Shown here one piece after another: positions 1 to 64,000 of a stretch of DNA of 64,000 bases. The notes under the pieces are model-generated. The model ran no database searches, had not been told where the DNA came from, and worked only from the letters and a program-made list of their open reading frames with translations. A program made the translations under genes and the position numbers. Origin of the DNA: Candidatus Cloacimonas acidaminovorans str. Evry (GTDB lineage Bacteria > Cloacimonadota > Cloacimonadia > Cloacimonadales > Cloacimonadaceae); contig NC_020449.1 in NCBI RefSeq assembly GCF_000146065.2, positions 1,302,001-1,366,000 of the forward strand. The letters run 5' to 3'. Position 1 is the stretch's first letter; each line of letters opens with the position of its first letter.

Positions 1-384
1 TTTAGCACTGAGAATAAGAGGATCGAAACGCCAGATAACTTTTTGTTTGCCAATAAGTTCAGAAAGTTCAATAAAGGTATTTAGGCGTTGCTGCAAAGAA
101 GGCAGATTTTTCTCCCAATTTTCCTTTTCATAGTCATTCAGGGTGAATTGAAAATAGTAATTATAACCCTTCTCATCAAAGAAAGAGAGGTTTTTTAGCA
201 TAGGAGAAGGATTTTTGCTCCAAAACACAAAAAGTCGGGTTTTAGCAAAGGAGATATCTTGGAGCTGACCATTAAAAGGATTTTTCCATTTTAAATAACC
301 CTCTTTAACACGCGCAATTAACCAGTCGGAATAAAAAGCGGGGATGTCTGTAGCCCGGGAAGCAGAAATAATTACCGGTTCCAT
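1..384 (-). CDS. DUF1848 family protein, N-terminal 128 residues (runs off the left edge)
   Basis: Reading the minus strand from ATG at 384 gives an uninterrupted frame to base 1. The product starts MEPVIISASRATDIPAFYS, followed by an NPFN segment, a VFWSKNPSPM segment near residues 53-62 and VIWRFDPL near the window edge. The IISASRxTDIPAFY start, the FWSKNP motif and WRFDP are hallmarks of the DUF1848 family, whose biochemical function is not established; members carry conserved cysteines toward the C-terminus, which lies outside this window. GGAGG sits about 15 bases upstream of the ATG. The far end is missing because the window cuts it, not because the frame breaks. I am confident of the family and have no evidence for a function. 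Confidence 0.85.
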   Translation of the reverse strand, partial: MEPVIISASRATDIPAFYSDWLIARVKEGYLKWKNPFNGQLQDISFAKTRLFVFWSKNPSPMLKNLSFFDEKGYNYYFQFTLNDYEKENWEKNLPSLQQRLNTFIELSELIGKQKVIWRFDPLILSAK

Positions 385-618
385 ATTGTTTTCTTTTTTG
401 CCTCCAAATTATTATCTCACTTTGGATATTGATTCCTTTTTAGAAATAATTGCATTTCAGACAAGGAAAATATTCGCTGTTGGTTCAAACTATTGTTATG
501 CAGGAAGATTGACATCCTCGTCAAATACATCTTACGCTTTATTTATTAACCGAAAGGCAAGCTGTAACGAAACACCTGGGTTATCATTGAAAGATGAGAA
601 CATCGTTCTTCCGGAAAA

Positions 619-669
619 AAAGCCCTTCATGGCGACACATTGATAGCGATGGGTGCGTAAGCCCCTCGG
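619..669 (+). repeat. Dispersed 47-bp-family element, copy 1
   Basis: Contains AGCCC, GGCGACAC, then TAGCGATGGGTGCGTAAG and CCCC. The same core recurs at 2199-2245, 2425-2471 and 38138-38184, with a truncated relative at 54768-54789. The copies lie only in intergenic DNA. Confidence 0.8.
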
Positions 670-701
670 AAAATACACGATATAAACAGAGAGCAGTTTT
701 G

Positions 702-800
702 ACTCACAATTTTCATCTGCCTTCAATGTAGCTACATCCCACATTCTTTACTCACTTACAACCGCTTTTTAGCTGGTCTACAAATCTGAAAATTGTGAGT
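702..800 (-). mobile_element. 99-bp MITE-like element with 14-bp terminal inverted repeats
   Basis: Ends are ACTCACAATTTTCA (702-715) and TGAAAATTGTGAGT (787-800), a perfect 14-bp terminal inverted repeat. The inside codes for nothing. A second copy of exactly the same length lies in opposite orientation at 1098-1196, with roughly three quarters identity when one copy is reverse complemented; shared internal blocks include GCGGTTGTAAGTGA and TTGAAGGCA. Size and termini fit a miniature inverted-repeat element, but no transposase is visible in the window, so mobility is inferred. Confidence 0.6.
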
Positions 801-947
801 AAAAACAAAATGCAGCCACAAATTCATAGAAAAACGGTTCAGCACTTTCTTTATTTGTCAAGTAATCTGCTATCTCAATACACGGCAAACAGTAGCAAAA
901 TTGAATAAATATCATTCCCAAAGAAAATCCGAAATTATTTCAATTAA

Positions 948-1004
948 ATTCCGATATGACTCCCATATCATTCCCTTATCGCGATATGGGAATGATATGG
1001 GAAT
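948..1004. promoter_or_regulatory. Palindrome built from 11-bp-phased units (array 1)
   Basis: On the left, ATTCC/ACTCCC-type units begin at 948, 959 and 970, exactly 11 bp apart. On the right, two identical GATATGGGAAT units begin at 983 and 994. Together they form a near-perfect hairpin: CCCATATCATTCCC at 962-975 pairs with GGGAATGATATGGG at 988-1001, around a TATCGCGATA centre. The same inverted 11-bp layout with different words is found near 26531 and 37990. A protein-binding site or structured repeat is inferred. Confidence 0.6.
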
Positions 1005-1097
1005 CTCATCCGCCGTATAGCGCAAAAAAGCAGGAACTATTAAACAACAATTTTGGGAGAGAAATAGCGTAAATATTCTGGATGGCTTTCTGTTTTT

Positions 1098-1196
1098 ACT
1101 CACGATTTTTCGGTTTGGAAACCAGTCGTAGAGCGGTTGTAAGTGAAAATAAATGCGGAGGAGTGGTTACCTTGAAGGCAGGTGAAAATAGTAAGT
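1098..1196 (+). mobile_element. 99-bp MITE-like element, second copy, inverted
   Basis: Starts ACTCACGATTTTTC and ends TGAAAATAGTAAGT, a degenerate version of the terminal repeat of the element at 702-800, and has the same total length of 99 bp. The internal block with GCGGTTGTAAGTGA is shared in inverted orientation. Confidence 0.55.
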
Positions 1197-1240
1197 TAAA
1201 ACCTACTAATGTCAGTGAAATATGTTAGAAAAACTAATTC

Positions 1241-1310
1241 GTCACGAGTTCTCACTGCCATAACTCAGCATAAATATGAAAAAGAGTTTTTGGCAGTGAG
1301 TACTCCTGAC
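1241..1310. repeat. 70-bp hairpin repeat (GTCA-GAGT family), copy 1
   Basis: Outer arms are GTCACGAGT at the left and ACTCCTGAC at the right. They continue into an inner stem CTCACTGCCA / TGGCAGTGAG. The copy at 7023-7093 keeps the outer arms but has a completely different inner stem that still pairs. Confidence 0.65.
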
Positions 1311-1339
1311 TTCTTCCTTTTAAATTGTCCGATAAATAA

Positions 1340-1801
1340 CTAATTATTTGTTAAATAATCGTTAACTTGCTTTTGGCTTTTCCGATTATCAATTTCCTTA
1401 GCAACCGCTACAGGAACACATTGCTTATTAACAGGATTAAAATAGGTTCCCAAACTTTTTGCTAATACCACTGCTACCGGAATACCGATAATTGTAACAC
1501 ATAAACCAGCAATTTGGCAAATCGTTACAAAGCAAAGAGCCAATCCAAAAGGAATATAAATAATTGTAGCAATTATTCCAAAGGTTTTCCAAGCTTTATT
1601 CTGCTCAATATTCAGGTCTTTTTTGCTGACCATTGAATAACTGAAAGGAGCTAACAAAAATTTGCCAAATTGGAAAAGACCTAAGCCAATAGGTGCACCA
1701 ATTACAGAAATAAAAAAAAGTCCGCCAACAATATAAGCGGTTAGGGCGGTCATAAAACCGCAGAACGGGAAGTGCCACAGAATGTTTGCCAAAACTCGCA
1801 T
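1340..1801 (-). CDS. yccF: YccF-family inner membrane protein
   Basis: This 153-residue protein starts MRVLANILWHFPF, and hydrophobic segments (about 12-38, 63-88 and 90-112 as read by eye) make it an integral membrane protein. The N-terminus and the repeated glycine-rich GAPIGLGLFQFGK and GIPVAVVLAKSLG segments match the YccF (DUF307) domain, usually present twice; its transport or structural role is unknown. I chose the ATG at 1801 over one 63 bases upstream because AAAGGAG sits 7 bases before it and homologues start at this point. A TTGACA box lies in the upstream DNA near 1853-1858. It stands alone on the minus strand. Confidence 0.75.
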   Translation of the reverse strand: MRVLANILWHFPFCGFMTALTAYIVGGLFFISVIGAPIGLGLFQFGKFLLAPFSYSMVSKKDLNIEQNKAWKTFGIIATIIYIPFGLALCFVTICQIAGLCVTIIGIPVAVVLAKSLGTYFNPVNKQCVPVAVAKEIDNRKSQKQVNDYLTNN

Positions 1802-1970
1802 AACATTTCTCCTTTTTTTGAATTTTTTTTCATATTTTTTGATTCTAATCTTGTTGTCAAGCACAAAAATAACAATATGAATTTTTTAGCATTCTGTTAT
1901 TGCAGGGATAAATAGTTAACATTATCTAAGAAATAGAGGATAGAAGGAGGGGTTGATAATAAAGTTTTAC

Positions 1971-2037
1971 TATGGAAAATGAGATTACTTTTTGTGATTT
2001 TGATATGGATTCCTGCTTTCACAGGAATTACAAAGGA
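1971..2037 (+). repeat. GGATTCCTGC-family repeat, copy 1
   Basis: GAAAATG followed by an AT-rich stretch, then TGGATTCCTGCTTTCACAGG and AATTACAAAGG. Relatives occur at 6532-6597, 46101-46137 and 62097-62158. The family resembles the widespread REP-like GGATTCC...GGAATGACA repeats of bacterial intergenic DNA. Confidence 0.6.
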
Positions 2038-2198
2038 ACTATTATTTACTATGCTTGTATTTGTCATTCCGCACTTATGGATGAATATAGTTTTGCCAAC
2101 CTATAATCCTTCATTGTATCTTATATATTTTCCATTATGATAGTACATATATAGTAAAAGAGAAGTGACTGTCTTATAAATTTTATCTTGTAAATTTA

Positions 2199-2245
2199 AA
2201 AGCCCGCAGGGCGAAACAGTTATAGCGATGGGTGCGTAAGCCCCT
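2199..2245 (+). repeat. Dispersed 47-bp-family element, copy 2
   Basis: 47 bp from AAAGCCCGCAGGGCG to GTGCGTAAGCCCCT, identical base for base to the reverse complement of 2425-2471, so the two copies could pair over their full length. Confidence 0.85.
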
Positions 2246-2424
2246 TGGGAAAAGAGTAATATCATTATTAATTTATTTCTCAAAACCTTGTCCAAAAAGC
2301 CCCTCAGGGCGACACTTAAAATTTTCCCAAGAGCCAAAACAAGTTCAAAATAAAAGTGTCGCCCTTGGGGGGCTCTACAAAAGTTTGAAAATGTTTAAAA
2401 AATCTCTATATGTTTAAACTTACG

Positions 2425-2471
2425 AGGGGCTTACGCACCCATCGCTATAACTGTTTCGCCCTGCGGGCTTT
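2425..2471 (-). repeat. Dispersed 47-bp-family element, copy 3 (inverted)
   Basis: Perfect 47-bp inverted partner of 2199-2245. About 180 bases separate the pair, and a second, shorter inverted pair is nested between them. Confidence 0.85.
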
Positions 2472-2659
2472 CTTGTTGTTTCACAGTTATTATCTGACTA
2501 TATAGCTTTTTTTTACAAATTTTCTATTTATTACTGATTTATCAATCTGGATATTGTATTATAGGTTTATCTAATTAAGAGAATATAAAACTTATAATTT
2601 GCACTTGGGCAAAGTTAAAATTGGTAAAAAAATCTTTTAATTTACCGTCTGAAATGTGA

Positions 2660-3141
2660 TTATTGCTTGTTTTCTGTCTCTACTTTTCTTATATTTGCAT
2701 CAATAACTTGATTAAGCGTAGCTCTGGTACTGATAGAAATATCGGCAAATACTTTAAAAAGTTCAGCTATTGCTAATAAAATCAAAGCATATACTATTCC
2801 TGTTACTAATACAGCTAAACCAATAGCCCACAATCTAGAAATAGTAAAAAAATAACTATAGCTCCAACCAAACTGGCAGCAAACACTAAGATAGCAAATA
2901 CTTGAAAGATTACAGAAATCGTTTTTAATCCAGGATAGTTAACTGGTTGGTAGAAAGATTGCATGGGGTACGGATTGAACTGAGCATTCATATTAGGTTG
3001 TTGATAATAACGAGGGGGTTCCATATTTATTTCTCCTTTTTGTATGTTTTTCTTCTTAGGCATAAAGAATATATTTTTTACTATGATAGCAACTAAAATT
3101 AAGACAAGTCCGATGATAATTAATTTGGTTAACAAATCCAT
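2660..3141 (-). pseudogene. Small membrane protein gene interrupted by a frameshift in a T7 run
   Basis: From ATG at 3141 the frame encodes an N-terminal membrane segment (MDLLTKLIIIGLVLILVAII), a proline- and glutamine-rich linker (about residues 45-70) and a second hydrophobic segment, then stops at 2815. The -1 frame beyond the T7 run at 2846-2852 continues the hydrophobic segment (FFTISRLWAIGLAVLVTGIV), then EL-KVFADISISTRATLNQ, and ends at TAA 2660-2662. One extra T would restore a full protein of about 160 residues. A promoter (3170-3197) overlaps the upstream ATG at 3174, so the start must be 3141, where GAGGTGAT is the ribosome site. The cause may be sequencing error, slippage or true decay. 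Function unknown. Confidence 0.6.
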
Positions 3142-3169
3142 AACAATCACCTCATATTTTCTGAATGAC

Positions 3170-3197
3170 ATCATACGAATGTATTAAATGATGTCAA
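3170..3197 (-). promoter_or_regulatory. Sigma-70-type promoter of the frameshifted membrane gene
   Basis: TTGACA (3192-3197 on the minus strand), a 16-bp spacer, then TATGAT (3170-3175). The start codon at 3141 lies about 30 bases beyond the -10 box. The -10 covers a candidate ATG-ATG at 3174/3171, which rules out those starts. Confidence 0.65.
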
Positions 3198-3330
3198 GTA
3201 AAAAATTTACTTTTTCTCTTATCTCTTATTTTTTTTAACTATGGGAAAAGTTTTGAGCCACGATTTTCAACTGCTTTCCCAAAATTTGTCTACATTTCTT
3301 GGGTTTATTTCACTGATTTGTTTTCTTAGT

Positions 3331-3834
3331 TTAAACTTGACTGTAACTTATCATCCACTCATCATCTTCCCATCCTTCACCCATCCTAAAGATTGAGTTG
3401 ATGTTGGGAAAATAATGAATTTGGATAAAGGAAGTTAGGGTCAGATTAGTTCCATTGATGGATAGAACAACATTATTAGGACTAAAATCGGCTGTAAAGA
3501 ATTTATATTCGGGCATACTTTTCTGTCCGCGAGCATTGATTGTATACAAAACAAGCTGATATTCTCCATCCTGTTGCAGATGAACAATACTTGCATCCAA
3601 TGCTACTGTAATATCCTTTGCCGGATTGGTTATTGCATAAGTATAAACCTCATCGGGATTGGCTCCGGAATCGGAAAAATACCAGCAGACACTATTTATG
3701 GCAGGTTGAGCATAAGAAGACAGATAAATAAATTTATACTCGTTCAAACTCCAGTAGCCGGCATTATTCTTCACCCGCACACCCAGTAAATGCATTCCGG
3801 GAGGAACATTTTCATCGGTTAGGTTGAAAATTGT
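3331..3834 (-). pseudogene. C-terminal remnant of a large surface protein
   Basis: The minus-strand frame is open from a TGA just before 3834 to the stop at 3331. It begins inside a domain (LTIFNLTDENVPPGMHLLGV, then RVKNNAGYWSLNEYK), with no ribosome site or signal peptide in front. The pattern GxHLLGVRVKNNAGYWS resembles repeated beta-sandwich segments of large secreted proteins in the Cloacimonadota/Bacteroidetes group. The first internal ATG (3795) has no ribosome site and would start mid-domain. Most of the parent gene is missing. The fragment is bracketed by inverted copies of the MITE-type terminal repeat (3256-3269 and 3825-3838). I read it as a gene fragment, not a working gene; its former role was probably at the cell surface. 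Confidence 0.55.
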
Positions 3835-3861
3835 AAGTCAAAATTCCTTTACAGCTTTTGC

Positions 3862-3867
3862 TTGACA
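3862..3867 (+). promoter_or_regulatory. TTGACA box upstream of leuS
   Basis: CTTGACA lies 64 bases before the leuS start. There is no good -10 at the usual 17 bp (the sequence there is AATTTT-like). The best AT-rich candidate, TATTAT at 3896-3901, is 28 bp away, so the exact promoter remains uncertain. Confidence 0.4.
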
Positions 3868-3931
3868 ATTATGCGGTCTCCCAAATTTTGCAAGGTATTA
3901 TAAGATAAAATGATACACCGGGAGAGATAAA

Positions 3932-6415
3932 ATGGAATACCGATTTAGTGAAATTGAAAAGAAATGGCAGAATATTTGGCGTGAGAGAGGGATATTTAAT
4001 GCACCTGATACAAGTTCCAAGCCCAAATATTATGTATTGTCAATGTTTCCTTATCCTTCGGGAGTTTTGCATATAGGTCATATTTCCAATTATTCTATTG
4101 GCGATGTGATTTCGCGATTGAAAATGATGGAAGGTTACAATGTGATGCAACCCATTGGTTATGATGCTTTCGGGATGCCTGCGGAAAATTTTGCGATTGA
4201 GCACAATTCTCATCCGCGCCTTACTACTGAAGAAAACATAGCAGCGATGCGTATTCAATTTGACAGTATGGGTTTTGGTTTTGATTGGAGCAGAGAAATA
4301 AGCACTTGTCGTCCGGAGTATTATCGTTGGGGACAATATCTTTTCAAGAAATTATACGAAAAAGGTTTAGTTTACCGTAAGAAGGGCTTTCAGAACTGGT
4401 GTGAACAATGTCAAACCGTGTTGGCTAACGAACAGGTTGTGGATGGTCATTGTTGGCGCTGTGGAAACATTGTAGAGCAGAAAGAACTGGAACAATGGTA
4501 TTTCAAGATTACGGAATATGCGGAAGAACTATTGGATTTTTCCCAAGTGATTGATTGGCCTGAACGAGTGATCACGATGCAAAAGAATTGGATAGGACGT
4601 TCGGAAGGTGCTAAAATTGATTTTATTTTGGAAGGAACAAACGCAAAAATACCGATTTTTACCACCCGTCCGGATACTATTTACGGGGTAACTTTTATGG
4701 CGTTGCCACCGGAGCATCCTTTAGTTCAACAGTGGCTGAGGGAAGAACCGGATAATAAAGAACTGCAGGATTTTTGCCATAAAGTTATTAATGAGGATAA
4801 AGTTATGCGCAGTTCTGAGGAAACAATTAAAGAAGGCATTTTTAGTGGTCGTTATGCTATAAATCCTTTTAATGGCGATAGAATTCAAATCTGGATTACT
4901 AATTATGTGCTTATGGATTACGGAATGGGAGCAGTTATGGCTGTTCCGGTACACGATCAACGCGATTTTGAGTTTGCTAAAAAATACAATATCCCAATTA
5001 AAATAGTGATTCAAAAACCCGATATGTCCTTAAAAATTGAAGAGATGCAAGAAGCATATATAGAACCCGGAATAATGACTAATTCCGATAAATTCAACGG
5101 AATGGATAGTGAAGAAGCCAAAATGGCAATAACCGATTGGGCTATGGAAAATGGTTGGGGTGAAAAAACCGTTAGTTATCGTTTAAGGGATTGGTGTATT
5201 TCGCGTCAGCGTTATTGGGGAAATCCTATTCCGGTTATTCATTGTCCGCATTGTGGGATAGTATTAGTTCCCGATGAGGATTTACCTGTTAAATTGCCGG
5301 ATAATGTCCAAGTAGGCAGAACAACCAAAAATCCGCTTTTGAGCGTTCCGGAATGGATAAATGTGCCCTGTCCGAAATGCGGAACTCCAGCAAAAAGAGA
5401 AACGGATACAATGGATACTTTTGTAGACAGCAGTTGGTATTATGCTCGTTATACCGATCCGAATAACGATAGAGAGCCCTTTAGCAAAGAACTGGCTGAT
5501 TATTGGCTTCCCGTAGATCAATACATTGGTGGAATTGAACATGCCTGTATGCATTTACTTTATGCCCGTTTTTTCCACAAATTTATGCGGGATTTGGGTT
5601 GGGTAAATTGTGATGAACCCTTTGCACGTTTACTTACACAGGGGATGGTTACAAAGGATGGAGCCAAAATGAGCAAATCCAAAGGTAATGTAGTTGATCC
5701 GCAATATATTATAGATCGCTTTGGTGCAGATACTTTACGCACTTTTTTGCTTTTTGCCTCACCCCCCGAAAAAGATGTGGAATGGAGTGATGATGGAATT
5801 ATGGGTGCCTTCAGATTTTTGAACCGGGTCTGGCGTTTGGTTGAAAGTAATTTGGAAACCATAAAACTCGGTTTGCAGACAGGTGAAAGTTCTGAACCTC
5901 TTTCAGAGGAAATATATAACTTGCGTTATGAAACCCATTATGCCATATTTCGCTGGAGAGAGGATTGTTTAGAGCGTCTCCAATTCAATACCGCTATTGC
6001 AAGCTGTATGGAATTTCTCAATGCTATAGCGAAAATTAAAGAACCGGATAAATTGAACTCTGCGGAATTAAAGATTTATGCTTTTGCCTGCGTCACTTTG
6101 CCTAAAATGCTTTATCCCTTTGCTCCTCATATTGCGGAAGAACTTTGGCAGATATTGGGAAATGAAAAAATGCTGAATGAATGCGGACTTCCTGAATATG
6201 AAGAAAAATACTTAACCCGAAATATTGTTACTTATGTGGTTCAGGTAAACGGAAAAATAAGAGGCAAACTGGAAGTTCCGATTGACATTAATACGGAGGA
6301 CTTAAAAACCAAAGCCCTGGAAATTGAAAATGTGCAGCGCTTTCTGCAGGGACTGAACATTAAAAAGATAATAGTGGTGCCGGGAAAAATGGTTTCTATT
6401 GCTGCAGGTAAATAG
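3932..6415 (+). CDS. leuS: Leucine-tRNA ligase
   Basis: This 827-residue class I aminoacyl-tRNA synthetase attaches leucine to tRNA-Leu in the cytoplasm. The HIGH signature is at residues 47-50 (PYPSGVLHIGH) and the KMSKS loop at 579-583. Zinc-binding CxxC pairs occur near residues 155-176 and again near 435-480. The CP1 editing domain, with TTRPDTIYGVTF and the GAVMAVPVHDQRDFEF aspartate region, lies between them. The anticodon-binding and C-terminal domains (VQVNGKIRGKLEV) are complete, and total length matches bacterial LeuRS. GGGAGAG lies 7-8 bases before the ATG. It is the only plus-strand gene in the first 22 kb and is followed by intergenic DNA, so it is probably monocistronic. A tRNA-Leu substrate gene lies at 62186. 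Confidence 0.98.
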   Translation: MEYRFSEIEKKWQNIWRERGIFNAPDTSSKPKYYVLSMFPYPSGVLHIGHISNYSIGDVISRLKMMEGYNVMQPIGYDAFGMPAENFAIEHNSHPRLTTEENIAAMRIQFDSMGFGFDWSREISTCRPEYYRWGQYLFKKLYEKGLVYRKKGFQNWCEQCQTVLANEQVVDGHCWRCGNIVEQKELEQWYFKITEYAEELLDFSQVIDWPERVITMQKNWIGRSEGAKIDFILEGTNAKIPIFTTRPDTIYGVTFMALPPEHPLVQQWLREEPDNKELQDFCHKVINEDKVMRSSEETIKEGIFSGRYAINPFNGDRIQIWITNYVLMDYGMGAVMAVPVHDQRDFEFAKKYNIPIKIVIQKPDMSLKIEEMQEAYIEPGIMTNSDKFNGMDSEEAKMAITDWAMENGWGEKTVSYRLRDWCISRQRYWGNPIPVIHCPHCGIVLVPDEDLPVKLPDNVQVGRTTKNPLLSVPEWINVPCPKCGTPAKRETDTMDTFVDSSWYYARYTDPNNDREPFSKELADYWLPVDQYIGGIEHACMHLLYARFFHKFMRDLGWVNCDEPFARLLTQGMVTKDGAKMSKSKGNVVDPQYIIDRFGADTLRTFLLFASPPEKDVEWSDDGIMGAFRFLNRVWRLVESNLETIKLGLQTGESSEPLSEEIYNLRYETHYAIFRWREDCLERLQFNTAIASCMEFLNAIAKIKEPDKLNSAELKIYAFACVTLPKMLYPFAPHIAEELWQILGNEKMLNECGLPEYEEKYLTRNIVTYVVQVNGKIRGKLEVPIDINTEDLKTKALEIENVQRFLQGLNIKKIIVVPGKMVSIAAGK

Positions 6416-6531
6416 TGGATTAAGAATGAAGCATAAAAAATGAATATAATGAGAGACCCTAAAAATATCTCGGTGTTTTCAGTATTCTCGGTTTGCCCGA
6501 TGTAAAAAAACGGGAATAATATAGTTTTCAT

Positions 6532-6597
6532 CTGGAAAATGCAATTATTATATCGGAACTTATCAGGATTCCTGCTTGCGTAGAAATGACAAGGGTC
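6532..6597 (+). repeat. GGATTCCTGC-family repeat, copy 2
   Basis: GGAAAATGCAATTATTATATCG, interrupted by a few bases, then CAGGATTCCTGCTTGCGTAG and AAATGACAAGG. It shares the order GAAAATG - AT-rich - GGATTCCTGC - AATGACA with copies at 1971 and 46101. Confidence 0.6.
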
Positions 6598-6986
6598 CTT
6601 TCATTTAAGAAATAATATGATTCTATGCTTGGTTGACAGGGGTTGACGAGAATTTCAATCATTAGGAAAAGCATCATACTTAATTATCTGCGTTAGCAAT
6701 ATCTTGACGCCTCTTGGCAAATTACCGAGATAAGCCACTCTATATCTACCACCAATAATTATGCAGAAAATAAGCCCCAACTATGGTTTGGAAATAGTTA
6801 TAAGGTACATTTATAAATGGGATGCCGAATTCCGGTTTGGCATAAACAGAAAGCATAATATTTTTGAATATAAATAAAAATAACCCTAAAATCCCTTTTT
6901 CCTTGTTCATCCCTGACCTATTAACCAAAAATATCCCTGAAATCTGTGAGAGTATATTTTGGGGATTTTCGGTGGCTAAAAATTGC

Positions 6987-7004
6987 GGAGGAACAGCGTC
7001 CTCC
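6987..7004. repeat. GGAGGA hairpin repeat, copy 1
   Basis: GGAGGA-ACAGCG-TCCTCC, followed by AGCTAC. A longer relative with flanking GTAGCC/GGCTAT arms lies at 30344-30373, and a half element (GCGGAGGAGTGG) is inside the MITE copy at 1155. Confidence 0.5.
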
Positions 7005-7022
7005 AGCTACATAATCAAAGTC

Positions 7023-7093
7023 GTCACGAGTCCTCATCGCTAAATAAGTTTGAGGATAGGCAATAATTTATTTCAGCGATGACGACTCCTGAC
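7023..7093. repeat. 71-bp hairpin repeat (GTCA-GAGT family), copy 2
   Basis: Outer arms GTCACGAGT and ACTCCTGAC match copy 1 at 1241-1310. The inner stem CATCGCTAAATAA / TTATTTCAGCGATG differs from copy 1 yet still pairs, so both copies conserve the hairpin rather than the inner sequence. Confidence 0.65.
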
Positions 7094-7201
7094 TTACTTA
7101 CATTCTCAAATTTCCATTTTCCATTTTCAATTCCCCATTCTTCATTAATTCTCTTTATCTCTTTGTGAATCCAAATCCGTGTAGTTAATGAGAGTTTTTT
7201 A

Positions 7202-7606
7202 TTAATTCAGGTCTTTAGCTTTGATGGCATCCTTTTTAGGTTTCACAGTAGATTCTTCCACAAATTGAATAATAGCCATAGGCGCATTATCCCCTTTGCG
7301 GAAACCAGCTTTTAACACACGTGTATAGCCACCGTTACGACCTTCAAAAGCTGGAGCAATTTCGTTAAATAGTTTTTTTACCAGTGTTCTATCGCCCAAT
7401 ACTTTATAAGCCAGACGTCTGGAGTGGACTGTATCTTTTTTACCATAAGTAACAACACGTTCAACATATCCTCTTAATTCTTTAGCTTTAGGGAGGGTTG
7501 TTTTCAGTTGTCCGTGTTCTATCATTGATTTTACAAGATTTTTCATCATCAAATTGCGGGTATCTTTTTCCCGACCAAATTTTCTTCCTTCAACTCTGTG
7601 TCTCAT
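7202..7606 (-). CDS. rplQ: 50S ribosomal protein bL17
   Basis: The 134-residue product starts MRHRVEGRKFGREKDTRN and carries LVKSMIEHGQLKTTLPKAKELR and the RNGGYTRVLKAGFRKGDNAP block, the standard bL17 signature. It binds 23S rRNA near the peptide exit tunnel. A lysine-rich tail follows the core. It is the last gene of the long ribosomal operon, and its ATG overlaps the rpoA stop in ATGA, so translation is probably coupled. Confidence 0.97.
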   Translation of the reverse strand: MRHRVEGRKFGREKDTRNLMMKNLVKSMIEHGQLKTTLPKAKELRGYVERVVTYGKKDTVHSRRLAYKVLGDRTLVKKLFNEIAPAFEGRNGGYTRVLKAGFRKGDNAPMAIIQFVEESTVKPKKDAIKAKDLN

Positions 7607-8778
7607 TTTTCCACCTTCTTTTTAGAACTGGGAACGGGTTTACGCACCGTTGCAGTAGTTACAGATTCAGCTGTCTTTTTTTCTTTAGGTGCTGGTTTTT
7701 CAGCAACTGCTTTGGTTTTCGGTTTGGTTTTTGTCTTTGTTTCCGGAGCTGGAATTTCTTTTTCTTCGGCAGGAATTACTCCTCTGCTTCTGGCTTCTCT
7801 AATTTGACGATAGATACCTTCAACATCCATACCGAGATGTAAATCATATTTCTTCAGTTTCTGAACTATTTCTTCCAGTGATTTTTTGCCAAAATTACGG
7901 AATTTTAGCATTTCGGCTTCCGTTTTGGAAACCAAATCGCCAATGGTTTCAATTTTTGCTTGAGCCAGACAATTGGCAGCACGAACGCTAAGTTCAATTT
8001 CCTTCACACTTGTTTTCAGAATGCGTTCTTTTTCTTCCAACTCGGGGTCTAATTCTATATCCCGAATATATTGTGGTTCAATTTCAAACAGAGATATCTT
8101 AGCTGCCATATCCTTCAAAATTTTAGCCGCAAGAAATAGAGCAATAGATGGCTCTACGGCTCCGTTCGTATAAATTTCCATAATCAAACGGTCAAAATTC
8201 ATTCTCTCTTTCACCCGTTGATGGGAAACGCTGAAGTTCACTTTCAGAACAGGTGAATAAATGGAATCTACAGGAATAAAACCAACTGCCTTACCTTCAG
8301 GATTTTGCCTGTCTGCTGAAACATAACCGCGCCCTATACCTACAATCATTTCCAAACGAAAATCAATATCATCAACAACTTCCAGCAGATAGAGGTCTTT
8401 ATTGATAATTTTCACATAAGCGGTCTCCTGAATCATAGAGGCAGTTATTACGCCTTTTCCTTTATGTTCAAGAACCAGAGGAACTTCTTCCACAGAACTG
8501 GAAGAGATAACGAGCTGTTTTAACCGTAGAATTAAATCTATATAATCAGAATTTGTTCCCGGAATAGGACAAAATTCATGATGCAAACCTTCAATTCTAA
8601 CGAACCGAACAGCGGCTCCTTGTATGGAAGAGAGCAAAATCCGACGCAAGGTATTTCCTATTGTGGTGCCATATCCCGGTTCCAAAGGACCGATTTCAAA
8701 CTTGCCGTAAGTGCGTGAATACGATGCTTTATCGTAATCAACTTCATTCGGCATTTGTAAAGGTTCAAGATACATCAT
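7603..8778 (-). CDS. rpoA: RNA polymerase alpha subunit with an unusual C-terminal tail
   Basis: Alpha initiates RNA polymerase assembly and contacts upstream DNA and activators. Residues 1-235 form the N-terminal dimerisation domain (GPLEPGYGTTIGNTLRRILL is the classic signature). Residues about 255-325 form the helix-hairpin-helix C-terminal domain (ANCLAQAKIETIGDLV, FGKKSLEEIVQKL). At 391 residues it is some 50-70 longer than most alphas: residues about 338-391 are a low-complexity tail rich in Lys, Pro, Thr and Ala, ending SSKKKVEK. GGAGC precedes the start. It lies in the conserved alpha-operon order after rpsD and overlaps rplQ by 4 bp. Confidence 0.97.
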   Translation of the reverse strand: MMYLEPLQMPNEVDYDKASYSRTYGKFEIGPLEPGYGTTIGNTLRRILLSSIQGAAVRFVRIEGLHHEFCPIPGTNSDYIDLILRLKQLVISSSSVEEVPLVLEHKGKGVITASMIQETAYVKIINKDLYLLEVVDDIDFRLEMIVGIGRGYVSADRQNPEGKAVGFIPVDSIYSPVLKVNFSVSHQRVKERMNFDRLIMEIYTNGAVEPSIALFLAAKILKDMAAKISLFEIEPQYIRDIELDPELEEKERILKTSVKEIELSVRAANCLAQAKIETIGDLVSKTEAEMLKFRNFGKKSLEEIVQKLKKYDLHLGMDVEGIYRQIREARSRGVIPAEEKEIPAPETKTKTKPKTKAVAEKPAPKEKKTAESVTTATVRKPVPSSKKKVEK

Positions 8779-8803
8779 AGCTGCTCCTTATGCTTATAGC
8801 GCC

Positions 8804-9421
8804 TTATTTGGAATAAAATTCAACAATAAGACGCAGGTCACAAGTGACCGGAATCTCGCTTACTGCGGGAATTGAATTAAATTGACCGCGGAAATTTTCT
8901 TTATCAACACTCATCCAGGAATATGGCGAAGTAACTTCTGTTTTATCCATTGCTTCCAAAAGAGGTTTCATACCTTTACTTTTGGGTCGCACTTCAATAA
9001 TATCTCCTGCCTTAACTAAATAGGAAGGAATGTCCACTTTCCTGCCATTAACTAAAAAATGACCGTGATTGATAAACTGACGTGCCTGCATTCTTGTTAC
9101 GGCAAAACCCATACGATAAACTACATTATCCAAACGGCGTTCCAATAATTGCAATAAGTTATCGCCTGTAACTCCAGGTGCTTTGGCAGCTTTTTTGAAA
9201 TAGTTACTGAATTGCTTTTCCATTAAGCAATAAGTATGGCGCATTTTTTGTTTTTCCTTAAGATGCAAACCATAATCAGAAAGCTTACGCCTTAAATTTC
9301 TGCCATGCTGTCCGGCAGGATATTTACGCTTGCTGAGTATTTTATCATATTTGGCGTTGCCATAAATATTTTCCCCGAATTTACGGCATATTTTTGCTTT
9401 GGGTCCTGTATATTTAGCCAT
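8804..9421 (-). CDS. rpsD: 30S ribosomal protein uS4
   Basis: The 205-residue protein starts MAKYTGPKAKICRKFGENIY. The S4 RNA-binding domain (RRLDNVVYRMGFAVTRMQAR, then QFINHGHFLVNGRKVDIPSY) spans about residues 94-155. It binds 16S rRNA early in 30S assembly, and in other bacteria it represses translation of the alpha operon. Only one cysteine remains near the N-terminus, so this is the zinc-free (C-minus) form. AGGAGAG precedes the ATG. It is co-directional with rpsK upstream and rpoA downstream. Confidence 0.97.
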   Translation of the reverse strand: MAKYTGPKAKICRKFGENIYGNAKYDKILSKRKYPAGQHGRNLRRKLSDYGLHLKEKQKMRHTYCLMEKQFSNYFKKAAKAPGVTGDNLLQLLERRLDNVVYRMGFAVTRMQARQFINHGHFLVNGRKVDIPSYLVKAGDIIEVRPKSKGMKPLLEAMDKTEVTSPYSWMSVDKENFRGQFNSIPAVSEIPVTCDLRLIVEFYSK

Positions 9422-9433
9422 TTGTTACTCTCC

Positions 9434-9823
9434 TTATATCCTTCTGGTTTTGGGTGGACGACAGCCATTATGCGGAATAGGAGTTGCATCTTTAATCATT
9501 GTAACTTTCATTCCTGCAGCATTTACAGCCCTGATGGCGGATTCTCTGCCTCCACCGGGACCTTTAACAATCACCCCAACTTTCTGAATTCCCATATCCA
9601 GACCTGCTTTAGCAACTTCTGTAGCGGCAACTTGAGCTGCAAAAGGTGTACTTTTACGAGAGCCCTTATTACCAACTTTTCCACCGCTTGACCAGGCAAG
9701 AACATTTCCTGCACGATCGGTTAAAGTAACAATAGTATTATTGAAACTGGAATGGACATAGAAAAGTCCCTCATCAAAAGCAAGACGCACTCTTTTTTTC
9801 TTGGTTCTTGTTTTAGTAGCCAT
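9434..9823 (-). CDS. rpsK: 30S ribosomal protein uS11
   Basis: This 129-residue platform protein of the small subunit carries [20 protein letters not shown] and ends with the conserved [13 protein letters not shown]. The [18 protein letters not shown] segment is also typical. The basic N-terminus ([13 protein letters not shown]) is slightly longer than in E. coli. It lies 8 bases after rpsM and 12 before rpsD. Confidence 0.98.
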
Positions 9824-9831
9824 AATTTCTC

Positions 9832-10200
9832 CTATTTCTTTTTCTTAATTGTACTGCCCCGAGGACCTTTTCTGGTTCTGGCATTAGTATGCGTTCTTTG
9901 TCCCCGGACAGGAAGTCCGCGTTTATGGCGTAAACCGCGGTAACAACCAATTTCCATCAAGCGTTTAATATTCATAGCTACTTGAGTGCGAAGTGCTCCT
10001 TCAACCACATATTCATTATGAATTATGTCGCGTAGGATTTTTTCTTCTTCCATCGTAAGATCGGCTACTTTTTTCATTTCATCAATATTCGCCTTCTTAC
10101 AAATTTCTCTGGCACTTGACCTGCCAATGCCATAGATATAAGTTAACCCTATAAACAGACGTTTGTTTTTGGGAAGTTCAATACCTGCTATATGTGCCAA
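9832..10200 (-). CDS. rpsM: 30S ribosomal protein uS13
   Basis: The 122-residue head protein contacts 16S rRNA and the P-site tRNA. It starts [20 protein letters not shown], contains [13 protein letters not shown] and ends with the [20 protein letters not shown] motif plus a lysine-rich tail. AGGAGG lies directly upstream. Gene order rpmJ-rpsM-rpsK-rpsD-rpoA-rplQ is the classic alpha operon. Confidence 0.98.
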
Positions 10201-10211
10201 GTTTTTCCTCC

Positions 10212-10328
10212 TTAACCCTGTCTCTGTTTATGTTTTGGGTTTGAACTGCAAATAACCCGGATAATACCGTTGCGTTTAATAATTTTGCAATCCTTACAGA
10301 TTTTTTTAACGGAAGCTTTCACTTTCAT
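10212..10328 (-). CDS. rpmJ: 50S ribosomal protein bL36
   Basis: This 38-codon gene starts [20 protein letters not shown] and ends [10 protein letters not shown]11, C14, C27 and H33 form the intact C-x2-C...C-x5-H zinc ribbon, so this is the zinc-binding (C-plus) form. AGGAGAT precedes the ATG. It sits between infA and rpsM, its standard place in bacteria. Confidence 0.97.
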
Positions 10329-10376
10329 TATCATCTCCTTGCTTTAGCCAAGATGGCTGTTTGCAATCATTTATAA

Positions 10377-10595
10377 TTATTTATAGCGGTAGGTGATTCT
10401 GCCCCGAGTTAAGTCATAGGGTGAAAGTTCAACCTTCACTTTATCACCAGGCAGAATTCTGATATAGTTCATTCGCATTTTTCCGGAAGAATGAGCTAGA
10501 ATTTCATGGCCATTTTCCAAAGTAACACGAAAGGTTGTATTGGGAAGTGCTTCGGTTACAACACCTTCCACTTCTATAACACCAGCTTTACTCAT
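10377..10595 (-). CDS. infA: Translation initiation factor IF-1
   Basis: The 72-residue single S1/OB-fold protein occupies the ribosomal A site during initiation. It begins [20 protein letters not shown] and ends with the invariant [13 protein letters not shown]. The ATG at 10595 is preferred over an in-frame start 24 bases upstream, because GAGGAA lies 9 bases before it and the family starts with this Mxxx-VIEVEG pattern. Its ribosome site overlaps the stop codon of map, pointing to coupled translation. Confidence 0.97.
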
Positions 10596-10608
10596 AGTAT
10601 AATATTCC

Positions 10609-11370
10609 TCAATCAGCAACTGTTAAAATTTCTGGTTTGCCATCGGTAACTAAAATGGTATGTTCAAAATGGGCAGATAAACTATTATCAGCCACTTTAA
10701 ATTCCCAACCATTCTCTAACACACGATTCGTGCCAATATTAACCATTGGCTCAATGGCTAAAGTCATACCTGCAGATAAACGAGGACCTCTTCCCGGTTT
10801 TCCTGTATTCGGAATTTGTGGTTCCTCATGCAAATTGCGTCCAACTCCATGACCCGTAAGATTATCTGCAACATAATAACCCTTAAAGGCAACAAAAGAA
10901 CCAATTGCATAAGAAATATCGCCCACGCGGTTTCCCGGAATAGCGGCAGAGATTCCTCTTTCCAGCGCTTCTTTAGTCACCTGCAAAAGTTCTTCTGCTT
11001 CAGCAGATATTTTGCCGACTCTATAAGTTCTTGCCGCATCTCCATTATAACCATCCAAAACAACTCCTACATCAATACCGATAATATCACCTTCCTGTAA
11101 AATCTTTTTGGCGCTGGGAATGCCATGAACAATCTGCTCATTTATAGAGGCACAAATAGAACCTGGAAAAGGAGGTAAACCATCTACCCGATATCCTTTG
11201 AAGGAAGGTTTGCCACCTCTGCTGCCAATAAAATCCTCAGCGAATTTATCTATTTCCAAAGTGCTGATTCCAGGACGGATTATGGTTTCCAGCGCATCTA
11301 ATAATTCACCAATGATGCGGCAACTTTTGCGCATTTTTTCAATCTCTGCAGGCGTTTTGATATATATCAT
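10609..11370 (-). CDS. map: Methionine aminopeptidase, type I
   Basis: It removes the N-terminal methionine from new proteins in the cytosol. In the 253-residue product the dinuclear metal ligands are visible: D100 (GIDVGVV), D111 ([10 protein letters not shown]), H174 (GHGVG), E207 (AIEPMV) and a glutamate near the C-terminus (FEHTILV). H82 (VHGIPS) and H181 are also in place. There is no N-terminal zinc-finger extension, so this is type Ia. It lies 1 base after secY and 13 before infA; the adk gene often found between secY and map is absent. Confidence 0.97.
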
Positions 11371-11371
11371 C

Positions 11372-12685
11372 TTAAATGGAGCGTCCCCTTAATTTACCTT
11401 TCTTCATAAAACCATCATAGTGACGCATAACAAGATGGGATTCAATCTGTTGCAAAGTATCCAAAGCTACACCAACCACAATCAAAAGACCTGTTCCTCC
11501 AAAATAAAAAGGTAGGTCTAAACGGTTGCTCATTATTTCCGGCAACAAGGCAATAAAGGCAAAGAAAATAGCTCCCGGAAGTGTTATCCGAACAAGAACA
11601 CTGTTAATGTATTCAGCGGTCTTTTTACCGGGTTTTTTCCCAGGAATGTGACCACCATATTTAACCATATTTTCTGCCATTTCTGTAGGATTGAGCACAA
11701 TGGCAGTGTAAAAATAGGCAAAGAAAATAATAAGCCCAACATATAAAATTGTGTATAAAACAGCTCCTGGTGACAACCAATTTTTCAAGGTAGTCCAAAA
11801 AGGACTATCCCCTCCTAAAAGAGCCGCTATCGTTGCTGGAAACATTAAAACACTCTGAGCAAAGATAATAGGAATAACTCCAGCAGTATTCACCCGCAAA
11901 GGAATATAGGTACTTTGACCACCATAAACTCTTCTTCCCACTATCCGCTTGGCATATTGAACCGGAATTTTTCGTACTGCTTCGGTAACAAAAATAACCG
12001 CAGCTGTAACCAAAACCATTAAAACAACGGCTGCAATTGCTTTCCAGGTATAACTGGGGTCAACCGATATTTTTTGAATCATCCTTACAAAACCTTCAGG
12101 ATAACGAGCAATAATACCGGCAAAAATGATTAGTGAAATACCGTTACCAATTCCATGTTCGGTAATTTGTTCCCCAATCCACATAACAATCATCGTTCCC
12201 GTAACCAAAGTTATTATGCCTGTTAAATGAAACAAGAAATTTGGACGCGGCACAACTCCCCCGGAAAGATTAGTAAGCCACATTGTAATAGTTAAAGCAT
12301 TAAAAGCAGCCAATGCAACTGTTCCATAACGAGTAATCTGATTCAGTTTCTTCTGGCCATCGGCTCCTTCTTTACGCAATTTTTCAAAATAGGGAATAAT
12401 GCTGCCTAAAAGCTGAATCACAATGGAGGCGGTAATATAAGGCATAATCCCTAAGGCAAAGACAGATGCTCTTTCAAAATTGCCGCCCACAAAAAGGTCT
12501 AATAGCCCAAAAAGAGTATTTCCACCTTCACGAGCACCTTCAAAAAAAGCTTTTAGAGCAGTGGCATTCACTCCGGGAAGCGGAATAAAACTTCCCAAAC
12601 GGTATAAAACCAGAAAGAGAGCTGTAAATAAGATCTTCTTCTTTAAGTCCGGAATCCGGAACATATTACCTATTGTTTTGAACAA
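11372..12685 (-). CDS. secY: Preprotein translocase channel subunit SecY
   Basis: This 437-residue inner-membrane protein forms the SecYEG protein-conducting channel; SecG is encoded at 61743. About ten hydrophobic segments are present. SecY signatures include FALGIMPYITASIVIQLLGS, the cytosolic TRYGT segment and GGQSTYIPLRVNTAGVIPII. The region GKKTAEYINSVLVRITLPGA, near residue 355, matches the conserved part before the last helices. It is translated 1 base after rplO, as in the usual spc operon. Confidence 0.98.
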   Translation of the reverse strand: MFKTIGNMFRIPDLKKKILFTALFLVLYRLGSFIPLPGVNATALKAFFEGAREGGNTLFGLLDLFVGGNFERASVFALGIMPYITASIVIQLLGSIIPYFEKLRKEGADGQKKLNQITRYGTVALAAFNALTITMWLTNLSGGVVPRPNFLFHLTGIITLVTGTMIVMWIGEQITEHGIGNGISLIIFAGIIARYPEGFVRMIQKISVDPSYTWKAIAAVVLMVLVTAAVIFVTEAVRKIPVQYAKRIVGRRVYGGQSTYIPLRVNTAGVIPIIFAQSVLMFPATIAALLGGDSPFWTTLKNWLSPGAVLYTILYVGLIIFFAYFYTAIVLNPTEMAENMVKYGGHIPGKKPGKKTAEYINSVLVRITLPGAIFFAFIALLPEIMSNRLDLPFYFGGTGLLIVVGVALDTLQQIESHLVMRHYDGFMKKGKLRGRSI

Positions 12686-12686
12686 G

Positions 12687-13142
12687 TTACATTACCTCCG
12701 CTTTACCACCGTTCTTTTCTATTATCTCTTTTGCTCTTTGAGAAAAAGCATTGGCTTTAATAGTAACGGTTTTAGTGAATTCCTCTTTTACACCAGCCAG
12801 AACTTTAACCGGTGCATTTGCCTTTTTGCCTTTACTGGGAATTAAACCCAGCTTTTCCATCGTAGGAATATCAAGTTCAGTAACATCCAAGTCCTGTAAA
12901 CGATAAAGATTCAGTATACGATAATTTTCACGGAAGATATTTTTGAAACCACGCTTTGGAACTCTTCTGTTTAAAGGCATTTGACCACCTTCAAAACGAG
13001 GAGGTACATTTCCGCCGGCACGTGCTTTTTTACCTTTATGACCACGTCCAGCTTGATGTCCCCATCCAGAACCTTGTCCTTTTCCCAAGCGTTTTTTGTT
13101 TTTCTTGCAACTAGGTCTTTCTAAATCGGATAAAGTTAACAT
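12687..13142 (-). CDS. rplO: 50S ribosomal protein uL15
   Basis: The 151-residue late-assembly protein of the large subunit shows the glycine-rich KRLGKGQGSGWGHQAGRGHK start, the FEGGQMPLNRRVPKRGFKN core and a C-terminal VLAGVKEEFTKTVTIKANAF fold. It lies 2 bases from rpmD and 1 base from secY. Confidence 0.97.
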   Translation of the reverse strand: MLTLSDLERPSCKKNKKRLGKGQGSGWGHQAGRGHKGKKARAGGNVPPRFEGGQMPLNRRVPKRGFKNIFRENYRILNLYRLQDLDVTELDIPTMEKLGLIPSKGKKANAPVKVLAGVKEEFTKTVTIKANAFSQRAKEIIEKNGGKAEVM

Positions 13143-13144
13143 CG

Positions 13145-13330
13145 CTATTCTTCCTTCAGTTCTTCAACTTTTAAGAGGTAAGCAACCTTATTGATCATAC
13201 CCCTAATGGATGGAGTGTCATTATGAATACGGCTCTTACCTATTTTCCCCAGACCGAGGGCTTTGATTACCTTTTTATGGTCTTCAATACGATTTATAGT
13301 ACTGCGGGTTTGAGTAACTTTCAATTTCAT
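13145..13330 (-). CDS. rpmD: 50S ribosomal protein uL30
   Basis: This short bacterial-type uL30 has 61 residues and starts [20 protein letters not shown]. The conserved [20 protein letters not shown] follows. Its ATG overlaps the stop of rpsE by 4 bases (ATGA). Confidence 0.96.
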
Positions 13331-13845
13331 TTCTCCTCCTGACCGGTAAGTTGAGCCATTGTTTTATTTCTCAAGCGTGAAATATCTGATAAAGTACGCA
13401 TTGATTTCAAACCGTTAATAGTAGCTTTTACTACATTAGTGGGAGTGTTAGAGCCCAAAGATTTGCACAAAATGTTTTCAATTCCTGCCGCCTCAAAAAT
13501 GGCTCTGGCAGTTCCTCCTGCAATAACTCCCGTGCCAGGAGCTGCAGGTTTTATTAAAACTTTAGAAGCGCCATAACGAGCTACAACTTCATGAGGAACA
13601 GTTCCTTTCACAATCGGAACTTTAAACATATTTTTTACGGCTTTTTCTTTGGCTTTTCGGATAGCATCCACAATTTCGTTTGCTTTGCCATTGCCCACAC
13701 CAACATTTCCTTGTTTGTCACCAACTACAACTATTGCGGTAAAACTGAAGTTCCTGCCTCCTTTAACAACTTTGGCAACACGCTTTGTTTCAACGATCTT
13801 TTCTATCAATTTTTCTTCATCTGAATGATTTTGTTCGTAATTCAT
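13327..13845 (-). CDS. rpsE: 30S ribosomal protein uS5
   Basis: The 172-residue protein helps keep decoding accurate. It has the double-stranded-RNA-binding fold ([20 protein letters not shown], then [20 protein letters not shown]) and the second S5 domain ([20 protein letters not shown]). A short acidic N-terminal extension ([13 protein letters not shown]) precedes the core. It overlaps rpmD by 4 bases and follows rplR by 9. Confidence 0.97.
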
Positions 13846-13854
13846 TTTTGCTCC

Positions 13855-14226
13855 TTAAAATTCCAAACCAGCTTTTCTGGCACCTTCAGCAAGGGCTTTC
13901 ACTCTGCCGTGATATTTGTATCCGGCACGATCAAAAGTAACTTTTGTAATTCCTGCAGCAAGTGCTTTTTCTCCAAGTTTTACGCCTACTTCATAGCTCT
14001 GTTCTGTTTTCTTCTTTCCGGCTAAGGAACCAATATCTTTGGCAATGGTAGACATTGAAACTAAAGTTACACCCTGTGTATCGTCTATAATTTGACCATA
14101 TATATTCTTCAGGGAACGAAAAACTACTAAACGAGGACGTTCAGGAGTTCCGCTTACATGTTTCCGAATAGATAAATGACGACGGTTTCGGAGGTCTCTT
14201 TTAATTTTACAGCTTGAAGTTATCAT
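13855..14226 (-). CDS. rplR: 50S ribosomal protein uL18
   Basis: The 123-residue 5S-rRNA-binding protein shows the signature [20 protein letters not shown] and ends in [20 protein letters not shown]. The N-terminus ([20 protein letters not shown]) is basic, as usual. It lies between rplF and rpsE in standard order. Confidence 0.97.
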
Positions 14227-14242
14227 CTTTTTCCACTCTCCC

Positions 14243-14815
14243 TTATTTGGTTCCGGCTTTTCCAGCTTTAATTATAACATACTCATCAAAATACCGTATG
14301 CCTTTCCCTTTATAATTTTCGGGAGGACGGCAACCGCGAACTTCGGCAGCAAATTCGCCTACCAACTGTTTATCAATACCTTTGATAGTAATTATACTTT
14401 GAAAATCGGAACGCATTCCTTTAGAACGCGGAACAGCTTCTGCAGTAACTTCCAATCCTTCAGGAATTTGTAACAAAATATCATGGGAAAAACCAAGAGT
14501 TAGCTTTAGCCATGGTCCAACAACTTCCGCAGAATAACCTGTTCCATAGATATGCAATATCTTTTGAAATCCTTCTGTAACACCGGTAATCATATTTTGT
14601 ATTAAAGCACGACTAAGACCATGAAAAGCACGCTGGCTTTTACTATCGTCTGCTCTTTTTACTTTCAGAAGGTTTTCTTCTACTTCAACAGTAATTCCGG
14701 GAAGCAAAGACCAATTCAATTCTCCCAATTTTCCCTTAACGGTAATTTTGTTATCCACTACATCCACTTGCGTTCCAGGTTGTAATTTGATCGGGGCTCT
14801 TCCAATTCGTGACAT
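14243..14815 (-). CDS. rplF: 50S ribosomal protein uL6
   Basis: The 190-residue protein starts [20 protein letters not shown] and has two L6 domains. The C-terminal one ends in the conserved [20 protein letters not shown]. It binds near the sarcin-ricin loop of 23S rRNA. It is about ten residues longer than average, with a short basic tail. Confidence 0.97.
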
Positions 14816-14824
14816 TTTTCCCCC

Positions 14825-15238
14825 TTACCAAACCTTACAAATATATTCGCCGCCTACATTTTTTAGGCGAGCATCACGGTCTACCATTAAACCCATACTG
14901 GTAGAAATAACTGCACAACCGGTATTATTATAAACGCAAGGCAGTTTATCGGCTTTCACATAAACCCTTCTTCCGGGCTTGGAAATTCTCTGAATTCCTT
15001 GTATTACAGGTTCTCCGGCATTCGTATAGCGAAGAATAATTAAAATTCGTTTATAGTTTATTTTATGCTCCGGGTCTTTATCCAAAACCTGGAAACTATT
15101 TACAAAATTCTCTTCCGCAAGGATGTTGACCAATGCTTCAATCAGTTTATTATGGTTAACAATCACCTGTGTATGTCCGGCACGATATGCATTGCGAATT
15201 TTAGTCAATGCATCAGCTATCGGATCACTAACGCTCAT
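14825..15238 (-). CDS. rpsH: 30S ribosomal protein uS8
   Basis: The 137-residue central-domain protein starts MSVSDPIADALTKIRNAYRA and ends near the signature GCAVISTSMGLMVDRDARLK. In E. coli, S8 represses the spc operon by binding its mRNA; regulation here is not visible. An AGGAGG ribosome site precedes the ATG. Confidence 0.97.
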   Translation of the reverse strand: MSVSDPIADALTKIRNAYRAGHTQVIVNHNKLIEALVNILAEENFVNSFQVLDKDPEHKINYKRILIILRYTNAGEPVIQGIQRISKPGRRVYVKADKLPCVYNNTGCAVISTSMGLMVDRDARLKNVGGEYICKVW

Positions 15239-15256
15239 TATTTTCCTCCTATTATT

Positions 15257-15442
15257 TTACCAGCTACTTCTGGTGATTCCAGGTATCTGGCCCTCAGATG
15301 CATATTTACGGAAACACAAACGGCACATTCCAAAATCGCGCATATAGGAACGTGGGCGTCCGCAAATTTTACAGCGATTGTATTTTCTTACTTTATATTT
15401 AGGGGTTCTTTGCTGTTTGATGATGAGTGATTTTTTTGCCAT
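15257..15442 (-). CDS. rpsN: 30S ribosomal protein uS14, zinc-binding type Z
   Basis: The 61-residue product starts [26 protein letters not shown] and CRLCFR give the four zinc ligands typical of the short S14Z form. The ATG at 15442 is chosen over an upstream in-frame start because the family begins here and GGAGAT lies just before it. It ends PGITRSSW, as in homologues. Confidence 0.97.
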
Positions 15443-15452
15443 ATATATCTCC

Positions 15453-15998
15453 TTATTCGTTTTTCTGGAAGGGCATACCCAGCTCTTGCAAAAGAGCGCG
15501 GCATTCTTCATCGGTTTTAGCTGTGGTAACTATGGTTATATTTAATCCCCGAATCATATCTATCTTGTCATATTCAATTTCCGGAAATACTGTCTGTTCT
15601 TTTAAACCAAAAGAAAAATTTCCTCTGCCATCAAAGGAATCAGCCGGAATTCCGCGAAAATCACGAATTCGTGGTATTGCTATAGAGATTAAGCGATCAT
15701 AAAATTCATACATCACTTCATTTCTCAAAGTAACTTTGCAACCAATAGGCATTCCTTTGCGTAGTTTGAAGTTAGAGATAGATTTTCGAGCTTTTGTAAC
15801 TACCGGTTTTCTACCGCAAATCGTTTCCATATCCTTAACGGCATTATCTAAAATAGCTTTATTTTGAGTTGCCTGTCCCACTCCCATACTAACTACAATC
15901 TTTTCTAATCGGGGAACCTGATGCGGATTTTTGTAACCGAACTTTTTCATTAAGTTATCCATAACCTGGGTTTTATATCTTTCTTTCAAACGGTTCAT
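15453..15998 (-). CDS. rplE: 50S ribosomal protein uL5
   Basis: This 181-residue 5S-rRNA-binding protein of the central protuberance starts [20 protein letters not shown]. It has [13 protein letters not shown], the [20 protein letters not shown] block and the [20 protein letters not shown] core. It lies between rplX and rpsN with 10-13-base gaps. Confidence 0.98.
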
Positions 15999-16011
15999 TT
16001 ATTTTTCTCCT

Positions 16012-16332
16012 CTAAAGTTCGTCACCGCTCTTTTTGCAAACTCGGATACGACGTCCTTCGCGAACTTGATAAACCGGTTTGGAAACAGCATTCAGTTTTT
16101 CATTGAAAAGCATTACATTGGAAGCGTCAATAGGTGCCTCCATAGTTATAATACCACCTTGAGGATTTTGCTGTGTGGGTTTGGCATGCTTTTTAATCAT
16201 ATGCACTTTTTCCACGATAACCTTTCCGGTTTTGGGAAAGACCTTCAAAATATGACCTTTCCTACCTTTTTCATCACCCGCAATAACTTTAACAAGATCA
16301 CCTTTTTTAAAACGCATTTTATTCTTTGCCAC
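16012..16332 (-). CDS. rplX: 50S ribosomal protein uL24
   Basis: The 106-residue assembly initiator binds the 5' end of 23S rRNA. The KOW motif (KGDLVKVIAGDEKGRKGHIL) is at residues 9-30, followed by VEKVHMIKKHAKPTQQNPQG. The C-terminus (RIRVCKKSGDEL) carries the usual basic segment. Confidence 0.97.
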   Translation of the reverse strand: MAKNKMRFKKGDLVKVIAGDEKGRKGHILKVFPKTGKVIVEKVHMIKKHAKPTQQNPQGGIITMEAPIDASNVMLFNEKLNAVSKPVYQVREGRRIRVCKKSGDEL

Positions 16333-16340
16333 CTTTCCTC

Positions 16341-16709
16341 CTACAGAACTTCCGGAGCCAGAGATACTATTTTCATATAATGTGCTTCACGCAGTTCACG
16401 GGCTACAGGACCAAAAATACGCGTTCCTTTCGGTTCATGTTTTTCATCAATAATAACAGCTGCATTATCGGCAAAACGAATATAAGAACCATCAGGACGA
16501 CGCAATTCTTTGCGAGTGCGAACTATTACAGCTCTTTCTACGCTACCTTTTTTCACTTTTCCACCCGGAGTAGCACTCTTAATTGCTACAACTACAACAT
16601 CTCCAATTGAAGCATATTTGCGTTGTGTTCCACCAAGAACTTTTATGCACATAGCTTTCTTGGCACCGGAGTTATCAGCGATATTTAACATTGTTTGAAC
16701 CTGAATCAT
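16341..16709 (-). CDS. rplN: 50S ribosomal protein uL14
   Basis: The 122-residue protein begins [20 protein letters not shown] and contains [20 protein letters not shown] and [20 protein letters not shown], which identify uL14 without doubt. It sits at the subunit interface. It lies 8 bases before rplX and 14 after rpsQ. Confidence 0.98.
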
Positions 16710-16723
16710 CTTTTCAAACTCCT

Positions 16724-16978
16724 TTATTTGCTTCTTTCCACAATTTTATGCAGAGTCCAGCGTTTTCGTGCACTCAATGGACGTGATTCCATAATTTGAA
16801 CAATATCACCTTCGTGGGCAGAGTTATTTTCATCATGTGCCATAAATTTTTTATGTCGGCGCACGGTTTTTTTGTATAACGGATGGATAAACTGACGTTC
16901 CACGCGGACCACGATGGTTTTATCATTTTTATCACTTACGACAATTCCCTGTTTAATCATTTTATGTGTTGTTGCCAC
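16724..16978 (-). CDS. rpsQ: 30S ribosomal protein uS17
   Basis: The 84-residue OB-fold protein of the 30S body starts [40 protein letters not shown] and a [14 protein letters not shown] end segment are typical of uS17. It lies 8 bases after rpmC. Confidence 0.97.
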
Positions 16979-16986
16979 TTATCACC

Positions 16987-17187
16987 TCAGATTTTTTTCT
17001 CTTTTTCTCTTTCTGTTAAAATAGTATAAATCCGAGCTATATCATGTCGGATATTACGAATACGGTCTGGACGGTCCAGCAGGTTTTTCGTCTTTTGAAA
17101 ACGCAGATTAAAAAGCTCTATGCGTAATTCTTCCAGTTTTGCCTGCAATTCTTCAATGCTTAAATCGCGAATTTCCTCTATTTTCAT
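16987..17187 (-). CDS. rpmC: 50S ribosomal protein uL29
   Basis: The 66-residue two-helix protein at the exit tunnel starts [28 protein letters not shown] and [13 protein letters not shown] are family signatures. Its start overlaps the rplP stop by 4 bases (ATGA). Confidence 0.97.
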
Positions 17188-17603
17188 AATTCTACTCCTT
17201 CGCGAGCAATAAAGCGTGTTTTAATCGGAAGTTTGTGCGCTGCTAAACGCAATGCTTCTTTAGCAACATTCACATCCACACCTTCAATTTCAAAAAGAAC
17301 CCTTCCCGGACGAACTACTGCTACCCAATATTCTGGAGCGCCTTTACCTTTTCCCATTCTCGTTTCGGCAGGTTTTTTGGTAATGGGCTTATCGGGAAAT
17401 ATTCTAATCCAGACCTTGCCTTCTCTTTTCATATGACGAGTAATGGCAATACGGCATGCTTCAATTTGGCGGCTAGTAATAAATGAGTCCTCAAGGGCTA
17501 TTAATCCATAATCACCAAAGGAGATGTTGCATCCGGTCCAGGATAGACCTTTCCTTCTTCCTTTCATCATTTTGCGATGTTTTACTTTTTTAGGTGCTAA
17601 CAT
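17184..17603 (-). CDS. rplP: 50S ribosomal protein uL16
   Basis: The 139-residue protein organises the A-site tRNA elbow region. It shows [20 protein letters not shown], the [20 protein letters not shown] block and the [20 protein letters not shown] motif. The conserved arginine hydroxylated in some bacteria falls in that region. It overlaps rpmC by 4 bases. Confidence 0.98.
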
Positions 17604-17615
17604 TACATATCTCCT

Positions 17616-18263
17616 TTAATCAAGTATATCACCCTTATAAATCCAAACCTTAACACCGATAACACCATAAGTAGTATTTGCCTCCACATTGGCATAATCA
17701 ATATCGGCACGAAGAGTATGAAGCGGGGTTCTGCCTTGTTTATATCTTTCTGAGCGTGCTATTTCAGCTCCACCCAAGCGACCGGAAACTTGAACTTTAA
17801 CACCCTGAGCGTTTTCTTTCATAACATAACGAATAGCCATTTTCATAGCCCTGCGGAAAGAAATTCGCTCTTCCAGTTGGCGCGCAATTTCTTGTGCCAC
17901 CAAACGAGCATCCAACCACATTTTATCTATCGGTTCAATGTTGATAGACACACTGATCGGATTTTTTCGGTCTTTGTTAATAAAAACATTAAGTTCATTA
18001 CGCAGCTTATCAATATCTTCACCTTTCTTGCCTATCACTAAACCTGGACGGGCAGTGTAAATATCAATTATTATTGAACTTGTTTTACGCGAAATCTGCA
18101 CACGGGAAACCATCTTGTCACTCAAGCGTTTGCGAATATAATTCCGGATTTTAATATCTTCCTGAAGAAAATCCACATACGAGGTTCCTTGAGCAAACCA
18201 GATGGATTCTGTTTCTTTATTAACACCGAGACGGTAAAGAACGGGATGTATTTTTTGTCCCAA
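17616..18263 (-). CDS. rpsC: 30S ribosomal protein uS3
   Basis: The 215-residue head protein lines the mRNA entry channel. It starts MGQKIHPVLYRLGVNKETES. The KH domain (RPGLVIGKKGEDIDKLRNEL) is near residues 60-110, and the C-terminal domain has GRLGGAEIARSERYKQGRTP and the TYGVIGVKVWIYKGD end. It is at the short end of the family length. Confidence 0.98.
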   Translation of the reverse strand: MGQKIHPVLYRLGVNKETESIWFAQGTSYVDFLQEDIKIRNYIRKRLSDKMVSRVQISRKTSSIIIDIYTARPGLVIGKKGEDIDKLRNELNVFINKDRKNPISVSINIEPIDKMWLDARLVAQEIARQLEERISFRRAMKMAIRYVMKENAQGVKVQVSGRLGGAEIARSERYKQGRTPLHTLRADIDYANVEANTTYGVIGVKVWIYKGDILD

Positions 18264-18273
18264 GGTTTTCCTC

Positions 18274-18618
18274 CTATTCTTCTTCTATTGTTTGTATTTC
18301 CAGGGAGATATGACAGGTCGGTTTCCTAATCATATAAGCTCTTCCCATGGCTCGGGGCATATAACGTTTCATTTGCGGACCCTCATCAGCTGTGGCAGTT
18401 ATTACATACATCTTATCCAGATTAACTTTAGGATCCTGATGTTGAGCATTGGCTATGGCAGAAGCCAATAATTTATTTATCGTTCCTGCTACTCTACGGC
18501 GTGAAAAACGCAATATATTTTGTGCTTCTGTTACAGGTTTATAGCGAATTGTATCTAACACTAATCGTGCCTTTCTTGCTGAACCGCGAGCATAGCAAAG
18601 TTTTGCTTTCGCTTCCAT
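18274..18618 (-). CDS. rplV: 50S ribosomal protein uL22
   Basis: From ATG 18618 the product has 114 residues (MEAKAKLCYARGSARKARLV). An in-frame ATG 75 bases upstream is rejected: it lies inside rpsS, while GGGAGAG sits 5 bases before 18618. The macrolide-constricting beta-hairpin region (ADEGPQMKRYMPRAMGRAYM) is intact. The protein lines the peptide exit tunnel. Confidence 0.96.
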   Translation of the reverse strand: MEAKAKLCYARGSARKARLVLDTIRYKPVTEAQNILRFSRRRVAGTINKLLASAIANAQHQDPKVNLDKMYVITATADEGPQMKRYMPRAMGRAYMIRKPTCHISLEIQTIEEE

Positions 18619-18628
18619 TTCTCTCTCC

Positions 18629-18907
18629 CTATCTCGTAACTTTTTTCTTCTTTTCTTTATGGCCCCTGTAGGTACGGGTTGGAGAAAATTCACCCAATTT
18701 GTGACCTACCATATTTTCAGTAATATAAACAGGAACAAATTTATGTCCGTTATGAATACTGAAAGTATGACCAATAAATTGAGGAGTTATTGTAGAACGG
18801 CGAGACCAGGTCTTAATTACGCTTTTCTTACCTTCAGCATTTAGCACCTCTACTTTCTTCAGCAGATGAGCATCAACGAAGGGACCTTTTTTAATTGAAC
18901 GTGCCAT
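18629..18907 (-). CDS. rpsS: 30S ribosomal protein uS19
   Basis: The 92-residue head protein starts [40 protein letters not shown] and the [16 protein letters not shown] signature identify it clearly. It lies 16 bases after rplB and 10 before rplV. Confidence 0.98.
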
Positions 18908-18923
18908 TTTCTCTATCCTTATT

Positions 18924-19751
18924 CTATTTCTTAACTGCTTTCACGATATATTTATCGCTGTATTTATGGGTTTTCCGTGTTTTTCCACCCTTTGCAGGTT
19001 TACCCCAAGGGGAAACAGGATGACCACCTCCGGAGGTTTTTCCTTCACCTCCGCCCATAGGATGATCTACAGGATTCATTGCTACACCACGAACTGAAGG
19101 ACGAATTCCCATCCAGCGTTTACGTCCGGCTTTGCCAATTTGAATTAAAGAATGATCCGGATTGCTGACGCTTCCTATAGTAGCAAGACATTCCTTCCGA
19201 ATTAAATGCACATCATTGGAAGGCATTTTAATATGAACATAATCGCCATCTTTAGCTACAACCTGAGCAAAAGTTCCAGCGCTACGAGCTATCTGACCAC
19301 CTTTTCCTCTTTTCAATTCTACATTATGAACAACGCTTCCCAAGGGTATCTTTTCCAAAGGAATAGCGTTTCCCACTGCAATTTCAGCATCGGGACCGCT
19401 CATCACTTTAGCTCCAACTTCCAAACCATCGGGAGCAACAATATATCTTTTTTCGCCATCCACATAATGCAGTAAAGCAATACGGGCTGTCCGATTGGGA
19501 TCATATTCTATAGCAGCAACTTTTGCCGGAATCCCAATTTTATCTCGTTTAAAATCAATTATCCGATAGTGGCGTCTGTGACCTCCACCTCTATGACGAC
19601 AGGTTATTCTTCCGGAATTGTTTCTACCTCCGGTTCTATGTTTCGGTTTCAGTAATGACTTTTCGGGGGTCTTTTTAGTTATCTCCTCAAAAGTATGACC
19701 GGTGCGAAAACGGAGGGAGGAAGTTGTTGGTCTGTATTTTTTAATTCCCAT
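18924..19751 (-). CDS. rplB: 50S ribosomal protein uL2
   Basis: This 275-residue protein is needed for subunit joining and peptidyl transfer. It starts [40 protein letters not shown] and the [18 protein letters not shown] block carrying the essential histidine are present. Length is typical. Confidence 0.98.
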
Positions 19752-19762
19752 TATTCACCTCA

Positions 19763-20050
19763 TTAAACTTCAAAATCGGCAATCTTATCACCTTCGCGCA
19801 GGGTTACTATTGCCTTTTTCCAGTCAGGCCTTTTGCCGTTATATTTACCTAAGCTTTTGGGTTTCCCTTTATAGCGAATAGTATTCACTGCCAGAACTTT
19901 AACAGCAAAAATGCGTTCAATAGCTTTTTTGATTTCTATTTTATTAGCATTACTGCTCACTTTAAAGCTGTAAGTATTTTCATTTTGAACCTGGTTACTG
20001 CTTTTTTCAGTGATTATAGGGCTAATTATGATATTGCGTGGGTGTATCAT
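19763..20050 (-). CDS. rplW: 50S ribosomal protein uL23
   Basis: The 95-residue exit-tunnel protein is the docking site for trigger factor and SRP. It has [20 protein letters not shown] and [20 protein letters not shown]. Its ATG overlaps the rplD stop by 4 bases. Confidence 0.96.
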
Positions 20051-20682
20051 TTGTTGAATACCTCCTCCACTTTTTTCAGAGCTTCATCAGTCATAATTAT
20101 ATAACTGCTTTTAAGCACTTCATAAGCATTCAAACTATCTGCTCTGTCCGTCATAACCTCAGGCAAATTAGCAAAACTTTTAACGGTTGGAATATGGTGA
20201 CCATCAGTTACAATCAGTTTATAACCTTTTTCCGGTATAATTTTGTTTAAAAGTTCCACAGCAAGTTTAGTATTCGGTTTTTCAAAACTTAGATTATCTA
20301 CAATCATTATTCTGCCTTCGCGAGCACGGTCTGTTAAAGCAACTTTCAAAGCGAGGCGTTTTTTGGTGCGGGGAATTTTACGATACCAATCTTTGGGATA
20401 AATAGCAAACGCTTTTCCCCCATGCACCCGAATAGGACTTCTACGAGTTCCCACTCTGGCATTACCTGTTCCTTTTTGCCGGAAAAGTTTACGCGTGCTT
20501 CCAGCAGTCATACTTCTATTTTTCTTTTGCACTGTGCCTTGACGCTGATTGGCAAGGAACATTGTAACTACTTCATTGAGTAAAATCTTAGGAGCATTAA
20601 CATCCACTTCAAAGATGCCTTCAGGAAGATCAACTTCTCCTATAAGTTCACCTTGCATATTATATCGTTTTGCTGTTAACAT
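20047..20682 (-). CDS. rplD: 50S ribosomal protein uL4
   Basis: The 211-residue protein has a tunnel-reaching loop ([20 protein letters not shown]) and the [20 protein letters not shown] core. In E. coli, L4 also represses its own S10 operon; whether it does so here cannot be seen. It lies 10 bases after rplC. Confidence 0.97.
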
Positions 20683-20692
20683 AAGTTACCAC

Positions 20693-21325
20693 CTATTGTT
20701 CCTTGTGAATTGTTACTAAGGAATTACGATGACCGGGAACAGCACCTTTAACCATTATTAAATTATTTTCAGGATCAACTTTTATAACCTTGAGATGATG
20801 CACAGTAACTTTCGTGTTACCATATTGTCCAGCCATTTTCATTCCTTTAAAAACACGCGAGGGCTGAGCACATTGACCTATGGAACCAGGTCCCCGAAAG
20901 GACTCATGACTGCCATGAGAACTGATAAAACCACCAAAATTATGCCTTTTCATCACTCCCGTAAAACCGCGTCCTTTGGAATTGGCAGAAACAGAAACCG
21001 TTTCATTTTCTCCAAAAATATCTGCTTTCAGTTCATCCCCAATTTGGACACTTTCAATATGTTGTCCGTAAGAAGGACGAAATTCACGCACATAACGGTA
21101 AAAAGGACTGTTGTATTTTTTAAAGTGACCCTGCAATGGCTTACTTACTTTCCGGGCAGGAATTTCTTCATAACCAATCTGGATTGCCTCATAGCCATTT
21201 TCAGCTTCGGTTCTTTTGCAGATAACTTTACAGGGACCAGCTTTAATAACGGTAACAGGAATTACTTTACCATCGCTGTCAAACACCTGTGTCATACCTA
21301 TTTTTTTACCAATTAATCCAATCAT
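20693..21325 (-). CDS. rplC: 50S ribosomal protein uL3
   Basis: This 210-residue assembly-initiator protein starts MIGLIGKKIGMTQVFDSDGK. The SKGRGFTGVMKRHNFGGFIS and HGSHESFRGPGSIGQCAQPS regions, which approach the peptidyl-transferase centre, are intact. GGAGC precedes the ATG 2 bases after rpsJ. Confidence 0.98.
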   Translation of the reverse strand: MIGLIGKKIGMTQVFDSDGKVIPVTVIKAGPCKVICKRTEAENGYEAIQIGYEEIPARKVSKPLQGHFKKYNSPFYRYVREFRPSYGQHIESVQIGDELKADIFGENETVSVSANSKGRGFTGVMKRHNFGGFISSHGSHESFRGPGSIGQCAQPSRVFKGMKMAGQYGNTKVTVHHLKVIKVDPENNLIMVKGAVPGHRNSLVTIHKEQ

Positions 21326-21327
21326 CC

Positions 21328-21654
21328 TTAGCTCCTTGTATTTGCTTTGATTTCCACATGGACACCTGCAGGCAAGCTAAGTTTCTTAAGTGCATTAGTG
21401 GTTTGCTGAGTAGGATTCACAATATCAATTAAACGCTTGTGAACCAGCATCTGAAACTGATCTTGACTCTTTTTATCGGCATGGGGACTACGCAAAATCG
21501 TATAAATAGTCCTATCTGTAGGTAACGGAATAGGACCGACAACTTTGGCTCCCGTATTGCGAGTGGATTTCACGATTTCAGCTACCGACTTATCCAGAAG
21601 ACGATGATCATAAGCTTTCAATTTTATTCGGATTCGGTTATCGTGTTTACTCAC
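21328..21654 (-). CDS. rpsJ: 30S ribosomal protein uS10 (GTG start)
   Basis: The 108-residue product reads (V)[18 protein letters not shown] and contains [20 protein letters not shown] and the THKRL-like [12 protein letters not shown] segment. GTG at 21654 is preferred over the in-frame TTG at 21666 because GGAGG sits five bases before GTG and homologues begin there. It opens the S10 operon; tuf, fusA, rpsG and rpsL, which often precede it, are not upstream here. Its GTG overlaps the stop of a 59-codon ORF (GTGA). Confidence 0.96.
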
Positions 21655-21830
21655 TGGAACCTCCAAAATTTATGCAAATTGGTTTCCCCTGGGTTAAAAC
21701 GAAACTTTTGTAGAGCTCCGCCATCTGTGCAGGAAATCAAACTGCGGTTTGTTTTAGTTAAGTGGTGGATTGGGTTAACTCTCCTTCCACAGCGATACTC
21801 TATGTGAGTACCACATTTAATGGATGACAT
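21651..21830 (-). CDS. Candidate 59-residue ORF at the head of the S10 operon
   Basis: ATG at 21830 is preceded by a perfect AGGAGG four bases away. It opens 59 codons ([20 protein letters not shown] at the start, NLHKFWRFQ at the end) that stop in TGA overlapping the rpsJ GTG by four bases. Such a layout normally means translational coupling. I recognise no family. It has three or four cysteines, many basic residues and uses AGG/AGA codons rarely seen in its neighbours. Against a real protein, its 3' part (about 21693-21715) matches a repeat fragment at 2366-2387 (GGCTCTACAAAAGTTT). It could be a leader peptide, a small basic protein or chance. Confidence 0.4.
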
Positions 21831-21958
21831 TGTTCCTCCTAAAGAACTATAAGCCCCTGCAAAATATGGGACTTGTGCTTTACGCTCAAAGCGTAATGAA
21901 TAATTTAAGCCACCAAATTTTAGGACGGAGAAACTGTCAAATCTTTTTTTGCAAGATA

Positions 21959-22316
21959 ACGAGATGGATTTTTTTACAAAGAGAAAAAGAGATAAGGTGA
22001 GAAGAGTAATTTTTTACAAAAAGAAAAAGAGATAAAGAGAAAAAGTGAGAATTGTAATTTTTCACAAAGAGAAAAAGAGATAAAGTAAGAAGCTTAATTT
22101 TTCACAAAGAGAAAAAGAGAGAAAGAGTTAAAGTAAGAAGCTTAATTTTTCACAAAGAGAGAAAGAGATAAAGAGAAAAAGTGAGAAAGTGGGAAGAGTA
22201 ATTTTTTACAAAGAGAGAAAGAGATAAAGAGAAAAAGTGAGAAAGTGGGAAGAGTAATTTTTTACAAAGAGAAAAAGAGAGAAAGAGGGAAAAAGAAAAA
22301 AAGGAAAAAATAATAA
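21959..22316 (+). repeat. Imperfect AG-rich tandem repeat
   Basis: Six or seven units of roughly 42-62 bp, each beginning TAATTTTT(C/T)ACAAAGAG and continuing as GAAAAAGAGATAAAG blocks of variable number. The last full units (about 22138-22200 and 22200-22260) are nearly identical. There are no unique spacers, so it is not a CRISPR. On this strand it is almost free of C, and every frame would encode only Lys/Glu/Arg-rich or stop-interrupted peptides. Confidence 0.75.
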
Positions 22317-22335
22317 TTACTTCCCAAGAACTCAG

Positions 22336-22367
22336 AACTACGAACTACGAACTACGAACTACGAACT
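22336..22367 (+). repeat. 7-bp microsatellite (AACTACG) x 4.5
   Basis: Four perfect AACTACG units followed by AACT. The unit number could change by slippage. Confidence 0.8.
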
Positions 22368-22388
22368 TAAAAATAAATCTGCGTTTTT

Positions 22389-22443
22389 ATCTGCGAAATC
22401 TGCGGGAAACAATATCTGCGGGAAACACCATCTGCGGGAAATA
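22389..22443 (+). repeat. 16-bp tandem repeat (ATCTGCGGGAAACA)
   Basis: ATCTGCGGGAAACA-type units start at 22398, 22414 and 22430, with a truncated unit before them. They end about 60 bases before the methyltransferase start. Confidence 0.65.
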
Positions 22444-22506
22444 ACCTTGCCGGATATTCTTTTTCGCTTAGTTTATAAAAAGGGAAAACGAAATTAGGAA
22501 TTAAAT

Positions 22507-23217
22507 ATGGATTACATTCAGCATTATCATAATGATGCCCTGGAATTTGATTATTGGGGTAAGGACTTAATAACTCCTGCAGAAATAAGAAGAAATCAAT
22601 TTATTCAACATCTGTGTCCAATTAAAAAGGGGCAAAAGGTCTTGGATATTGGCAGTGGTAGAGGTTGGTTTTCTTTGCATTGTGCAAATATGGAAGCAGA
22701 AGTAACTGCTATTGACCTTAGCGAAGAAAATCTAAACAGGATTAAAAATATTGATCCCCGCATAAAAACCATTTATGGTGATGCTTGTTCAATAAATCTA
22801 CCAGGAAAATCATTTGATCTAATCGTTGCCCTGGAAGTGCTTGAACACCTTGTTGATCCAGCTTTAGCAATAGACAACTGGAAAAAGATGTTAAAGACAG
22901 GTGGAATTCTTTTTGTAACAGTTCCCTACAAAGAAGTTATCCGCTATTCTCTTTGCATTCATTGTAATCGCAAAACACCGATGAATGCGCATTTGCATAG
23001 TTGGGATGCACCTAAATTGGCATCTATTCTGGAGAATAATGGATTCTATATCTTAAGAGCAACTTTGTTTGCTCACAAATTGCTTTCTGCTTTAGGTCTG
23101 GATAAAAAACTGCAAAAAGTTCCTTTTAGGGTATGGAATTTTCTGGATAAACTTTGTGGAATTGGCAACGATAAATATAGCTATTTAGCTGTAAAAGCGA
23201 TCAGACAGAATCGTTGA
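22507..23217 (+). CDS. Class I SAM-dependent methyltransferase
   Basis: The 236-residue product has the Rossmann-fold SAM-binding motif I VLDIGSGRGWFSLHCANM (about residues 45-62), an acidic ribose-binding motif (AIDLSEENL) and motif VALEVLEHLVDP near residue 102, matching the Methyltransf_11/UbiG-like group. HCNRKT and the HLHSWDAPKLASIL region probably contact the substrate. Substrate is unknown; O- or C-methylation of small molecules or lipids is common in this group. AGGAAT precedes the ATG. It stands alone, downstream of tandem repeats, with a possible terminator hairpin at 23428. Confidence 0.85.
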   Translation: MDYIQHYHNDALEFDYWGKDLITPAEIRRNQFIQHLCPIKKGQKVLDIGSGRGWFSLHCANMEAEVTAIDLSEENLNRIKNIDPRIKTIYGDACSINLPGKSFDLIVALEVLEHLVDPALAIDNWKKMLKTGGILFVTVPYKEVIRYSLCIHCNRKTPMNAHLHSWDAPKLASILENNGFYILRATLFAHKLLSALGLDKKLQKVPFRVWNFLDKLCGIGNDKYSYLAVKAIRQNR

Positions 23218-23614
23218 TGCCTTCAACCACAAAATCCGGAAGGTTGATGTCCGCTTTAATAAATTATAAGATCGTTGAACATAAAAAGGAATAATGCATA
23301 CTGAATTCATTCTATAAAAAATCCGGATAAGCGCTATAAACATTATAGTAAAACATTATTAGTTCAGCAGGAACGGCAGGTACTAACAACGGGTTTCAAC
23401 CCGGTGAAAAGAAACCAGAGTAAAAATAAGTTCCTTTGGAACTTTTTCATCTTGCTCCATTGGTCCAATAGTTATTTTGGGATAACACATAATTTATATA
23501 TTTAGCGAACTACTCTTTATCAAACTACAAAGGGAAGTAGCTTTGAATTATTTTAACATTGCTTTCATATACCAATTATTCAAAGGTCTTATCTATGAAA
23601 TCTGTGAGAGTTCA
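23218..23614. other. Intergenic region between convergent genes
   Basis: No gene. It contains a GGGTTTCAACCC small palindrome near 23390-23402 and the hairpin at 23428-23447. Confidence 0.65.
23428..23447 (+). terminator. Possible rho-independent terminator
   Basis: AAGTTCC-TTT-GGAACTT followed by TTT. It lies 210 bases after the methyltransferase gene. The T-tract is short, so it may instead be a repeat hairpin. Confidence 0.4.
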
Positions 23615-24046
23615 TTAATATAGGCGTTGGTTACCGTAGATATACCAAACACCATTTTCTCTTTTGAAATAGGAAATATCTCCAGAGTCCTCCGGTTCAT
23701 TTAAAGTAAGGGTTTCCGAATGGGAAGTAAATTTATTTTTACTATGTACAACAGCATAGTCGTCATCCAAATCAATATAGAGAACTTCTATTTCCAGCAG
23801 GGAGTATTGAGCCATTCTATCCAGCCATAGAGCATTAAAATTATAACTTGTCATTCCCTTATGCCGATATTCAGTATGTAGATGTTCCATTATTCCGCTC
23901 ATATTTTTCAAGTTGAATTCCATACTTATATCATAGAGAATATCCCGAATTTCACGCTGGGCAATTGTATCGCTGTCATTACTTTCGCAGCTTCCTAAAG
24001 CCAGCATCAATAAAATAGCGAAGATTAGATATAAGTATCTTTTCAT
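23615..24046 (-). CDS. Predicted lipoprotein with an NTF2-like domain
   Basis: From ATG 24046 (AGGA seven bases upstream) the 143-residue product begins MKRYLYLIFAILLMLALGSC. This is a lipoprotein signal with lipobox LALGSC and lipidated Cys20. The mature part (EIRDILYDISMEFNLKNMSG at the start; WYIYGNQRLY at the end) has the helix-then-sheet pattern and terminal NGVWYIYG strand of small NTF2/SnoaL-like domains, which is a tentative fold call. It starts 24 bases downstream of the methyltransferase at 24070, so the two are probably cotranscribed. Function unknown. Confidence 0.65.
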   Translation of the reverse strand: MKRYLYLIFAILLMLALGSCESNDSDTIAQREIRDILYDISMEFNLKNMSGIMEHLHTEYRHKGMTSYNFNALWLDRMAQYSLLEIEVLYIDLDDDYAVVHSKNKFTSHSETLTLNEPEDSGDISYFKRENGVWYIYGNQRLY

Positions 24047-24069
24047 TCTTTTCCTAACCAATTATTTTA

Positions 24070-25440
24070 TTATCTCATATTTATATTATAATCGTTATGT
24101 TTAAGAACGGCAAGACATTCTATATGCCAGGTATTGGGAAACATATCAAAGGGTTGTAAAAAAACAACTTTATATTTCTCTCCGGCAATTAGTGTATTTA
24201 AATCTCGGGCAAGAGTCATAGGAGCGCAGCTTAAGTAAATAATTTGTTTAACTTCCGCTTGTATAATTGCTTCCAAAGCGTTTTGTTGAACTCCGCTGCG
24301 GGGAGGGTCCATAATAATTGTATCGGGCTTTTCCTTTATTAAAACAGCAGACAGGTTATCTTCCACTTTGCCTATGACAAAAGAAACATTTTTTAGCCCG
24401 TTCAGAACTGCATTTTCTTTTGCATCTTCAATTGCCTGAGGAAATTCTTCCAGCAGAATAACGCGTTTAACCTTATCTGCTAAAGAAAGTCCTATAGCTC
24501 CAATTCCGCAATAAGCATCCAGAATAACATTGTTACTATTAACAAAATCCTGTAGGAAGGAAATAATCATTTCCATTGTTCCGGTATTTATTTGCCAGAA
24601 ACTGCGGTAGTTAATCCTGAATTTCAAGCCGCATAAATTATCGTATAAATTCTCGCTTCCGTAGAGTAGCTTGGTTTCTTTACCTAAAATAACATTTTCT
24701 TTTTGGCGATTGATATTCTGGATAATACCTTTTATTTGGGGAAATTCGGTAGTCAGCTTTTTCACCAGAAGATTGGTAAAAGGGAGTTTTCCGCTTAAAG
24801 TAACAAGGATCACCAAAATTTGTCTGCCATCAGAATTACAGCGAAAACCGATATGTCTTAATTGACCTTTGTGTTCAATTTCGTTATAGGGCTCAACCTT
24901 CGCTTTAAGGCAAAATTCCATCAGGGAATTAGCCAGCTGATCAAAAATCGGGGGATGATTTTCACAAGTATTATGTTCTACTATTTGATGGGAAAAACGG
25001 GCAAACATTCCATAAGTGATTTTACCCGTTTGATAATTTTTCCCCACCGGCATAAAGACCTTATTCCGATAATGTTTTATTTGGGGAGAAGGAGCAGGAA
25101 AGTAAATTACATCCTTATCTATAAAAGGACTGAAGAGTTCCAGAAGCAACTGATTTTTTTGTTTCAGCTGTTCAGAATATTTTAACATCAGCCAATCACA
25201 ACCACCGCAGGGAATTTCTGCAGCAAAGGATGGGCATTGGACTTCAACCCGGGAATCCGAATAACTTATATATTTTGTCACTTTCCCGTAAGCATAATCC
25301 TTCTTTTCTATGGTAATATCAATATCTACAACATCGCCAACAGCAGTATAGGGTACAAAAATTGCCTTTCCTTCTGCATAAGCAATGCCAAAACCGCCCA
25401 TTGCCATTTTTTTAATTTCTAAATTCGGTATGTGTTTCAA
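24070..25440 (-). CDS. 23S rRNA (uracil-C5)-methyltransferase, RlmD/RlmCD/TrmA family
   Basis: It methylates C5 of a uridine in rRNA (or tRNA) using SAM. The 456-residue product has an N-terminal TRAM domain (AMGGFGIAYAEGKAIFVPYT), four iron-sulphur cysteines (about C69, the CGGC pair near 78-81, and CENHP near 161), the SAM-binding DAYCGIGAIGLSLA, the MDPPRSG motif and the catalytic SCAPMTLARDL cysteine. The start is TTG at 25440, overlapping the htpX stop (TTGA), with AGGA eight bases upstream. The exact target uridine (U1939, U747 or U54 of tRNA) cannot be told from sequence alone. Confidence 0.9.
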   Translation of the reverse strand: MKHIPNLEIKKMAMGGFGIAYAEGKAIFVPYTAVGDVVDIDITIEKKDYAYGKVTKYISYSDSRVEVQCPSFAAEIPCGGCDWLMLKYSEQLKQKNQLLLELFSPFIDKDVIYFPAPSPQIKHYRNKVFMPVGKNYQTGKITYGMFARFSHQIVEHNTCENHPPIFDQLANSLMEFCLKAKVEPYNEIEHKGQLRHIGFRCNSDGRQILVILVTLSGKLPFTNLLVKKLTTEFPQIKGIIQNINRQKENVILGKETKLLYGSENLYDNLCGLKFRINYRSFWQINTGTMEMIISFLQDFVNSNNVILDAYCGIGAIGLSLADKVKRVILLEEFPQAIEDAKENAVLNGLKNVSFVIGKVEDNLSAVLIKEKPDTIIMDPPRSGVQQNALEAIIQAEVKQIIYLSCAPMTLARDLNTLIAGEKYKVVFLQPFDMFPNTWHIECLAVLKHNDYNINMR

Positions 25441-26306
25441 AGCATTTCCTGAAGATGTTGAATGCGCACTTCAATAGGAGGGTGCGTAGCAAAAAGGGAA
25501 ATCCTTTTCTGATTATTGATTTTTGCCAGGGCATAAGAATCACTTCGTTTTTCCGGAACATAAGCATTGGCTATTTTTTTCAATGCTTCAATCATAGGAC
25601 CTGCACCTACCAACTTTGCCGAACCCGCATCAGCTTTAAATTCACGCCAACGCGAATATGCCGCAATAGGAATATTGGCAAGAAACATTAAAATGTTTTG
25701 CAGAACCATAATCACTAGCATATATCCAAAATAACCTAATCCGCCACCGCGATCATCACGCAATGCATTATCAATTAAGACCGTTAAAATCCTGGCAAAA
25801 AACATCACAAAGGTATTCACAACTCCCATCAGCAAAGTCATTGTAACCATATCTCCATTGGTGATATGAGTCATTTCATGTCCCGCTACAGCGGCTAATT
25901 CCTCTTCCGAAAGGCGATCTATTAAAGCCGAGGAAAAAGCAATCAAAGCATTGTTTTGGGAAGCTCCAGTGGCAAAAGCATTGGCATCCCTGCTATTATA
26001 AATACCAACTTCCGGCATTATAATATTTCTTTCTGCTGCCATACTTTCTATTGCAGAAAGCAAATAAGCAATTTTGGGATGCTCAATTCCCGGTTTTATA
26101 ATTTGAATTTTATAGCTTGCTTTTGCCATTGGCTTGCTTAAATACAGCGAAATTAACGAACCCCCCATTCCAAAAATAGCACATATAATCAGCAAACCCC
26201 ATAGGTCTTCCATTTTCAAACCCAGAAGACCTACTACAATTCCTAACACCAACATTACCAGAATGTTGGTGAGCAGGAAGATTCCCATTCGTTTCAGAAA
26301 ATTCAT
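25437..26306 (-). CDS. htpX: Zinc metalloprotease HtpX
   Basis: This membrane-bound M48B peptidase degrades damaged inner-membrane proteins. The 289-residue product has two N-terminal membrane helices, the zinc-binding HEMTH at residues 143-147, further hydrophobic segments near 155-215 and the third ligand in the EFKADAGSAKLVG region. Length matches E. coli HtpX. AAAGGAG precedes the ATG. It is first in a small operon with the RNA methyltransferase and the lipoprotein. Confidence 0.95.
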   Translation of the reverse strand: MNFLKRMGIFLLTNILVMLVLGIVVGLLGLKMEDLWGLLIICAIFGMGGSLISLYLSKPMAKASYKIQIIKPGIEHPKIAYLLSAIESMAAERNIIMPEVGIYNSRDANAFATGASQNNALIAFSSALIDRLSEEELAAVAGHEMTHITNGDMVTMTLLMGVVNTFVMFFARILTVLIDNALRDDRGGGLGYFGYMLVIMVLQNILMFLANIPIAAYSRWREFKADAGSAKLVGAGPMIEALKKIANAYVPEKRSDSYALAKINNQKRISLFATHPPIEVRIQHLQEML

Positions 26307-26670
26307 TTTACGCTCCTTTATTTATTTTTATCTTCTAAAATTATACCTTCAACCAATAAGAATATACTTATATCTTTTCCATTGCCATTATTATTTGTAG
26401 GCAAGCTAAGGCAAGGATTTTTTTTAAGTTCTGCGAACTCTTTGGCAAAAAAAGAATTTGCCAACCCATCTTTTCTTAACTGTATTATTTAGGATAAGAT
26501 AACTGCCTTTTACCCTTCTTCCTTAATAGCATTGCTTACCCATTGCTTACCCATTGCTAATGGCATTAGTATTGGGTGAGCAATGCTAAAGCAATTCTAT
26601 TAGAAAATAACTTCCTGTCTTGACAGAATTCTGCTTATTTAAAAAAGGGGTTTTATAAGGAAACCATCAA
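26307..26670. other. Divergent intergenic region with a phased-repeat array
   Basis: It lies between htpX (minus) and the MATE gene (plus). It holds the 11-bp-phased ATTGC/GCAAT array (26531-26595) and a TTGACA box at 26620-26625 without a good -10 at 17 bp. Confidence 0.6.
26531..26595. promoter_or_regulatory. 11-bp-phased inverted word array (array 2, ATTGC/GCAAT)
   Basis: ATTGC begins at 26531, 26542 and 26553 (11 bp apart; the first two are parts of identical ATTGCTTACCC units). The inverted word GCAAT begins at 26580 and 26591, again 11 bp apart. Arms 26528-26542 and 26573-26587 pair at 14 of 15 positions. It sits 75 bases upstream of the MATE gene and has the same layout as arrays at 948 and 37990. 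Confidence 0.6.
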
Positions 26671-28014
26671 ATGAAACACAGTAAAATTGAAATTCTGGAA
26701 AAGACACCTGTCGCCTATTCTATACTTTATCTTGCCCTACCCAGTATGCTAAGTATGCTGGTAAATATCTTATATAATTTAACGGATACTTTTTTTATCG
26801 GCAAGCTGAATGACCCTTTTAAGGTTGCCGGTGTCTCTATTGCTCTGCCTTATTATAATATGCTAATGGCGATTGCAGGAATTTTTGCCAACGGTGGAGC
26901 CAGCTATCTCTCCCGTCTTTTAGGGAAAAAAGATCTAAAAACAGCTCGGGAAACCACTACCACTGCTATTTTTACCGTAGCCATTGTATCAATATTTGCT
27001 GCTGCCTTGGGCGTTCTTTTTATTCCTACCTATCTTAAATTATCTGGTGCCAGTGCCTTAACTGCACTTTCTGCCAGGCAGTATTTAACAGCAATTTTTA
27101 TTGGCAGTCCGATCATAATGATTAAATTTACTTTAATTCAACTGCTTAGAGCTGAAGGTGCAGCTAAAGAAGCAATGTTGGGTTTGTTTATAGGAACGGG
27201 AGCAAACATTATTCTTGACCCGTTGTTCATTTTTACTTTTAAGATGGATGTAACCGGAGCTGCCATAGCTACAGTAATTGGTCAGGGTTTAGCAATGCTT
27301 TATTATATTTCTTATTACTTAAAAAAGAAGAGCTTAGCTAGTCCTGGAAGAAAGTATTTACACCCGCGTTGGTCTTGCTATAAAGAAATATTTGCAATTG
27401 GAATTCCTTCCTCTTTAAGCCAGGTTATGATGAGTATCGGAAATGCCATAAGTTTTAAGCTGGCTTCTGCTTACACGGATCATACCATTGCTGCCCTGGG
27501 AGTTGTTTCCCGAGTTTTTTCCATAGCTATTTTTGCTTTTATTGGCTTATCTATTGGTATTCAGCCGCTTATTGGTTTTAATTATGGAGCACAAAATTAT
27601 ACTCGTATGAAAAAAATAATCAAGATGTCCAATATAATCTGTTTAGGAATGTCTGCTGTCTTTACCTTGTTTTTTGCTCTTTTCCCGGGAGAACTAATTG
27701 CGGTATTTATTAAAGATAAAGCAATTATGAAAATTGGAACACAGATACTGAATGCCTATGTTTTTGCTATTCCGTTTGCGGGTTTGGGAATGATATTAAT
27801 GGCTGCACTTCAAGCAATGGGAAAGGCAATACCTGCTTTCATCGTCTCCTTATCGCGTCAGGGAATTGTCTATATTCCAATGTTATATTTGCTGAATTAT
27901 CTTTTCCAATTCAGCGGTTTGATCTATGCAATGCCTATTGCTGATGTGATAACTACCATTCTTTCATTCACATTTGTGTATCATATAACCAAACGGCTGA
28001 AAAGTTCCCCTTGA
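26671..28014 (+). CDS. MATE-family multidrug/cation exporter
   Basis: The 447-residue inner-membrane protein has about twelve hydrophobic segments in two MatE halves. The N-terminal half has LALPSMLSMLVNILYNLTDT and FFIGKLNDPFKVAGVSIALP. The second half includes GIQPLIGFNYGAQNYTRMKK. These are standard MATE signatures, nearest to the NorM/MepA-like subgroup. MATE proteins export cationic drugs or metabolites using Na+ or H+ gradients; the substrate here is unknown. AAGGA precedes the ATG. It is divergent from htpX. Confidence 0.9.
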   Translation: MKHSKIEILEKTPVAYSILYLALPSMLSMLVNILYNLTDTFFIGKLNDPFKVAGVSIALPYYNMLMAIAGIFANGGASYLSRLLGKKDLKTARETTTTAIFTVAIVSIFAAALGVLFIPTYLKLSGASALTALSARQYLTAIFIGSPIIMIKFTLIQLLRAEGAAKEAMLGLFIGTGANIILDPLFIFTFKMDVTGAAIATVIGQGLAMLYYISYYLKKKSLASPGRKYLHPRWSCYKEIFAIGIPSSLSQVMMSIGNAISFKLASAYTDHTIAALGVVSRVFSIAIFAFIGLSIGIQPLIGFNYGAQNYTRMKKIIKMSNIICLGMSAVFTLFFALFPGELIAVFIKDKAIMKIGTQILNAYVFAIPFAGLGMILMAALQAMGKAIPAFIVSLSRQGIVYIPMLYLLNYLFQFSGLIYAMPIADVITTILSFTFVYHITKRLKSSP

Positions 28015-28078
28015 CACAAAAACCCCTTTATAAATAAGGGCTTAAGAAATAGAAATAATAATATATATGGAGGAAAAA

Positions 28079-29413
28079 ATGTCCACGAATCTGAAATGCG
28101 ACTGCTCTACCGATAATGAAATAGTAGAAATGGAAAAAAATTATGGAGGAAAAATGTCTCAAAATCTGAAATACGGCAACATTAGCAGCAGTGAAGCAAT
28201 GGAACTGGAAGAAAAATATGGAGCTCATAATTATCATCCCTTGCCCGTGGTTTTAGCAAAAGGAGAGGGTGTTTATGTTTGGGACCCTGAAGGAAATCGT
28301 TATTACGATTTTCTTTCTGCCTATTCAGCAGTAAATCAGGGGCATTGTCATCCCAAAATTATTCAGGCATTGATTGACCAGGCAAAAGAGCTTACTTTAA
28401 CCTCACGCGCTTTTTACAATAATAAGCTGGGAGAATATGAAAAATATATAACCGAATATTTTGGTTACGATATGGTTTTACCTATGAATTCAGGTGCTGA
28501 AGCAGTTGAAACGGCAATGAAACTTGCCCGCAAATGGGCATATAATGTAAAAGGAGTAGCTTCCGATTCAGCTATTCTTATATTTGCAGATAATAATTTT
28601 CATGGCAGAACGATATCTATTATTTCTGCTTCTTCCGATCCGGATTGCTTTGGCGGTTTTGGTCCATTCACACCTGGAATTGTGCGTATTCCTTATGATG
28701 ATGCTAATGCTTTAAAAGAGTATCTGGAAAAAAACGGCAAAAATGTAGCTGCTTTTATTGTTGAACCAATTCAGGGTGAAGCCGGTGTAGTTGTTCCTAA
28801 AGAGGGTTATTTAAAAGATTGTTATGACCTTTGCCATCAATATAATGTGCTGTTTATAGCCGATGAAATTCAAAGCGGTTTAGGCAGAACCGGAAAACTT
28901 CTTGCTTGTGATTATGAAAATGTGCGACCCGATGTTTTAATTTTAGGTAAAGCACTCTCCGGAGGTGTATTACCTGTTTCAGCCGTTTTGGCAGATAAGG
29001 ATATTATGCTGCAAATAAAACCTGGAGAACATGGTTCCACTTACGGCGGTTTTCCTCTTGCCTGTGTTGTAGCTATTGCTGCCCTGGAAGTTATTAAAGA
29101 AGAGAAATTGACTGAACGCGCTTTTGAATTGGGTGAATATTTCCGCAATGAACTGCGTAAAATAGAACATCCTATGCTCAAGCTTGTGCGTGGAAAAGGT
29201 CTTCTGAATGCAATTGTAATTGAACCGATGAATGGATTTGAAGCATGGGATGTATGTTTAAAAATGAAAGATAAAGGTTTGCTTTGCAAGCCGACTCACC
29301 GTCATATCATTCGTCTTGCTCCACCCTTGATTATTACCAAAGAGCAATTGGATGAATGTATTCAAATTATCAAAGATGTTTTTAATGATTTAAGTGCAAA
29401 CTTAGGTCAATAA
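28079..29413 (+). CDS. rocD: Ornithine aminotransferase, class III PLP enzyme
   Basis: It converts ornithine and 2-oxoglutarate to glutamate-5-semialdehyde and glutamate. The PLP lysine ([10 protein letters not shown]) is about K291 and the PLP-nitrogen aspartate ([13 protein letters not shown]) about D262. [17 protein letters not shown] and the [10 protein letters not shown] motif are typical of OAT. The first 25 residues ([20 protein letters not shown]...) are an imperfect tandem duplicate of the next 25 ([20 protein letters not shown]...). Each ATG (28079 and 28154) has its own GGAGGAAAAA site, so two start points are possible. ATG 28067 lies inside the first ribosome site and is rejected. 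A strong terminator follows. The P5C dehydrogenase at 46375 would use its product. Confidence 0.9.
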
Positions 29414-29421
29414 ATAACTAT

Positions 29422-29452
29422 AAGGGGTGGCTTTTCCACCCCTTGTTTTTTT
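29422..29452 (+). terminator. Rho-independent terminator of the ornithine aminotransferase gene
   Basis: AAGGGGTGG-CTTTT-CCACCCCTT followed by G and seven T. It ends five bases before the era start codon. Confidence 0.85.
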
Positions 29453-29457
29453 GCTTT

Positions 29458-30342
29458 ATGAATAATTCAGCAAATTTCAAAAGCGGCTTTGTAACTATCA
29501 TCGGTAAACCCAATACCGGTAAATCAACTTTAATGAACCTTATTTTAGGGGAAAAAATTTCTATTACTTCTCCCAAGCCACAAACTACCCGTTATGCTAT
29601 TAAGGGAATATGGAATACTTCTGAACATCAGATTATTTTTGTAGATACACCCGGCTATTTAAAACCCCGCTATGAACTGCAGGAAAAGATGCTCAAAATT
29701 TGGCATAATGCTTTAAAAGATGTTGATTTGATTATTTTCTTAACGCAAATTGACGGTTTTCCCACAGAATATGACAAAGAAGTGCTTAACCAGCTGAAAA
29801 CTTTAAAAAATCCTCAATTGGCTGTTTTCAATAAACTTGACCTCAATCCCGAAGTAGATAGAAACGAGCTGGTAAAATATCTTCCCGAATCCATAAATGA
29901 GGTCTTTTTTGTTTCTGCTAAAACCGGAGAGAACATTCCGGAATTGATGGAAGCAATTAAGTACTATATCCCTTTTCACGAGCCCTATTACGATAATGAT
30001 ATGCTTTCCGATTTGCCAATGCGTTTTTTTGCTCAGGAAATTATCAGAGAAGCAATCTTCCACTTTTTTGAAGAGGAAATCCCCTATTCTTCAGCTGTTC
30101 TTATTGAACGCTTTAAAGAATTTCCCGACAAGGTAATTATTGATGCCGTAATTTGGCTGGAAAGAGAAAGCCAAAAACCTATTCTTATCGGAAAAAATGG
30201 CTCCTCCATCAAAAAAGTAAGGGAATATGCAGAAAGAGAACTTACCCGTTTTATGCAAATGCCGGTTCAAGTGCATTTGTTTGTTAAAATTAAGCACAAA
30301 TGGAGAAAAAAGCAATCAGCACTGAAAGAACTCGGTTTTTAG
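29458..30342 (+). CDS. era: GTPase Era
   Basis: Era binds GTP and the 3' end of 16S rRNA during 30S maturation. The 294-residue product has G1 GKPNTGKST (about residues 16-24), G3 DTPG, G4 NKLD and a C-terminal KH domain (ILIGKNGSSIKKVREYAERE). ATG 29458 is chosen because homologues begin a few residues before FKSGFVTIIG; the in-frame TTG at 29443 lies in the terminator T-tract. There is no Shine-Dalgarno sequence, since the upstream bases are the terminator hairpin and its T run. Era could be translated from read-through transcripts or as a leaderless mRNA. Confidence 0.95.
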   Translation: MNNSANFKSGFVTIIGKPNTGKSTLMNLILGEKISITSPKPQTTRYAIKGIWNTSEHQIIFVDTPGYLKPRYELQEKMLKIWHNALKDVDLIIFLTQIDGFPTEYDKEVLNQLKTLKNPQLAVFNKLDLNPEVDRNELVKYLPESINEVFFVSAKTGENIPELMEAIKYYIPFHEPYYDNDMLSDLPMRFFAQEIIREAIFHFFEEEIPYSSAVLIERFKEFPDKVIIDAVIWLERESQKPILIGKNGSSIKKVREYAERELTRFMQMPVQVHLFVKIKHKWRKKQSALKELGF

Positions 30343-30343
30343 T

Positions 30344-30373
30344 GTAGCCAGAGGAGTGGCATCCTCCGGCTAT
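30344..30373. repeat. GGAGGA hairpin repeat, copy 2, between convergent genes
   Basis: GTAGCC-AGAGGA-GTGGCA-TCCTCC-GGCTAT. It fills the 27-base gap between era and the SprA-like gene and overlaps the latter's stop codon. There is no T-tract on either side, so it is a repeat hairpin rather than a clear terminator. Confidence 0.6.
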
Positions 30374-33300
30374 AGATTAATTTCTACCCAGACACCTAAA
30401 CTGAAAATAGAAGTTCCATCCTCAGTTTTTTTATCGGAATTTACTTCATAGCTGCCGGTTAAGCCACCTCTAATATTGGCATCAAACTGATAAGTTGCCT
30501 GAGGTGAAATGGCAAAACGACTGGTATTTCTATCTACTTGAGAGGTAGTGCTACCCTTGGTTTTATCAAAATTATTTTCGTAGGTTATTCCCAAAGAAGA
30601 TGTCAGTTCATTTTTAATATGTATTTTCTTTTTAGTGAAGGGAACAGAAAAACCTTTTGCTGCTCTGAAACTGTAGGAAATATTTCCGTTCAGTGATTGT
30701 GTATTGCTGGTTTTCAGAATTTCGTAAGTATCCATATCGGTAATGTTTTTGGTTTGGCTTAAAGAGAAACTGAGATTGGTAGAAACGACCTTAAAAAGAT
30801 TTCCCGTAAAGCCCAGCAAGGGATTTAAGGCATAAGTATAGGACTCCTGTTTGGGCTTAACCCAATCCAGATTTCCATTTTGGCGGACAGTATATTGAAA
30901 ACCGGTATTTAATCTTGAACCGGAAATGTATTTTCCTAAACCAAGCAGGGTCTCAATATCCATAACAGATAAAGTAATATCGGGAAAAGTGTAGCCAATA
31001 GTTTGATTACTGGCACTGGCATATCTTCTGTTAGACATCAGAGAACAGTTTATAATGCTATCTACTCTACGCGAAAATGTTATTCCGCTACCCAAAGTGA
31101 GAGTATTATCATTGGAAACGGCTTCCAGAGAATCGTAAGGAACTGTGTGTGGTAAGCCAATTTGAAAAGAAAAAGGAAAAGGATTGGTTTTACGGGCATA
31201 ATTCATCATATAAGTATTCTGATAAGAAGCAGTTATATTTTTAAGCATAGCAAGAGCATTCACAAGAGTAATTACAGGATTAAAACCTGGTTCTTTGGTT
31301 TCTGAGGGTTTGGTGGTTTCAGTTTCCTTCTCTTCTTCTTCCGTCTTTTCTTCTTTTTCCCCGTTCCCAAATATGTCTTCCATAAGTTTATTCAATTCTT
31401 CTTCAGAAAGGTCTGCCAGTTTACCTTCCGCTTCTAAACGAGCAAGTTCATCTTTGCGTTTTTGTATTTCTTCTTCGCTTAATTTCTGTTCTTCTTCTTT
31501 TTTCATCTCTTCCTGTTTCTTTTGTTCCTCTTCTTTTTTCATTTCCTCTCGTTTTTTTTGTTCTTCCTGTTTTTTCTTATCTTCTTCCGTCATTTCTGTT
31601 TTAGCTGAACCTTCATCTTCTTTACCTTTGGGAGAAACACTTTCAGGTGGCAGTTTACTTTTCATTTTCATTGCCCAATTGGATAAGAGAGACGAATTCA
31701 TCAAGGTTAAATTCATGCGTATAGAACGGTTTGTATTGCCATCTCTCTGATAAGTATCAACTGCTTGACTTTCAACATATTGAGTGTATTTTCTTTGAGT
31801 ATCGGTATATCTTGCAGAGACGGAGGAAGTAAAATTAAACACTTGCGGCAGGTAATTGGGACTATAATTCAAACCTAAATCCTGAACATATTCCGTTTGT
31901 TTACCAATGTTGATATCATAAAGATAGTCCTTTTGCAGTAAATCGCGTTTTGTATTGAGCCGTGCCGTAGCGGTTAAATCACTTAACAAACTCCAGGAGA
32001 GATTATTATCGGTAGTAATAGTTCTTGTATCCGTTGTCTGAGAACGTTTATTCCAAACCAAACTGTCAACGGTAGTAAGTCGGTCCCAGCTTTTGGGTTC
32101 GTTACTGCTAAAGGTTACACTATTACTGAAAGTATTGGGAAAATAGCCCAAACGGTAGTTCTTAAATAATTTGAAGCTTGTTTTTTCGGCAGGAATATTC
32201 AGGTTATAATTCAAAGTTCCCCTATATGCCAAAAGGGTATCCACTGCGGTAGAAGTATTATTATAAGAGCTTTCAATTCTTCCGCTAAGGGAAGTTCTAT
32301 ATACAGTATATTGCAGAATTTTGTTTTTAGGTGCCTGTTTTTGGCTGAAACCAAAATCTGCGCTGTAAGCCAAATGTTCTGTCTTTTCAATTTTTTTCAG
32401 TTCAGGGTCTGCTATATTAGCTCTTAAAAGGTCTGAATTTGCTCTAAACCTGGGAGTTCCTAAAGAATAATTTCGGGTAAGAGACAAAGGCATATCCAAG
32501 TTCCAGGAATTGGGAAACAGCTTATTCAGGAATATTTTATTCGTAATATTGAGGGATTGAGTGCTGGTAAATGTATTACTGCGTCCGCGTTGAATTGTAG
32601 TATTAAAATTCTCGCTTTTATCCTCAAAATCAACATTTATAGTGGCAACATCAGCAAAAGTGCCACTTACACTAAGGCGTTTGGCAATTCCTAAATCTTC
32701 ATAAGGATCGGCAACTCGGATATCATTAAAATATATAATTCCGCTGAATTCTTTTATATCCATTTGATTTGCATAGAAATGAGCTCCGGGAACATAAACT
32801 CCTAAATAGATATCACGGATATTAATCAAGCTTGGTTTGCCACGATAATATTTTCCCAGTTGTCCTTCATCGCCAGGAATTATATTAACTAAAGAATCCG
32901 CTTCCGCATTAGGATTAATTTCTTTCAGGGAAATAAGGTCTTGCAGATTATATTCCAGCTGAATCCAGTCCTTAGCATTCATTTTAGCATTATAAGGACG
33001 AACCGGAACCCTTTGCCTAACTTGATAATAGTTCAAGGAATCAGCTCCAATACGAAAAATAATATAGAGAGAATCCAAATTGGAATAAGAACCCTGAGCC
33101 GCTTCCGGATAAACCCAAAAACGGATTTTATCGTAGGAAAGCAGATTTTGAGTATCCAGCATACGCTGTCTGAGTAAACACATTTGATCCCGTTGTAAAT
33201 GGTTCACTTCCAAAGTTAAAGCCGATTCTGCCGATTCTTTTTTTTCTTCAGTATACCAGGTTCCAGCAGGTGAAGTATAGTGAGTAAAGTTCTTCTGATT

Positions 33301-36300
33301 AGTTACAATTCCGGAAATATAGCTCGTATTTTTCGCTATCAAAACTGAGGGTTCAATTATAGGATTATAATATTGAACATAGCTATTGGGGGGTGGCGCA
33401 TTACCATATTTGAACTGGCGGATAAAATTATCCTGCCATTTATTACCAACAACGGAAATATCTGCGATGCGGACTTTTACATCCATCTGGGCATCGGTAT
33501 CCAACCAAATTCTGGCATAAGATATTTTTTGTAACGAGGGCTGAATATTAGTTCCGGAACTGTTTACCATTTGATAGTATTGTTCATCATTAAGAGGAAT
33601 CCGAAACATCCGCCATTGATTGTAAGAATCCACTACCAGAGAGGAATCCGGACTCGTAAGCGAAAAAGAATAACTGAGATAGCGGTCTAAAGTGTTTAAA
33701 ACTCCATTACCATCAAGGTCTTCAGTATCCAAAATTCTGTTTTCTTCAGTTCCATTCACACCTGAATAATCATTGCCACTTGCGGGATAGGCAATGTCAT
33801 TAGGATCGTGACCTGGCTGATTTTTAGGAATTCCATCCAAACCGATATCTTCACTGATTGTAAGAACTCCATCGCGATTTACATCTTCACTGTTTAAAAC
33901 ACCATAACCACCATATTCAGTATAAAAATCTTCGTTAATATCGCCAAGGTCTATATGCATCGTCACATTAGGGTAAATATTAGTATTAGGATAAAGAGGT
34001 TCCAGCTTGGCATAAACCTCCAAATATTTCTTTTGCGAAAAATCAAGTTGGTTGCCAAGATATTTCATAATTCCAGCCCAACTATGTGTTGTGGAACCTG
34101 GAATTTGAACAGGATTCGGTTTAACGATCATAGTAAGCACAGTTACATATTCATCCTTTTCCTGTTCCGTTAAAGTTGCTTCTGCTTCAATATCTTTTCT
34201 TTTCACATCTTTGGGATTGAACCAGTTTATTCTTCCTTTGGCATAAGAGGTTGAAAAGGGTTTACTTCCCAGCATCCATGTATTATAAGTAACCCCTAAA
34301 GGGTAAGAATCCATAATTGATTCCATATCATCAAGATATGCTTCTTTTTTCTTGCTTTTGGGATCACCATAAATATTGGGCATAGTAAAAGCAACTTCAC
34401 CGGACATAGAAAGCTGGGAAGGAGCCGTAGTATTAATTAAAGGCAGGGCATCCAACCATTTGGTAATAAAAGCCGGTTTGAAAGTTAATTCACCATCAAC
34501 ATCTCCCATCAGCATTTCTATATTTTCATTGCCGATTCTGGGTCGTCTATCGGAAACATCTTCACTGCGATAAATTAGAGTTCCTCCCAGTTTTGCATAA
34601 TCGCTCAATTTCCAGTTTGCCCTTATCCCAGCCAGATTTTTCTGTGCTACACTAAAGAGAGTGCGGGATTCAAATTCTATTTCAATTTTAGCATCGGGAT
34701 CCTTTCCAGCAGCAGTTAAAAAAGTTATTCTGCCAAAATCGTAATCCACTATATAATCAATATTTTCTCTTTGTTCATTGCCGTTTACTTTAACTTTTAC
34801 ACTTCCTTTAAGCACGCCCATTGAAGAAAGCTCAATTGCTTCCCGACCGATTTTACCTTTAATATTAATAAAAATGCTTGTGGAGTCCTGATAGGAATAT
34901 TCATCCTCATTTTCTTTGCGGTAAATTATGCCATCTCCCAAGCCCCTCATTGGCTCAATAAAAGGCATAATAATCCAGCCATTGGTAAGATTAACGGTAG
35001 CATCATCTCCATTGATAAGTCCATCGGGACTGCCATTAGCATTTAATCTTAAGTAGTCATTATAGGTAGAAATATCACCAAAGACCAGATTATCGGGTAA
35101 ATTATAATTTCTGGTTAAGTCCACATTAACAGTATAAACCTGCAATTCAAAACCATCATTTTTAATGTTGGTTCTACCCATATCGTATATATTGCGCATT
35201 TGTAAATGCCAGGTATTGAGTTCATCATTAGGATCGTAAGGAATATATTCCTGATATTTCTTTCTTAGAACTTTCACATGTAAGCGACTGGTATCAGAAT
35301 TGGGAGGAGGAACTTGAACTCCATCCCTGCGAGTATATTGAACCCCCAAAGTGGCAGTCCGATCTATAGTTTTCAAGATGGTAATAATTCCGCTGTCATA
35401 ATCGGTTACAAAATCCGTTCCTTCAATTAATTCATCATAACACGGTTCATAAGGAGGTCTCATATTATTGGAATAGTAGATAGTATCTCCTACTGCGGAA
35501 GCGGTATTATTGGTATAATTGGCATCATCATAAAACAAACGCACAGTTCCATTTGCCGGTAAAAAATTTTCATTTACAATCCAGGAACCGTCTGGAGCGG
35601 TTTCAATTGCATTATTTATCCAACCAGGAGGTATATTAGTTCCGGTTTTAAGTTGGTAAAGTTGATAGGGATCGTGCAAATAATACATTGTTCTTCTGGC
35701 ATATTTCCAGCTGCTGACCGTGGAAGAATCCGCCTGACTTTTACCTATGTAGGTCTGAGTATTTTTTTGGCTTTCTTCTTTACTGGCAATTACACTTAAG
35801 TCCAAATTGCCATATTTGAATTTAGTGGTTATACCAAAAAGTCCCTGTGAGCTGGCAGAATAGCTTACATAGCGCGATCCGCTTAAAGAAAGAGCAATAT
35901 TTCCCCCTTCAATACTTTGGATAAATTCGTCATCATAGCCCGTATATTTTACATTTACATTGTTCATATCAAAGAGTTCTTCATCCTGCTTGGAATTGTA
36001 TTTAAAGTTTACAGCAATTTTATCACCAATAGTTCCGGAAAGACGAAGGTTGGTTTCCATTTCCATTTTCAGGTCAAACACATTTTTCCCTGATTGATCA
36101 TATATGGGAACCTGTTTTCTATGTGTATTACTAACCTGCATAGTAAGTTTTTGAGTTCCATCCAGATTTAAGCGTCCTGCAGAAGAACCAAGAACCTTTT
36201 GCATCGCTTTCGGCATAGCAATTTCCGGCAGTAAGGTAAGGTCTTTAAATAAACCGCTGCTAACTGTCTGCGCTACTTGTTCTTGGGTCTTGAAATTAGC

Positions 36301-36762
36301 AATCAGGGATTTATGAAATGCCTTTGTTTGCATATTGCTGAAATAACGGTCAAAACTAATCGGAACATCGGGTGCAATTTTATAATTACCTACTTGAACG
36401 CATAAAATTACTTTACCATTGGCAAAATCAATTTCTTCCTTATATTCTGGTGCAAAGGCAGGAATTTCATAGGGCTTTGTCTTGTAATAATTCATACCTT
36501 TGTTTATCTTATAAACTTCTATCCGATTGTTAATAATAGGATTGTATTCAGTAAGGTAAAGACGGGGGTATAATGCTTTTTCTGTTAAGGGATCAAGCTC
36601 GCGTTTTATTTCCTTTTTGGGTCTGAAATATCTGGCAGGAAAAATGCCTTTTTGCTCTGTTTGATCGTCTTCCGGTGGATTAGAAACCTCAGGAACCGTC
36701 TCTGTAGCCCACAATACAGTTAAAGCTAATAAAATCAAACAGGCGAAAAGCTTTTTCGTCAT
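30370..36762 (-). CDS. sprA: SprA-like outer-membrane protein (type IX secretion translocon family)
   Basis: In Bacteroidetes, SprA (Sov) forms the giant outer-membrane channel of the type IX secretion system. The 2130-residue product starts with a signal peptide (MTKKLFACLILLALTVLWAT). Domain order matches SprA: an N-terminal region with PDVPISFDRYFSNMQTKAF and LSGTIGDKIAVNFKYNSKQD, the central YNTWMLGSKPF and HSWAGIMKYLGNQLDFSQK segments, calcium-loop-like Asp-rich repeats near 970-1060, and a beta-barrel C-terminus. Unusual is a Lys/Glu-rich coiled stretch at about residues 1705-1820. No Shine-Dalgarno is visible; the ATG lies 10 bases after the coaX stop, so coupling is likely. Other T9SS genes are not in the window. 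Confidence 0.85.
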   Translation of the reverse strand: MTKKLFACLILLALTVLWATETVPEVSNPPEDDQTEQKGIFPARYFRPKKEIKRELDPLTEKALYPRLYLTEYNPIINNRIEVYKINKGMNYYKTKPYEIPAFAPEYKEEIDFANGKVILCVQVGNYKIAPDVPISFDRYFSNMQTKAFHKSLIANFKTQEQVAQTVSSGLFKDLTLLPEIAMPKAMQKVLGSSAGRLNLDGTQKLTMQVSNTHRKQVPIYDQSGKNVFDLKMEMETNLRLSGTIGDKIAVNFKYNSKQDEELFDMNNVNVKYTGYDDEFIQSIEGGNIALSLSGSRYVSYSASSQGLFGITTKFKYGNLDLSVIASKEESQKNTQTYIGKSQADSSTVSSWKYARRTMYYLHDPYQLYQLKTGTNIPPGWINNAIETAPDGSWIVNENFLPANGTVRLFYDDANYTNNTASAVGDTIYYSNNMRPPYEPCYDELIEGTDFVTDYDSGIITILKTIDRTATLGVQYTRRDGVQVPPPNSDTSRLHVKVLRKKYQEYIPYDPNDELNTWHLQMRNIYDMGRTNIKNDGFELQVYTVNVDLTRNYNLPDNLVFGDISTYNDYLRLNANGSPDGLINGDDATVNLTNGWIIMPFIEPMRGLGDGIIYRKENEDEYSYQDSTSIFINIKGKIGREAIELSSMGVLKGSVKVKVNGNEQRENIDYIVDYDFGRITFLTAAGKDPDAKIEIEFESRTLFSVAQKNLAGIRANWKLSDYAKLGGTLIYRSEDVSDRRPRIGNENIEMLMGDVDGELTFKPAFITKWLDALPLINTTAPSQLSMSGEVAFTMPNIYGDPKSKKKEAYLDDMESIMDSYPLGVTYNTWMLGSKPFSTSYAKGRINWFNPKDVKRKDIEAEATLTEQEKDEYVTVLTMIVKPNPVQIPGSTTHSWAGIMKYLGNQLDFSQKKYLEVYAKLEPLYPNTNIYPNVTMHIDLGDINEDFYTEYGGYGVLNSEDVNRDGVLTISEDIGLDGIPKNQPGHDPNDIAYPASGNDYSGVNGTEENRILDTEDLDGNGVLNTLDRYLSYSFSLTSPDSSLVVDSYNQWRMFRIPLNDEQYYQMVNSSGTNIQPSLQKISYARIWLDTDAQMDVKVRIADISVVGNKWQDNFIRQFKYGNAPPPNSYVQYYNPIIEPSVLIAKNTSYISGIVTNQKNFTHYTSPAGTWYTEEKKESAESALTLEVNHLQRDQMCLLRQRMLDTQNLLSYDKIRFWVYPEAAQGSYSNLDSLYIIFRIGADSLNYYQVRQRVPVRPYNAKMNAKDWIQLEYNLQDLISLKEINPNAEADSLVNIIPGDEGQLGKYYRGKPSLINIRDIYLGVYVPGAHFYANQMDIKEFSGIIYFNDIRVADPYEDLGIAKRLSVSGTFADVATINVDFEDKSENFNTTIQRGRSNTFTSTQSLNITNKIFLNKLFPNSWNLDMPLSLTRNYSLGTPRFRANSDLLRANIADPELKKIEKTEHLAYSADFGFSQKQAPKNKILQYTVYRTSLSGRIESSYNNTSTAVDTLLAYRGTLNYNLNIPAEKTSFKLFKNYRLGYFPNTFSNSVTFSSNEPKSWDRLTTVDSLVWNKRSQTTDTRTITTDNNLSWSLLSDLTATARLNTKRDLLQKDYLYDINIGKQTEYVQDLGLNYSPNYLPQVFNFTSSVSARYTDTQRKYTQYVESQAVDTYQRDGNTNRSIRMNLTLMNSSLLSNWAMKMKSKLPPESVSPKGKEDEGSAKTEMTEEDKKKQEEQKKREEMKKEEEQKKQEEMKKEEEQKLSEEEIQKRKDELARLEAEGKLADLSEEELNKLMEDIFGNGEKEEKTEEEEKETETTKPSETKEPGFNPVITLVNALAMLKNITASYQNTYMMNYARKTNPFPFSFQIGLPHTVPYDSLEAVSNDNTLTLGSGITFSRRVDSIINCSLMSNRRYASASNQTIGYTFPDITLSVMDIETLLGLGKYISGSRLNTGFQYTVRQNGNLDWVKPKQESYTYALNPLLGFTGNLFKVVSTNLSFSLSQTKNITDMDTYEILKTSNTQSLNGNISYSFRAAKGFSVPFTKKKIHIKNELTSSLGITYENNFDKTKGSTTSQVDRNTSRFAISPQATYQFDANIRGGLTGSYEVNSDKKTEDGTSIFSLGVWVEINL

Positions 36763-36772
36763 AAATTCAGGA

Positions 36773-37591
36773 TTATTGATTCAAAATTTTGCCTAAAGCC
36801 AGATAAAACCCGTCCAGAGTAAGACCTTTATCAATAGTATTAATTTCACTAAGGTAGGGTTTTATCAAAGAAGACATACCACCGGTAAGGATTGTTTGAA
36901 ATGGTTTTAGTTGTGAATATTGCTCTTTGATTTTAGCAATGAATGTATCCAGCATAAAGGAATGACCGTAAATTATTCCTGAAAGCATTGCTTCCGTAGT
37001 ATTCAAACCCAGAAGAGCAGTAGGAGGAACAAGCTCAATTTCATATAGTTTTGCTGCTTTACTGAATAAACTTTCAGCTCCAATTTTTATTCCGGGAGCA
37101 ATTATAGCGCCTTCAAACATTCCTTCTTGGCTGATAAGTTCAATCGTTGTGGCTGTTCCCAAATCTATTATGATTGAAGATGTCCGATATTTCTGCCAGG
37201 CAGCATAAGCATTGGCAATTAAATCTGCCCCGATAAAAGAGGGATTATCCACTCTGAAACTGATTCCTAAAGGACTAAGTGCATTTATTTCATACACTTC
37301 TGCCTGTATATATTTGCTGCATAAATGTTTCCAAACCCTTGTAAGCTCGGGAACTACACTGCCTAAAACAATATAGCGAATATCTTTTAGCCCGAGTTTA
37401 TAACCTTCCGGTAGAGTTGTGGACTCCAGCAAACTGCCGAGCAGAATATAATATTCGTCAGAAGTATTTTCCCGACTGGATTTTAGACATACCGTCCAAA
37501 TGGATTTACCTTTCAAGTATATGGCACATACGATATTTGTATTTCCTATGTCCACTACCAGAATCGGCTCTTGCAATAATAAATTACGCAT
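36773..37591 (-). CDS. coaX: Type III pantothenate kinase
   Basis: It phosphorylates pantothenate, the first step of coenzyme A synthesis, in the cytosol. The 272-residue ASKHA-fold protein has the phosphate-binding VVDIGNTNIVCAIY at the N-terminus, GADLIANAYAAWQ near residue 120, and the second phosphate motif IIDLGTATTIELI (family usually DxGTATT). GAIIAPGIKIGAESLF and ILTGGMSSLI are also conserved. A TTGACA box is at 37678-37683, with AATTAT at 17 bp or TATAAT at 26 bp. The SprA-like gene follows in the same direction. Confidence 0.95.
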   Translation of the reverse strand: MRNLLLQEPILVVDIGNTNIVCAIYLKGKSIWTVCLKSSRENTSDEYYILLGSLLESTTLPEGYKLGLKDIRYIVLGSVVPELTRVWKHLCSKYIQAEVYEINALSPLGISFRVDNPSFIGADLIANAYAAWQKYRTSSIIIDLGTATTIELISQEGMFEGAIIAPGIKIGAESLFSKAAKLYEIELVPPTALLGLNTTEAMLSGIIYGHSFMLDTFIAKIKEQYSQLKPFQTILTGGMSSLIKPYLSEINTIDKGLTLDGFYLALGKILNQ

Positions 37592-37989
37592 AATCCCTGC
37601 TCAATATCATTTCCTGTAAAGATAATAAATCATACGCAAATAGCCATTATAGTTATAATTCTTAAAGAGCATTATTCTGTCAATAGATTTCTGTATTGGA
37701 ATTGATAAAAGAAAGTTATCTTAAATCCCTAAGAATATTCCGAAGATAAGTTCAGGAACAGAGTTTTGTTCAATTTTTTAGAGCTTCAATTTCGGGAAAT
37801 ATTCATAAAATTTCAATTCCGGAAGGGCAATTATATTTCAGAGATATTAGTGCCTGCAAAAAAAGGATAACGAAAAAGTATTTAGTGCCTTTATTTATTA
37901 TATAACCCCCATCTAATATAATACTTTAGCCCTATATTTTGTCCATAAGTGCAGAAATATGCATAATTAATTGTTATTTAGTCAATTAA

Positions 37990-38057
37990 GTAACAACACC
38001 GTAACACTTCCGTAACACTTCCGTAGTTCCGTTACGGAGTTGTTACTTGAGTGTTAC
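37990..38057. promoter_or_regulatory. 11-bp-phased inverted word array (array 3, GTAAC/GTTAC)
   Basis: GTAAC begins at 37990, 38001 and 38012. The inverted word GTTAC begins at 38031, 38042 and 38053. All steps are exactly 11 bp. Two perfect CCGTAACACTT units are included. Arms 37988-38005 and 38031-38048 pair at 17 of 18 positions. This is the clearest of the three arrays. Confidence 0.7.
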
Positions 38058-38137
38058 TTTATCATAATGGGGTAATGTATGTATAAGAGGAAGGAAAATA
38101 ATACCGGAAAAATCATAAATGCAATCTTTATTTTTAG

Positions 38138-38184
38138 AAGGGCTTACGCACACATCGCTATCATTTTATCGCCCTAACGGGTTT
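38138..38184 (-). repeat. Dispersed 47-bp-family element, copy 4
   Basis: AAGGGCTTACGCACACATCG, then CTAT, and at the other end ATCGCCCTAACGGGTTT. It is a diverged copy of the elements at 2199 and 2425. Confidence 0.7.
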
Positions 38185-38279
38185 TGAGGAATCTAAACCT
38201 TTTAAATCCTCTCAACCCTTTCAACCAATTTTACCAATCAAATCTGTGCTATCCGTGTTATCTGTGAGAGCTTATTATT

Positions 38280-40460
38280 TTATTTACTTTCAAATTGCCA
38301 ACTGCCATCCCAAGTATCCCAATCAATAATTTCGCAACGATTCAACATAATTCTACTTGGTTCATCCGAGGGTAAAATGGCTAAGACCTCTTCCAAAAGG
38401 GTTTTTGCCTGGTTTTTTTGTCCAGCAAGCATTAAATCTAAGGCGGTTTCATATTTACGATACGCAGAAATTAACTCCGGTTTATTTTGCATATTTTCAA
38501 GTGTATCAATAATTTCATAAATTTCACAAGGATTTAATTTACCCTTCACTTTTACCTTATCCAGTTTACGACAAAAGACGGTATTGCTAACTGCCCGATA
38601 AGTGTATTCATCAATAATAATAGTGGTAAGATAATATTTATTCAATCCTTCCAGGCGGGAACCGAAATTCATTTTATCGCCAATGCCGGTATAATTGAAA
38701 ATTCTATCGGAGCCAATATTTCCTACAATTACTTCTCCTGTAGCAATACCAATACCGATACGGAAATTTTTCAGGACAGGATGATCTTTATATTCCTCTT
38801 TGATATTAAGAACAATTTGGCGAATAGCAAGAGCGCTTTTTACGGCATTTTCTTCAAAACCGGGATAAGTTACGGGCGCTCCAAACAAAGCTAAAATAGC
38901 ATCTCCTATATATTTATCCAGAGTTCCGCGATGAGTAATGATGGTCTGTGTTGCCCGATTGAAATAGTTATTCATAAATCCCGTTATTTCAGAAGGAGTT
39001 AGCTGTTCGCAAAAAGAAGTAAAATTGCGCACATCAACATACATAATACTGATATACTTCTTTTCTCCACCTGCTTTCAATTTTTCCGGTTCCTTCATAA
39101 TTTCCTGGATAACTTCCGGTGAAACATAATGCTCAAAAGCATCCCGCACCATTCTTTTTTCTTTACCCTGCTCATGTGCTTGAGTAATAAACATTGCTAA
39201 AAAGCCCAAAACCCAAGGAACAAGAGTGTAATTATAATTATATATATAACTCTCTTTCACATAAAGCAAATAAACGGCAGGAATAGAAAGCAGAGAAATA
39301 AATAAAAAAACGCTAATAGATACAAATGGCTTACTGCGAGGAATAAAAATAGCCATAATGGTCAAAGCCAAAATGTTAATTATTAGTAAAATACGGGAAT
39401 CTACCCAACGCACATAATTTTCTTCCAGCACATTCCTGATAAATGTGGAATGTAATTCCACACCTGGAAAGGAGTTGTCCAAAGGTGTTATTTTACTGTC
39501 CTTCAATCCGTAGGCAGAAGTCCCTACTAAAATAAGCCGGTCTTTAAAATAACCGGGAGGAATTCTATGAAAAAGGACATCGGAAAAGGAAATATAACGA
39601 AATGTTTTATCAGGACCCCCTTGTCCATAATATTTAAAATAAAACAAACCATCGGGACTAAGAGGCAATTCACTCACAATATTTTCTCCGGAAAGCAGCT
39701 GACAATTGCGGTTCACCTTTATTTGATCAACACCTAATAAATCTAAGCAAATCTGCATACTGAAATTCAGATAAGCATTATTGTTATATTGCAAAAAAAG
39801 GGGATAATCGTGAATTTTTCCTGAAACATCAGGTTCAATATTGGCAAAACCAATTCCTCTTGCTGAATTTGTATATTGAGGAATGGGAGGTATAGGATAT
39901 TTTAACTGTAAAAAATGTTTGGGCTGAACTTTCCAGGCAGTTAATTTATCGGGAAGAACTCCCGTATAAGAAGGATAATCACTATTAAACATAGATAAAT
40001 AAACCATTCCGGCATTTTCTATAGCTGCAGCAAAACTATCATCAGTACTTAAAGCATCCATAATTATATCCGGATTTGCCGTCAGACCTTCAAATTCAGG
40101 ACGCAACCTTTCTCTGGCATATCCCTGAATGCTGTCGCTTTCCGTAAAGAAAACATCAAAAGCAATAGCAATGGGTTCATCGGCAGATAAAATATTAACT
40201 AAATCGGCAAAGAACAAACTGGGCCAGGAAGAAAACTGTCCCAATTCCTTGATGCTTTTTTCATCTATATCCACAATGCAAATTTGGTCATAAACACCTT
40301 TATATTCACTGTAGGTAATAGCATTGTGAACTTCCAGAATAGTATCATAAATACTTAAATCCAAAGTTCTTAATAAAATACTGATAACGGGCAGTTCAGG
40401 CAATAAAATGGAAATAAGCAATACTGCTAAAGCAATCAGGAAATAACGCAAACGGGACAT
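38280..40460 (-). CDS. CHASE2-domain class III adenylate cyclase
   Basis: The 726-residue membrane protein would make cAMP in response to a periplasmic or envelope signal. Order: N-terminal membrane helix, extracytoplasmic CHASE2 sensor (about residues 30-340; ICIVDIDEKSIKELGQFSSW and AIAFDVFFTE are typical), three membrane helices (about 350-420), the cyclase domain (about 460-640) and a short helical tail. Metal-binding aspartates are in MYVDVRNFTSF and KYIGDAILALFGAP; the substrate-specifying Lys-Asp pair appears in LDKYIGD and NYTGIGDKMNFGSRLE, favouring ATP over GTP. The ATG at 40460 is used; the ribosome site is weak. It is the last gene of a three-gene operon with FecR-like and NHL/TPR proteins. 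Confidence 0.9.
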   Translation of the reverse strand: MSRLRYFLIALAVLLISILLPELPVISILLRTLDLSIYDTILEVHNAITYSEYKGVYDQICIVDIDEKSIKELGQFSSWPSLFFADLVNILSADEPIAIAFDVFFTESDSIQGYARERLRPEFEGLTANPDIIMDALSTDDSFAAAIENAGMVYLSMFNSDYPSYTGVLPDKLTAWKVQPKHFLQLKYPIPPIPQYTNSARGIGFANIEPDVSGKIHDYPLFLQYNNNAYLNFSMQICLDLLGVDQIKVNRNCQLLSGENIVSELPLSPDGLFYFKYYGQGGPDKTFRYISFSDVLFHRIPPGYFKDRLILVGTSAYGLKDSKITPLDNSFPGVELHSTFIRNVLEENYVRWVDSRILLIINILALTIMAIFIPRSKPFVSISVFLFISLLSIPAVYLLYVKESYIYNYNYTLVPWVLGFLAMFITQAHEQGKEKRMVRDAFEHYVSPEVIQEIMKEPEKLKAGGEKKYISIMYVDVRNFTSFCEQLTPSEITGFMNNYFNRATQTIITHRGTLDKYIGDAILALFGAPVTYPGFEENAVKSALAIRQIVLNIKEEYKDHPVLKNFRIGIGIATGEVIVGNIGSDRIFNYTGIGDKMNFGSRLEGLNKYYLTTIIIDEYTYRAVSNTVFCRKLDKVKVKGKLNPCEIYEIIDTLENMQNKPELISAYRKYETALDLMLAGQKNQAKTLLEEVLAILPSDEPSRIMLNRCEIIDWDTWDGSWQFESK

Positions 40461-40474
40461 CAATTCGCTTACTT

Positions 40475-41146
40475 TTATTTTTCCGGTGGCAAACTATCCA
40501 GCGCGGAACTATCCGGAAAATCCTCCTTGAGCTGTTTTATATGTTTTTGTAGATTAACTTTATCTCCCAGTTCATCATAAATCATAATCAAACAAGTATG
40601 GGATAATTCCGCATCCTTATCCAAAGGTGACTGTTCAATTACTTTTTCAAAAATCTCCACTGCTTTAGTATAATCTCTAATATCCATATAATTTAAGGCA
40701 TCTTTAACCTTATATTTCGGTTCAGAATACCAGTATAATTCGCTTTCCGGAATAATTTCAGCTTCTTCTCTTCGGATTCCTGCAACCTGACTGGCTTCAC
40801 GCTGTTCATTTTGAGCTCTAAGATTATTGATTCTTTCCCTTAACTTATTTGGGTAATTAGGATTGGCTAAAGCATCCGATTGGAGTTTACTGATGCTGAT
40901 TTGAGTGTTGGCATTAATAACCGCAACGCTGCCATTGTTCCATTGAATCTCAGCTTTGGAATCGGGACCTGTTTTAATATAACCCTCAGGTTCCACTTCC
41001 ATATTCAAGGTTGCTGGCTTATAGGTGAGATTTAGTGATTGTTTATATTGCACCTCACCTACTAAAAAACGAATCTTACCTACAGAAGCAGAAAAAAGAC
41101 ATAATGCTATTCCTGCAAAAGTGATAATAAGCATAGTTTTCTTCAT
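40475..41146 (-). CDS. FecR-like domain protein with a TPR-like C-terminus
   Basis: The 223-residue product starts with a signal peptide (MKKTMLIITFAGIALCLFSA). Residues about 25-90 match the FecR fold (RFLVGEVQYKQSL, then GYIKTGPDSKAEIQWNNGSV, AVINANTQISI). After a charged linker, residues about 150-215 look like two tetratricopeptide helices (YTKAVEIFEKVIEQSPLDKD). It is probably periplasmic and may bind envelope or polysaccharide components. The ribosome site AGGAGAG lies within the last codons of the upstream gene, so translation is coupled. Its place between the NHL/TPR protein and the CHASE2 cyclase suggests a role in the same sensing system. Confidence 0.75.
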   Translation of the reverse strand: MKKTMLIITFAGIALCLFSASVGKIRFLVGEVQYKQSLNLTYKPATLNMEVEPEGYIKTGPDSKAEIQWNNGSVAVINANTQISISKLQSDALANPNYPNKLRERINNLRAQNEQREASQVAGIRREEAEIIPESELYWYSEPKYKVKDALNYMDIRDYTKAVEIFEKVIEQSPLDKDAELSHTCLIMIYDELGDKVNLQKHIKQLKEDFPDSSALDSLPPEK

Positions 41147-41149
41147 TTT

Positions 41150-44100
41150 TTACTCTCCTATATATAGCAAATCGGAATATATTGTGGGGTTAACATCACG
41201 CAGAAGGTTTTTATTGCTCATCCGATTAAAATATTCCCTGGCTTGACTTTGGTTTCCGCTTTTGTATTCCAGAATACAGAGGTTGCGTAATATTAGATCC
41301 TTATCATTACTAAGTTCTAAGGCAGTTAAATAGTTGATTCTGGCTTCGTTATAGTTACCTCCCTTAAATTGGAGATTGCCCAAATTGATTAAAGCACCAA
41401 GATTTTGAGGGTCTTGAGTTAAAATTTGATACCATAATTCTGCAGCTTTTCCGGGACGATTATTTTTCACACACCACAGAGCATATTGATTGGCAACCTT
41501 TAGATTGGTAGGATATTTTTTAAGCGTTTCCACAAATTTCTCTTCCTGAGCTACCTTTCCCATCAATTTTATGTTTTCAATTTCAGTTTCGTATTTAGTT
41601 ATTGCTTGCGTTTTATTGCTGTATTCATAACTGGAAATTTGTTCTGTGTATGGTGCTGGAGGATATAGCTGATGTGCAATATCAAATTCAATTAACTGTG
41701 GGTCTATTCCTTTTTCAATTAGCATATTATAATCCTTGCTGGCTTTTTTCCAGCTGGCGGTAAAGGTTTCTTTACCCAAAAGCGTTGTTTCAATAGGAAG
41801 CCAGTATTTTTTATTTTTATAGATGAACTGGCTTGGTTCAAAACCAAGAGAGAAAATCTCTTCCGTAGTTATTCCGGTATTGATAACCAGCATAACATGC
41901 CCCGGAATATCTATAAAACCACATTCTACGCCTATTACCGATAAAGTAGCAGCCAATAGAGCAAGCAAATCGTCACAATCACCAGCTTTTTGAGTTAGGG
42001 TCTGAAAAGGAAATTGGACATTATCTATTTCACTGCCGGTCAAATTAGCTGTAGACATATCCGGAATATATTTGATACCATTAGCACTATAAAAACACCA
42101 AACCTGAACTGCGCGTTGGATATTTTTATTAAGTTCTCCCACGGGTTGAGTTTTGAAAAGTTGAGTGATATTAGTATTTACGAAAGTGCGCAAATTTACA
42201 TCTTCAGGATTTATAAAACAGGCATACTGTTTACGATCTTTCCAGTCCATAGCATTGATACCCTGTGCCTGAATAATGGCACTTTTATTAGCAGCACCTT
42301 GTTTTTTGTTAAATATCCATTCAACCTCCAGATCCGCATTAAAAGTAGCGGAACCATTTTTGCAGAAATCAAATATCCTGTTATTGATAGGAGCTGTGAT
42401 ATCCACGGTAAGTTCTTCACCACCCATTAAAGCCGGTATAATTTTCTTATAAGGACGATCGGTTATTTGGGGAATGGTAACAGTTACAGAAATATTCTCA
42501 ATGGAAATTTCTCGCGTATTATAAAGGATAACGGTTCCAATAGGATTGGTTTTATAATATTCGCATAGAGCGGGAAAGACCTTGTAAAATTCAAGTTTCT
42601 TAATTTCTATCTCATCTCTTGTTTCGTTATAATATTTCCTTGTTTCAGAAGTAGTTCTGGCTTTTTCCTGTAAAAGCTTATTATCAGGTGCATATTTAAG
42701 CGCAATTTGAATTTCTTTCCAAGCATCATCATAGCGTTGCTCTTTAATTAGTAAATCATGATAGAATTCGTGATAAGCAGTTGTGGTGCTATCAGAAGCA
42801 ATATATTGATAGATATTATCCATCACTGTTAAAGCTTCAGTAGAACGAAATTCCTTATCCAATGCCTGAGCATAAGCAAAACCGTATTTTACTTCAGCAG
42901 GCATTTTCTGATAAGCAATAGCAAAATTATTCGTAGCTTCCCTCGCTTTACGACTTTTGGCATAAGCATTTCCCAGACAATAATAAAATTCTGCTTCGTT
43001 AGGATTGAGCTGAATGGCATCTATATATTTGTCAATGGCACTCGCATAATTTCCGGATGCAAAATAGCAATCGCCAAGAAGTTTTTGAATAACATCCGCA
43101 CCCTGGTTATTGAATCGCTGCAAAGTTCTTAATAAAGAATTGATTGCGGTCTCATATTCTTTATTCAGCATTTGTAGTTCACCCAGTTTAATATTATTAT
43201 CCAGATTATCTTCCACAGCAATCAATTCCCGCATTGCAGATAAAGCATTAGCATAATTCTGCAGTTTTTCTTCAGCTAAGGCAAGATATCGGATTACTTC
43301 TTTATCGCGGTTAAAGTTAGCTAAATAGGAATTGCAGAGTTCCTTCACTTTAGCATAGTTTTTATCCATATAATACAATGCAATCAGCTCGCGCATAATA
43401 TTTTGGTCATCGTTTCTCTTAAACTTCTCCAGATAAGCAATACCCTGCTTATAATCCCCCATCATTCTGTATATTTCAGCTTTCCAGATGGCAGTATCTA
43501 TCAGCACTCCCGTAATTTTTTCTATAGAGTCAATGCTGGATAATGCTTTTTCAAATTCGTTCCGACTGATGAACATTTGAGCTTCCAGAGTATAATTCTG
43601 CACTAATTCTTCTTTAAAATTAACACCTGAAAAGATTTTGGAAGCTCTATCCAATGCTACTGCTGCCTCTTTATAATTCTTATTCTGAGATAAATAACGG
43701 TAATAAGAATAAGCATCTTCAATTTCTTCCGAAGGGGGACCGCTTTTTCCATCAGCAGAAATTGACTGCACTTTATAGGTATTTATTTGTGTTTTCGGTT
43801 CGGTAATTACAAAACGCGGCTCACTAACTTTATATGTTACACTTTGAGTTCCATTGTTTTCAATTACTAACCAATTTGATATCCCTTCTGCTGCATCCCA
43901 GGAAAGTTCTGCCTGTTTATTCTGATTTACTATAAAATGTATGGTCTGGGGTTTCTTGGGACTGAAGTAAAAAGTAAGTAGTCGTGTATTGACAGCCATT
44001 TTATCACAAATGTAAAGATTATTATCAGTTGGATTATAACGGATTAATTCAATTTCTGCAAAACCGGGGAAAATACCGTTAGCATTTTTGGTAAAGTACT

Positions 44101-45721
44101 GATGTTCTGTATTGTTATTATAAATAATGTTTAACTGCTGTGTTAATCCGTCAATATAGCCAATCCTGTTTTCGTATAAAACATCAAAAGTGCTTATTCT
44201 CTTAGCTGAAACTAATAGTTTTAAGTTTTTGTCATCATCCAGGGACATCTTATAAATAGCCGAATTATTTGCCAGAAAATATAGTGTTTGACCACTAATC
44301 CGCAATAATTGAGGTTTTAAATTTTTGCTCTTAAAATCTATATTAAGCATATGAGCAGAATTTTCATTAAAGATAGCAATCCGAAAATTATCCCTGTCGG
44401 CAATATAAATTAAACCATCGGAAGAAATGGCTATACTAACAGGCATATTCAATCGTCCATTCTGATTTCCTTTTCCGCCAAAGGAATCCATATAATCACC
44501 CGTTAATGCATTATAAATAAAAACCTTGCAGGATTTACTATCTACCGCATACAATTTATTATTAAAGACGGCAATAGCATCGTAACCTTTCACTCCTCTT
44601 TCCCCTTCGGTTACAGCATAAATATTAAAAATGTTGCCGTTATCATCTTTACAGGTAATGGCATCGGTGGTCTTTTTAGCTTTATTATACTGCACTGTGG
44701 TTGTATGAACATAATATTTTCTGCCGTCTTGAACAAGATAATCCTTGGCTTTCGGTGCAGTATTTTCCAACAATTTGGGTCGTATTGTAAAAGGAGGTTT
44801 TTGCAACACATTCATTGTAGAAAACTCGCTATCCAGATAGAGTTTAAGAGTTCGGACTTTGCTGTCCAATATCCCTAAAAGAACTTTTCCATTGTTATCT
44901 ACTGTTTTGATAATAGTTGGCTTTTGAAAAGAAACCAGAGATACATTAGTATCTTTTGAACCCCAGGTTGATCGGGGAAATAGGCGTCCGGAAGCATCTG
45001 TCTTGCCAATCTTGGTACTCAGAGCATAAATAACATAATACTCATTATATTGATTAATGGCAGAATCGGCAATTTTATCTGCTTTGCCCTCTGGAGTAGA
45101 AAATGTAAAGCTACCGCAGGGTGTAAGATTGGTATCAAAATGCAGCATTGCCTGATTTCTGCCTTTGTTTATCAGAATATGAATTACCTGGTCTTCTCCC
45201 AAACACATAGATATAGGTGCCATAACCGAAATTTTACCCGTAAACATACCTTCATTAGTAAAAGAAAGCAATTCATTTCGTCCTGCATCCAAAACATAAA
45301 TAAAGCCCTGATAATTTACCAGAATGCGAATAGCTTTTTTAAACTGAACAGCGGGTGAACCCTTAAAAGATATAGTTCTTAAATAGTTGCCGTCGTATCC
45401 ATATAAATAAATTGAGTTGGCTTTGGAATCCAGAATATATAAAGTTGTTTCATCTCCTGTAATATCATCCGCCTTACCAGCATAAGGAAGTTTGGTAAAT
45501 ATCGGTTGCAAAAATTCTTTCTTGCTAGCATCCCATGCCTTAATTATGCCTTTTGTATTATCTACACAATATGCAACACTACCCTGAAGATGAAAACAAT
45601 CAACTCCAAAGGGATTAACCTTATCTGTAGAAACAGGAACTATATGTACCGGCTCAGGAATTGCTAATAGCACTATACAACTAACCAAGATAATTGCAAT
45701 CAGGAAAAGGGATTTTTTCAT
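41150..45721 (-). CDS. Large secreted NHL-repeat/TPR/transglutaminase-like protein
   Basis: The 1523-residue product starts with a signal peptide (MKKSLFLIAIILVSCIVLLA). Residues about 30-600 form a beta-propeller with NHL-type repeats (NGRLNMPVSIAISSDGLIYI, then ADRDNFRIAIF). An FnIII-like segment follows (ELSWDAAEGISNWLVIENNG). Many TPRs span about 680-1070 (YASAIDKYIDAIQLNPNEAE). A transglutaminase-like core shows its Cys (AGDCDDLLALLAA, about residue 1247) and His (DIPGHVMLVIN, about 1273). Two more TPRs end the protein. ATG 45721 is chosen for its GGGAGTG site. It heads the operon with the FecR-like protein and cyclase. It is probably periplasmic; whether the transglutaminase-like fold is catalytic (protease, cross-linker) is unknown. 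Confidence 0.75.
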   Translation of the reverse strand: MKKSLFLIAIILVSCIVLLAIPEPVHIVPVSTDKVNPFGVDCFHLQGSVAYCVDNTKGIIKAWDASKKEFLQPIFTKLPYAGKADDITGDETTLYILDSKANSIYLYGYDGNYLRTISFKGSPAVQFKKAIRILVNYQGFIYVLDAGRNELLSFTNEGMFTGKISVMAPISMCLGEDQVIHILINKGRNQAMLHFDTNLTPCGSFTFSTPEGKADKIADSAINQYNEYYVIYALSTKIGKTDASGRLFPRSTWGSKDTNVSLVSFQKPTIIKTVDNNGKVLLGILDSKVRTLKLYLDSEFSTMNVLQKPPFTIRPKLLENTAPKAKDYLVQDGRKYYVHTTTVQYNKAKKTTDAITCKDDNGNIFNIYAVTEGERGVKGYDAIAVFNNKLYAVDSKSCKVFIYNALTGDYMDSFGGKGNQNGRLNMPVSIAISSDGLIYIADRDNFRIAIFNENSAHMLNIDFKSKNLKPQLLRISGQTLYFLANNSAIYKMSLDDDKNLKLLVSAKRISTFDVLYENRIGYIDGLTQQLNIIYNNNTEHQYFTKNANGIFPGFAEIELIRYNPTDNNLYICDKMAVNTRLLTFYFSPKKPQTIHFIVNQNKQAELSWDAAEGISNWLVIENNGTQSVTYKVSEPRFVITEPKTQINTYKVQSISADGKSGPPSEEIEDAYSYYRYLSQNKNYKEAAVALDRASKIFSGVNFKEELVQNYTLEAQMFISRNEFEKALSSIDSIEKITGVLIDTAIWKAEIYRMMGDYKQGIAYLEKFKRNDDQNIMRELIALYYMDKNYAKVKELCNSYLANFNRDKEVIRYLALAEEKLQNYANALSAMRELIAVEDNLDNNIKLGELQMLNKEYETAINSLLRTLQRFNNQGADVIQKLLGDCYFASGNYASAIDKYIDAIQLNPNEAEFYYCLGNAYAKSRKAREATNNFAIAYQKMPAEVKYGFAYAQALDKEFRSTEALTVMDNIYQYIASDSTTTAYHEFYHDLLIKEQRYDDAWKEIQIALKYAPDNKLLQEKARTTSETRKYYNETRDEIEIKKLEFYKVFPALCEYYKTNPIGTVILYNTREISIENISVTVTIPQITDRPYKKIIPALMGGEELTVDITAPINNRIFDFCKNGSATFNADLEVEWIFNKKQGAANKSAIIQAQGINAMDWKDRKQYACFINPEDVNLRTFVNTNITQLFKTQPVGELNKNIQRAVQVWCFYSANGIKYIPDMSTANLTGSEIDNVQFPFQTLTQKAGDCDDLLALLAATLSVIGVECGFIDIPGHVMLVINTGITTEEIFSLGFEPSQFIYKNKKYWLPIETTLLGKETFTASWKKASKDYNMLIEKGIDPQLIEFDIAHQLYPPAPYTEQISSYEYSNKTQAITKYETEIENIKLMGKVAQEEKFVETLKKYPTNLKVANQYALWCVKNNRPGKAAELWYQILTQDPQNLGALINLGNLQFKGGNYNEARINYLTALELSNDKDLILRNLCILEYKSGNQSQAREYFNRMSNKNLLRDVNPTIYSDLLYIGE

Positions 45722-46318
45722 ATTCACTCCCTGTTTTTTCATAATCTAAATTATATTATCTTCACACAGCACCAAATCTTAAAAACCTCCTTTTTCAGGA
45801 GGGCTTTAAGCCCACAAATCCATTAAATTCGCGCAGAGATAATAACCAGTTCTTCAACTTTATATCCTCCACTTTTATCTTTTTTTCTCTTACTCCAAAT
45901 TATGTTATTCTGTCAAGGAAAAACTTATCCTGCAAAGGCTCCATTTTTTTAACAGTATATAGAAACGAAGTTAATTGTAAAAAAAGCACCTTTTACCCGA
46001 TAACTCCTAATGGCATTTCTTAAGTATATTTGTAAGCATTTTAACTTGTCTTCAATCCCAATAATACCGATGAATTAAAATGCTTAAACATTTTTTCTGT
46101 CTTATATGGATTCCTGCTTTCATAGAAATGACACTGGACTTTTATTTCAAGATCTGATATAAAATATTTTTAGATAACTTCATTATCTATGGCAAATTGG
46201 AATTATTCACCTCATTTTTCCTCAACTGCATTGTTCAGTTCTATGCAGTATCCGTATAAAATTGTTTAATGGATTGATTATCCTGAATAATCAGGATTCC
46301 TTTTTATTAAAGAAATAA
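45722..46318. other. Intergenic region, no gene seen
   Basis: It lies upstream of the NHL/TPR operon and beyond the P5C dehydrogenase terminator. It is AT-rich and includes a GGATTCCTGC-family repeat (46101-46137). I found no protein-like frame. Confidence 0.6.
46101..46137 (+). repeat. GGATTCCTGC-family repeat, copy 3
   Basis: CTTATATGGATTCCTGCTTT, then CATAGAAATGACACTGG. It matches the copies at 1971 and 6532 over the hairpin-like core. Confidence 0.6.
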
Positions 46319-46353
46319 AGCAGGGTGGCAATTGAGCAATTGCCACCCTGCCT
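46310..46353 (-). terminator. Rho-independent terminator of the P5C dehydrogenase gene
   Basis: On the minus strand GCAGGGTGGCAATTG faces CAATTGCCACCCTGC, followed by TTTATTTCTTT. It lies 22 bases beyond the stop codon. Confidence 0.85.
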
Positions 46354-46374
46354 ATTAGTAAATGATAATTTTAA

Positions 46375-48000
46375 TTATGCCTCAGTCATAAAAGGATATT
46401 TGTATTCACTATCAGGAACAAAGTTTTCTTTAATAGACCTGGCTGAAATCCATCTTTGTAAATTTAACGCTGAACCGGCTTTATCATTTGTGCCGGAAGA
46501 CCTTCCACCTCCAAAAGGTTGCTGTCCAACTACGGCGCCTGTTGGTTTATCATTAATGTAAAAGTTTCCGGCACTATGCCGTAAAACATTGTTTGCTTCC
46601 AGAATAGCTTTTCTATCCTGAGCAAAAATGGAACCCGTTAAACCATAAGGAGAGGTCTTATCACAAAGATCAAGAGTTTTGCTGAAATCCTTTTCCGGAT
46701 ATACATAAACAGTTAAAACCGGACCAAAGATTTCCTCTTGCATAGTGCAAAACATAGGGTCTGTGGTTTTAATGAGAGTGGGCTGAATAAAGTAGCCAAC
46801 GGAATCGTCACAATTTCCACCCCATATAATTTCTGCCACAGGTGAATTTTTAGCGTAATCAATGTAGTTCTTTATTCTATCAAAACTTTCTTTATCTATA
46901 ACAGCATTGATGAAGTTGGAAAAATCCATAACATCACCCATTTTGACTGTTTCCAGCATTTCCACCATTTCTTTGAACCATTCATCGTAAATAGTATCCG
47001 GTATATATAAACGGGATGCGGCACTGCATTTTTGACCCTGAAATTCAAAGGCACCTCTTAAACAGGCAACTGCTAAGGACTTAACATCTGCAGAAGTATG
47101 AGCAAAAATAAAATCCTTGCCACCTGTTTCTCCAACAATTCTGGGATAGGACTTATAAAGGTGAATATTATTAGCAGTGCGTTTCCAGATATCATTAAAG
47201 ACCTTCGTGCTACCCGTAAAATGAATTCCCGCCAGATAAGGAGAATCAATTACAAAATTGCCTATTTCGGCTCCGGAACCAGGAATAAAATTTATTACTC
47301 CATCAGGCAAACCTGCCTCTTTTAAAATTTTCATAACAAAATAACCACTATAAACCGCTGTTCCTGCAGGTTTCCAAATAACCGTATTTCCCATTAAAGC
47401 AGGTGCAGTTGGAAGATTTCCTGCTATGGAAGTAAAATTGAAAGGAGTGATAGCAAAAATGAAACCTTCCAACGCTCTATATTCCGAAAAGTTCCATTCT
47501 CCTTTGGGTGAAACCAGAGGTTGCTGTTCATAAATCTTTTGGGCATAATAGGCATTAAAACGCCAAAAATCAATAAGTTCACAGGCAGAGTCAATTTCTG
47601 CCTGATAAGCATTTTTACTTTGACCCAACATCGTAGCCGAATTAAGCAAAAAACGGTATTTTGTAGATAGCAGTTCAGCCGCTTTCAAAAAAATAGCGGA
47701 ACGGTGATAAAAAGGCATTTCTTCCCAATCAATCCTTGCTTTCATAGCTGCTTCAACCGCTAAATCAATTTCCTGTTTATTCACCTTATGGTATTGGGCT
47801 AAAATATGCTGGTGATTATGGGGTTCAATACAGTTTCCGAAATTTCCTGTTTTCACTTCTTTACCATTAATTATGGCTGGAATTTCCACAAAATCGTTGT
47901 GCAGTTCACTAAGTGCTTTTTTTAGCTTTTCTCTTTCACAAGAACCGGGAGCATAACTATTCAGTTGCTCATTTTTAGGAACGGGAACGGTAATAAACAT
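46375..48000 (-). CDS. L-glutamate gamma-semialdehyde (P5C) dehydrogenase, group 1
   Basis: It oxidises glutamate semialdehyde to glutamate with NAD+, in ornithine, arginine and proline catabolism. The 541-residue aldehyde dehydrogenase has the catalytic cysteine C325 (FQGQKCSAASR), base E291 (VGETGGKDF), the NAD-binding WKPAGTAVYS and FTGSTKV segments, and the PFGGGRSSGTNDKAG end motif, matching the stand-alone (non-PutA-fused) enzyme in length. AGGAGAT precedes the ATG. A promoter and a structured-looking leader lie upstream, and a strong terminator lies downstream, so it is monocistronic. It would consume the product of ornithine aminotransferase (28079). Confidence 0.95.
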   Translation of the reverse strand: MFITVPVPKNEQLNSYAPGSCEREKLKKALSELHNDFVEIPAIINGKEVKTGNFGNCIEPHNHQHILAQYHKVNKQEIDLAVEAAMKARIDWEEMPFYHRSAIFLKAAELLSTKYRFLLNSATMLGQSKNAYQAEIDSACELIDFWRFNAYYAQKIYEQQPLVSPKGEWNFSEYRALEGFIFAITPFNFTSIAGNLPTAPALMGNTVIWKPAGTAVYSGYFVMKILKEAGLPDGVINFIPGSGAEIGNFVIDSPYLAGIHFTGSTKVFNDIWKRTANNIHLYKSYPRIVGETGGKDFIFAHTSADVKSLAVACLRGAFEFQGQKCSAASRLYIPDTIYDEWFKEMVEMLETVKMGDVMDFSNFINAVIDKESFDRIKNYIDYAKNSPVAEIIWGGNCDDSVGYFIQPTLIKTTDPMFCTMQEEIFGPVLTVYVYPEKDFSKTLDLCDKTSPYGLTGSIFAQDRKAILEANNVLRHSAGNFYINDKPTGAVVGQQPFGGGRSSGTNDKAGSALNLQRWISARSIKENFVPDSEYKYPFMTEA

Positions 48001-48009
48001 TTCTATCTC

Positions 48010-48200
48010 CTTTTAGTTTATTTCGTTATTTTTAGAATGAAAAGGAGAAATAGACATAGATGGACCAGGTACACCTATCCTGTAGCTCAATTCTTCACCT
48101 TTTCACATTGGAAGGCAAATCCGTTTTCAGATAAACCCTATCGGCTAACATCCCTGCCGGAGAAGTTTAGGATTGTTAGCTCGGTGACAAAACAACCTTT
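48010..48200 (-). promoter_or_regulatory. Possible structured 5' leader of the P5C dehydrogenase gene
   Basis: The transcribed leader would be about 190 nt. A stem GCTAACA (48174-48180) / TGTTAGC (48144-48150), extended by TCC/GGA across one bulged base, encloses a loop containing TAAAC. That loop could pair with GTTTA downstream (48132-48136), giving a pseudoknot-like fold. A second hairpin (GGATAGG-TGTA-CCTGGTCC) follows nearer the gene. I do not recognise it as a known riboswitch class. Confidence 0.35.
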
Positions 48201-48202
48201 TA

Positions 48203-48232
48203 ATTATGCAATATTATGTCAAGTTTTGTAAA
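48203..48232 (-). promoter_or_regulatory. Candidate promoter of the P5C dehydrogenase gene
   Basis: TTTACA (48227-48232), an 18-bp spacer, then CATAAT (48203-48208) on the minus strand. An overlapping TTGACA is also present but lacks a -10 at 17 bp. Confidence 0.4.
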
Positions 48233-48293
48233 ATAGTTTACTCTATAAATCGCTATAGTTGATATACATAACTGGCTGAAATTATTGTTAATG

Positions 48294-48323
48294 AAAAAAG
48301 CCCGGCTGTGTAAAACCGGGCTT
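48294..48323 (-). terminator. Rho-independent terminator of the beta-barrel protein gene
   Basis: On the minus strand AAGCCCGG and CCGGGCTT flank a ten-base loop, followed by TTTTC. It lies about 30 bases beyond the stop codon of the gene at 48352. Confidence 0.85.
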
Positions 48324-48351
48324 CTAATAGAGGAATTTTTAAGCAGTTTTA

Positions 48352-49449
48352 TTAAAAATTAAGCTGTAAGGAAGCTCCTGTAGCATAGTTATTCACATCA
48401 CTATCGTCATTTTTGCCCCAAGCACCGTAAAGATAAAGTTTCAACATATCTTTAACCAGCTGGGATTCTATGCCTCCATTCAGTTCCATTCCAAGGTCTT
48501 TTAGCCAGCCACCTGCAGCAAATAAAGTATGTTTTTCCGTTACAGGAAAACGGATAGAGCCAACAGCACTGATAAATGTCTCCTCATTATTGTGATATAA
48601 CTCGTCAGTCCAATAAAGATTCAGTCCATCGTGAATGATATTATAACCATAAATAAAGAGTCCGTTTTGGTAATATGAGCAGTAAGGAACTAAACCATCT
48701 TCGGAGGCAATGAGAATATCAGCTCCAACTTGAATAGGAGTTATATCAATTTCTGCTTTTACGGCAGCGCCAAAACCTGTTTTATTAGGACCATCAATAA
48801 ACTGATAACATACAAAAGGATTCAAATCTAAAGTAGCAGGACCTGCAGTAAGAGTTACATAAGGCAGGAAAGATATTTCACCGTCATCATTTCTATCATC
48901 ATAGCCAACATAACTATTAAATCCCCAAACCACAGGAGAAGTTGCTTCCAGGGAGGCAAGGAAAATGGTATAATCATCATGAGCAAAACGGTTATTTTCC
49001 AGGTTTTTCAGCATTCCTGCCTGAGCTTTCATTCCCGCAATATCCGTATAAAGAATAACTCCTGCACCATAATGGTCTAAAACCAAACTACGATGATCCG
49101 CCAAATATTGTAAACCGGCTTTGATATTGCTCTTGATGGCTGGCATATAATAATCCAGATAAAGTTCACTGGTTTCAATATTTATGCCACCTGCTCCGAT
49201 GTTGCCTCCGGTAGCATTATCACCCCAAGTAATTTCTCCAATTTCAATAGCCAACCTGAAATTTAACCCTTCAGTCAATTCTGAATTGAGACCCAACCTC
49301 AAACGGCTGTCTATATGTCCGCCATCCTTTTTGTAATAATCATTATAGGCAGCAGCACGCGTAAGCATATCGGCATCATAATCAAAATTAATGGCACCTA
49401 AAATGCTTATTAACAATAGGGTTGAGATGAGGGTAAGAATTTTTTTCAC
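48352..49449 (-). CDS. Outer-membrane beta-barrel protein (porin-like)
   Basis: The 365-residue product starts at GTG with signal peptide MKKILTLISTLLLISILGAI. The rest shows alternating hydrophobic strands (LNFRLAIEIGEITWG, SELYLDYYMPAIKSNIKAGL, ATLDLNPFVCYQFI) and ends in a terminal phenylalanine (GASLQLNF), the usual signal for BAM-mediated insertion. It is probably a 14-18-strand barrel in the outer membrane, but the family cannot be named from sequence inspection. GGAGAG lies before the GTG. It has its own promoter (49482-49510) and terminator. Confidence 0.8.
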   Translation of the reverse strand: MKKILTLISTLLLISILGAINFDYDADMLTRAAAYNDYYKKDGGHIDSRLRLGLNSELTEGLNFRLAIEIGEITWGDNATGGNIGAGGINIETSELYLDYYMPAIKSNIKAGLQYLADHRSLVLDHYGAGVILYTDIAGMKAQAGMLKNLENNRFAHDDYTIFLASLEATSPVVWGFNSYVGYDDRNDDGEISFLPYVTLTAGPATLDLNPFVCYQFIDGPNKTGFGAAVKAEIDITPIQVGADILIASEDGLVPYCSYYQNGLFIYGYNIIHDGLNLYWTDELYHNNEETFISAVGSIRFPVTEKHTLFAAGGWLKDLGMELNGGIESQLVKDMLKLYLYGAWGKNDDSDVNNYATGASLQLNF

Positions 49450-49752
49450 TTTTCTCTCCTTTTTTATTTGTTTTTAATAATAAGATAATTCATTAACCTG
49501 ACAATGTCAAGTGAATAGCAAAAGAAACGCATTCGTCTAATCCGAAAATAAAAGCATTGAGTTGGCATTATAAGAGCATTAAAAATTATTTCCTGCTGGA
49601 ATATTGTAGCAGTTCAAATCAATATAAACACATCCAAGAAGCTTTAAAAATTTTTCGTTCCATTGTAGTAATAATGGCATATACTTAAATTTCGGATGTC
49701 TATTGCCGAGCTATTTATGTTGCAAGTTGTAACGGCAATTCGGATCATCTAA
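49450..49752. other. Intergenic DNA, promoter then nothing recognised
   Basis: Apart from the promoter at 49482-49510, no gene or repeat was recognised. The last 100 bases may be decayed upstream sequence of the FnIII remnant at 49753. Confidence 0.5.
49482..49510 (-). promoter_or_regulatory. Sigma-70-type promoter of the beta-barrel protein gene
   Basis: TTGACA (49505-49510), a 17-bp spacer, then TATCTT (49482-49487) on the minus strand, about 35 bases from the GTG start. Confidence 0.65.
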
Positions 49753-49983
49753 CTATATCTAAATACTCCCGTCGGACTAACTATCAATCAGCTGAATGCT
49801 TCCACTCTTCAGCTATCCTGGAATGCCGTTGCACAAGCAAATTCTTATAAAGTTTTGGTTGCTGAGGATCCTTATTCTACAGAATGGACTATTCTTCAGG
49901 AAAATATAGCCGCAACTCAGCTAAATATTCAAATTTTACCGGAACATCCATATCGTTTTTACAAGGTGGTTGCAGTTAGATAA
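49753..49983 (+). pseudogene. Remnant of the C-terminal FnIII domain of a surface protein
   Basis: An open frame of 76 codons after a TAA reads LYLNTPVGLTINQLNASTLQ, then LSWNAVAQANSYKVLVAEDP and ends HPYRFYKVVAVR plus stop. LxWNxVxxANSYKVxxxEDPY...RFYKVVAV is the typical terminal fibronectin-III-like domain of large secreted proteins in Cloacimonadota and relatives. There is no ATG, ribosome site or signal peptide in front. It is therefore the tail end of a deleted gene. Orientation is opposite to both neighbours. Confidence 0.6.
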
Positions 49984-50007
49984 AAATATCGGAATATAAT
50001 CAAAACT

Positions 50008-51066
50008 CTAATTTGCAGGAATAAACCACTGCCTGGTTTTATTAGCTATACTTACCAGATTAAGCATAACGGGAACTTCAACTAAAACACCTACAGTTGT
50101 AGCCAAGGCAACAGGTGAATCCGCTCCGAAAAGAGATATAGCTACTGCCACTGCAAGTTCAAAGAAATTGGATGCTCCAACTAAAGCTGCTGGTGCAGCA
50201 ATATTATGGGGTAATTTTATTTGTTTGGTGAATATATAGCTTATAAAGAAGATTAAATAGGTCTGAATCGTCAGTGGAATGGCTATGAGGATAATATGAA
50301 GAGGATTATTGATAATAACTTCTCCCTGAAAAGCAAAGATAATAACAAGGGTAAGCAACAAACCGCTAATAGTAACATTATTGAATTTGGGAATAAAGGT
50401 TTTCAGGAAATAATCCTCTCCCCTATGTTTTATCACTGAATATCGCGTTGTTGCTCCTCCAGCTAAAGGAATAACAACGAATAAGATAACGGAGAGAATT
50501 AATGTATCCCAAGGGATTTTTATTCCACTAATGCCCATAAGTAATGCTACAATAGGTGTGAAGGCGACCAGAATTATCAAATCGTTTGTAGCTACCTGAA
50601 CTACCGTATAAGCAGGTTTACCATTAGTTAAATGGCTCCAGACAAAAACCATCGCTGTGCAAGGTGCAGCACCCAACAAAATGGCTCCAGCAAGATAATC
50701 TTTTGCTAAATTTGCAGGTATAACAGATTTAAATACAATATAAAAGAAAAACCAGGCAATAGCATACATTGTGAAAGGTTTAATTAACCAATTTACAATC
50801 CAGGTAACAATTAATCCCTGAGGATTTTTACCTACATTTTTAATGCTGGCAAAATCAACCTTCATCATCATCGGATAGATCATTAACCAAATAAGAACGG
50901 CAATCGGAATTGAAACCTGAGCAAATTCAAATTTTCGCAGAAAATAAGGTATTTCAGGAATATATTTTCCTATTAGAACACCAACTGCCATACATATAAT
51001 CACCCAAAAGGTTAGATACTTTTCAAAAAAACTGATTCCTTTACTTATTTCTGTTGTCTGTTGCAT
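50008..51066 (-). CDS. ACR3-family arsenite efflux transporter
   Basis: The 352-residue inner-membrane protein has about ten helices. The ACR3 signatures GAAPCTAMVFVWSHLTNG (conserved cysteine), ATNDLIILVAFTPIVALL and GASNFFELAVAVAISLFG are all present. It exports arsenite (or antimonite) through the membrane. ATG 51066 (AAGGTGG upstream) is preferred over 51117, giving the usual family length. No arsR or arsC is adjacent. Confidence 0.93.
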   Translation of the reverse strand: MQQTTEISKGISFFEKYLTFWVIICMAVGVLIGKYIPEIPYFLRKFEFAQVSIPIAVLIWLMIYPMMMKVDFASIKNVGKNPQGLIVTWIVNWLIKPFTMYAIAWFFFYIVFKSVIPANLAKDYLAGAILLGAAPCTAMVFVWSHLTNGKPAYTVVQVATNDLIILVAFTPIVALLMGISGIKIPWDTLILSVILFVVIPLAGGATTRYSVIKHRGEDYFLKTFIPKFNNVTISGLLLTLVIIFAFQGEVIINNPLHIILIAIPLTIQTYLIFFISYIFTKQIKLPHNIAAPAALVGASNFFELAVAVAISLFGADSPVALATTVGVLVEVPVMLNLVSIANKTRQWFIPAN

Positions 51067-51172
51067 CTTATCCACCTTTTTGTTGTTATATTTTTTAAGG
51101 GGAGATTTTAAATTCATTAATAATTCTTTAAAGAATATTAGTATTGTGCATAGAATCCTGGCAAAATGTGTA

Positions 51173-52264
51173 TCAATCTAAATTCAGTAAATTTAAGCCC
51201 AGTTCATCCTGTATTATTCTAATATTCTTTTCCAGGTTAGGAATAATAGGAATGCCTTGTTTACGCACTTTTTGCTCTATTTCGTATTCTTTTTCACCGG
51301 CTACATAGATTCTGTTTTTTCCGGGGAAAAGTTGGGAGTTTTGTAAGTCCTTGCAAATAGAAGTTGTTATTTTTTTAAAGTCCACCAAATCCGTGAAAAA
51401 TTCAATATTAATAGCCATAAAGAAGTGTCCCAAACGGTAGGGAGCTGGCTTTCCGTTTTCATCTTCTCCCAATAAACCGTTCAAGTAATTTCCTTTTTGT
51501 AAGGAAGCGCAGAGAATTTCTACAGCAGTTGCCAGTCCATAACCTTTATGACTTCCGGTAATTTCTTCTGTTCCACCTAAGGGTAACATTGCAGCTTTTT
51601 GTTTTAGCAAATCAATCAGCAGACCTTTTGTATCCGTATAGGGTTTTCCTTCCAAATCAATAGCCCAGCCAAGAGGAGTTTCTTTTTCCTCGCGAGCCAG
51701 TTGTTCTACCTTACCTCTTTGGGAAATAGAAGTTGCAGCATCGTATAAAAAAGGATAGGGTAAATCGGTAGGCGCTCCAAAACATATAGGGTTAGTCCCT
51801 AAAATAGGAGAAACACCATTTGTAGGGCAAATGGAAGGTCGGGCATTGGAAAAAACAAGTCCGATCATATTTTGCCGAATAGCCATTTCTGCATAATAAC
51901 CGCAAATTCCAAAATGAGTGGAATTACGAACGGCAACAGCACCCAAACCATATTTTTCAGCTTTGTCAATTGCTGCTTGCATTGCTTTTTTACTTATTAC
52001 TTGTCCCATTCCATTATTTCCATCCCAAACGGCAGTAGCGCATTTATCGCGGAGGACATCAATGTTAGTTACGGGATTTTGAATTCCGGCTTTTATACGA
52101 TCATAATACATTTTTAGGCGACCGATTCCATGAGATTCAATGCCTTTTAAATCACTGGCTATTAACACATCGCTGCAAATTTGTGCCTCTTCTTCTGGAA
52201 CTCCAAGTTTAATAAATACCTCTTGCATAAAACTCTGCAGAACATCAACAGGCAAATATTTCAT
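51173..52264 (-). CDS. Malate/L-lactate dehydrogenase family (Ldh2) oxidoreductase
   Basis: The 363-residue NAD(P)-dependent enzyme belongs to the Ldh_2/YlbC superfamily, unrelated to Rossmann-fold LDH. Signatures are the SDLKGIESHGIGRL motif (catalytic histidine region), VRNSTHFGICGYYAEMAIRQ, ILGTNPICFGAP and GSHKGYGLATAVEILCASLQ. Substrate may be malate, lactate, ureidoglycolate or a related 2-hydroxy acid. ATG 52264 is preferred because AAGGAG lies ten bases upstream. It follows the decarboxylase gene by 13 bases, so the two probably form an operon. Confidence 0.88.
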   Translation of the reverse strand: MKYLPVDVLQSFMQEVFIKLGVPEEEAQICSDVLIASDLKGIESHGIGRLKMYYDRIKAGIQNPVTNIDVLRDKCATAVWDGNNGMGQVISKKAMQAAIDKAEKYGLGAVAVRNSTHFGICGYYAEMAIRQNMIGLVFSNARPSICPTNGVSPILGTNPICFGAPTDLPYPFLYDAATSISQRGKVEQLAREEKETPLGWAIDLEGKPYTDTKGLLIDLLKQKAAMLPLGGTEEITGSHKGYGLATAVEILCASLQKGNYLNGLLGEDENGKPAPYRLGHFFMAINIEFFTDLVDFKKITTSICKDLQNSQLFPGKNRIYVAGEKEYEIEQKVRKQGIPIIPNLEKNIRIIQDELGLNLLNLD

Positions 52265-52277
52265 TTCTAAATACTCC

Positions 52278-53459
52278 TTATTTTTCTTCAAAAATAACAG
52301 CTTTCAAGGGAGGAAAGCCATTAAAATTAACGCTGGAATAGCTTTGCGTGTAAGCACCGGTAGTAAAAATGTAAACTCTATCTCCGGGAACGGTTCCTTC
52401 GGGCATCCGATAACGATAATGCTCATAGAGAATATCCATACTGTCACAAGTAGGACCAGCTAATATAATCTCTTCCGCCAAACCTTTACGCGGAAAATAG
52501 ATGGGGAATTTTATGGATTCATCAATGGTTTCAATTAAACCGCCAAATTTTCCTATATCTAAATACACCCATTGATAAAGATTATTTTTGGATTTACGAG
52601 CTACATTAATTACTTCGGATACAATCACACCAGCATCTGCAACCAGAGAACGACCTGGTTCCAAAATAATTTCCGGAAGGTTATCACCAAAATCCTCTGT
52701 AATAAAACGCTGAATTTCCGTAGCATATTCCTGAATAGAAAAAGTGGGATCAACATAGTTGGCAGGAAAACCACCTCCGATATTAATCATTTTCAGTTCA
52801 ATTCCTTCTTCGGCAACAGCATCAAAAAGATATTTACAACGAGCTACAGCATCGTCCCATTGCCCTATATCTCGTTGTTGAGAGCCCACATGAAAAGAAA
52901 TTCCCCAGGGCTGTAAATTCATCTTTGCCGCTTTCACAATTAAATGATATATAGTATCAGGATGTGAACCAAATTTTCTGGATAGGGGCCAATCAGCGCC
53001 AGTTCCTTCCGTTAAAATCCGAAATAAGACCTTTGAACCAGGAGCATATTTTGCCAGGTTAGCAAGATCAAGCTTGCTGTCAGTAGCAAAAAGACGGACA
53101 CCTTTTTCGTAAAAGTATTTGATATCGTTAACTTTTTTAATGGTATTGCCAAAACTTAAACGGGAGGGCTCAATTCCTAAATTCAACATCTGATCAAGTT
53201 CATAAGGAGAAGCAAGATCAAAATTGGCACCAAGTTCATTCAATAACATAATAACTTCCAGCATAGGATTTGCCTTAACTGCATAGTAAATTTTATAATT
53301 AGGCATACTTGCCTGCAGTTCCAAATACTTATTACGAACTATATCCAAGTCCACAATCAAACAAGGAGTGGGGATATCTTTAGCAAATGATATAATTTTT
53401 TCAAATCGCTCTTCGTCCATAAAACGACTGATATTGAATGTATACTGTTCCTTATACAA
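52278..53459 (-). CDS. Ornithine/lysine decarboxylase, alanine-racemase-fold PLP enzyme
   Basis: It would make putrescine from ornithine (or cadaverine from lysine). The 393-residue group IV decarboxylase has PLP lysine K62 (YAVKANP), H190 (SFHVGSQ), the phosphate-binding GGG at 228-230, EPGR (267-270) and catalytic C338 in GPTCDSMD. The CDSMD motif points to ODC/LDC rather than diaminopimelate decarboxylase. The start is TTG at 53459 with GAGGAC eight bases upstream; the first ATG (53420) has no ribosome site. It is cotranscribed with the Ldh2-type gene and competes with ornithine aminotransferase if ornithine is the substrate. Confidence 0.88.
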   Translation of the reverse strand: MYKEQYTFNISRFMDEERFEKIISFAKDIPTPCLIVDLDIVRNKYLELQASMPNYKIYYAVKANPMLEVIMLLNELGANFDLASPYELDQMLNLGIEPSRLSFGNTIKKVNDIKYFYEKGVRLFATDSKLDLANLAKYAPGSKVLFRILTEGTGADWPLSRKFGSHPDTIYHLIVKAAKMNLQPWGISFHVGSQQRDIGQWDDAVARCKYLFDAVAEEGIELKMINIGGGFPANYVDPTFSIQEYATEIQRFITEDFGDNLPEIILEPGRSLVADAGVIVSEVINVARKSKNNLYQWVYLDIGKFGGLIETIDESIKFPIYFPRKGLAEEIILAGPTCDSMDILYEHYRYRMPEGTVPGDRVYIFTTGAYTQSYSSVNFNGFPPLKAVIFEEK

Positions 53460-53587
53460 TGTTTTGTCCTCTTTAGTATTAATCAGTTTTTCCCAAAATT
53501 CACAAAGCCATTTAATGTCAAATAAAAAGTATTTGACACATATCCCGCTTGCATTGAGGTGAAATATATTAAAATAAGGTAACTAAA

Positions 53588-54736
53588 ATGCAGAAAAAAA
53601 CAAGTGTGGCAGTAGGAATCAGTGGAGGGATTGACTCCGCGATGACTGCTTATTTACTTCAAGAAAGCGGTTATAGAGTAATTGGCATCACTATGCAAAC
53701 TTATGATGAAAACATAGAAATGGATAAAACATTAAAAAGTGGCTGTTTTGGTCCCGCGCAAGAAGAAAATATTTTATCAGCTTCTCTGCTTTGGCGAAAA
53801 TTGGGAATTGAGCATTATATTATTCCTTTGCAGGAAGAATTTCGGCATAAGGTAATTGATTATTTTTGTGAGACATACATAAAAGGAAAGACACCAAATC
53901 CCTGTTTGGTCTGTAATGCCTATATCAAATTTGCCTTGCTACCTGAAAAAGCGCATTCATTGGGACTGGAATTTGATTATTTTGCTACAGGTCATTATGC
54001 CAAAATCGGGTTTAATAATACCCTTAAACGCTATCAGATAAGAAAAGCAAAGGATGCAAACAAAGATCAATCCTATTTTTTGGCTTTTCTATCTCAGGAA
54101 CAACTGGCGCAAACCCTTTTTCCTTTAGGGGATTATACTAAGCAGGAAATAAAAAAAATGGCAATAGGAAAGGGCTTTACTGAGCTTGTTGAGCGCAAGG
54201 AAAGCCAGGATTTTTTGCAAAGTTCGGATCTGGAAGTCCTTTTCAAACCTGAGGACTTTAATCCGGGAGAAATTATTGATATGCAAGGTAAAGTTATCGG
54301 AAAGCACAAGGGAATTATAAATTACACTATCGGTCAGAGACGAAATTTGGGAATAAGCGGTATGCCTGAACCCTATTATGTTTTGCAAATTGATGCGGAG
54401 AATAACAGAATTGTTTTGGGTCCTAAGGAATATTTGTTTAAAAAGAAATGTTCAGCAACGGATATGAACTGGGTTTCTCTTCCTGCACCCGAAAAAAAAT
54501 TTAGGGCAAAAGCCAAAATACGACAGCAACATTCTCCAGCTGATTGTATTGTAACCCCTATAAATGATAACACTATAGAAGTAGTTTTTAAGGAACCGCA
54601 ACTTTCCATTACTCCGGGACAGGGGCTGGTTTTATATTTGGATGATTTACTTTTGGGAGGTGGATTTATAGCATTTTCAAATAATGAGGATGTAGAGACA
54701 AAAGATTTAGAGGGTTTTAGAAGGGGAGAAAGCTAA
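53588..54736 (+). CDS. mnmA: tRNA 2-thiouridylase MnmA with an altered cysteine pattern
   Basis: MnmA thiolates U34 of tRNA-Lys, -Glu and -Gln. The 382-residue product has the PP-loop GISGGIDSAMT (residues 10-20), NPCLVCNAYIKF (C106, C109), GHYAKI, DQSYFLAFLSQ, the TIGQRRNLGISG motif and a C-terminal OB-like domain, so the family is clear. In most MnmA proteins ESQD is followed by I/V-C-F; here it is ESQDFLQSS (205-213), so the second catalytic cysteine is missing at its expected place. C53 (SGCFGP) and the C106/C109 pair remain. AAGGTA precedes the ATG. It may be a diverged sulphur-transfer variant. Confidence 0.88.
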   Translation: MQKKTSVAVGISGGIDSAMTAYLLQESGYRVIGITMQTYDENIEMDKTLKSGCFGPAQEENILSASLLWRKLGIEHYIIPLQEEFRHKVIDYFCETYIKGKTPNPCLVCNAYIKFALLPEKAHSLGLEFDYFATGHYAKIGFNNTLKRYQIRKAKDANKDQSYFLAFLSQEQLAQTLFPLGDYTKQEIKKMAIGKGFTELVERKESQDFLQSSDLEVLFKPEDFNPGEIIDMQGKVIGKHKGIINYTIGQRRNLGISGMPEPYYVLQIDAENNRIVLGPKEYLFKKKCSATDMNWVSLPAPEKKFRAKAKIRQQHSPADCIVTPINDNTIEVVFKEPQLSITPGQGLVLYLDDLLLGGGFIAFSNNEDVETKDLEGFRRGES

Positions 54737-55212
54737 AATTTTTGATAGCTCTATAGATCATACAATAAGAGCGATGTGCGTGTAAACCCCTGAATAAAAG
54801 AACTTGATAATGGTACTAACTAATTATAATTAAAGTAGATACAGCCGTCATTAGTCCTTTGTGCTATAAAAATATTTTCCGAAGTATAATTCATTTGAGC
54901 ACAAATTACTCCTTTCTTACATTGTAAACGATTTCCTACTTCTTGCTTAATTAGTTATGGTAGAGATGCGGTGGAGCCGGTCGGGAAAAAACCAATAATT
55001 GGCACCATAACTCCATTACAACTAATTAGAGAAGGATAAAAAAAGAATAGCGGGAAAATTATCCCGCTATCTATTAAACATTCTTAGGGCAAGTTACTTT
55101 TTACTATATAATTAAAAGGAATTCAAAAGAAGGCTACATTCAGCATTTGCCCAATGGGAATTTGGCAATTCTTTTTTATTATGCTTATAGAGAAATATGC
55201 CAGTGTATAAAT
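54737..55212. other. Intergenic region with a terminator and a truncated repeat
   Basis: It contains a short 47-bp-family relic (54768-54789), an ACTAATTA-type inverted pair (about 54825 and 55020) and the pckA terminator. No gene is supported. Confidence 0.6.
55037..55069 (-). terminator. Rho-independent terminator for the pckA operon
   Basis: On the minus strand TAGCGGG-ATAATTTT-CCCGCTA, then TTC and seven T. It lies about 145 bases beyond the pckA stop. Confidence 0.75.
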
Positions 55213-56946
55213 TTAATCAGCATTTACCTGTAATGACTGTATCAATTTTTCCTGAATTTCCGGTCTTTCAGTTAAATCACTGCTCTTTAAAAAGTCCTTT
55301 CTTTGCTGGAATCTGTCTTTCATTACGGCAATATATTTATCGTAGTTAATACGCAGGTTGGAATGATATCTGTCGTAATAGCCTGGTAAAATTGCCTCAA
55401 CGGATTCTTTTGTAGGAATCATAGAGCCAGGTAATAAATCCCAGGGTTCCCATTGCAGCTGGTCCATTAAAATAGCGGTTTGCAGAGTTAGCGAAGTATT
55501 TAGAGGTATCGGTTCCAGGATATCGTCCGATTCCCTCCAATAGCCACGCGAATTAAAGCAGTAAAAATCCGCACCTGTATCAGCCACTTTTAAAAATGCT
55601 TCCACATCGCGATAGAGTTCATACACCCGAAATGGATTGGCAAAGGGTTCAAAAACGAGCTTGTTAAGTTCTTCTTCGGCAACATTTTCCGCACGATTAC
55701 GCTGAGTCATTAAAGCGGCTCCCATAGCTATTGCCAAATATTTATCCTCCAATTTTAAGGCAGGTGGCAAAATAGAATCCTTCATCAGCCAAACCAATGC
55801 TTTGGGAAAAGCACAGCGGTTCACATATTTTCCCAATAGTGAACGGTCAAAAAGGGCTCTGCCATTGGAATTACGAATATCCTGTCCGTAAGGAATAAGT
55901 TTGCCATTAACATCCAAAACCGTATGATTCATCAAAGCCAGAGTATATTTCCAGTCGGGATGATCAACGGTTCGGCTATCCGTTTTATCAAATAAAGTCG
56001 GTTCCCAAACGCGACATAGCTTATTTTCCAAATCAATCTGGAAAGCATCATCGTGTAAAACAACCTTGGAAAAGCCCTCAGGCAAGGTTCCTGCATTATC
56101 CGCATTATTGGTATGGCTGGATTTTCCTGTTCCGGAAAGTCCATAAAAAGCGATAGACCTTTTACCCAATTTATGATATTCAGGATTTACACAAGTGCTG
56201 AAATCAATTTCTTTAATTCCTCCATGACAGGCAGCCATCCCGATTCTGATGCCGGAAGTCCAAGCCATAGTTAAAGTTCCCTTTTTCCGTTCCCCAAAAT
56301 AACGCATTCCGAGATTAACCATAACATTGTGTTTTTCATCCACCAAAGCCAGTTGTGGTGCCCCTACATTGTTGTAAAAATCGTCATCACAAGTCCATTC
56401 ATTGAAAGCAACCAGAATAATATCCTGAATAGGAAGCTTGGGACTTGCCTCATATTCCTCTTTCAACGATTCATAAGGGGCAAAATTCAACAGCCAAAAG
56501 AAAAGATTGGCAGCATCACTTTCAGTAGTTACAAAAGTAGCTTTCAGCATCAGGTCTTTATCCATCCCCAAAACTGCTTCGGCTTTAATTAATGGATAAT
56601 GTTGCATTTGCCACACTGCTTCCCGAAAATCACTTTCCAGCTTATTTTTCAGGGAAGGACTTAACCTATGGTAAAATCTGCGGGCTTTAGCGGTTCTGCC
56701 AACAATGTTACCATGACAATCGTTGATAACTTTTGCATCTGCAGGCAGATTATGCAGCTTTACAAACTCCGGATACATAGGCAAATCGGTAACACTTACG
56801 CCGGGTTGATTTTTTGCCAGTTCGTATGCCTCGCGAATATCCACTTTCCGAACTAAATGGTTATTCATCAGGGTTTCGGCAATAGCTCTGATAGGAGACA
56901 TTTCTTTAATGTTGGAATAATATTCCACACTGCTCTTGCTTGCCAT
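55213..56946 (-). CDS. pckA: Phosphoenolpyruvate carboxykinase (ATP)
   Basis: It interconverts oxaloacetate + ATP and phosphoenolpyruvate + CO2 + ADP. The 577-residue product has the kinase P-loop GLSGTGKSS (about residues 270-278), the metal/ATP-binding LHDDAFQIDLE and substrate-side residues in RIGMAACHGGIKEIDFSTC. The ATP-type P-loop and lack of GTP-PEPCK signatures place it in PCK_ATP, somewhat longer than E. coli Pck (540). GGAGG precedes the ATG. The serine-palmitoyltransferase-like gene ends 64 bases upstream in the same direction. Confidence 0.93.
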   Translation of the reverse strand: MASKSSVEYYSNIKEMSPIRAIAETLMNNHLVRKVDIREAYELAKNQPGVSVTDLPMYPEFVKLHNLPADAKVINDCHGNIVGRTAKARRFYHRLSPSLKNKLESDFREAVWQMQHYPLIKAEAVLGMDKDLMLKATFVTTESDAANLFFWLLNFAPYESLKEEYEASPKLPIQDIILVAFNEWTCDDDFYNNVGAPQLALVDEKHNVMVNLGMRYFGERKKGTLTMAWTSGIRIGMAACHGGIKEIDFSTCVNPEYHKLGKRSIAFYGLSGTGKSSHTNNADNAGTLPEGFSKVVLHDDAFQIDLENKLCRVWEPTLFDKTDSRTVDHPDWKYTLALMNHTVLDVNGKLIPYGQDIRNSNGRALFDRSLLGKYVNRCAFPKALVWLMKDSILPPALKLEDKYLAIAMGAALMTQRNRAENVAEEELNKLVFEPFANPFRVYELYRDVEAFLKVADTGADFYCFNSRGYWRESDDILEPIPLNTSLTLQTAILMDQLQWEPWDLLPGSMIPTKESVEAILPGYYDRYHSNLRINYDKYIAVMKDRFQQRKDFLKSSDLTERPEIQEKLIQSLQVNAD

Positions 56947-57010
56947 TTTATTCCTCCATATATGGCTTATTTTATATGTTCAAAAAAGTTAAGATGATAC
57001 CTATTATAAA

Positions 57011-58189
57011 TTAAATGATATTTAGTTCCTTGCCAATCATTCTGAATTTTTCCAGAGCCATATCAAGCTGATCTTTAGTATGTGTTGCCATAAAAGATGT
57101 CCTAATTAAACAGGAACTGGGAGGAACAGCAGGAGGAACTACAGGATTTATAAAAACACCTTCTTCTCCAAGCCGACGCCACATATTAAAAGTAGTCATC
57201 ATATTCCCTATATGTAACGGAACAACAGGAGTGCAACTGGCTCCGGTATTATAACCCATTGACTGAAATTCTTTCAGCATATAATTCGTATTTTCCCAAA
57301 GTTTGGCAATTCTTTCGGGCTCTTCCTGCATAATTTTAAGCGCTGCTAAAACGCTGGCAGTTGATGCAGGAGGAAGTGATGCCGAAAAAATAAGAGCCCG
57401 GGATTTATGTTTTAAGTAATGAATAATTGCTTCATCGGCAGCAATAAAGCCACCTACAGATGCCAGGGACTTGCTGAATGTGCCCATAATAAATGCTGTT
57501 TTATCAGTTAAACCAAAATGAGCAGTAGTTCCTGCTCCCTTATTTCCCAAAACACCTAAAGAATGTGCTTCATCAACCATAACTTCAGCATTATATTTTT
57601 CCGCCAGTTCAATTATTACCGAAAGATTTGCTATATCCCCTTCCATAGAAAAGATACCATCTACAACAATTAAAGAATTCCTGCCTTTAATCTCCTTAAG
57701 AATGCGTTCCAAAGAAGCCATATCGTTATGTTTGTAACGCAGCATTTTCCCTTCGGCAAGAATAGCGCCATCTATTATTGAGGCATGATCGTATTTATCA
57801 GTAATAATATATTCATTTTTACCTACCATAGTGGAAATACACCCTAAATTTGCCTGGTAACCTGTTGGATAACAAATTGCTTCTTCTTTACCGACCAATT
57901 TTGCCAGTTCGTTTTCCAGTTCCAGATGAATATCTAAGGTTCCGTTTAAAAAACGACTTCCTGCACAGCCACTACCATATTTTTGAATAGCTTTTATGGC
58001 TGCTTCTTTCACTTTGGGATGATTAGTTAAGCCCAAATAACTATTAGAACCCAACATCAACATTTTTTTACCATTACACATAACTTCCGTATCTTGCTCG
58101 GAAGTAATTTCCCGAAAATAGGGATAATAACCCATAGCCATCACTTTACGTGCGTCTGTAAACTTGTAACATTTATCCAGTAAACTCAC
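57011..58189 (-). CDS. Serine palmitoyltransferase-like alpha-oxoamine synthase
   Basis: This PLP enzyme condenses an amino acid with an acyl-CoA. The 392-residue product has PLP lysine K240 (GTFSKSLASVGG), H135 (DKYDHASIIDGA) and D206 (VDEAHSLGVLG). Sequence blocks MGYYPYFREI, LMLGSNSYLGLT, GSGCAGSRFLNGTLDIH and VVPPAVPPSSCLIRTSFMAT strongly recall Bacteroides/Sphingobacterium serine palmitoyltransferase. By position it could also be annotated as glycine C-acetyltransferase or 8-amino-7-oxononanoate synthase, but no biotin or threonine genes are near. The start is GTG with AGAGGA upstream. If correct, this organism starts sphingolipid synthesis. Confidence 0.78.
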   Translation of the reverse strand: MSLLDKCYKFTDARKVMAMGYYPYFREITSEQDTEVMCNGKKMLMLGSNSYLGLTNHPKVKEAAIKAIQKYGSGCAGSRFLNGTLDIHLELENELAKLVGKEEAICYPTGYQANLGCISTMVGKNEYIITDKYDHASIIDGAILAEGKMLRYKHNDMASLERILKEIKGRNSLIVVDGIFSMEGDIANLSVIIELAEKYNAEVMVDEAHSLGVLGNKGAGTTAHFGLTDKTAFIMGTFSKSLASVGGFIAADEAIIHYLKHKSRALIFSASLPPASTASVLAALKIMQEEPERIAKLWENTNYMLKEFQSMGYNTGASCTPVVPLHIGNMMTTFNMWRRLGEEGVFINPVVPPAVPPSSCLIRTSFMATHTKDQLDMALEKFRMIGKELNII

Positions 58190-58200
58190 ACTTTCCTCTT

Positions 58201-59262
58201 TTATATGATTTTGAAACCTTTTAGGTTAGTATACAAAACTTTAATCAGATTATATGTTAAATACACAAGGGGCACCGAAATAAGCATCCAGAGAATGCCT
58301 CCATACCAGCCCCCGGCAATTAAAGTAAGAAGAACTAACAAAGGATGCATATTAATAGTTCCGCCTACAACAACAGGGTAAACAATATTATTATCAATCA
58401 ACTGCACGATATACATCGCCAGAATTACGGTGATTGCAGAAAGAATAGTGCCACCATTAAACAGAACTGTTACCACGGCTAAAGCACCCCCTAAAAAAGG
58501 TCCGAAATAAGGTATTATATTTGCCACTCCTGCCGTAGCACCAATTAAAATGGAATATGGCACTCCCACAATCGTTAAGGCAGTAGAAGCTAAAATGCCA
58601 ACTGCTATTATTTCAAACAAGATAGCTCGCAAAAAGTTACCTATGGTGCTGTCTATTTTCCGCATCATAATGATACAGAGTTCAAAATAACGGTTGCTAA
58701 ACATTTTTACAATGCCCTTCCTCAATTTGTATTTATCCTTCAAGAGAAAGAAAGAAATCAGGGGAACCGTGAAAATAATAGAGATTGTGGAAAATATCTT
58801 TTTATAGTTATCTATCAGTAACTTAGGAATTTTAGCCAAAAAGACATTGGCTTGGTCTAATATTTCTATCAGCTTAGGTGCCATTCCCAAACCGGGAATT
58901 TGAGCATCCAATTCCTGTAAAAATTCGTATATCCTTCTGATAAAAGGTAAGGTTATAATATATTGCCCGGTTAGCTGTTCCCCACTGCTTAAAATATTAA
59001 AAAGGTTGTTCCCTTGTTGAACTAAAGCCGGAACCAAACGAGAAGTAAACAAGGCAATAATTCCCGCAATTATTAGATAAATTGTCAACACTGCAAGCCA
59101 ACGAGGAAACCTTTTTCTCTCAAACCAACTGACAAAAGGATCAAGAATATAGGAAAAAATAAAGGCATAAATTAAATAGTAAATTATGGGATGGTAAAAA
59201 AACAATCCCAGCACAATCAGAGCCAGTAATAAACTATAAAAAATCCACTTCGTCCAGTTCAT
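58201..59262 (-). CDS. AI-2E/PerM-family membrane protein
   Basis: The 353-residue inner-membrane protein has about seven or eight helices. The pattern YLIYAFIFSYILDPFVSWFE at the start, the SFFLLKDKYKLR segment and the ANIIPYFGPFLGGALAVVT motif, with a C-terminal LLLTLIAGG-like helix, are typical of the PerM/UPF0118 family. Members include AI-2 exporter TqsA and proteins with permease-like roles. Its start overlaps the stop of the cNMP-binding gene (ATGA). Substrate unknown. Confidence 0.85.
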   Translation of the reverse strand: MNWTKWIFYSLLLALIVLGLFFYHPIIYYLIYAFIFSYILDPFVSWFERKRFPRWLAVLTIYLIIAGIIALFTSRLVPALVQQGNNLFNILSSGEQLTGQYIITLPFIRRIYEFLQELDAQIPGLGMAPKLIEILDQANVFLAKIPKLLIDNYKKIFSTISIIFTVPLISFFLLKDKYKLRKGIVKMFSNRYFELCIIMMRKIDSTIGNFLRAILFEIIAVGILASTALTIVGVPYSILIGATAGVANIIPYFGPFLGGALAVVTVLFNGGTILSAITVILAMYIVQLIDNNIVYPVVVGGTINMHPLLVLLTLIAGGWYGGILWMLISVPLVYLTYNLIKVLYTNLKGFKII

Positions 59263-59744
59263 AGTTCTTTTGCGCTTTCCGGAGATGAAATATTAAAAAT
59301 ATAATTGCTCAAGGTTTGACAGAAGGCAGTTAACATTTTAACACCTAAATTAGGATTCTGCCGGAACAAATCACTCAAGTCATAACGGGAAACAGCATAA
59401 GCAGTTACTTCTGTTAATGCGGTTGCTGAACTGCTGCGGGTTTCTTCTTTAAACATATCAATCAAACCTAAAATTTGTAACTCGCGAATAACATAGCGAC
59501 CTTTAGGATAAGTAGGTCCTGTTACTTCCACTTCTCCGGAAAAAATAAAATAAATCACTTCCAGAGGATGATCTTTATCATAAAGCAACTCTCCTCTGTT
59601 AAAATTGCGCTTATGCAAAAAGTTATTGAGCAAATAAAGCTCAAAAGAACTGAGTTCACTTAAAACAGGAAACTTTTTTAAGTCGGCATATTTATCCGGT
59701 TTTTTCCAGATTGTTTTCATCCAGGCAAATATATCTTTAAGCAC
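59259..59744 (-). CDS. Stand-alone cyclic-nucleotide-binding-domain protein
   Basis: The 161-residue protein is one Crp-like beta-barrel (VLSELSSFELYLLNNFLHKR, then RGELLYDKDHPLEVIYFIFS and GEVEVTG) followed by a single alpha-helix region. No helix-turn-helix is present, so it is not a Crp/Fnr regulator. The phosphate-binding cassette (normally GE-x-RA) is replaced by LGLIDMFKEETRSSSATALT, so cAMP binding is not certain. The start is GTG with GAGGTG upstream, overlapping the pcm stop region. It may regulate the PerM-like protein to which it is coupled, and it could read cAMP made by the CHASE2 cyclase (38280). Confidence 0.75.
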   Translation of the reverse strand: MLKDIFAWMKTIWKKPDKYADLKKFPVLSELSSFELYLLNNFLHKRNFNRGELLYDKDHPLEVIYFIFSGEVEVTGPTYPKGRYVIRELQILGLIDMFKEETRSSSATALTEVTAYAVSRYDLSDLFRQNPNLGVKMLTAFCQTLSNYIFNISSPESAKEL

Positions 59745-59747
59745 TTT

Positions 59748-60404
59748 TCACCTCAATGTCTTATCATCACAAACCAAAGGCACAAAAGAACAACCTCCTG
59801 CTTCTGCAATGTCCAATCCGTCTTCTGTTTTGGTAACTATATACAAAATTTGAAAACCGGTTTTACCTATGGGAATTGCCATTTTACCTCCCGTTTTTAA
59901 TTGTTCCACTAAATGTTTGGGAACTTCCCGCGCTGCTGCAGAAACCAATATTTTATCAAATTCCTTATGCGGAGGATATGCTTTTTGCCAACCGCTGTAA
60001 CCATCCCCAATCCGAAAATAAATATTGTTATAACCGGCATTGCGTAAAATCTTCTGCGCATTTAGGGAAAGGGTCTCCAACCGTTCTACAGTACATACCT
60101 CTTTAACAATTTCTGCAAGTAGGGCACTTTGATAACCACTACCGGTGCCAATTTCCAAAACAATATCCGTGGGTTGCAAATCAAGCAACTGCAACATAAT
60201 TGCGATCATTAAAGGTTGAGATATGGTTTGACCTTCTTTTATGGGTAAGGGACGGTTTTGATATGCGTAATCACGATATTCAGGTAAAACATAATACTCT
60301 CGTGGCACTTTGGCAAAAGCATTTAAAACAACCGGAGAAGTTATTCCTTCCAACTTTAATTCGTTTACCAATCTTATCCGTTGATCCTCAAAACGCATCC
60401 TCAT
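59748..60404 (-). CDS. pcm: Protein-L-isoaspartate O-methyltransferase
   Basis: This SAM-dependent enzyme starts repair of isoaspartyl damage in proteins. The 218-residue product has the SAM motif VLEIGTGSGYQSALLAEIV (about 77-95), the active-site IKEGQTISQPLMIAIMLQLL segment and FDKILVSAAAREVPKHLVEQ. Its ATG at 60404 overlaps the surE stop in ATGA; an ATG two codons later (60398) is better spaced from GGAG and may be the real start. The surE-pcm pair is conserved in many bacteria as a stationary-phase stress cluster. Confidence 0.95.
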   Translation of the reverse strand: MRMRFEDQRIRLVNELKLEGITSPVVLNAFAKVPREYYVLPEYRDYAYQNRPLPIKEGQTISQPLMIAIMLQLLDLQPTDIVLEIGTGSGYQSALLAEIVKEVCTVERLETLSLNAQKILRNAGYNNIYFRIGDGYSGWQKAYPPHKEFDKILVSAAAREVPKHLVEQLKTGGKMAIPIGKTGFQILYIVTKTEDGLDIAEAGGCSFVPLVCDDKTLR

Positions 60405-61171
60405 CTCTCCAATTGCAGTAATTCATTTTCTTCCAGCCAGTTAAGAATCCTGGGAAAGGTCTCGCTTCTTGTAAGTTCAAAGCCCAAAGGAGTTAAAGAT
60501 ATATAACCGTTATTAACCGCTTCTGCATCGGTTCCTGTTTCATTATCCCAAACAGGAATATCACCTCCTACTTCGTAAACAAAACCATCTTCATTTTCTT
60601 TAATAATCTTAACAAAATTATAATACTTACGATGACCTGTACGGGTTAAACGAATACCTTTAATCTCTTCCAGAGGAAGATTGGGAATATTAATATTCAA
60701 AACACCAAACGCTTCAGCTTGTTTATCAATGCCTAAATCCAGCAATTTACGCATCCAGTAAGCTGCTACCTCAAATCTTTGATTTTTATAAGAATTTATG
60801 GAAACAGCTATTGCCCGATTTCCTAAAAGAGCTGCTTCCATTGCTGCTCCAACTGTTCCAGAATATAAAACATCTTCTCCCATATTCTGACCCGCATTAA
60901 TTCCCGAAATAATTAAATCCACCGGCTCGGTAAGGATTTTTTGTAACGCAATAACAGAACAATCAACAGGTGTTCCACTGACGGCATATTCATTTTCAGC
61001 GATTTTTTTTACTATTAGCTCTTTTCGGATACTCAAAGAATGCGATGCTGCACTTCTTTCACTATCCGGAGCTACAATCGTAATTTTATGTCCGGCATTT
61101 TTCAGCTCTTCCGCTAAAGTTCTTATTCCGGGAGCTAAAATACCGTCATCATTAACCAATAATATCTTCAA
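60401..61171 (-). CDS. surE: 5'/3'-nucleotidase SurE
   Basis: SurE dephosphorylates nucleoside monophosphates and polyphosphate-type substrates with a divalent metal. The 256-residue product has metal-binding LLVNDDGILAPGIRTLAEEL at the start (Asp-Asp), APDSERSAASHSL, GTPVDCSVIALQKIL and DLIISGINAGQNMGEDVLYS, all canonical. The start codon is TTG with TAGGAG ten bases upstream. It overlaps pcm and follows the small membrane gene at 61185. Confidence 0.95.
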   Translation of the reverse strand: MKILLVNDDGILAPGIRTLAEELKNAGHKITIVAPDSERSAASHSLSIRKELIVKKIAENEYAVSGTPVDCSVIALQKILTEPVDLIISGINAGQNMGEDVLYSGTVGAAMEAALLGNRAIAVSINSYKNQRFEVAAYWMRKLLDLGIDKQAEAFGVLNINIPNLPLEEIKGIRLTRTGHRKYYNFVKIIKENEDGFVYEVGGDIPVWDNETGTDAEAVNNGYISLTPLGFELTRSETFPRILNWLEENELLQLER

Positions 61172-61184
61172 AGTTTTTCTACTC

Positions 61185-61538
61185 CTAAAAAATAAGCTGA
61201 GGATTACGAATAAGATAAACCACCGCTACAATGACAATAGTTACAATAATAATAAACAGCCAGTTTCGCTGAACAAATTTTACTAAAGCCGGTCTATGCC
61301 TTCGTCTGCGAGGAAATTGAACTTTCTTATGAGAAATAAGACGTGCTACAAAAGGCCTTTTTAACTTATCATTGATCCTTAACGAATGCTGATCAGGCCT
61401 TAACCATTTAACTTTTCCGTCTTCATTCAGATAGGGCTTGAACCCCAAAGAAGTATAATACCTTTTTTGGGCTTCAGTATATCCCTCAACTTCATCTATT
61501 TCAAGTTCTTGCAGTATTGCAGCGTGTTTTCTTGCCAT
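61185..61538 (-). CDS. Small single-pass membrane protein of unknown function
   Basis: The 117-residue product starts MARKHAAILQELEIDEVEGY. It has a charged N-terminal half (with GFKPYLNEDGKVKWLRPDQH), a very basic stretch KKVQFPRRRRHRPALVKFVQ and one hydrophobic helix at about 92-110, leaving a short tail. By the positive-inside rule the N-terminus would be cytosolic. GAGGAA precedes the ATG; a promoter lies at 61558-61587. It heads the surE-pcm operon. I recognise no family. Confidence 0.65.
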   Translation of the reverse strand: MARKHAAILQELEIDEVEGYTEAQKRYYTSLGFKPYLNEDGKVKWLRPDQHSLRINDKLKRPFVARLISHKKVQFPRRRRHRPALVKFVQRNWLFIIIVTIVIVAVVYLIRNPQLIF

Positions 61539-61557
61539 AAATTATTCCTCTTTTTAC

Positions 61558-61587
61558 ATTATCAATTTAGACAACTATTTCTGTCAA
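61558..61587 (-). promoter_or_regulatory. Sigma-70-type promoter of the surE-pcm-pckA gene string
   Basis: TTGACA (61582-61587), an 18-bp spacer, then GATAAT (61558-61563), on the minus strand 20 bases before the ATG of the small membrane gene. Confidence 0.6.
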
Positions 61588-61742
61588 GCCAAAAAATCTG
61601 CTTATACCTGAATAAAAAAGTGATAATAAGGGAAAAACAAGCTCTGAATTAAGTAGACATAACTTTTTAATTGACAGAAATAGGGCTGTTTTTTCAATGT
61701 TTTTTTATTAGATTAAATAATTCGTTTGGAAAGGATAAAATA

Positions 61743-62081
61743 ATGGTTTTATACACGATTGCCTTAATTATCCATGTGATAATTTGTGTTGCTCTGGTTC
61801 TGGTAATATTGGCTCAGACCTCTAAAGGAGGTTTGGATTCTAATTTGGGTGGAGCAGCAATGAATGTTTTTGGCGGAAGTGGTGCTTCCAAGTTTTTGAA
61901 GAAATGGACACAAATTCTGGCAGTGGTTTTTGCTGCTTCCTGTTTATTTCTTGCCTTTTTAGTTAAAAATATTAATGCCAGTGCCCTTGCCGACATTCAA
62001 TCTCGCCAAAAAAAGATTAAAGATACGGAACAAACGGCTCCTTCGTCTAAACCGGCAACAAAACCTGCAACTACAAAATAA
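61743..62081 (+). CDS. secG: Preprotein translocase subunit SecG
   Basis: This auxiliary subunit of the SecYEG channel aids SecA-driven export. The 112-residue product begins MVLYTIALIIHVIICVALVL and has two membrane helices. Between them lies the conserved QTSKGGLDSNLGGAAMNVFG segment. A Lys/Pro/Thr tail (QTAPSSKPATKPATTK) follows. AAAGGA lies before ATG 61743; an earlier in-frame start is ignored. A TTGACA box is at 61671. Confidence 0.95.
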   Translation: MVLYTIALIIHVIICVALVLVILAQTSKGGLDSNLGGAAMNVFGGSGASKFLKKWTQILAVVFAASCLFLAFLVKNINASALADIQSRQKKIKDTEQTAPSSKPATKPATTK

Positions 62082-62096
62082 TATAACTTTTATTTT

Positions 62097-62158
62097 GAAA
62101 ATGCAGTTATTTTGATAGATTTTGCTTGGATTACTGCCTTCACAGGAATAAGAAGGGG
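62097..62158 (+). repeat. GGATTCCTGC-family repeat, copy 4
   Basis: GAAAATGCAGTTATTTTGAT, then AGATTTTGCTTGGATTACTG, then CCTTCACAGGAATAAGAAGG. It lies between secG and the tRNA gene. Confidence 0.55.
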
Positions 62159-62185
62159 CTTTTCATTCTGAAAACAATATAAAAA

Positions 62186-62273
62186 GCAGAAGTGGTGGAA
62201 TTGGCAGACACGCAAGACTAAGGATCTTGTGCCTGTTAAAGGTGTGCGGGTTCAAATCCCGCCTTCTGCACCA
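62186..62273 (+). tRNA. tRNA-Leu (anticodon AAG)
   Basis: This is an 88-nt type II tRNA. Acceptor stem GCAGAAG (62186-62192) pairs with CTTCTGC (62263-62269); discriminator A and an encoded CCA follow. The anticodon stem CAAGA/TCTTG encloses loop CTAAGGA, so U33 is followed by anticodon AAG (reads CUU). A long variable arm (about TGCCTGTTAAAGGTG) and a GCGGG-TTCAAAT-CCCGC T-arm are present. A34 in a bacterial Leu tRNA is uncommon and would probably need deamination to inosine to read more than CUU. Confidence 0.95.
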
Positions 62274-62287
62274 ACTTTTTAGAGATG

Positions 62288-62311
62288 GAGCTTAAAAAAG
62301 CTCTTTTTTTT
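62288..62311 (+). terminator. Rho-independent terminator after tRNA-Leu
   Basis: GAGCTT-AAAA-AAGCTC followed by eight T. Confidence 0.85.
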
Positions 62312-62433
62312 AGTAAGCATTTTAGCAGCGGTATCTAATTTTATATCTGCACTCTGATGTCCTCTCGTTACATTATTATTGACAATATAATAAGGAAAAA
62401 AGATAAGGAAAAAAAGAAAAAGCAGGAGTTGGT

Positions 62434-62883
62434 TTGAAACGATTTAGCGTAGTTCTGCTCTTAATTCTGTTATGCAGTTCAATTTTGGCACAACCGATTA
62501 AGAAGAATCCAAACAAAGCAGCTTTGTGTTCTATTTTCCCTGGAGGAGGGCAAATATACAACGAAGCATATATTAAAGCTAGTGCCATAATTGGAATTCA
62601 GACCTATTTAATTATTACTGCTATTCATAATGATGCCAAAGTTCAGGATTATAAGGATAAAATCAATTCCACCAGTGATGAAATATTACTTGCAGAATAT
62701 AGGAATAAACAAAAGCAATATAAGGAAAAACGCACCCGCGATTTTTGGTGGATGGGAATAACTTTGGCATTTTCTACCCTTGATGCTTACATTGATGCAC
62801 ATCTTTCCAATTTTAAGGAAGAGAAGGAGAAAATTCATATCCGCTTTGAGGAAGAAACCCTTCTTTTGGAATATAACTTTTAG
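62434..62883 (+). CDS. DUF5683-type membrane-associated protein
   Basis: The 149-residue product starts at TTG (GGAG five bases upstream) with a signal peptide MKRFSVVLLLILLCSSILAQ. The KNPNKAALCSIFPGGGQIYN block followed by a helix (AYIKASAIIGIQTYLIITAI) is the hallmark of DUF5683, common in Bacteroidetes and relatives. A charged coil and a FWWMGITLAFSTLDAYIDAH helix complete the domain. Function is unknown; envelope location is likely. The CAP-domain lipoprotein gene starts 17 bases downstream, so the two form an operon. Confidence 0.75.
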   Translation: MKRFSVVLLLILLCSSILAQPIKKNPNKAALCSIFPGGGQIYNEAYIKASAIIGIQTYLIITAIHNDAKVQDYKDKINSTSDEILLAEYRNKQKQYKEKRTRDFWWMGITLAFSTLDAYIDAHLSNFKEEKEKIHIRFEEETLLLEYNF

Positions 62884-62899
62884 CCGGAGAAAAAAATCG

Positions 62900-63682
62900 G
62901 TGCGTAAATCATTTTTTCTTATTCTCTTACTGCTTTTTGCCTGCACACAATCCTCAAAGACCATAAGTGTAACGGAATTTGAACATCGTATTTGGGAACT
63001 TACCAATCAACAACGTTCAGCTTATAATTTACCTCCGCTTTTGTATGATGAGGGTTTGGCTGATTTAGCTCGGTTGCATAGTAAAAATATGTTCAATTTT
63101 GATTTTTTTGCGCATAAAGACCATCTCGGGTATCTTGTTGATGACCGAAAAAAGAAATACTATCCGCAATTAGTTGTTTCTTCTATTGGAGAGAACTTAG
63201 CCAAATTTGTTAACGGTGCAAGGACTTTTACACCTGAAGAAGTAGTTAACGGTTGGATGAATTCTCCTGAGCACAAAGAAAATATCTTAAATGCCACTTA
63301 CACTCATTTAGGAGTAGGTGTATTTACGCAAGATGAAGTGCTTTTGGCTACACAGAATTTTGCCGCTCCGGTAGTAAAATTGCTATCCGAAATTCCTGAA
63401 AAATTTGACCCCTTATATCAATATCAATTGCTGTTTGAATATATGTCGCCCTTGCCTGCTAAAGAACTGGAAGCCGTATTAAATTTCCCTGATTCAAGGT
63501 TCAAATATTACATAGATGACAGGTCTTATACTATTGGCTTGAAACCAGTTCCTTTGCATTGGATGGCAGAAAAACAATTGGAAGTAATAGTAGATTTCCC
63601 TGCCGGCAGAGGTAATTATTCTCTCTGCTTTGGTTTTAATCATTCCTATCTGGAGGATGGAATTAAAATAAAGGTTAAATAG
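62900..63682 (+). CDS. CAP-domain (SCP/YkwD-type) lipoprotein
   Basis: From GTG 62900 the 260-residue product begins MRKSFFLILLLLFACTQSSK, a lipoprotein signal with LFAC lipobox. Residues about 30-160 are a CAP domain: LTNQQRSAYNLPPLLYDEGL, DLARLHSKNMFNFDFFAHKD (cavity histidines), GENLAKF, VVNGWMNSPEHKENILNATY and GVGVFTQDEVLLATQNFA. The C-terminal 100 residues are an added beta-rich domain. CAP proteins of this type act outside the cell; their exact activity is often unknown. Longer in-frame starts lie inside the DUF5683 gene and are rejected. Confidence 0.85.
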   Translation: MRKSFFLILLLLFACTQSSKTISVTEFEHRIWELTNQQRSAYNLPPLLYDEGLADLARLHSKNMFNFDFFAHKDHLGYLVDDRKKKYYPQLVVSSIGENLAKFVNGARTFTPEEVVNGWMNSPEHKENILNATYTHLGVGVFTQDEVLLATQNFAAPVVKLLSEIPEKFDPLYQYQLLFEYMSPLPAKELEAVLNFPDSRFKYYIDDRSYTIGLKPVPLHWMAEKQLEVIVDFPAGRGNYSLCFGFNHSYLEDGIKIKVK

Positions 63683-64000
63683 AGAAACGGGATAACAGGG
63701 GAAATGAAAAAGTGGGAAGGTGAAAAGGGAAAATGTCTATAGGTAAAAAAGGTAAACCCAAATTGAGGAATATAGTTTTCATATCGTTATTGCATAAATA
63801 TTTTCCAGTCCACAGTGGATCCCGGCAAAAGCAGAAGTCCAGAAATGTTAATGCAGGATAACTCCCAGCCAATAAGGGAAAACAAGGTTAATAGAGAAAA
63901 GGAATTGGCAAAGAATGAAAGGGCGAGACCTTTACCTTTTTTTATGCAGCGCATTATTTCCTACCATGTTGAATCTTTTATGCTTCTTTAACCCTTCTTT
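63683..64000. other. Right-edge intergenic DNA, no gene
   Basis: AG-rich for the first 80 bases, then a diverged piece resembling the GGATTCCTGC family (near 63816-63850). No start of a further gene is seen before the window ends. Confidence 0.6.

Follow-up and report, generated by a model that had tools for sequence, protein, structure and literature searches.

Dispersed inverted arrays with an 11-bp step and exchangeable words share one exclusion distance along the chromosome of Candidatus Cloacimonas acidaminovorans

The chromosome of Candidatus Cloacimonas acidaminovorans carries three families of short intergenic arrays in which words repeated at 11-bp steps in one arm face their inverted counterparts in the other. 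The families have unrelated words, they show no covariation between their arms, and their members avoid one another along the chromosome irrespective of word. Related genomes bear arrays of the same geometry built from a diversity of other words, the outer ends of the elements are common to several genera, and a sister species has an array with a different word at the locus of one of the arrays described here. We tentatively read these elements as chromosome-wide, dyad-symmetric binding arrays for a putative oligomeric DNA-binding factor, which would mark the chromosome at intervals; protein binding, oligomerisation and a role in chromosome organisation are what these properties lead us to propose.

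Results

Three inverted arrays in the window

The window is a stretch of 64,000 nucleotides, positions 1302001-1366000 of the single-contig, 2,246,820-bp genome (the own genome, G000). The LeuS encoded in it has its closest named relatives exclusively in Cloacimonadota. Its most regular array, of family A, has its words, GTAAC three times and GTTAC three times, exactly where the initial annotation had placed them (Table 1). The further statement that every step is exactly 11 bp holds within the arms of array A, but the inner step, from one arm to the other, is 19 bp. The dyad axis lies at position 38029, and the true symmetry thus extends over four positions per arm. Arrays at 26531 and 948 had been described as having the same geometry. 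Both are outliers for a word-blind detector that scores 11-bp periodicity in both arms together with arm complementarity: the three named arrays score 59, 56 and 55, compared to 45 for the next best place in the window and at most 43 in three plain shuffles of it. Their words, however, are less perfect than those of array A. Array B has ATTGC at 26531, 26542 and 26553 and exact GCAAT only twice (26580 and 26591), and array C has TTCCG, CTCCC and TTCCC at 949, 960 and 971 and GGGAA at 988 and 999. Shuffled sequence, proposed as a control in the initial annotation, did not do equally well: a strict 3+3 inverted 11-bp array of any word was found in 0 of 100 Markov shuffles, and the real window has array A. 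A chance origin of the arrays is ruled out by the detector scores, the shuffles and the excess of period-11 arrays in relatives described below.

Table 1. Arrays, neighbouring genes and other features of the window.
Feature	Window position	Strand	Remarks
Family A element, window copy	37960..38075	.	40 own-genome copies
Family A core as given in the initial annotation	37990..38057	.	
Family A words	37990, 38001, 38012; 38031, 38042, 38053		GTAAC facing GTTAC
Family A degenerate fourth words	38023; 38064		GTAGT at 38023; second at 38064
Family B element	26520..26605	.	40 own-genome copies
Family B units	26530, 26541, 26552		CATTGCTTACC units facing G(C/T)AAT words; outer TTCTTCCTTAATAG
Family C element	940..1010	.	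13 own-genome copies
Family C units	949, 960, 971; 988, 999		TTCC(C/G)ATATC-type units facing GGGAA words
Type III pantothenate kinase gene	36773..37591	-	Left of array A; PF03309, E 1e-51
CHASE2 / adenylate-guanylate cyclase gene	38280..40463	-	Right of array A
M48 peptidase gene	25437..26306	-	Left of array B
MatE-family transporter gene	26671..28014	+	Right of array B
Second, unrelated dispersed repeat	38125-38293		Adjoins array A; contains ATCTGTGCTATCCGTGTTATCTGTGAG; many copies in the relative G002 and, in the own genome, within long intergenic stretches
Low-complexity tandem repeats	21970-22445		One intergenic region; long AAAGAGAA-type repeats with 48-56-bp periods, then GAACTAC x4.7 and a 16-bp repeat
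Moco/tungsten riboswitch aptamer	48080-48198	-	Rfam RF01055

Copies are intergenic and vary by whole 11-bp units

BLAST against the own genome returned 40 copies of family A (GTAAC), 40 of family B (ATTGC) and 13 of family C (TTCCC), at least 93 in all, and these 93 were taken with 2.5-kb flanks and aligned. In the family alignments the consensus words are conserved and the spacers less so. Within the arms there are 305 steps of 11 bp (A 79+77, B 75+48, C 15+11) and, in all three families, none of 10 or 12 bp. The inter-arm distance is nearly constant (19 in 39/40 copies of A, 17 or 28 in B, 17 in 13/13 copies of C), and unit number varies by whole 11-bp units, the B copy at 729078 having one fewer and several A copies one extra. 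A repeat that expands by 11-bp steps, as suggested in the initial annotation, fits this variation among arrays, both the whole-unit changes and the 78- and 89-bp elements found in relatives (see below), but not the origin of the arrays. Further scans of the own genome covered the surroundings of the copies together with a sample of the gaps; they revealed no additional word family in the 140 kb sampled from large gaps, and a profile search of 674 kb of own sequence added no copy except one A-type relic.

All 93 copies are intergenic, and their flanking genes are convergent in 25 cases, divergent in 25 and codirectional in 43. These mixed orientations rule out a fixed gene context such as a terminator or promoter role would have. 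They also bear on the possibility that the arrays are operators of ordinary transcription regulators, with one large regulon per word. Dyad-symmetric intergenic sites would suit such a role, and boxes of the PhoB/OmpR type are similar to direct repeats stepped by 11 bp; yet the 25 copies between convergent genes, the lack of any fixed orientation or distance to a start, and the different words at the same genes in close relatives all count against it, and a regulon offers no reason for different words to exclude each other over 9 kb. Operators are therefore already disfavoured, and we regard them as quite improbable. Among 594 ORFs beside the arrays no DNA-binding gene family recurs, and on this ground a cognate regulator encoded next to the arrays was rejected.

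The arms do not covary (A z=2.6, mainly from outer flank columns; B z=-3.2; C z=1.3), and no array has a match in Rfam. The absence of covariation favours duplex protein sites over a hairpin. An RNA hairpin, terminator or other structured transcript would be in keeping with the partial complementarity of the arms and with the A-form RNA helix, which has ~11 bp per turn, but absent covariation and the absent Rfam match rule out a conserved hairpin or RNA, and the arrays have no fixed strand or context either, making a structured transcript highly improbable.

Two loci of the own genome have additional features. A 1.4-kb duplicated block (97% identical) bears family C arrays at both of its sites (L025 and L061, ~203230 and ~1224483). 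At ~160743-161900 (L024 / L314) a putative insertion-sequence end, TCCTAAATAAGTTGACAC, abuts an array and is followed by an rve transposase; the same putative end abuts an array in the relative G005 (L144:88).

Arrays of different words share one exclusion distance

Families A, B and C interleave along the 2.25-Mb chromosome, and the minimum gap among the 93 copies is 9,227 bp, a value reached in 0 of 10,000 random placements; the coefficient of variation of the gaps is 0.67 compared to 0.98 for random placements. No cross-family pair lies closer than 9 kb, whereas 21.1 such pairs are expected and 5,000 independent rotations of the families never gave fewer than 6. Minimum gaps are alike within and between families (AA 12.1 kb, BB 10.6 kb, AB 9.2 kb). 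In this genome, long intergenic regions can be as little as ~1-3 kb apart, far closer than 9 kb, which shows that the exclusion rule is not imposed by gene layout and rules out that the spacing is inherited from the layout of these regions. Across the 674 kb of own sequence covered by the profile search, the 9-kb rule has a single exception, the A-type relic near 1770170 (L084). This diverged relic, TTTAACGATTC..., lies ~1.5 kb from a B copy.

Array spacing is also non-random, with other words, in G005 (P ~0.012) and G041 (P ~0.010); the samples from G001 and G019 were too sparse for the spacing test. Exclusion that is independent of the word implies that A, B and C are handled as a single class. 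This class consists either of spaced chromosomal sites under selection or of a mobile element with target immunity via shared ends.

Relatives carry the same geometry with other words

By BLAST, family A was present in only 2 of 40 relatives, G001 (2 matches) and G002 (at least 24 listed), where the copies are diverged with TAAC and the 11-bp step retained; family B was found in 0 of the 40. With the word-blind detector, arrays that keep this geometry but are built from other words came to light in G001, G005, G012 and G016, and examples of the words in relatives are TTAATCAAGCG, TTCCCTTATCG, ATTGCCCTATC, TTACGCATGAA, GATCACTAGGG and GTCCAGCTTAT. An independent sample of 539 kb, made up of LeuS-centred stretches of named Cloacimonadota genomes, held 11 arrays of period 11, compared to 0 in shuffled sequence, 2 at period 10 and 0 at period 12. 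Seven detector matches in outgroups were AT-rich or otherwise non-array sequence. The initial annotation had proposed such a scan of relatives regardless of word and had named a lack of similar arrays there as a finding that would speak against it; period-11 arrays were found. Its proposition that spacing and inversion are kept while words change is borne out by the three families of the own genome and the many other words of relatives, and the same arrays support, at the level of sequence, the suggestion of a family of putative binding arrays with a shared layout, for which a multimeric or repeat-domain protein would be the candidate partner. In G005, arrays lie at the very ends of contigs 1, 3 and 4 (L141:118, L143:2 and L144:88). 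This suggests that short-read assemblies break at arrays, and that counts from draft genomes are lower bounds.

Elements in several genera have shared outer ends and a length of 11n+1

A purine-rich word is enriched in the outward flanks on both sides of the arrays. AGCAAGG occurs in 10 of 31 arrays of relatives compared to 0 at 400 bp distance, CAAGCAA in 19/40 A copies compared to 0, and AAGGAAG in 27/40 B copies compared to 2. A search for the ends only, with the interior left free, was run on 60 relatives and returned elements of exactly 89 bp (8x11+1) in G005, G007, G008 and G019 and of exactly 78 bp (7x11+1) in G041, with the reversed control pattern nearly silent. Single matches in more distant genomes are mostly of irregular length and look like chance or coding sequence. 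The G019 elements consist, in order, of TTCCTTGCTTA, three 11-mers, one base, three 11-mers and TAAGCAAGGAA, and conservation is gone within ~10 bp outside their borders; the periodicity detector alone misses them because their interior 11-mers are too diverged. Terminal inverted repeats common to the copies are clear in G005, G007, G008, G019 and G041 and weaker in G000. Several genera share, as their outermost unit, a purine-rich word of the AAGCA(A/G)GGAA type; the roughly three inner words of each arm are specific to the genome. Neither these outer ends common to word families, nor the dispersed high-copy nature of the arrays, nor their mutual exclusion over ~9 kb was foreseen in the initial annotation.

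Units of 89 or 78 bp that are dispersed, sharply bordered and closed by shared inverted ends are what one would expect of a non-autonomous mobile element of miniature size, similar to a MITE or a REPIN, whose two short, facing ends would be arrays of transposase sites and which would be moved in trans, the 9-kb exclusion being target immunity via the shared ends. Lineage-specific amplification, with B in 0/40 relatives, and presence or absence at collinear sites of G000 and G001 point the same way, as does hard-core spacing of the kind that target immunity would give, a likeness in pattern only and not in process. However, target-site duplications of 3-8 bp are not above shuffled pairing, the exclusively intergenic location of the 93 copies speaks against such an element, and immunity across unrelated words needs the ends, yet those of A, B and C have drifted apart in G000. 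The transposase families tested are patchy or missing as well: Y1/RAYT (PF01797) is absent from G019 (99% complete, at least 14 elements), rve from G001, G002 and G019, and DDE_Tnp_Tn3 from six of six genomes. RAYT, rve and Tn3 transposases were accordingly rejected as the common driver, none being common to all array-bearing genomes tested. Arrays are not found around the RAYT loci taken from G000, G001, G002 and G041; one RAYT gene of G005 has 11-bp arrays upstream. Altogether, we consider a mobile element the chief alternative and a serious possibility, though on balance a doubtful one.

On contig 5 of G005 (L145:16640-16900 / L308) a long head-to-tail 11-bp run, ATTGAGCAAGG / ATTAAGCAGTG, lies directly upstream of a RAYT (Y1 transposase) gene. 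Its units resemble the conserved outer array word, and an inverted 11-bp array is nearby.

Same site, other word

In G001, the sister species, a TTAATCAAGCG array lies between the same kinase and cyclase genes as window array A. In G002, a TTAATCAAGCG array lies beside the kinase gene, after which synteny breaks, and synteny with both G001 and G002 ends between the MatE-family gene and window array B. Other collinear sites, in ~0.55 Mb of G001, have arrays with a different word (L030, L062 and L073) or the same word (L105), those at L030 and L105 being weak (score 46), and six (L048, L051, L053, L054, L078 and L084) have no detectable array in G001. Thus, any single site is dispensable. Arrays prefer long intergenic regions (10/12 in regions of at least 400 bp), and because of this preference the coincidence of array positions with G001 is only modestly above expectation (7/12 compared to 28/97 overall; 5/10 compared to 10/27 in the class of at least 400 bp).

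Synteny between G000 and G001 is broken at 26/37 array sites, a count that includes one misplaced site (L066), compared to 3/11 control intergenic sites, which form a small control. This bias would agree with recombination sites, in which inverted arrays around a short centre would allow a site-specific recombinase to reshuffle 10-25-kb segments, and so would the ends of synteny in G002 at both window arrays A and B and in G001 at array B. However, on the G001 side few of the broken junctions have an array, there are few controls, the same bias is explained by homologous recombination between copies or by a preference for operon borders, and a recombinase was not identified. Recombination sites therefore appear improbable.

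Discussion

Because 11-bp units follow one another along each arm, the recognition words come to lie on nearly one helix face. In the reading that we tentatively favour, that of phased binding arrays marking the chromosome, an oligomeric factor, or paralogues that differ in word specificity and have a common quaternary geometry, would bind the arrays and might assemble cooperatively from the dyad outward. The arrays would then mark or anchor the chromosome every ~10-25 kb, as nucleoid domain, loop or segregation sites. The words would spread as dispersed copies and give way to others in the course of evolution, with geometry and spacing remaining. Several observations sit uneasily with binding arrays: the absence of a recurrent DNA-binding gene family beside them, the six collinear sites of G001 that have no array, the modest conservation of position once the preference for long regions is allowed for, the diverged relic so close to a B copy, and lineage-specific amplification, which for family B fits a selfish element too. 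It is also conceivable, if rather unlikely, that the sites are set by geometry (11-bp phase, dyad, 11n+1 length) and mutual distance, with replaceable words in an array that persists along with its spacing and, in some cases, its locus; eukaryotic centromere repeats are likewise replaced in evolution.

The arrays have counterparts of several kinds. REPINs, which are inverted REP doublets moved by RAYT transposases (PMC3116915), are nearest in layout, being likewise short, inverted, extragenic doublets in tens of dispersed copies and several sequence classes per genome. The arrays differ from them in that G019 has no RAYT, no array lies within ~1.5 kb of the G000 RAYT loci taken, the arms are phased runs of 11-bp words without covarying stems, and the classes exclude each other over 9 kb; the RAYT link and hairpin that define REPINs are lacking. 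With MITEs the arrays have in common that they are short and non-coding, with inverted ends and lineage-specific amplification, but they show no target-site duplication, their size comes in 11-bp quanta, their interior words are exchangeable, and no parent transposon was found among the families tested (Y1, rve, Tn3). Like elements with target immunity (Tn7, Mu, Tn3), the arrays avoid the surroundings of existing copies, again in pattern rather than process, but the array-bearing genomes do not have in common the rve-type or Tn3-type transposase by which such elements are judged.

At parC of plasmid R1, two 11-bp repeats are the minimum that ParR requires, and related ParR systems use different words with specific binding (PMC9426499); with their own direct ~11-bp repeats, the arrays thus find in ParR-like binding a useful analogy. 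They differ from parC in their tens of chromosomal copies, their inverted arms and their exclusion distance, and among neighbouring genes no ParM/ParR was seen adjoining them. The distributed chromosome-organising sites of matS/MatP, SlmA and parS/ParB are single short palindromes of fixed sequence. The arrays resemble these in their many intergenic sites along the chromosome and their proposed structural role, but differ in that sequence varies while geometry and spacing are kept. A literature search on Cloacimonas repeats or evenly spaced 11-bp inverted repeats, with a scope that did not extend to the 2008 Ca. Cloacimonas acidaminovorans genome paper, returned nothing relevant. The arrays are not explained by any known repeat family among those tested and are best filed under dispersed extragenic inverted repeats, with unusual rules.

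As a rule, bacterial repeat families are recognised by their sequence. In these arrays the sequence changes but the geometry and the spacing stay, and one exclusion distance applies to sequences that are unrelated. The cause is either a cell factor that reads phase and distance along the chromosome or a mobile element with immunity across sequence classes; each would be new. The arrays could serve directly as baits with which to find the factor, in a phylum whose members are difficult to grow in culture.
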